Virus record (IMG/VR): IMGVR_UViG_3300008459_000477
Span: 1 to 21,748 of that record
DNA from: a virus
DNA length: 21,748 bases
Direction: 5' to 3' (one strand)
Under the pieces are notes generated by a model. It searched no databases. It was given only the letters and a program-made list of their open reading frames with translations, and had not been told where the DNA came from. The position numbers and the translations under genes were made by a program. Shown here in pieces: positions 1 to 21,748 of the stretch. Each line of letters opens with the position of its first letter. Position 1 is the stretch's first letter.

Positions 1-1038
1 TTGGTTATTTGTGAATAGTATCGTACCTGTCGAGTATGTTCCTCCTGTTACAAAAGTATCTCCCGTTATTTGAACTCCATTTACAAAAAGTGTTGATGCT
101 GACATTGTATTAGCAGTTAATCCGTTTGTGAAGTTTGTTGCTCCACTTACTGTTCCTCCAGTAAATGTTCCACTACCTGTCGGTACTTGCCAACTAGCAT
201 TTCCATTTGCATCAGATGTTAAGACATATCCATTTGTTGCTCCTGATGTCATTTGGAAGTTTATTGTTTTTGTTTTGCCACTAACATCTAGTGTTTCTGA
301 TGGTGTATTTGTTGATATACCTACTTTGTTATTTGTTCCATCAACAAAAAACATATTTTCATTATTATCCGTTTCTACTCTAAAATTATTTGGGTAACCA
401 GTTTCATTAACTACGGTTTCAGTCGAATTAACCCAAAATTCGTTGTCTAACTGTCTTAACTTTATATATGAATTAGTTATGGTTAGTGTGGAGTCGGTCG
501 ACCCATTAACAACAAATGATCCAGTACCTAACCCACCAAAAATACCAAATGAAATATAACCAAATCCAGCACCATCTTCAGAGAAAAAAAGATCGTAACC
601 ATTTAAATCATGTATTCTATCATTATTTAAAGTTAGATTGGTGTTTGCAAAATTAGTATCAGCAGTTACAGGTAAATTTAAATATGTCGTTGCAGATATG
701 GTTGTTGCTGTTAATCCTTGTGTAAACACAGTATCACCTGTCACTGTCCCCCCACTTAATGGTAAATAATAGCTACCATCGGTTAAACCCGTCACAGGAA
801 AAGTACCACCACTACTATTTGTAAAAGTTATCGTTCCTGCAGAATAAGTACCTCCTGTTACTAATGTATCGGTACCACCACTAAATATTGAACTTAATTG
901 TTGTAATTCCGCTTTATACGATGAACCCGCAATGTTTTGACTTGGGTCTCCTGTGTAAACAATATGTATTAGTGTCGTTGGTGTAATTGCCGACGCCTGT
1001 GCTAATGTTCTATCTGTTAATAATTGATATACTGGCAT
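1..1038 (-). CDS. Tail fibre protein, N-terminal 346 residues (runs off the left edge)
   Basis: The frame is open from an ATG at 1038 to position 1, where it is cut by the window edge. The product begins MPVYQLLTDRTLAQASAI and is rich in Thr, Gly, Asn and Ser. Seen directly: a YYLPLSGGTVTG segment (around residues 89-100), which is a common tail-fibre repeat opening; a near-repeat of VTGGTYSAGTITFTN (about 60-75) as VTGGTYSTGTILFTN near residues 330-345; and a segment KVGISTNTPSETLDVSGKTK followed by a GYVLTSDANGNASW stretch (about 232-285). Segments of this last kind are familiar in phage fibres and Bacteroidota surface proteins. By family habit a C-terminal intramolecular chaperone (peptidase S74 type) might follow, but that lies outside the window. 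The start is chosen because a TATTTAT motif and an A-rich leader precede it and the upstream gene stops 21 bases earlier. Likely role: distal fibre or receptor-binding subunit in the virion. It is the last gene of the cluster in view. Confidence 0.8.
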   Translation of the reverse strand, partial: MPVYQLLTDRTLAQASAITPTTLIHIVYTGDPSQNIAGSSYKAELQQLSSIFSGGTDTLVTGGTYSAGTITFTNSSGGTFPVTGLTDGSYYLPLSGGTVTGDTVFTQGLTATTISATTYLNLPVTADTNFANTNLTLNNDRIHDLNGYDLFFSEDGAGFGYISFGIFGGLGTGSFVVNGSTDSTLTITNSYIKLRQLDNEFWVNSTETVVNETGYPNNFRVETDNNENMFFVDGTNNKVGISTNTPSETLDVSGKTKTINFQMTSGATNGYVLTSDANGNASWQVPTGSGTFTGGTVSGATNFTNGLTANTMSASTLFVNGVQITGDTFVTGGTYSTGTILFTNNQ

Positions 1039-1059
1039 GTTTTATTTTATAAATATTCA

Positions 1060-1347
1060 TTATTGAAAATAATAACCATTACCGTCCATAAAATTAAAGT
1101 AAATGTCATCTTGGAACGCCTTTTGACCAATACAGTCAAGTATAGTTGAATATATACATCCATTAGTATCAACTATTCTTAAATACAAAAAGTTTTCGTT
1201 TGGAAAATAGTTTTGTGTGTTTATCTCAACTGTTGCCGGAATACTTGTTAATCCTGATATATAAAAACAACCTGTATTTGTTGGGTCGCAGAGAAATATA
1301 TCATATGGTTCTAACCCACCTGTATCGCCTGTTATTTGTACTATCAT
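1060..1347 (-). CDS. Small 95-residue SprB-like single-domain protein (copy 2)
   Basis: A 95-residue protein with no signal peptide or membrane segment, placed between the small gene that starts at 1650 and the partial fibre gene. It has the same length as its upstream neighbour and shares its pattern: ITG.(S/T)GG near the N-terminus, then P..I(Y/F)(L/V)CD followed by a second Cys five to six residues later, a hydrophobic (L/V)(R/K)(I/V)(V/I)D strand, and a C.Y......C pair. All four cysteines match. This core (GG..P ... VxD..GC) is the same kind of motif as in the SprB-like repeats of the 1139-residue fibre upstream, so it looks like one such Ig-like repeat encoded alone. The last 20 residues are aromatic-rich and end in YYFQ. 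I infer a virion decoration or fibre accessory protein. No specific function can be assigned. Confidence 0.75.
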   Translation of the reverse strand: MIVQITGDTGGLEPYDIFLCDPTNTGCFYISGLTSIPATVEINTQNYFPNENFLYLRIVDTNGCIYSTILDCIGQKAFQDDIYFNFMDGNGYYFQ

Positions 1348-1362
1348 ATAGATAAATACTTT

Positions 1363-1650
1363 TTATAAGAAAACTAAAGTGTCACCATCTTCAGAAGTTA
1401 AGAAATCACCAAATTCTGTTAATATTACATATGTTTCAGCCTCACAAGATATTATTTTAAAATATTCACAAGAAGAACTATCAATAACTTTAACCATAAT
1501 GGTTGTTGCCGTTTGAAACAAGGTAGGTAATATGTAAATACCAGGATTAAACCCTAAAAATGAACAATTATTACCATACTCATCACAAACATAGATACTT
1601 ATTGGTGCCGTACCTCCTGAAATCCCGGTTATATCTATTGAGTATGGCAT
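1363..1650 (-). CDS. Small 95-residue SprB-like single-domain protein (copy 1)
   Basis: I place the start at the ATG at 1650, giving MPYSIDITGISGG, because this ATG shares its A with the TAA stop of the 1139-residue gene (TAATG), a classic coupled junction. An ATG 30 bases upstream would add ten residues inside that gene and is less likely. The protein carries ITGISGGTAP, IYVCDEYGNNC and VKVIDSSSCEYFKIISC, matching the four cysteines and strand pattern of the neighbouring 95-residue protein. GGTAP also occurs in the SprB-like repeats of the large fibre (SGGTAPYYYS). The C-terminus (EFGDFLTSEDGDTLVFL) differs from the other copy. I infer a single Ig-like repeat that attaches to, or decorates, the fibre. 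There is no signal peptide, as expected for a virion protein assembled in the cytoplasm. Confidence 0.75.
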   Translation of the reverse strand: MPYSIDITGISGGTAPISIYVCDEYGNNCSFLGFNPGIYILPTLFQTATTIMVKVIDSSSCEYFKIISCEAETYVILTEFGDFLTSEDGDTLVFL

Positions 1651-4600
1651 TATACGGGTCCTCCATCGTTTATTGTCCAACCTTTAGTTGTGGTTAAATA
1701 GTTTCTTGATGCGACCGAAGCTGGACTATATTTTGAATCCCCAAAATCACATGTTAAACCACTTTGTAAAGACGCACCGTAAGACGCCCACCCGTTTAAT
1801 AAGTCATCATAGTTACTTGACTGTAATCCTGATGTATATACACCTCCATTTGCTAAGAAGTAATCAAGTTGGTCAACTTCTCTTACGTCCCATGATCCAA
1901 TATTATTAATTGTTGTCATTCCAGTAAATGTGTTTTCAAATAGATTTGATATGCCGGTACCTACCGATCCTTCATATAGTTTTGGTGTATCTGTTGTTGC
2001 AGATAATGATAAATTATAAAAACCAAAAAACGTATTAATAGATCCGTCATACCCTAGATTAAAATCACCCCACTCATCTATAGATAAAAATTTTAATCTA
2101 TCTTTTATATTCGTTCCTGTATTTCCCCATCCTGTAAACTCACCACCACTATTAACTGTTATTGTTATTTGATAAATTCCTGGAGTTGTGTATGTGTGTA
2201 CTCTGTTAGCATAACTTAAACTTGAAGTAGTTCCATCACCCCAATTAATTGTTCCATTATTATATACACCAAAACTACTATTAAATGGTAGTGTTATAAC
2301 ATTGGCTCCGCTAGATGCCACGAATGTACCGCCACCATATGGATCATAAATTGATCCATAAACAATTCTAGTATCAATAGTTGTCCTAAAAGCAGGTACA
2401 GGTGTTGGGGTCGGAGTTGGAGTCGGAGTTGGGGTCGGAGTTGGAGTCGGAGTTGGGAAAGTGTAGATATACTCATCTGAATAATCACTTATTACTCCTG
2501 ATCCACAATTTTTACTAATTCTAAAATATACATCTCCTGTTGTTACAGTAGTTGGTATTGTTCTATATGTACTACAAGAAGATGTGTTACCTATACTCCA
2601 AGTTGCTCCACTATCAGTTGAGTATTGGATTGTTGTTGATATACAAGGACCACAATTTAAATTAAAATAAATACCGAATAGACCACTACCAATTGGTCCT
2701 GCACTAACTATAGTTGGTGAACAGCAGGTGATTATTGGTGTGGTTGTTGCACTACCAGTACAACTAACATCATATTCGATTGATAACCCTAAACTGTACT
2801 CACCATTACCTATATCATCAACATCTCCATTACAGTTTGATTCAATGTGTATTGTATTGTTTAGCTGGTCTATCGTGTATTCACCAAAAACAGGTGTTGT
2901 CGATAGTATATATTCAATTGATTGTATCCATAAATTATCTGAAGGTATATCATCTATTGATGTTATGTTTGCAAAAGTTTGTGTATATGCACTTCCATTT
3001 ACTGTTATCTCACAAGTTAAATCGGCACTATTTATTGTACATCCTGTGTAACCAGATGTAACATCCATAAACCCTTCAAAAAACATTTCGGACAAACCTC
3101 TTCTATTACCTGATGTTGTTGTAAATGTATTTGAACACAAACTATATGTTTCATAGTTAGTAATTAATTCACCAGTGCAATTAATGTTAAAAAAGTTTGT
3201 TAATGAACAACCATTATCATCCGTTACGGTTAAAGAGTAGGTACCCGCAGTTAATCCTGTTGCGGTTAATCCTGTACTTCCATTTGACCAAGAATATGAA
3301 AATGGAGGTTCCCCTTGAAATATAGTTGCAGAAGCATATCCTGGTGTTACACCAACACAATTAGTTGGGTTAATTAAAAAATTAACTTGATTTGTTGTGG
3401 TTATTACAAAGTCTTCGCTAACAGAACACCCGTCAGTATCAATCACACTAATTTTATAGTTACCATTAACTAATGATGTAAATGTTTCTGCGGTTGACGT
3501 TGTTGATGGTACTACACTATCATTTATAAATGGGTTATCGATATTTTCTAAAACATAGGTTAAAAACCCTGTGTATCCACTATTAACCATAATTGATACC
3601 CCTCCGTTTGGTTGTCCACAAGTAGACCCAGTGGTAGTCGCCGATATTGTAAATTTTTGTTCAGAATTAATTGTCGCTGTGGTAGTATAAGCACAAGCCG
3701 ATCCTGAACCTGAAATTAGTAAATCATAAGTAGCGTTATTTAAACCTGTTTGATTAAATGTTTGGTTATTACCATAATAACTATAAACTGTACCTCCTGT
3801 TTGTGCGCTTAAAACATAAAGATAGTTTTGACTTCCTGTGCCATTTATTGTTACTGAAATTTCACCATTATTTTGACTACAATTTGAGTTGGTTACGTTT
3901 ATGTTTGATATCGTAAACCCATTTTGTGTTATTAAAGATCCGGCTAAAGTTAATTCACAAAAATTAGCATCTCTTACTATTACCGAATAATTACCACTAC
4001 CTAAATTTGTTAATGTAAATGTGTTGGATAATGTATACCCAACCTCACCTGTAACCGCAGAGTAATAATAAGGAGCGGTACCACCTGATAACGTATATGT
4101 TAAACTACCATCAGAAGCAAAACAACTTGGGTTAACAGATGTTAACCCCAATAACCCTAGTGGTTCGGCCTGACCTATTGTCTCAGTAACTGTTGTTGAG
4201 CAACCATTTATATCTGTTACCGTACAAGAATAACTACCAACAGTCAATCCGGTAACTAATTGAGTTGTTTCTCCATTACTCCACGAATAAGTAAAAGGAC
4301 CTGAACCCGTAACACCAGTGACCGCCAATTTACCAGTATTAATTACACAATTAGATGTATTAACTTTCCATAAACCGAAATTAACTCCGTTTGAGTCATA
4401 AATAATTGTATTTGGTGTATTTGCACTAACAGACCCATAATCATATACAGTAACGTAATATTCTCCTTCACCTAAATTATTGAATACATATGGTAGTGTT
4501 TGTGTTTGTTGTATAGTTTGTATTGTATCATCTTTATATAGAAATAAATAATAAGGACTACCTATTGATGATGCACTAACAGTTATTGAACCGTTATTTT

Positions 4601-5069
4601 CACCACAAGTGGTTGTTGTTGTATTACTTATTATGGCAGTAAAACATTGTGAAACGTACACATTTAGATATGTTTCGTTGTTTTGTATTCCTAAACTATC
4701 ATTTAATCTAAAAACGTATGTCCCTCCTGTTAGCCCTGTGTATAAAAATGGTCCCGTACCTGTTTGAGCACTCAAAGTGCCAGGTATAATGTTATCTATA
4801 GTATATGTACCAACACCACCAAAAGGAGTTATTATTGTTGACCCTGAAGTCGTATCACAAATACCTGTAGTACTAAAACTATAGGTAATATTACCGTTGC
4901 TACAATTTTGTGTACAAGTTTGTCCTGTGGCAACATAAACACCAGTTGCGCTACCTGAATAGGCACCATCAATACAGATACTTTCACCTAATGAAATTCC
5001 TGACTGTAAATTACCGCAACAGTCAACATAACTATATATACCATTTGTTAAACCAGAAACACAAGCCAT
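1650..5069 (-). CDS. Large fibre/adhesin: SprB-like repeats, PT linker, PKD-like and BspA-like domains
   Basis: This 1139-residue protein is a mosaic of adhesin modules. Residues 1-65 are Cys-rich (DCCGN, TCTQNCSNGN). About residues 65-640 hold six or seven SprB-type units; the clearest read GPFTYSWSNGETTQLVTGL then TVTDINGCSTT (near 250-290) and PPFSYSWSNGSTGLTATGL then TVTDDNGCSLT (near 585-625). About 640-865 is a Cys-containing region. A run of ten Pro-Thr pairs (about 870-890) forms a stiff linker. A PKD-like domain follows (INWGDGTTSS ... VHTYTTPGIYQITI, about 938-975). The C-terminus has BspA/DUF285-like signatures: WDVREVDQL (near 1058), NYDDLLNGWASYG (near 1085) and a terminal GWTINDGG. 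SprB repeats are known from Flavobacterium gliding adhesins. There is no secretion signal or type IX sorting tail, so a virion fibre is more likely than a cell-surface protein. It starts nine bases after the 991-residue gene and is probably co-transcribed with it. Confidence 0.8.
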   Translation of the reverse strand: MACVSGLTNGIYSYVDCCGNLQSGISLGESICIDGAYSGSATGVYVATGQTCTQNCSNGNITYSFSTTGICDTTSGSTIITPFGGVGTYTIDNIIPGTLSAQTGTGPFLYTGLTGGTYVFRLNDSLGIQNNETYLNVYVSQCFTAIISNTTTTTCGENNGSITVSASSIGSPYYLFLYKDDTIQTIQQTQTLPYVFNNLGEGEYYVTVYDYGSVSANTPNTIIYDSNGVNFGLWKVNTSNCVINTGKLAVTGVTGSGPFTYSWSNGETTQLVTGLTVGSYSCTVTDINGCSTTVTETIGQAEPLGLLGLTSVNPSCFASDGSLTYTLSGGTAPYYYSAVTGEVGYTLSNTFTLTNLGSGNYSVIVRDANFCELTLAGSLITQNGFTISNINVTNSNCSQNNGEISVTINGTGSQNYLYVLSAQTGGTVYSYYGNNQTFNQTGLNNATYDLLISGSGSACAYTTTATINSEQKFTISATTTGSTCGQPNGGVSIMVNSGYTGFLTYVLENIDNPFINDSVVPSTTSTAETFTSLVNGNYKISVIDTDGCSVSEDFVITTTNQVNFLINPTNCVGVTPGYASATIFQGEPPFSYSWSNGSTGLTATGLTAGTYSLTVTDDNGCSLTNFFNINCTGELITNYETYSLCSNTFTTTSGNRRGLSEMFFEGFMDVTSGYTGCTINSADLTCEITVNGSAYTQTFANITSIDDIPSDNLWIQSIEYILSTTPVFGEYTIDQLNNTIHIESNCNGDVDDIGNGEYSLGLSIEYDVSCTGSATTTPIITCCSPTIVSAGPIGSGLFGIYFNLNCGPCISTTIQYSTDSGATWSIGNTSSCSTYRTIPTTVTTGDVYFRISKNCGSGVISDYSDEYIYTFPTPTPTPTPTPTPTPTPTPVPAFRTTIDTRIVYGSIYDPYGGGTFVASSGANVITLPFNSSFGVYNNGTINWGDGTTSSLSYANRVHTYTTPGIYQITITVNSGGEFTGWGNTGTNIKDRLKFLSIDEWGDFNLGYDGSINTFFGFYNLSLSATTDTPKLYEGSVGTGISNLFENTFTGMTTINNIGSWDVREVDQLDYFLANGGVYTSGLQSSNYDDLLNGWASYGASLQSGLTCDFGDSKYSPASVASRNYLTTTKGWTINDGGPV
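2404..2457 (-). repeat. 24-base tandem repeat encoding the Pro-Thr linker
   Basis: The plus strand carries a 24-base unit (gttggggtcggagttggagt plus cgga) at 2404-2427, an exact second copy at 2428-2451 and a six-base partial copy. Inside it are degenerate six-base steps encoding Pro-Thr. It codes for residues about 870-890 of the large fibre. Since the repeat units are multiples of three, gain or loss of copies would lengthen or shorten the linker without breaking the frame. Confidence 0.9.
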
Positions 5070-5078
5070 ATTCTATAA

Positions 5079-8054
5079 TTAGTTATTACAATTTATATCT
5101 ATATCTACACCAATATTAAGGTAGAAAGTTTTATTGGTAAAATCATCATAACAAGTCGTATTACTTACCACTAAATTGTTACCCGCCAAATAATAATTTA
5201 AACCAAAACTATATAAAGTATCTAATTCGGTTTCAATTGCGTTTAATATTTCCGTAGTTGTTGGAGCGTCGTCACCATATCCTGTAAAAAATGAATTTTG
5301 TATTAAAATATTATCGTCAAGTCTACAATCAATAAACCAAGTACTTATAACACTAGTTAAATCACATTGTGTCTGCGTATACCCACTACTTAAAATTAGA
5401 TTATTAATTGATTGATTTAAAACTTCAGCAGGAAATAAAGGGTTACTTAAATTAGATATTGAACATGTTAAGGTTTGATCAATACAATCATAAGTAAAGA
5501 TTTGACCATTATATGTACAAGGAATACAGTCAACGGGAATAAAAGTACAACCTCTCTGTCTTCTCCAAACAACTTTTTGTCTATGGAAAATTGAATTATC
5601 CATTTTTTGGCCGGTCATCCATATTGTTGTTGCCGGTACTACTTGTTCAACAAGTCTTTGCCAATAATCACCAATACCTAATGTAAAATCTATCATTTTT
5701 TGATATGTAAAATTATTAGATGGTATTCCCACAGTTTCATTTGATTGTAGGTATCTCCAAAAAATAGATTGTAATGTTGGGTATCCACTAGTTTTACCGT
5801 CAGATATTGTCCATCTATTTCTTACATTTATAAAATTATTATAAAAATTTTGAGCAAATTCAAAAAATGTTTTTTCTTTTGGTTTTGGATTAATATGAGT
5901 CCAATCAATATTTCCTGGTGATGGATATGGTGCGGTTAGTCCGGAGTTTGGTATTGGATAATCATACTTAACGGACATGTCCCATATATCATATGTAATA
6001 CCTTGTCCCATATTTAAATATAATTCTATCATTTTAGTGTTTAATACTAAATCATCATTTTCAGTAATATAATTAACACCATTAAAACTATTATTATTTT
6101 TTCTTTCTTCTGTATTAATATCCCAAGACTTTTGATTGTCTATTGTTTTAGTAATTTCAAAACCAAACCCTCCCATGTATGGAAAATTTCTATACCTTTC
6201 TAAATAGTCTTGACCATAAGTAAAAGGTTTTAAGTATGAAATTAAAAAAGGGTTGTTACCTATAAGTGAAGAATTTTGTAAATCAGGTAATTCTATTGAT
6301 CTATGTTCAGGGGTTTGTTCAAACCAACCACTACCTATCTGAAAATAGTAATCATCATTATCATTTGGTGAAAGTGGTAATCCATCTGAATTTGTTGGGT
6401 AATCTGTTCTTGACACTGGAGTTAATTGTATTACTCCTGATGTTGTAAAACCCGTATATTTGTTACCTAAAAGACTGTAGACCAATGTAGGATCAAGTGC
6501 CGGTTGTTCATTGTAAAAAGTACCACCAGATAAATTAGCAAACTTAGTATCAAAAGTATCTAAATTAATTTTAGAGTCCGCTAAATACACTATTTCATTA
6601 AACTCTATTAAAGCGTCAGGAGCCCCTATCATTCTCATTAAAAACTCAACAGATCTTCTAGTACCCTTAGATTTAAACAAGTACGCCGTGTTTAATATTA
6701 AATTTCTATAGTATTGATAATTTAATTCATTAGGTGTGTTTGGTTTTTTTTGTCCGTCAAAAATTTGTTTTGAGTTTGGTGCTAATACGCTATCTAAAAA
6801 ATTTTCATTAGTAATGGGAGATATGTTAGTATTTAAACCTAAAGTTTGTGCCAAATTAACCAATAATTGTGATGGTATGTCATTACCAACGACATAATTA
6901 ACTGAATTCATATTAGCCAATGCATCTATAAATTTTTTAACTTCATCAAAACTTCTACCATAGATTTGTAATATTTTTTCAACTTTTTGGTCCGCAGTAT
7001 CGAATTCTTTAAACGAACCCGTAATTAAAAATCTACTAATAAGATTAGTTTTATAATTATCGAGTGATTCAGCAACTTTTTGTAATTTTGTAAGATATTC
7101 GTCAAACTTTGTAGAACTAATATCTAAATTCCAATAGGTGTCTAATCTCCAAGTTAGTCTTTGATTATACATATTGTAATTACCGTTACTATCGTAATCA
7201 GGATATTTAAAATTTGTTGTGTAAAGCGGAGTGGTTTTTCTATTCAGTAAAAAATCTTCTATTTCATCAAAGTCTTCATTAAACACCGTCTCAGTTGTTA
7301 TATTATTTGGTTTTAAAATTAAACTAATATAAGTTTCAGTTATTAAATTATTTTTTAAATTAAAAGGGTCTCCTTGTACTGTTATAGTTACAGTACCCCC
7401 TGTTGTAAATTTTGTTGGGATAAACTCTAACACCGGATACTCAGTGTTTAAATCTACAAAATATAATGAATAACTTTCAAAGTTATCTGTTAAGTTTCTA
7501 TATTTTGAAACGGCTAAAGGTCTTGTTTCTAAATTTCTTCTTGCATTTTCTGAAAAGTCGATACCAAAAGGGTTACTAAAGGTATATACATCAGATTCAA
7601 ATGTTGTTTCATTATTTATAACATCAAAAGTAATGTTATATGCGGTTGGGTAACTATCTAAACCAAAATTAACAGGATTATTTATTTCTATTGCCGCAGG
7701 AAAATAATTAATTATTTTAGTTATTGATGATGAAAATCTTTTTTGTAATGATCCGTATAATGAAAAACTAGTTACTTGTGATATATCAAAATTAGGGTAA
7801 ACTTTAAAATTTTTTTCTATTATTTTTTTTGTTTGCTCAATATTTTCAATATTTAAATTTTCTAAAGTATATGGTTCCGAAAATAACCCAGTATCGAATT
7901 TTCGATTTACCTTTTCATAAATAGCAGATGTAAACTCAAAATTTCCTTGAGTTAATCCTCCCCCAGTCACTAATTGCAACCCTACAATGTTATCTGAAAA
8001 AGTTTCAGAACCTACAGACGGTGCTGGTGGATAAAAATATTTTTTTCTAGCCAT
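5079..8054 (-). CDS. Large baseplate protein with a central tail protein I (P2 gpI)-like region
   Basis: A 991-residue protein starting at an ATG that shares its A with the previous gene's TAA stop (TAATG). The central part carries the pattern I associate with P2 gpI, the baseplate component that works beside gpJ: a LLVNLAQTLGL helix (about 395-405), then an YYRNLILNTAYLFKSKGTRR stretch leading into SVEFLMRMIGAPDALIEF (about 445-485). P2 gpI has an equivalent 'LL.WLA' helix and a 'R..I......H.KGT..A......LG' stretch. A later region (WQRLVEQVVPATTIWMTGQK, about 800-820) ends in a basic VVWRRQRGC segment. The last 160 residues are Cys-rich (C..IDCIPC-like clusters) and appear to be a separate domain. 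Typical I proteins are near 200 residues, so this would be a much enlarged version. The fibre gene follows directly, as H follows I in P2. The family call is from remembered motifs, not a search. Confidence 0.55.
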   Translation of the reverse strand: MARKKYFYPPAPSVGSETFSDNIVGLQLVTGGGLTQGNFEFTSAIYEKVNRKFDTGLFSEPYTLENLNIENIEQTKKIIEKNFKVYPNFDISQVTSFSLYGSLQKRFSSSITKIINYFPAAIEINNPVNFGLDSYPTAYNITFDVINNETTFESDVYTFSNPFGIDFSENARRNLETRPLAVSKYRNLTDNFESYSLYFVDLNTEYPVLEFIPTKFTTGGTVTITVQGDPFNLKNNLITETYISLILKPNNITTETVFNEDFDEIEDFLLNRKTTPLYTTNFKYPDYDSNGNYNMYNQRLTWRLDTYWNLDISSTKFDEYLTKLQKVAESLDNYKTNLISRFLITGSFKEFDTADQKVEKILQIYGRSFDEVKKFIDALANMNSVNYVVGNDIPSQLLVNLAQTLGLNTNISPITNENFLDSVLAPNSKQIFDGQKKPNTPNELNYQYYRNLILNTAYLFKSKGTRRSVEFLMRMIGAPDALIEFNEIVYLADSKINLDTFDTKFANLSGGTFYNEQPALDPTLVYSLLGNKYTGFTTSGVIQLTPVSRTDYPTNSDGLPLSPNDNDDYYFQIGSGWFEQTPEHRSIELPDLQNSSLIGNNPFLISYLKPFTYGQDYLERYRNFPYMGGFGFEITKTIDNQKSWDINTEERKNNNSFNGVNYITENDDLVLNTKMIELYLNMGQGITYDIWDMSVKYDYPIPNSGLTAPYPSPGNIDWTHINPKPKEKTFFEFAQNFYNNFINVRNRWTISDGKTSGYPTLQSIFWRYLQSNETVGIPSNNFTYQKMIDFTLGIGDYWQRLVEQVVPATTIWMTGQKMDNSIFHRQKVVWRRQRGCTFIPVDCIPCTYNGQIFTYDCIDQTLTCSISNLSNPLFPAEVLNQSINNLILSSGYTQTQCDLTSVISTWFIDCRLDDNILIQNSFFTGYGDDAPTTTEILNAIETELDTLYSFGLNYYLAGNNLVVSNTTCYDDFTNKTFYLNIGVDIDINCNN

Positions 8055-8962
8055 TAACTTATAATATTTATGAAGTTTTTACTAAAATCAATATTACCAC
8101 CTCTATCTTGTCTAACCTCATAAAGAAGTTCATTGAAGTTGTCTCTGATTTCAAATAAGTTATATTGTTTGTATATATTACCGGCACTATCATAAAGTGT
8201 GTAAATACCATCTTCAATACTTTTAGTTTGATTACCGTAAAGAGCAATTGCAATTGTGTCTAAATCATGTTCGGCCATTTGTATGTCAATGGTCAACGGA
8301 TTAAAAAATGTATTTGTTATAATTATATTTTGGTTTGGTTGTCCGATATATGGTGTTGCGGTCGGTTTATTTGTCGGCGCAGTTGATGGTGATAGTGTAC
8401 AAAAAATTAAGTCGCTCCCTCCGTCAACATATCTATATCTTATACTTTTTTGATTACTGTTTGTTTGGTCTGTAACTACGGGTTCACAAAAAAATGATGA
8501 AGTGATTAATCTATAAAAATTTTGTATTTTACTTCCGTCAGTATTTAAATATTCAACTCTATACCCTACAAGACCTTGGTTGGTAAATTTATTTCGGTAT
8601 AGCTGGGGCACATTATTAATATCTATTATAATACCCTTCACATTAGGTAATGCGGATAAGACTCCACAATCTGAAATTACTGTTCTTACTTCCGCGGGTC
8701 TAATATATAAAGTATAAACACCTATTTTATTAAATTCACTTGCCGGTAATTTTAAATTATAAAGTCCGCCCAATATTTCAACACCATCATTTCCACCAGT
8801 ATCCGTATTATTAAAATAAGGGGTTAATATTGTTCTTGAATTTAATTTTTTAAGTATAAAATTATTAGTTGCGTCTCTTGATTCTGTATAATGTAATATT
8901 ATATCAACATCTTCCGGAGAAACGTCTGCGGGTCTTACTGTTCCATATGTACCTAAAGCCAT
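8054..8962 (-). CDS. Structural protein of unknown family, 302 residues
   Basis: I do not recognise a family. The product begins MALGTYGTVRPADVSPEDVD and is a soluble beta-rich sequence. Residues about 105-150 (ALPNVKGIIIDINNVPQLY, then VGYRVEYLN) look like paired strands. A Thr/Pro/Ser-rich hinge (STAPTNKPTATP, about 190-205) separates this from a C-terminal part with DGIYTLYDSAGNIYKQYN and FNELLYEVRQDRGGNIDF. There is no signal peptide or membrane helix. It lies between the PKD-containing 361-residue gene and the I-like 991-residue gene, with which it shares a TAATG junction, so translational coupling to the baseplate protein is likely. Its leader is one of the six carrying TATTTAT followed by an A-rich stretch. 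From its place I infer a baseplate component or fibre adaptor. Confidence 0.7.
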   Translation of the reverse strand: MALGTYGTVRPADVSPEDVDIILHYTESRDATNNFILKKLNSRTILTPYFNNTDTGGNDGVEILGGLYNLKLPASEFNKIGVYTLYIRPAEVRTVISDCGVLSALPNVKGIIIDINNVPQLYRNKFTNQGLVGYRVEYLNTDGSKIQNFYRLITSSFFCEPVVTDQTNSNQKSIRYRYVDGGSDLIFCTLSPSTAPTNKPTATPYIGQPNQNIIITNTFFNPLTIDIQMAEHDLDTIAIALYGNQTKSIEDGIYTLYDSAGNIYKQYNLFEIRDNFNELLYEVRQDRGGNIDFSKNFINIIS

Positions 8963-8995
8963 TTTTTTATTTTATAAATAGTTTATCCATCTTTT

Positions 8996-10081
8996 TTATG
9001 TTTTATTAATTTTGAAATATCCATAACCATAGGTAGTTAAATCTCCTGTATTATCAACTTCCCCTAATCTTTGTAGCGATTCAAATACAGAATATTTACC
9101 TCTTTCAATAAAAACATCTGATTGTATTTCTGGGTCCATAACAAAATCTAATAAATATTCATTTTTTGTTATCGCCGAAGAAACTATCATATCATTAGTA
9201 ATACCAGATGTACTAACAACATAAAAAGTTTTTCCATTAGGTAAATCAATATAATTAATATTATTTATAGTATATGCGGTATAGTCAGGTGATATAGAAT
9301 CTATTTGACCATAAAAATTATTATTTTTAAAAAATTGATACCCTATTGAAAATTTAGTACTTCCATACCTTTTTAATTCATTAAGTTTTGAATTAGTAAA
9401 TCCTGAGATGTTAAATGGTACGTTAACAAAATTATCTGAGGTTTGTGCCGAAACTTGATTATTATTATCCCCTTGAAATATTGTGTCTAAAACAGTTGTT
9501 GATGATGGCCAATTTCCTCCTATTGGTGTATAAGTAATGGTTCCGTTTGGGTTATTAACTGTTACTCCACTTAATGGTATGGAAATTTTCTTTTGTATTA
9601 CAGTTAAACCAAAAGTATTGAAACCTGAAAAACTAATAACAAATTCACCATTATATGAATATGTGTGATTTTTTGTTTTACTTACTGATTCTACAGGAGT
9701 ACCATCCCCCCAATCAACAAAATGGTTAGAAATTTTTAAAAAACTCTTTTTTTCATTCTCAGAAGTATTATAAAGTCTGACTTGATATAAATTATTTTGA
9801 TTATATGCTGATAATATAAAATTAGTGATGACATCTTTTTGTGTTATTAGACCATCAAAAACATTATACACACCAACATCATTATATGTTTGGGTTAGTA
9901 AAATAGGTATTGTAAGTCCGGTCAGTAAAGATGTCCCTCCTGTACCACCACTTAAAATATATGTCATACCTGTGTAAGATCCAAATAGATTAACATTGGT
10001 TTCTCCACTAAATGATTTAGTAAGTACATCACCTTTAAGAACTTCAGGTGAAATTCTATAATATATTTTTTTTTCAATCAT
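8996..10081 (-). CDS. Baseplate-associated protein with a PKD-like domain, 361 residues
   Basis: The start ATG at 10081 overlaps the previous stop by four bases (ATGA). Around residues 110-165 a PKD-like domain is visible: VDWGDGTPVE, then KNHTYSYNGEFVISFSG. The WGDGT turn and HTY...G...I pattern are the usual PKD hallmarks. The N-terminal third is rich in Gly and Thr (ILSGGTGGTSLLTGL). The C-terminus has a striking segment, SDVFIERGKYSVFESLQRLG followed by EVDNTGDLTTYGYGYFKI, with a conserved-looking 'F.ERG..S.FE...RL.EV' core; I cannot tie it to a named family. PKD domains in virions usually serve adhesion or act as beta-sandwich spacers, and another occurs in the fibre downstream. Likely a peripheral baseplate or fibre-attachment protein. 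There is no secretion signal. Confidence 0.7.
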   Translation of the reverse strand: MIEKKIYYRISPEVLKGDVLTKSFSGETNVNLFGSYTGMTYILSGGTGGTSLLTGLTIPILLTQTYNDVGVYNVFDGLITQKDVITNFILSAYNQNNLYQVRLYNTSENEKKSFLKISNHFVDWGDGTPVESVSKTKNHTYSYNGEFVISFSGFNTFGLTVIQKKISIPLSGVTVNNPNGTITYTPIGGNWPSSTTVLDTIFQGDNNNQVSAQTSDNFVNVPFNISGFTNSKLNELKRYGSTKFSIGYQFFKNNNFYGQIDSISPDYTAYTINNINYIDLPNGKTFYVVSTSGITNDMIVSSAITKNEYLLDFVMDPEIQSDVFIERGKYSVFESLQRLGEVDNTGDLTTYGYGYFKINKT

Positions 10082-10929
10082 ATTGGATTAACGTATTCGT
10101 ACCATTTTATTGGGTTTGTTGTCCCCTCACCCACTCTTAAAGGTATTAAAACTTGTTGGGTTATTTGTTGTTCTAAAAAAACCTTATAATCAAAATTATC
10201 ATAATCCATGACCACCTTATAATAAAAATATAACTCTTTATTAAAATCGTAAACGTCGGGTCCCGTAAAATCACTTTGTGGTTTGTTCATCATTCTAACA
10301 AATTGTCCTGTTTTTGCATTAAAAAATTTACAACTCATGTACATCTCATTTTGAGAAATATATGATTGATTTTTTAACCAATATAAGAAAAATCCTTCTT
10401 TATCTGATCCAATATAATCTAAAATCATATATGGTTTTTTAACCTGTACTTGTAAATTTGGGTTGTTAAATAATATTCCAGGTTCTTTAATTCCTTGTTG
10501 TGTTGGTAAAATAACAGTAAAAAGAATTTTTTGATTTTCGCTACCTTTTTTATCGTAAAAATCCATTTTAAAAAAACTTTTTTTAAATGAATTCGCAAAA
10601 TAGTAAATTTCTTCATCTAAAAACCCCGCATACTGGTAGTCATCTAACCACTGATTTTGTTGTGGTGGGTTAATTAAAAAATCTGTTTGTCCTTGAAAAT
10701 TAAAAAAATTAAATTGGTAATTTATTTCGCTTTTATTAACGTCGTTGTCCCAATTAGAATGAGAAAATCTTGTGACTTCAAAATCAGTTATTCTGTTTGT
10801 TGCTTGTTTTTTTATTTCTTCCTGTATTACATCAACCCCTTCATCTCTACCAACCATATCAAATTTTATTTCCACAGGGATATTAATAAATTTATCATTT
10901 CCGTTATATGTTATCCTATAATTACTCAC
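10078..10929 (-). CDS. Structural protein of unknown family, 283 residues (GTG start)
   Basis: The frame begins with GTG at 10929, inside the end of the 579-residue gene (8-base overlap, GTGAGTAA). The nearest in-frame ATG is about 24 codons later, so GTG is the better start given the overlap, which points to coupled translation. The product is soluble, rich in aromatic and charged residues (YQFNFFNFQGQTDF, EEIYYFANSFKKSFFKMDFY, GFFLYWLKNQSY) and contains no Cys-rich or repeat region. I do not recognise a family. By position between the 579- and 361-residue genes, with overlaps on both sides, it is most likely part of the same baseplate subassembly; fixed stoichiometry with its neighbours would fit the coupling. 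It could be a distant gp8- or gp53-like wedge component, but nothing in the sequence proves that. Confidence 0.7.
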   Translation of the reverse strand: MSNYRITYNGNDKFINIPVEIKFDMVGRDEGVDVIQEEIKKQATNRITDFEVTRFSHSNWDNDVNKSEINYQFNFFNFQGQTDFLINPPQQNQWLDDYQYAGFLDEEIYYFANSFKKSFFKMDFYDKKGSENQKILFTVILPTQQGIKEPGILFNNPNLQVQVKKPYMILDYIGSDKEGFFLYWLKNQSYISQNEMYMSCKFFNAKTGQFVRMMNKPQSDFTGPDVYDFNKELYFYYKVVMDYDNFDYKVFLEQQITQQVLIPLRVGEGTTNPIKWYEYVNPI

Positions 10930-12661
10930 AGTTATCAGTTTGAATTGTGTTTATTTGTGTTGTCTCTACAAATACGTTTCTTTTCGATGGGTACTGTTTA
11001 AATAAGAGTAAATTAAATATTGTATGGGATCCGTTTATAAATGGATAATCAACCCCATTACCCTCACCATCAATAAAACCATAGCTATACAGATCTTTCC
11101 AATAAAAAGTTTGGTCTATTTCAGAAAACCAAGCATAGTCTGGTACACCATCGGCATCTTTTTTTGGTGCCGATTCAATATAGTCACTAAAAACTCTAAT
11201 CTTAATTCCGTGATGTGGGTTATAAAAATATCCACTAGGGTATGTTACTGGTGATGAGTCCCACAATAGTGTAGGATTAAATGAATATTTATGCACACAA
11301 GGAGATAATAGATATTCTACTTGTTCAAAATCATTATATTCACAAAAATCACCTTTTATTACTGATCCTTGAGGTAATGATTCATTATAATAGAAATTTT
11401 GTGAATTTACATTGTAGCTTGATAATGGTAACTCATCTTTATTTAATGTTGATGTGTGATCCCACCAAGTATCATTATCATTCTTTAAAAAATTAAATCC
11501 CCATCCAATATCTAATCCTGTTGGTGTTCCTGTTTGTGTTGTTGCCGGTGGATTAAAATACCCCATGTATCCTCTATTAATTATTGTTAAAAACAATTCT
11601 GTTAGTGGTTTTCCATTATTATCTATTAATTCACTTATGTCTACGTCTTTAGAAAAACTAAAAGAATAGTTTTGATTATCCTCTTTTATAGAAACTCTTT
11701 GTACGTTATTTGGGGTCAATGCCGAATATTCTATTTTTGATTTTGCGATAAACGCATTTTTATCAAATCCAGCCTTAAAAACATTAAAATCTTTTATATC
11801 TGTTAACGTTTTGTGTAGTCTTATATAATATCTTGATTTTGTTTCTCCACTATTATCAATATTAATTATTCTTTTAAAATTGCCGTATGTACCTACTTGT
11901 GTTTCATTTTGTGGAAATTTCATATTAAAAATAGTAAAAACATATTTTTCAGTACCATATGACCCATCACCTAAAGAATATACTTGAAATATTTTTTTAT
12001 TTGAAATTCCATTCGGTTGTAATGGTAAATTTATTTCAATAAAATTACCTATTTTTAGATTGTGGTTAGTTGCACAATAAAAATAAACAAGTTCCTTTCC
12101 ATTTAAGGTTCCATTATCGATAACAAATGGAATTCCGTCAGAAACAGTAAAATTTGTATTTGTTACTCCAAATTGTTCACTTGTCCAAGACATCTTTTGA
12201 GTTGTGTCGCTACTGAAAGGGTATGAAACATATGTCATCCAATTATATGAAGACGCACTTTTACCAACAAATGGTACATGACCATCAATACCTACTTCTC
12301 TAAAAAAAGTAAACTCATAAAATTGTGGATATCCTTCCCAAGCTGAGTTTGGATTAATAACGTTAGATATAGCATTGTTTACATTATTTGTATAATATAA
12401 AGAATTTTTATATGGTGCGTATTGTGTATAACCACTCAATACATTATCAAATAAATTTACTATTTTACCTGAAATTCTAAATATTGTGCTTTCTTGTCTT
12501 TCTTCTTCAAATTGTGTTTGTTGGTTAATAAGAATAGTTCTGTCCCCTTCTACCATGTCTCTAATTTCACCAACTAAAGGTACTTGTAACCAAACAGGAT
12601 TATCTGTGTTTGTCACAAATCTTTTAGATCCCAAGACTATTCTTTTTTCATCTTCTCTCAT
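10922..12661 (-). CDS. Structural protein of unknown family, 579 residues
   Basis: It begins MREDEKRIVLGSKRFVTNTD, seven bases after the stop of the 1790-residue gene, and overlaps the next gene by eight bases, so it is an internal operon gene. The sequence is a soluble, beta-rich protein with many Asn, Tyr and Phe residues. Local features include VGEIRDMVEGDRTILI (about 28-45), KELVYFYCATNHNLKIGNFI in the middle third, and near the C-terminus HHGIKIRVFSDYIESAPKKD followed by DVYPFINGSHTIFN-type strands. There is no transmembrane helix, signal peptide or known catalytic motif. No family is recognised. Its place directly after the gp6-like gene and the giant protein suggests a baseplate wedge or peripheral baseplate component, comparable in location, though not shown to be comparable in sequence, to T4 gp8-gp10. 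Confidence 0.7.
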   Translation of the reverse strand: MREDEKRIVLGSKRFVTNTDNPVWLQVPLVGEIRDMVEGDRTILINQQTQFEEERQESTIFRISGKIVNLFDNVLSGYTQYAPYKNSLYYTNNVNNAISNVINPNSAWEGYPQFYEFTFFREVGIDGHVPFVGKSASSYNWMTYVSYPFSSDTTQKMSWTSEQFGVTNTNFTVSDGIPFVIDNGTLNGKELVYFYCATNHNLKIGNFIEINLPLQPNGISNKKIFQVYSLGDGSYGTEKYVFTIFNMKFPQNETQVGTYGNFKRIINIDNSGETKSRYYIRLHKTLTDIKDFNVFKAGFDKNAFIAKSKIEYSALTPNNVQRVSIKEDNQNYSFSFSKDVDISELIDNNGKPLTELFLTIINRGYMGYFNPPATTQTGTPTGLDIGWGFNFLKNDNDTWWDHTSTLNKDELPLSSYNVNSQNFYYNESLPQGSVIKGDFCEYNDFEQVEYLLSPCVHKYSFNPTLLWDSSPVTYPSGYFYNPHHGIKIRVFSDYIESAPKKDADGVPDYAWFSEIDQTFYWKDLYSYGFIDGEGNGVDYPFINGSHTIFNLLLFKQYPSKRNVFVETTQINTIQTDNCE

Positions 12662-12668
12662 AACCTAA

Positions 12669-15600
12669 TTATTCAATATATTTTGTTATAAATTTATTAA
12701 TTGCGGTTTTACCTTTATATAAACCAAAATAAAAATGAAATGGTGCTCCAACAACAAAACTGTCTCCTGTTTCTATAGTACCTGTCCAATTGGCATCATT
12801 GTTACCATTTACATCTGAATTAAATATATATCCTTTTTGACCTGTTGGTGTTGTATTAAAATACCTGGATGTTGGTGCGTATTGGAAACTCATTGATTGG
12901 TATTTGTTAGAATAAAAAGCATTGTTTGCTGTAATTACATTTGTATACCATTCATTATTATCGGTACCAAAAATGGTTTGTTGCCCCGCTGTTGGGTTTG
13001 AAGTCCAAAGATACATAGGGACTTCTTGTGTTTTTGTATAACCAAAATAATTTAGTAATGGTGGGGTCAATGAAAACGTTTGTACTCCAGGTGTTAAAAT
13101 GTTTCTACTTACAGTATCTGAAGAAAAGAAAATACCCATTAAACTTTCAAAATTACCACCCTGAACGTATAAATCATTATCATCATATTCTTCATCACCA
13201 AAAGGTATAACTCCGAATTCCGAATTAATACTAAACATTTGAGTAATATCCCCATCTAATCTGTCTCCACTTCTAGAAAAAAATCTGTTAACAGATTTAT
13301 CCCCCAATCCTAAAACTTGTAACCAATAATTTTTATTAACAAATCTTGAAAGTATCGCCAATTGTAATATATCTCCTTGATCATTATATGTTGTACTTTT
13401 TAAACCATTCATTAGATAACCTTCAAAATTAGGGTTAGAACAAATTTCTTTCGTATATAAATCTCTTGGTCCTAAATCCATAATTGTGGTTGGGAAAAAT
13501 AGGTTTCTATCGTTGTTAGCACCAAATGGTACACCAACATACCCACCAAATCCAAATGGTTGATACTCAGGTACTTGACCTACGAATTTATCAGTATTCC
13601 CATTATAAGGTGCGGATCTATAAAATAATGAGTTAGTAGTTCCTTCAGTATAAAAAATGGTACCTTGTCCTTCTCTAAATATGGTATCGACAGTACCGCA
13701 AAATTTATATTTTTTTGGTTGTCCTTGAACGTTAAAAATTGTTTGTTTTTTAAATGAAAACATATAAAGAGACCCGTTTAACCAATTATTTTGAAAAACT
13801 TGTGAGAAAACTCCTCTACATGCTGCGTATGTTACTCTAAATCTAGATCTCCATTCTCTAAAGTACCTAATGTCATTAGGTATTGAAATTATCAATGGTT
13901 TATCAACAAAAAAATAACATCCCCCGTCAACTCTAGCATCAGTACTTTGACCCAATGTGTTATCTATGGTGTCAAAACATGGTGTTTCAACTCCAAAGTT
14001 GTTTCCACTTCCAGAATAACACGTAATAGGTACCATTCCCTCACATGTTAATGTATTAATAATAGCATCTGTATATGCGTTACTTGTATCACCTGTTAAA
14101 TCTTGTGCGTTGTTTGTTGTGTCTGTGGCCTCTAAAAGAATAGATGGAATTATAGTCGTTCCACCATCAGGACCAATTAAATACATTGAAAACCTATCAT
14201 TTAAATGTAAACTGAAGGATGTGTTTCCTGAAACCTCGGTAGTGTCTGATGTAGGTAATCTATCACTTCTTAGAATTAATCTTTCATGGTCACTAATTGT
14301 TACGTCATTTATAAAGTCTATGTGATAGGCTGGTGAAAAAACTCTATCATTTCTTAATAATGGGTCATTTGGCATATATGTGTTTTGTATCGCTTCACCC
14401 GCCAACAAAGTCCCTCCTTCTATATTACCTTGTGGTGTAGTTGTACAAGTAGATATTGTTTGTTGGCCAACCCATGACCCTGAACATACTTGATAATCTA
14501 AAACTACTCCGTTTGAGTCTACTTCAATTGCTACTGTATATTGCCAAGTCAAATTACCACTTTGATCTAAACTTTGGTATGACATTGACCACCATCTATA
14601 CCCACCAAAACTTCTCAACTGACCTTGTAGTGGTGTTGTAAGTGCCGAATCAGTATATATTATATCACCTACTTGTAAATTAGGTGTTGCTTTATAGTAA
14701 GGCACAAATGTTGCGTAGTTTTCACAAGCACCAACGTTACCATTTGAACATGGTGATGAGAATGCTCCATAACAACTATTATTATTAGGTATATAACTAG
14801 CCAAATATGCAGTGGCATCATTATTATTTGCGAAATCATAAGGAGATGTAATCCCAAACCACTCATAAAAAGGTTGTGTTGTTGGTGCAGTGACCACCGC
14901 TTGTCCATACTGAAACCCTATTGTGCTTTTACCTAATTCAGACCCATTACACGCTATGTCACTATAAACACCAACAGGTAAGGTAAATTGTGATAAAGTG
15001 GAAACGTCATCAGAATATGCTTTACTATTAGCTCTAGACTTATCTGTAGAGTTGTAATATTTTACAACATTATTGGTAAATGAACTAAATGCGTTTTGGT
15101 CAGGAGTAAAAGAAAAAGACTTATGAAATAATGAAACATTTAAATTATCCGTAACTTGATGGCTTTCAGGTGTTTTATAATCATTTCTCCATGTTGAGTT
15201 ATTCAACAAATTATCAATATTTTTTTGTATTGGGATATTAAGGTAATAATCCCCCTCAATTTGAGGTCCCGTGCCAAAATTAAATCCGAATAATTTAGAT
15301 AAGTCATAATTAATTTTTTGTTTTTGGGTGTACGGATCAACTCCTCTAACTAAAAATAAAATTTCTAATGCTTGGTGGTCTAAATATTCTTTTATTGATG
15401 TAACGGTATCACATTGTTGACCTCCAGGTCCCGTTATTTCATTATAACAAAATCTTTGTGTTTTGTTGAAAATATATTTATTTAGAAGAGAATCGGGTGA
15501 ACCTAAATTAGTACTTCCCGTATAATTAAAAATGCTATCACCCGTTATGACTTGAAAATATTCATTTCCAGCAACAAACTTATACTCATCACCATTTGTG

Positions 15601-18041
15601 GTCAAATTTAGTTTTACATTAGCAGTGACCTCAGTACCGTTAATATCAACATATTTAACTTGTTTTGTTACTAAATTTTGTAGATTATAATCTGTTGATC
15701 CTGTTATCCTTCTAGTGTTAAATTGATTAATCGTTCCTCCAGTAATATTTGGGTCATTTATTTTAGTTACGTCATGAAAAGATAATAAACTACCTACAGG
15801 TATGTTAGATATAGTACCTTGATCACAAACAATAACCATGATTGAATCATAAAATGGGTCAGAAATCTCAACAGTATTTGTTGTTGGGTTTGTGTTTTTT
15901 ATGGTGGTTTTTATTATGTTAACATTTTCAAAATATCTTTCTCTAAAATTTGCCATGTTTAATGATTGAGATAACGTAACGTCATAACCTAAGTATTTAA
16001 ACCCACCACCTTGTCTTGGCACTTCCGCAATTGGTAATTTTGATAATTTAGGATCTAAATCGATGAACCCTGTGGCATCTATTGATGATACAAATTGGTA
16101 TCCTGCAATTGTTTGTCTTAATCCGTTATTTACATTTTGGTCATCTCCAATAGAAAACCCATATGATATTACAGAGTTAGTATTAGCTAATGGACTAACA
16201 TTACTATTACTTATTTGAATTAATGACTCTTCAGTAGTACTTTGACCTGCATCCAAATCAACTTCAGTGCATGGGCACGCCTCACAATCGGGATACGATA
16301 ACATAGGTAATGAAATTCTTTTAAAAGGATTTTCTTTTGATAGTGGTTCTATTGGTGGTTTTGTACAGAATTTTGAAAGCCCTTTAAATGGTTTCCATCC
16401 GGCTATTTCTAAGTTAGATATAGAACATAAAGTATCATATATTAAATTTATAAATGATATTATAAAATTAATCAAAAGTCTAATTATTGGATAAATAAGT
16501 GCCAAAACATGTAAAATTGTAATTATTGTTGGGACTAATAAAGAAACTATTGTAATTAAAAACATCATTAAGAAAAATATTAAATCAAAATTTCTAACTC
16601 CGTCGTTTACAGGTAATTTATTAATTTGATTGCATGAGTTACTATCTATTTCTTTTATACCCAAATGTCTTGATCTATTATACCCCCATTTAAATCTATC
16701 AATAAAATTAGCGATAGTATAAACTTTATTAAAATTAAATTCATAAAAGTAATCTTCACAATTTATAGCCGCCTGTGGATCGGCATATTCATTCCAATCT
16801 AAACTAAATGCGTATGATTTTAATTGTAAATTAGTATCGACATCTTCATATTTTCCTGTATTTGTCCATCCATATTCCCTTATATTTGGAACTAAATAAT
16901 CCGCCCTTTCTATTACGTTATTTTCAGGGTTTTCATTTTGGTATTGTATTCTAAATCTATACTTTCCTTTTGTTGGTATTCCTATCGATGGATCGTTAGA
17001 TATTACTTGTTCTCCAAATTCATTAGTTGTAACGTAATCAAGATTCATTGGTACCTCAACTAACCATGTGCCGTCTTCATCTATAACTTTACCACCATTA
17101 GGTAAACTATGTTGTTCTAAAACAGGTTGTCCATTTATGTCGTTTTTTATAGTTTGTCTTATAGATAAAATTTTTCCTGGACCTGTTTCTAAATTACAAA
17201 AATTACCAGTGTTTTTTTTAGGTTTACAGTTAGTCCTTAAAAAATCCTCATCAGATGTGGAAAATATTGAACCCATAAAAATTGCTTGGGGTTTAATTTC
17301 AACACCAACATCTCTTAAATCAAAATCAGTTCTAGTTATACCTATATTACATAAATCTTCTTCACCCCAAAAAGCAGTGACATCGATATCTTTATTAAAA
17401 CTTACTATTTGTGGTAAAGAATCCAAATCGGATGATGATTTAAATCCTTCCCCATTGAATTGTTCGGGGGTACCTAACCCTACTCTGACTAAGTCAGACG
17501 GTTTTAATGAAAAACAACCCATATCTGATAAATCCAAGTCCATAACTATTGTTTGGACCCCTAATGGTACCCCTATTATCATAAAATCACCACTATCGTT
17601 TGTTTTAGCAGTAAACTTGTAGTATTTTTCATATACTTCTAAAACTTCAGTTCTTGTTAAAACATCTTCTTTTGTTGGAAAAGTTCCTGTTGGTGTATGT
17701 CCTCCATATGTCTGTTTATATGGTAATAAATTATACCTATATCCGTCTTCATTTTTATCTGAAGGTTTTTTATATGGGTATAGTGTTGAAATTACCGGAT
17801 CGTTTTCGTCTATTTGATCTAAAGGAATAAAGATTGATACGTTAGCGTTAGGCACACCGTAACCACCATTTACTATTACCCTACCCGCAACTACACCATA
17901 ATCTGCGCAAAATCTATTATAAACGTCACTTTGTCTTAATTTTAAAGATAAAATTTCTAAAAAATCAAAATCTTGGTTTATGTTTATTCTAATGTTTCTA
18001 TCAACACCTACTTTGGTTCTTAACCTATAGCTTTTTGACAT
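12669..18041 (-). CDS. Giant baseplate/tail protein (1790 residues) with carboxypeptidase-regulatory-like fold and internal hydrophobic segment
   Basis: The largest gene in the window. Residues about 50-185 look like a carboxypeptidase-regulatory (Ig-like) domain split by an insert: GVVAGRVIVNGGYGVPNANV leads in, and TNDSGDFMIIGVPLGVQTIV, the 'T...G.F.I..VPLG' half, follows near 146-165. At about 485-545 lies a run of roughly 55 almost purely hydrophobic residues (for example LIFFLMMFLITIVSLLVP and LLINFIISFINLIY), enough for two or three membrane helices. A Cys/Pro-rich stretch with CEACPC follows (near 590). The remaining 1200 residues are soluble, Asn/Thr/Tyr-rich and without clear repeats; one dense segment reads WRSRFRVTYAACRGVFSQVF (about 1395). 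It follows the gp6-like gene, where T4 has gp7, so a wedge role is plausible, but I see no direct gp7 resemblance. No N-terminal signal. The leader contains TATTTAT. Confidence 0.7.
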   Translation of the reverse strand: MSKSYRLRTKVGVDRNIRININQDFDFLEILSLKLRQSDVYNRFCADYGVVAGRVIVNGGYGVPNANVSIFIPLDQIDENDPVISTLYPYKKPSDKNEDGYRYNLLPYKQTYGGHTPTGTFPTKEDVLTRTEVLEVYEKYYKFTAKTNDSGDFMIIGVPLGVQTIVMDLDLSDMGCFSLKPSDLVRVGLGTPEQFNGEGFKSSSDLDSLPQIVSFNKDIDVTAFWGEEDLCNIGITRTDFDLRDVGVEIKPQAIFMGSIFSTSDEDFLRTNCKPKKNTGNFCNLETGPGKILSIRQTIKNDINGQPVLEQHSLPNGGKVIDEDGTWLVEVPMNLDYVTTNEFGEQVISNDPSIGIPTKGKYRFRIQYQNENPENNVIERADYLVPNIREYGWTNTGKYEDVDTNLQLKSYAFSLDWNEYADPQAAINCEDYFYEFNFNKVYTIANFIDRFKWGYNRSRHLGIKEIDSNSCNQINKLPVNDGVRNFDLIFFLMMFLITIVSLLVPTIITILHVLALIYPIIRLLINFIISFINLIYDTLCSISNLEIAGWKPFKGLSKFCTKPPIEPLSKENPFKRISLPMLSYPDCEACPCTEVDLDAGQSTTEESLIQISNSNVSPLANTNSVISYGFSIGDDQNVNNGLRQTIAGYQFVSSIDATGFIDLDPKLSKLPIAEVPRQGGGFKYLGYDVTLSQSLNMANFRERYFENVNIIKTTIKNTNPTTNTVEISDPFYDSIMVIVCDQGTISNIPVGSLLSFHDVTKINDPNITGGTINQFNTRRITGSTDYNLQNLVTKQVKYVDINGTEVTANVKLNLTTNGDEYKFVAGNEYFQVITGDSIFNYTGSTNLGSPDSLLNKYIFNKTQRFCYNEITGPGGQQCDTVTSIKEYLDHQALEILFLVRGVDPYTQKQKINYDLSKLFGFNFGTGPQIEGDYYLNIPIQKNIDNLLNNSTWRNDYKTPESHQVTDNLNVSLFHKSFSFTPDQNAFSSFTNNVVKYYNSTDKSRANSKAYSDDVSTLSQFTLPVGVYSDIACNGSELGKSTIGFQYGQAVVTAPTTQPFYEWFGITSPYDFANNNDATAYLASYIPNNNSCYGAFSSPCSNGNVGACENYATFVPYYKATPNLQVGDIIYTDSALTTPLQGQLRSFGGYRWWSMSYQSLDQSGNLTWQYTVAIEVDSNGVVLDYQVCSGSWVGQQTISTCTTTPQGNIEGGTLLAGEAIQNTYMPNDPLLRNDRVFSPAYHIDFINDVTISDHERLILRSDRLPTSDTTEVSGNTSFSLHLNDRFSMYLIGPDGGTTIIPSILLEATDTTNNAQDLTGDTSNAYTDAIINTLTCEGMVPITCYSGSGNNFGVETPCFDTIDNTLGQSTDARVDGGCYFFVDKPLIISIPNDIRYFREWRSRFRVTYAACRGVFSQVFQNNWLNGSLYMFSFKKQTIFNVQGQPKKYKFCGTVDTIFREGQGTIFYTEGTTNSLFYRSAPYNGNTDKFVGQVPEYQPFGFGGYVGVPFGANNDRNLFFPTTIMDLGPRDLYTKEICSNPNFEGYLMNGLKSTTYNDQGDILQLAILSRFVNKNYWLQVLGLGDKSVNRFFSRSGDRLDGDITQMFSINSEFGVIPFGDEEYDDNDLYVQGGNFESLMGIFFSSDTVSRNILTPGVQTFSLTPPLLNYFGYTKTQEVPMYLWTSNPTAGQQTIFGTDNNEWYTNVITANNAFYSNKYQSMSFQYAPTSRYFNTTPTGQKGYIFNSDVNGNNDANWTGTIETGDSFVVGAPFHFYFGLYKGKTAINKFITKYIE

Positions 18042-18071
18042 ATTTGTTTTTAAAAATAAATAGTTATGTAT

Positions 18072-18087
18072 CTATTTTTAAAAATAG
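18072..18087. repeat. Perfect 16-base A/T palindrome in the leader of the giant gene
   Basis: CTATTTTTAAAAATAG reads identically on both strands. It lies in the 72-base gap between the gp6-like and the 1790-residue genes, which is the longest gap inside the main operon. A related sequence (TTTTTAAAAATAAATAG) sits about 20 bases away, next to the start. It could be a protein-binding site or a weak hairpin. With no G/C stem it is not a convincing terminator. Confidence 0.5.
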
Positions 18088-18113
18088 AACATATTAAACC
18101 AAAATAAATAATG

Positions 18114-19952
18114 TTATGAAAAGTCTACGGTTTTAAGATTTTTTACTCTAACTTTAATGTCTTTTTTATCGTATCTAATTTGATATACTTGGTCTGGTTC
18201 GGCGAATATCGTATCATCAATAAGTTCAATTTGTTTTGTTTCGTTATCGACATACCTTTGGGATGTTTGAGATGACGAATATTGTCCTCCAACTTTATTA
18301 TATACTTTTATATCTGTTAATGCAACAACACCTGCAGTGTTTTGTACTAATCTTCTAATATCAGATATATTAACATTTTGACCTAATTCTCTATTTTTTG
18401 GATCCATATTGGTAGATATTTGATCAATGATTTGTGTAACCACTTGTCCTTGATTTTGATTTGACTCAAAAACAACAAAAAGTTCAAATTCTAAATCAAT
18501 TACTTTAGCCACATCAATAGAGATATAGTCATTTATCATCCTATACTTAGAAAGATATGTTGCTAAATTACTTTTTAAATTATTTGAAACCACCTGTGTT
18601 AATTTTCCACCTGTGTCATAAGATAGTATTTGTATATTTATTTTGTTATTTTTTTCAGTTATGGATACTTTAGCAGGTGCACCAAATCTACCAGGCATTG
18701 TATCAATAATTGATTTGTAATCATTTATTGTGACCGCTCTTTTTTGGGCCGAAAAATTAAAGGACACCATATTTCTTACCTCTTCAATTGAAGGTGGATT
18801 AGCCCCTCCTATTGCGGCAGTAATATTTGTACAAGATAATGATTGCACAACGTTTCTATTTATAGAATCTGAAGGTCCGTTAACGGCAAAGTCAATTGTG
18901 CCTACCTGAGTTATTGTATTAACACCAACATTTGTTGATAAACCTCCACCAACCCTATATTGTACAAAAACGGTAGTATTTGGTCTTACGGTTAAACCTA
19001 ACCCAATGTTATTCTGATAGTTATTAATGTCCAAAGGTACTCCTGTATTTGTAAATTGTTTTAATTGTTCGTCAGGTGTTGTTGACCCACCACCAAACTG
19101 TATTTTCATAAAACCTTCAGGTGTGTACTCGGTTATAAATCTTTGTTCTGTTTTAATGTATTTACCAACTTTTACACCAGCAACATCGACAGGTTTTGTT
19201 GGGTCTTCGACAAAGATTGTATTTTCGACTAAAGAATCGACTTCATACCATTTATTATTTGAAGTTAAAAACTCAGTAAACGATGGAACTCCAGGGTATG
19301 ATGTTCCATCTTTCTGTATTATTGATGTAACCCCTAAAACATTTCTTTCCGGTAAAAATATACTAAAAAAGGGAGTTGAATCTACGGGATTTACAATTTT
19401 TTTAAATACTTTTGTAAATCCATTTACAACAACCTCTCTTTTAGTTATAACGTAATTGACAATTTTATTATTAGAATCAAACGTTGGGATTTTTGTTCTA
19501 TTAACAAACCCTTCTTGATTATACTGTGTTGAAAAGTCAATATCGTAAACTGTCTCAAATGTTGTGCCTCCTCCGTTAAATTGTGATCCTGCCCTTAGAA
19601 TGCCTAAGTACCTTATATCCTCAGAATCCCCAAGTGGTGGTACGGTAATTGAAAAATCAACTAAAGCAACTGATGGCCTATATCCTGGTATTTTTAATCC
19701 ATATGTTCTTGCAATATTATAAATTGAAGACCTTTGTTGTGCATACTGTAAAACGGTTTCTTGGATACTTCTATCAATGTGAAAATGTAAATTATCAGCA
19801 ACTGCAGCATTTAAATCCATTAAAACAGAATAAACTGAAGCATCATTAAAATTTTGTATTAATTCAGGGTAATACTGTTTAGTGTAATTTATTAAATCTT
19901 GTCTTAACCCCTCAAAATCCCTTTCGGTATAATTTATTTTATTATTTGCCAT
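18114..19952 (-). CDS. Baseplate wedge protein, gp6 / baseplate J-like
   Basis: A 612-residue protein. Its N-terminus, with NYTERDFEGLRQDLINY followed by DASVYSVLMDLNAAVADNLH and a stretch ending IYNIARTYGLKIPGY (1-90), is the typical opening of T4 gp6/P2 gpJ proteins: an acidic 'Y...DF..L..DL' helix, then a helix binding the neighbouring wedge subunits. The middle has IEEVRNMVSFNFSAQKRAVT and DYKSIIDTMPGRFGAPAKV (about 385-425), matching the family pattern of a 'R..A.T..DY' helix before the C-terminal domains. A later INIS.IRRLVQNTAGVVAL strand region precedes a C-terminus ending VKNLKTVDFS. T4 gp6 is about 660 residues, so the length fits. gp6 forms the dodecameric ring with gp7 and gp53 that holds the baseplate together. 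It starts two bases after the gp25-like stop, an order shared with P2 W-J. Confidence 0.85.
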   Translation of the reverse strand: MANNKINYTERDFEGLRQDLINYTKQYYPELIQNFNDASVYSVLMDLNAAVADNLHFHIDRSIQETVLQYAQQRSSIYNIARTYGLKIPGYRPSVALVDFSITVPPLGDSEDIRYLGILRAGSQFNGGGTTFETVYDIDFSTQYNQEGFVNRTKIPTFDSNNKIVNYVITKREVVVNGFTKVFKKIVNPVDSTPFFSIFLPERNVLGVTSIIQKDGTSYPGVPSFTEFLTSNNKWYEVDSLVENTIFVEDPTKPVDVAGVKVGKYIKTEQRFITEYTPEGFMKIQFGGGSTTPDEQLKQFTNTGVPLDINNYQNNIGLGLTVRPNTTVFVQYRVGGGLSTNVGVNTITQVGTIDFAVNGPSDSINRNVVQSLSCTNITAAIGGANPPSIEEVRNMVSFNFSAQKRAVTINDYKSIIDTMPGRFGAPAKVSITEKNNKINIQILSYDTGGKLTQVVSNNLKSNLATYLSKYRMINDYISIDVAKVIDLEFELFVVFESNQNQGQVVTQIIDQISTNMDPKNRELGQNVNISDIRRLVQNTAGVVALTDIKVYNKVGGQYSSSQTSQRYVDNETKQIELIDDTIFAEPDQVYQIRYDKKDIKVRVKNLKTVDFS

Positions 19953-19954
19953 TT

Positions 19955-20419
19955 TTAAATATTAATTATAACAAACTCTCTACTTCCAAAAGCCTTAGCC
20001 TCGTCTGTATAGTCTATTTTTATTTTTGCAGTATATTCACCTGTATTTTGACCAGGTATTTTATAAATACTTGCTTGACCTAATAATTCATAATTTAAAT
20101 CACCTGGGGATTCTTCACTCTCTAAATATGGTTCAATAGTGATACTATTAATAGTTAAGTTAGGTATATATTTTGCAACTTGTTCTTCAATATCTGATCT
20201 AATACTTTCAAACGTTTCACCGTCTAATGGTTCAAAAATAAATTCATAAATTCTAGTACCAAAATCAGGTAAATAATATCTAGTACCCTTTCTAGTTAAA
20301 ATTAAATGTAATAGATTACTTCTAATTTCATCGGCAGTTTCTTCAGTTAATGAAAAATAATAACCTTTTTCACTATTTCTAAAAGGAAATGTTATACCAT
20401 AAGTAGTTCCGTTAGCCAT
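19955..20419 (-). CDS. Baseplate wedge protein, gp25 / gpW lysozyme-like family
   Basis: A 154-residue protein with the gp25/gpW pattern: TEETADEIRSNLLHLILTRK, GTRYYLPDFGTRIYEFIFEP, then a helix ESIRSDIEEQVAKYIPNLTI (about 25-105). The 'I...L..IL.T..G.R...P.FG......F.P' signature is diagnostic of the family. gp25 sits at the baseplate and nucleates sheath polymerisation; despite the historical lysozyme label it is generally structural. T4 gp25 is about 130 residues, so this is full length with a short C-terminal extension (YTAKIKIDYTDEAKAFGSRE). It is the first gene after an intrinsic terminator and its leader carries CTATATTTAT, so it may open the main late operon. The gp6-like gene follows at once, as in other contractile tails. 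Confidence 0.9.
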   Translation of the reverse strand: MANGTTYGITFPFRNSEKGYYFSLTEETADEIRSNLLHLILTRKGTRYYLPDFGTRIYEFIFEPLDGETFESIRSDIEEQVAKYIPNLTINSITIEPYLESEESPGDLNYELLGQASIYKIPGQNTGEYTAKIKIDYTDEAKAFGSREFVIINI

Positions 20420-20424
20420 ATAAA

Positions 20425-20434
20425 ATAAATATAG
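20425..20434 (-). promoter_or_regulatory. CTATATTTAT motif before the gp25-like gene
   Basis: On the minus strand CTATATTTAT lies five bases before the ATG at 20419. The identical ten bases occur before the 313-residue gene. It is downstream of a terminator, where a new transcription start would be needed. It resembles the A/T-rich half of a Bacteroidota -7 box (TAnnTTTG) with the last base changed, but no TTTG -33 box is seen. Confidence 0.35.
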
Positions 20435-20460
20435 TGTTTACAATTTTTATATAAATAAAA

Positions 20461-20482
20461 AATCCCTACTATTATAGGGATT
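20461..20482 (-). terminator. Intrinsic terminator after the 313-residue gene
   Basis: Read on the minus strand, a perfect eight-base-pair stem AATCCCTA / TAGGGATT with a six-base loop (TAATAG) is followed directly by more Ts (GGGATTTTTTATTT). It lies 33 bases beyond the stop of the 313-residue gene and 42 bases before the gp25-like gene, and so separates the small upstream unit from the main baseplate operon. Confidence 0.8.
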
Positions 20483-20515
20483 CTTATTTAACTTAAAAAA
20501 AATATTTATATAGTT

Positions 20516-21457
20516 TTATTCAAATTCTATATTCAAATCCCCAACACTTCTACAATCAACTAAAGATGGGGCCTTACCACTTCTTTCAAAAGCCTTTTTA
20601 ATTGTTGCACATGCTTGAATAAATTTAGCTCTGTCAGTAATTTTATTATTTATAATATCGGCAACTCCAATTCTGCGAATACTTTCAAGTTGGTCATTTA
20701 AATCTTGAACGTCTGAATATGTTTTTAACATACTTACACCTTTAGATATTGATTCTTGGTCTGGTTCGGTATAATATTCTGTTGTTGTACCAGGATCAAG
20801 TAAACCCCATAAGTTACTAAAACTTTCAGGATTATTTACAGTTTTAGACTTTGTTACGTCAGGTGAGTTTATTTTAGAACTAGCAACATTGAGAGCCTTT
20901 TTGTCAAGTCCCATAGTTGTTATTGGAAAAAGTTCTAATTTACCAAATCTTTCACTATCATCGGGATTAACTTTTGTCGCATCATAAAAACTATAGTCAA
21001 ATTTTGTTGGTTTATATTCTCCAGAAACAAAATTTAATATTTGTTTTATTTTATCTTCTCTAACCCCTATTTGTGTAAAAGCTTCGGTTAAAATACTTTT
21101 TAAAACGTTTTCTCTTGCGGTTGCTACCGCAGCATTTTGTTTAGGTGTTCCTGTATGACTTGTTCCAACAGTTATTTTTGCCATAATAGGTAAAGGATAT
21201 TTACTATCAATAAATGTCTTTATAGTTCCCATTGATGGTCTCATTACTTTAACGATTGCGTCAACTAATTTTTTTCTAGTGTCTTTATTTATTGAATATT
21301 TACCTTCGTCAAATGCAAATCTAATATAATAACTGTTGTTAGTTCTAACCGGCTCAGGTTCCATTGTTTTTTCTGTCAAATATTTTTTTTGAATGTTTGA
21401 TTTATGCATATTTAAAATATGCATTTTTTCAGATTCAGTAATTAATAATTTTTTCAT
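20516..21457 (-). CDS. OmpA-like-fold protein with candidate capsid-targeting N-terminus, 313 residues
   Basis: Residues about 43-148 resemble the OmpA C-terminal peptidoglycan-binding fold: YYIRFAFDEGKYSINKDTRK, KLVDAIVKVM, KITVGTSHTGTPKQN, AAVATARENVLKSIL, then GV..DKI....... SGEYKP. The conserved N108 and R115 of the 'N..L...RA..V' helix are present, but the Asp of the usual 'GHTD..G' loop seems replaced (GTSHTG), so classical diaminopimelate binding may be lost. There is no signal peptide or lipobox. The first 29 residues (MKKLLITESEKMHILNMHKS, then NIQKKYLTE) form a likely amphipathic helix ending in L-T-E. That recalls T4 capsid-targeting peptides cut by the prohead protease after (L/I)-X-E. 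The C-terminal half (about 150-313) is unrecognised. The gene has its own leader motif and its own terminator, so it is expressed apart from the baseplate operon. The fold call is moderate; the processing idea is a hypothesis. Confidence 0.6.
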   Translation of the reverse strand: MKKLLITESEKMHILNMHKSNIQKKYLTEKTMEPEPVRTNNSYYIRFAFDEGKYSINKDTRKKLVDAIVKVMRPSMGTIKTFIDSKYPLPIMAKITVGTSHTGTPKQNAAVATARENVLKSILTEAFTQIGVREDKIKQILNFVSGEYKPTKFDYSFYDATKVNPDDSERFGKLELFPITTMGLDKKALNVASSKINSPDVTKSKTVNNPESFSNLWGLLDPGTTTEYYTEPDQESISKGVSMLKTYSDVQDLNDQLESIRRIGVADIINNKITDRAKFIQACATIKKAFERSGKAPSLVDCRSVGDLNIEFE

Positions 21458-21471
21458 AGTAACTTTTTATT

Positions 21472-21481
21472 ATAAATATAG
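21472..21481 (-). promoter_or_regulatory. CTATATTTAT motif before the 313-residue gene
   Basis: On the minus strand CTATATTTAT followed by AATAAAAAG lies 14 bases before the ATG at 21457, between a terminator and the gene. It is identical over ten bases to the motif before the gp25-like gene. Promoter or translation-leader function is inferred from position only. Confidence 0.35.
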
Positions 21482-21494
21482 CATAAATAAAAAA

Positions 21495-21516
21495 AATCCC
21501 TACTTTCGTAAGGATT
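21495..21516 (-). terminator. Intrinsic terminator with GAAA tetraloop overlapping the end of the 75-residue gene
   Basis: On the minus strand AATCCTTAC GAAA GTAGGGATT folds into a nine-pair stem (one U-G wobble) closed by a C(GAAA)G tetraloop, followed by a run of Ts. The TAG stop of the 75-residue gene (21502-21500) lies inside the hairpin's 3' arm, so the last codons also serve as the terminator. Confidence 0.85.
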
Positions 21517-21727
21517 CTTTAAGGTTTTGATTTCCTCTTTCGTATTGAGGTTCATAAGGACAATGTAAACACCTACTTCCACAACACTTACCCCTTCTTA
21601 TATGATAATCTTCAGTCATAACCATCCTACCTTGGTTATCATAATAGAATTCGTTTGGTTGTAGTTTAGGTCCGAATTCCCTAACATATAATTGTTGTAC
21701 CCAATCTTTTGATGCGTTTACTGTCAT
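21500..21727 (-). CDS. DUF5522-like small Cys protein, 75 residues
   Basis: The ATG at 21727 is fixed by an in-frame TAA two codons upstream. The core reads FYYDNQGRMVMTEDYHIRRG followed by KCCGSRCLHCPYEPQY. The 'Y...G..V.T..YH..RG.CC...C.HCPY' arrangement is that of DUF5522, a small family I know from Bacteroidota genomes, with no established function. Cysteines 48, 49, 53 and 56 plus His55 could bind a metal ion. The full family length is about 50-75 residues, so this copy looks complete. It is an unusual gene to find beside a phage baseplate cluster and may have been taken from the host; its base composition does not differ visibly from its neighbours. It ends in its own terminator, so it belongs to a transcription unit that starts to the right of the window. 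Confidence 0.75.
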   Translation of the reverse strand: MTVNASKDWVQQLYVREFGPKLQPNEFYYDNQGRMVMTEDYHIRRGKCCGSRCLHCPYEPQYERGNQNLKESLRK

Positions 21728-21748
21728 GACTTATACTATTTCACATGC

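Follow-up and report, generated by a model that had tools for sequence, protein, structure and literature searches.

How contractile phages such as T4 bring their DNA across the inner membrane of the host without periplasmic loss is still an open question, and to our knowledge, no baseplate wedge protein has so far been shown to enter lipid. Hydrophobic helices have been given membrane roles in other tail-like machines. Phage T5 pb2 carries a 46-residue hydrophobic segment with a proposed role in anchoring or DNA passage, and pb2 and pb3 serve as precedents (PMC10038345). For roseophage R4C, such helices of the megatron and the tape measure protein were proposed for use, with those of the megatron suggested to pierce the outer membrane (PMC10276861). 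In the thylakoid contractile injection system, a transmembrane helix of Cis13 anchors the system in the membrane (PMC8894136). Among T4 baseplate proteins, gp7 (AF158101 gene 7; 7061-10159 in our locus L159) is annotated in GenBank with "C-terminus is predicted integral membrane domain", and a membrane helix is predicted at its residues 879-900 (dG -0.22). This annotation contradicts the assumption of a preliminary description of the present DNA that wedge proteins do not normally carry membrane helices. The gp7 sequence belongs to solved baseplate structures. Because gp7 scores as a membrane helix and yet its sequence is part of a solved baseplate, a hydrophobic segment is by itself no proof of a membrane role.

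The DNA analyzed here (hereafter the window, 21,748 nucleotides) is the 21.7-kb IMG/VR virus record IMGVR_UViG_3300008459_000477, in which the following genes are relevant:

19955..20419, minus strand: gp25-like baseplate wedge protein (Pfam GPW_gp25, E 9.2e-11)
18114..19952, minus strand: gp6-like baseplate wedge / Baseplate_J protein (PHROG 219, E 8.5e-22; family HMM against T4 gp6, E 2.9e-7)
12669..18041, minus strand: giant baseplate-cluster protein, 1790 aa (ORF, family search and relatives)
5079..8054, minus strand: 991-aa protein, distant homologue of immuto and Mel-JY01 baseplate-cluster proteins, without a predicted membrane helix
1650-5069, minus strand: 1139-aa protein with SprB and PKD repeats

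Along the minus strand, the gp25-like, gp6-like and giant genes are followed by genes for proteins of 579, 283, 361, 302 and 991 aa and then by that for the 1139-aa protein. As with gp7 of T4, the giant gene is located directly downstream of gp6 (order gp25-gp6-giant), and its product is large and has a predicted membrane segment, whereas the gp7 segment is single and near the C-terminus. Comparison of the giant with the single T4 gp7 sequence by hhalign gave a probability of 0.4%, and when T4 baseplate and neck proteins were subjected to profile-sequence comparison, the gp6 family alone was matched. T5 pb2* is a siphophage tape measure protein within the tail tube, whereas the giant is encoded among T4-like wedge genes, has a largely beta structure predicted apart from its segment, and had no homology to pb2* in family searches. 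The megatron of R4C and RcGTA carries its helices N-terminally and serves as the hub in siphovirus-like tails; in contrast, the giant has its segment internally, at residue 487, and belongs to a T4-like group with a contractile sheath gene. Cis13 is a tail-fibre-like protein of a cellular system with a C-terminal helix.

The giant had been described as part of a phage baseplate cluster, and this setting was borne out: gp25, gp6/Baseplate_J and the same downstream genes recur in the relatives of the window, with a gp6 homologue in 156 and a gp25 homologue in 145 of the 158 loci collected in the first searches (some loci overlap on one contig). A 192-kb syntenic relative (G001) encodes a T4-type portal protein, gp20 (PF07230, E 2.4e-80), and a T4-type major capsid protein, gp23 (PF07068, E 2.3e-64), another relative (G022) encodes the capsid protein (PF07068, E 1.4e-62), and a sheath gene is present in larger contigs with the window-type giant gene. 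On the basis of the portal, capsid and sheath genes on larger giant-bearing contigs, the host phages of the family are assigned to a T4-superfamily group. A Terminase_6C search of 20 records gave no match, although PHROG does show a terminase in G001. SprB and PKD repeats such as those of the 1139-aa protein are of a kind found in Bacteroidota surface adhesins and hint at a Bacteroidota host for the window phage.

The giant family is common in viral contigs, a single collection yielding at least 574 confirmed loci, and tblastn with three different members as queries against 50,697 phage records found no homologue. One family member in BFVD, A0A8S5LA66 (Myoviridae sp. ctPuP5; Foldseek E 1.5e-19, 40% identity over 396 columns), is an uncharacterised metagenome-derived record. 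A scan of a genome collection returned only two giant loci, one on a contig from a Prochlorococcus single cell and one on a contig from a Wolfebacteria MAG; both contigs are likely viral. Locus L078 (also L254), an 83,794-bp record of a second clade that is both QCKH01000004.1 and IMGVR_UViG_2716884754_000002, is binned in AG-409-L21, a single-cell genome of Prochlorococcus, which possibly links this family, so far lacking isolates, to a host. Judged by gp6, Flavobacterium phage immuto and Microcystis phage Mel-JY01 are the closest cultured phages (28-29%); their baseplate clusters contain no detectable giant relative, and the larger genes of these clusters have no predicted membrane segment. 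Their large cluster proteins (1265-1404 aa) are homologues of the 991-aa neighbour, not of the giant. Because the cultured clusters lack the giant and their large proteins match the 991-aa gene, the giant seems to have been added only in the uncultivated group, in the position right after gp6.

Three regions were distinguished in the giant protein outside its hydrophobic segment:

17298..17912, minus strand: N-terminal transthyretin-like / carboxypeptidase-regulatory-like domain, residues 44-248 (VIA-align, Pfam)
13842..16244, minus strand: variable "arm", residues 600-1400 (gone in compact relatives; DUF5122 insert in some)
12669..13844, minus strand: conserved C-terminal region, residues 1400-1790 (conservation profile; sequences of L079 and L177)

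Residues 44-248 gave VIA-align Z scores of about 8-10 against many transthyretin/carboxypeptidase-regulatory-like domains, and the Pfam family CarboxypepD_reg matched 15 of 44 family members, weakly (best E 0.0017). This was all that was obtained when every member was scanned against PHROGs and Pfam; no Pfam, PHROG or PDB family could be assigned from sequence, and a PDB sequence-profile search returned nothing credible. The N-terminus (MSKSYRLRTKV...) was judged by inspection to have no signal peptide, in agreement with the preliminary description. AlphaFold models of two halves of the protein were poor (mean pLDDT 52 and 57) and, at low confidence, consisted mostly of strand or loop beyond the hydrophobic segment; Foldseek with these halves recovered the N-domain fold and the one BFVD family member, with no other match. 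In the compact relatives L079 and L177, the C-terminal region is fused straight onto the N-domain. In one sub-lineage (L103, L108, L114, L116, L138 and L096), a DUF5122 beta-propeller of about 400 aa is inserted in the arm at about window residues 870-893 (E 2.5e-35 in L108). Tolerance of this 400-aa insert suggests that the arm is exposed, and the propeller is suggested to be a swappable surface module. In L075, the giant gene is broken into two ORFs (354 and 1303 aa; 5695 and 6702), which may be due to a frameshift or faulty assembly or may be a genuine split of the gene.

These features bear on whether the giant belongs to the virion at all. It could instead be a membrane-bound assembly or host-interaction factor that is merely encoded within the baseplate operon, as would suit its lack of homology to any virion protein family and its absence from the nearest cultured relatives. 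We regard this reading as improbable, because in the relatives of the window the giant is flanked by gp6 on one side and by further conserved baseplate-cluster genes on the other, and because its length of 1400-2100 residues, its transthyretin-like domain and the beta-propeller of some members are typical of virion surface proteins.

Between the N-domain and the arm lie the hydrophobic segment and its framing cysteines:

16632..16634, minus strand: Cys470, first of four framing cysteines (relatives compared)
16404..16583, minus strand: conserved hydrophobic helical segment, residues 487-546 (hydropathy, insertion predictor, conservation, periodicity, AlphaFold)
16269..16286, minus strand: CEACPC motif, residues 586-591 (C586, C589, C591), closing the hydrophobic excursion (position)

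The hydrophobic run noticed earlier is real, although it lies about 16 bases from the 16420-16600 first given for it, and although the run, called nearly continuous, is strongly hydrophobic but interrupted by the charged residues R521, D536 and E545. Its best 19-residue Kyte-Doolittle mean is 2.68, compared with at most 1.61 elsewhere in the protein. A run arising by chance was ruled out: the 19-residue score was reached by 48 of 10,000 residue shuffles, and none of the 10,000 matched the means over 33 residues (2.52) or 58 residues (2.04). The CEACPC motif was found after the segment, as described. Cys470 is present in all relatives compared but L078, and C586, C589 and C591 are nearly universal. 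L078 lost all four framing cysteines and kept the hydrophobic segment; L079 lost both the segment and CxxCxC, yet has a Cys in column 470.

A re-implemented Hessa-type insertion predictor, for which bacteriorhodopsin helix A (-0.8) and glycophorin A (-1.37) were the only test cases, so that its values are approximate, identified two segments in the window protein, 487-509 (dG -2.64) and 513-535 (+0.13). A mid-chain segment with a dG of -2.6 is of the kind recognised by the co-translational insertion machinery. During infection, such a segment might tether the freshly synthesised protein to the inner membrane of the cell, where baseplate assembly would begin, and thus act in the producer instead of the next host, much as Cis13 is a baseplate component that a transmembrane helix holds in the membrane of its own producer (PMC8894136). 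This seems rather unlikely to us: baseplates must leave with the virion, so release from the membrane would be needed, and no means for it is visible in the sequence.

The segment was kept in 217 of 219 distinct relatives (ORFs; the set includes the distant second clade, L078 type), and in a first set, all but one of 124 relatives had a strong hydrophobic segment. The segment is thus conserved across the family rather than peculiar to a single sequence, and a functional reading is justified. The insertion predictor found it in 210 of the 219 ORFs, starting 32-84 residues past the N-domain wherever it was scored. Four of the nine misses have an obvious segment just past the cut-off (Kyte-Doolittle 2.25-2.32), and three had the domain end wrongly assigned: L096 and L108, in which the segment was seen in the first set, and L070, which apparently duplicates L076. 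The last two are the compact relatives L079 (2870-5113, 747 aa) and L177 (from 7992), in which about residue 440-450 is followed directly by the C-terminal region. Homologues with a non-hydrophobic segment, proposed earlier as evidence against a membrane role, were looked for, and only these two turned up, which miss the whole region.

Identity to the window averages 15% in residues 521-560, compared with 62-83% in blocks of residues 1-480 and 70-80% in the N-terminal domain; with the segment kept at an identity of only about 15%, its hydrophobic character is preserved while the letters change. In each of 102 distinct sequences checked, the longest uncharged run of the segment spanned 28-63 residues, and the insertion dG, -2.6 in the window, reaches -3.6 in relatives. 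Two types were recognised. The short type, to which the window belongs, has about 60 hydrophobic residues with a Cys near 539 and another near 554-559 (two Cys in 50 of 56 sequences) and two predicted membrane helices. The long type has about 100 nearly uncharged, Ala/Gly-rich hydrophobic residues with several prolines, mostly no extra Cys (42 of 46), and three predicted membrane helices. Ala/Gly richness is also seen in polytopic membrane proteins. The earlier term "multi-helix" is uncertain: other members look like three membrane helices, while in the window protein, AlphaFold draws one helix of 62 residues (481-542; pLDDT 70-76). If all predicted helices spanned the membrane, two versus three of them would place the arm on opposite sides in the short and long types; this topology argument was tried, and it does not settle the membrane question.

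Polar or small residues recur about every 3.5 residues along the segment: N493 (in most relatives), T500, H511, Y517/P518, R521, N525, N532, Y536 and C539. N493, H511, A514, P518 and R/K521 are kept in most sequences; at 493 the window carries Met. Column hydropathy of the short type had a period of 3.56 residues over 487-546, and none of 5,000 shuffles was as strong; in the second clade, the period was 3.53 over about 40 residues (P<0.001). The periodicity tests were picked after the pattern had been seen in the first clade, and the second clade serves as a replicate. Sequence-entropy periodicity along the segment gave nothing significant.

Such regularity could also be expected of a very hydrophobic core helix of a soluble assembly, buried in the baseplate body or at an oligomer axis, which never meets lipid; its polar stripe would lie in an interface, and its hydrophobic sides would be covered by protein. 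A period of 3.5-3.6 with coherent phase over 60 residues, and over 40 in the second clade, suits a long packed helix, as does the continuous helix drawn by AlphaFold, and T4 gp7 has a solved structure despite its predicted membrane segment. One uninterrupted helix of 40-60 residues exceeds a single bilayer pass, which counts against a membrane reading. However, the model has a mean pLDDT of 52 overall and, like that of the other half, is too poor to place the segment, and the roughly 100 nearly uncharged, proline-containing residues of the long type are unlike a single core helix. A buried core helix is a serious alternative, if a less probable one, and ranks second.

Neighbouring proteins were used as controls. 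A predicted segment was found in 1 of 491 members of seven neighbouring families, a borderline gp25 member. In the block of G001 from sheath to tail fibre, the giant was the only strong candidate among ORFs of at least 250 aa besides a 535-aa non-tail protein. The candidate tape measure protein of G001, which follows the sheath gene and was picked by position and composition only, with no family match, has no hydrophobic segment, and neither do its eight homologues. Members of the giant family gave no significant match to PHROG tape-measure families, one weak match of a single member (E 0.68) aside.

Taken together, these data suggest that part of the tail machinery enters or sits in a membrane. 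Of the four readings, we tentatively judge most likely that the giant is a baseplate-associated virion protein with a membrane-active helix that is inserted at infection. Conservation, long uncharged runs, dG, the polar stripe, and the segment-free neighbours and tape measure protein argue for this; against it, two compact relatives manage without the segment, and the nearest cultured relatives have no such protein in their baseplate cluster. The giant would be a structural component of the contractile-tail baseplate in a large uncultivated T4-superfamily group, with its conserved N- and C-terminal parts probably forming a body that docks beside gp6 and residues 600-1400 acting as an exposed, variable arm. 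At the neck where the arm leaves the body, the chain would make an excursion via the hydrophobic helical segment of 40 to 100 residues, framed by four cysteines. In the free virion, the segment may be packed away, and upon baseplate opening or sheath contraction, it may be inserted into the host envelope with its polar stripe toward neighbouring helices or a lumen. There, it could anchor the baseplate or help form a DNA passage, as proposed for T5 pb2 and the R4C megatron. A more specific version, in which a baseplate-operon protein instead of the tape measure protein bears the membrane-inserting element, and several copies around the baseplate drive striped helices into the envelope on contraction to build a ring-shaped pore or anchor, appears unlikely at present; if true, it would represent a route undescribed for contractile phages, in a widespread, uncultivated, T4-like lineage.

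A conserved membrane-like element in a baseplate-operon protein is a concrete candidate in an abundant aquatic phage group, and the analysis defines a large protein family, of at least 574 loci, for which no cultured or functionally annotated member was found.

In L078, of the second clade, the gp6 and giant genes are separated by a gene (L078:9579-9992) for a hydrophobic protein of 137 aa that contains Cys (MGCDTC...). The protein encoded in the window at 20516-21457 (minus strand) and those of several ORFs of G001, for example, 9376-10212, start with a short motif that is similar among them (such as MKKLLITESEKMHILNMH or DISKEEKQRILEMH), and this shared motif is possibly an N-terminal sorting or cargo tag.
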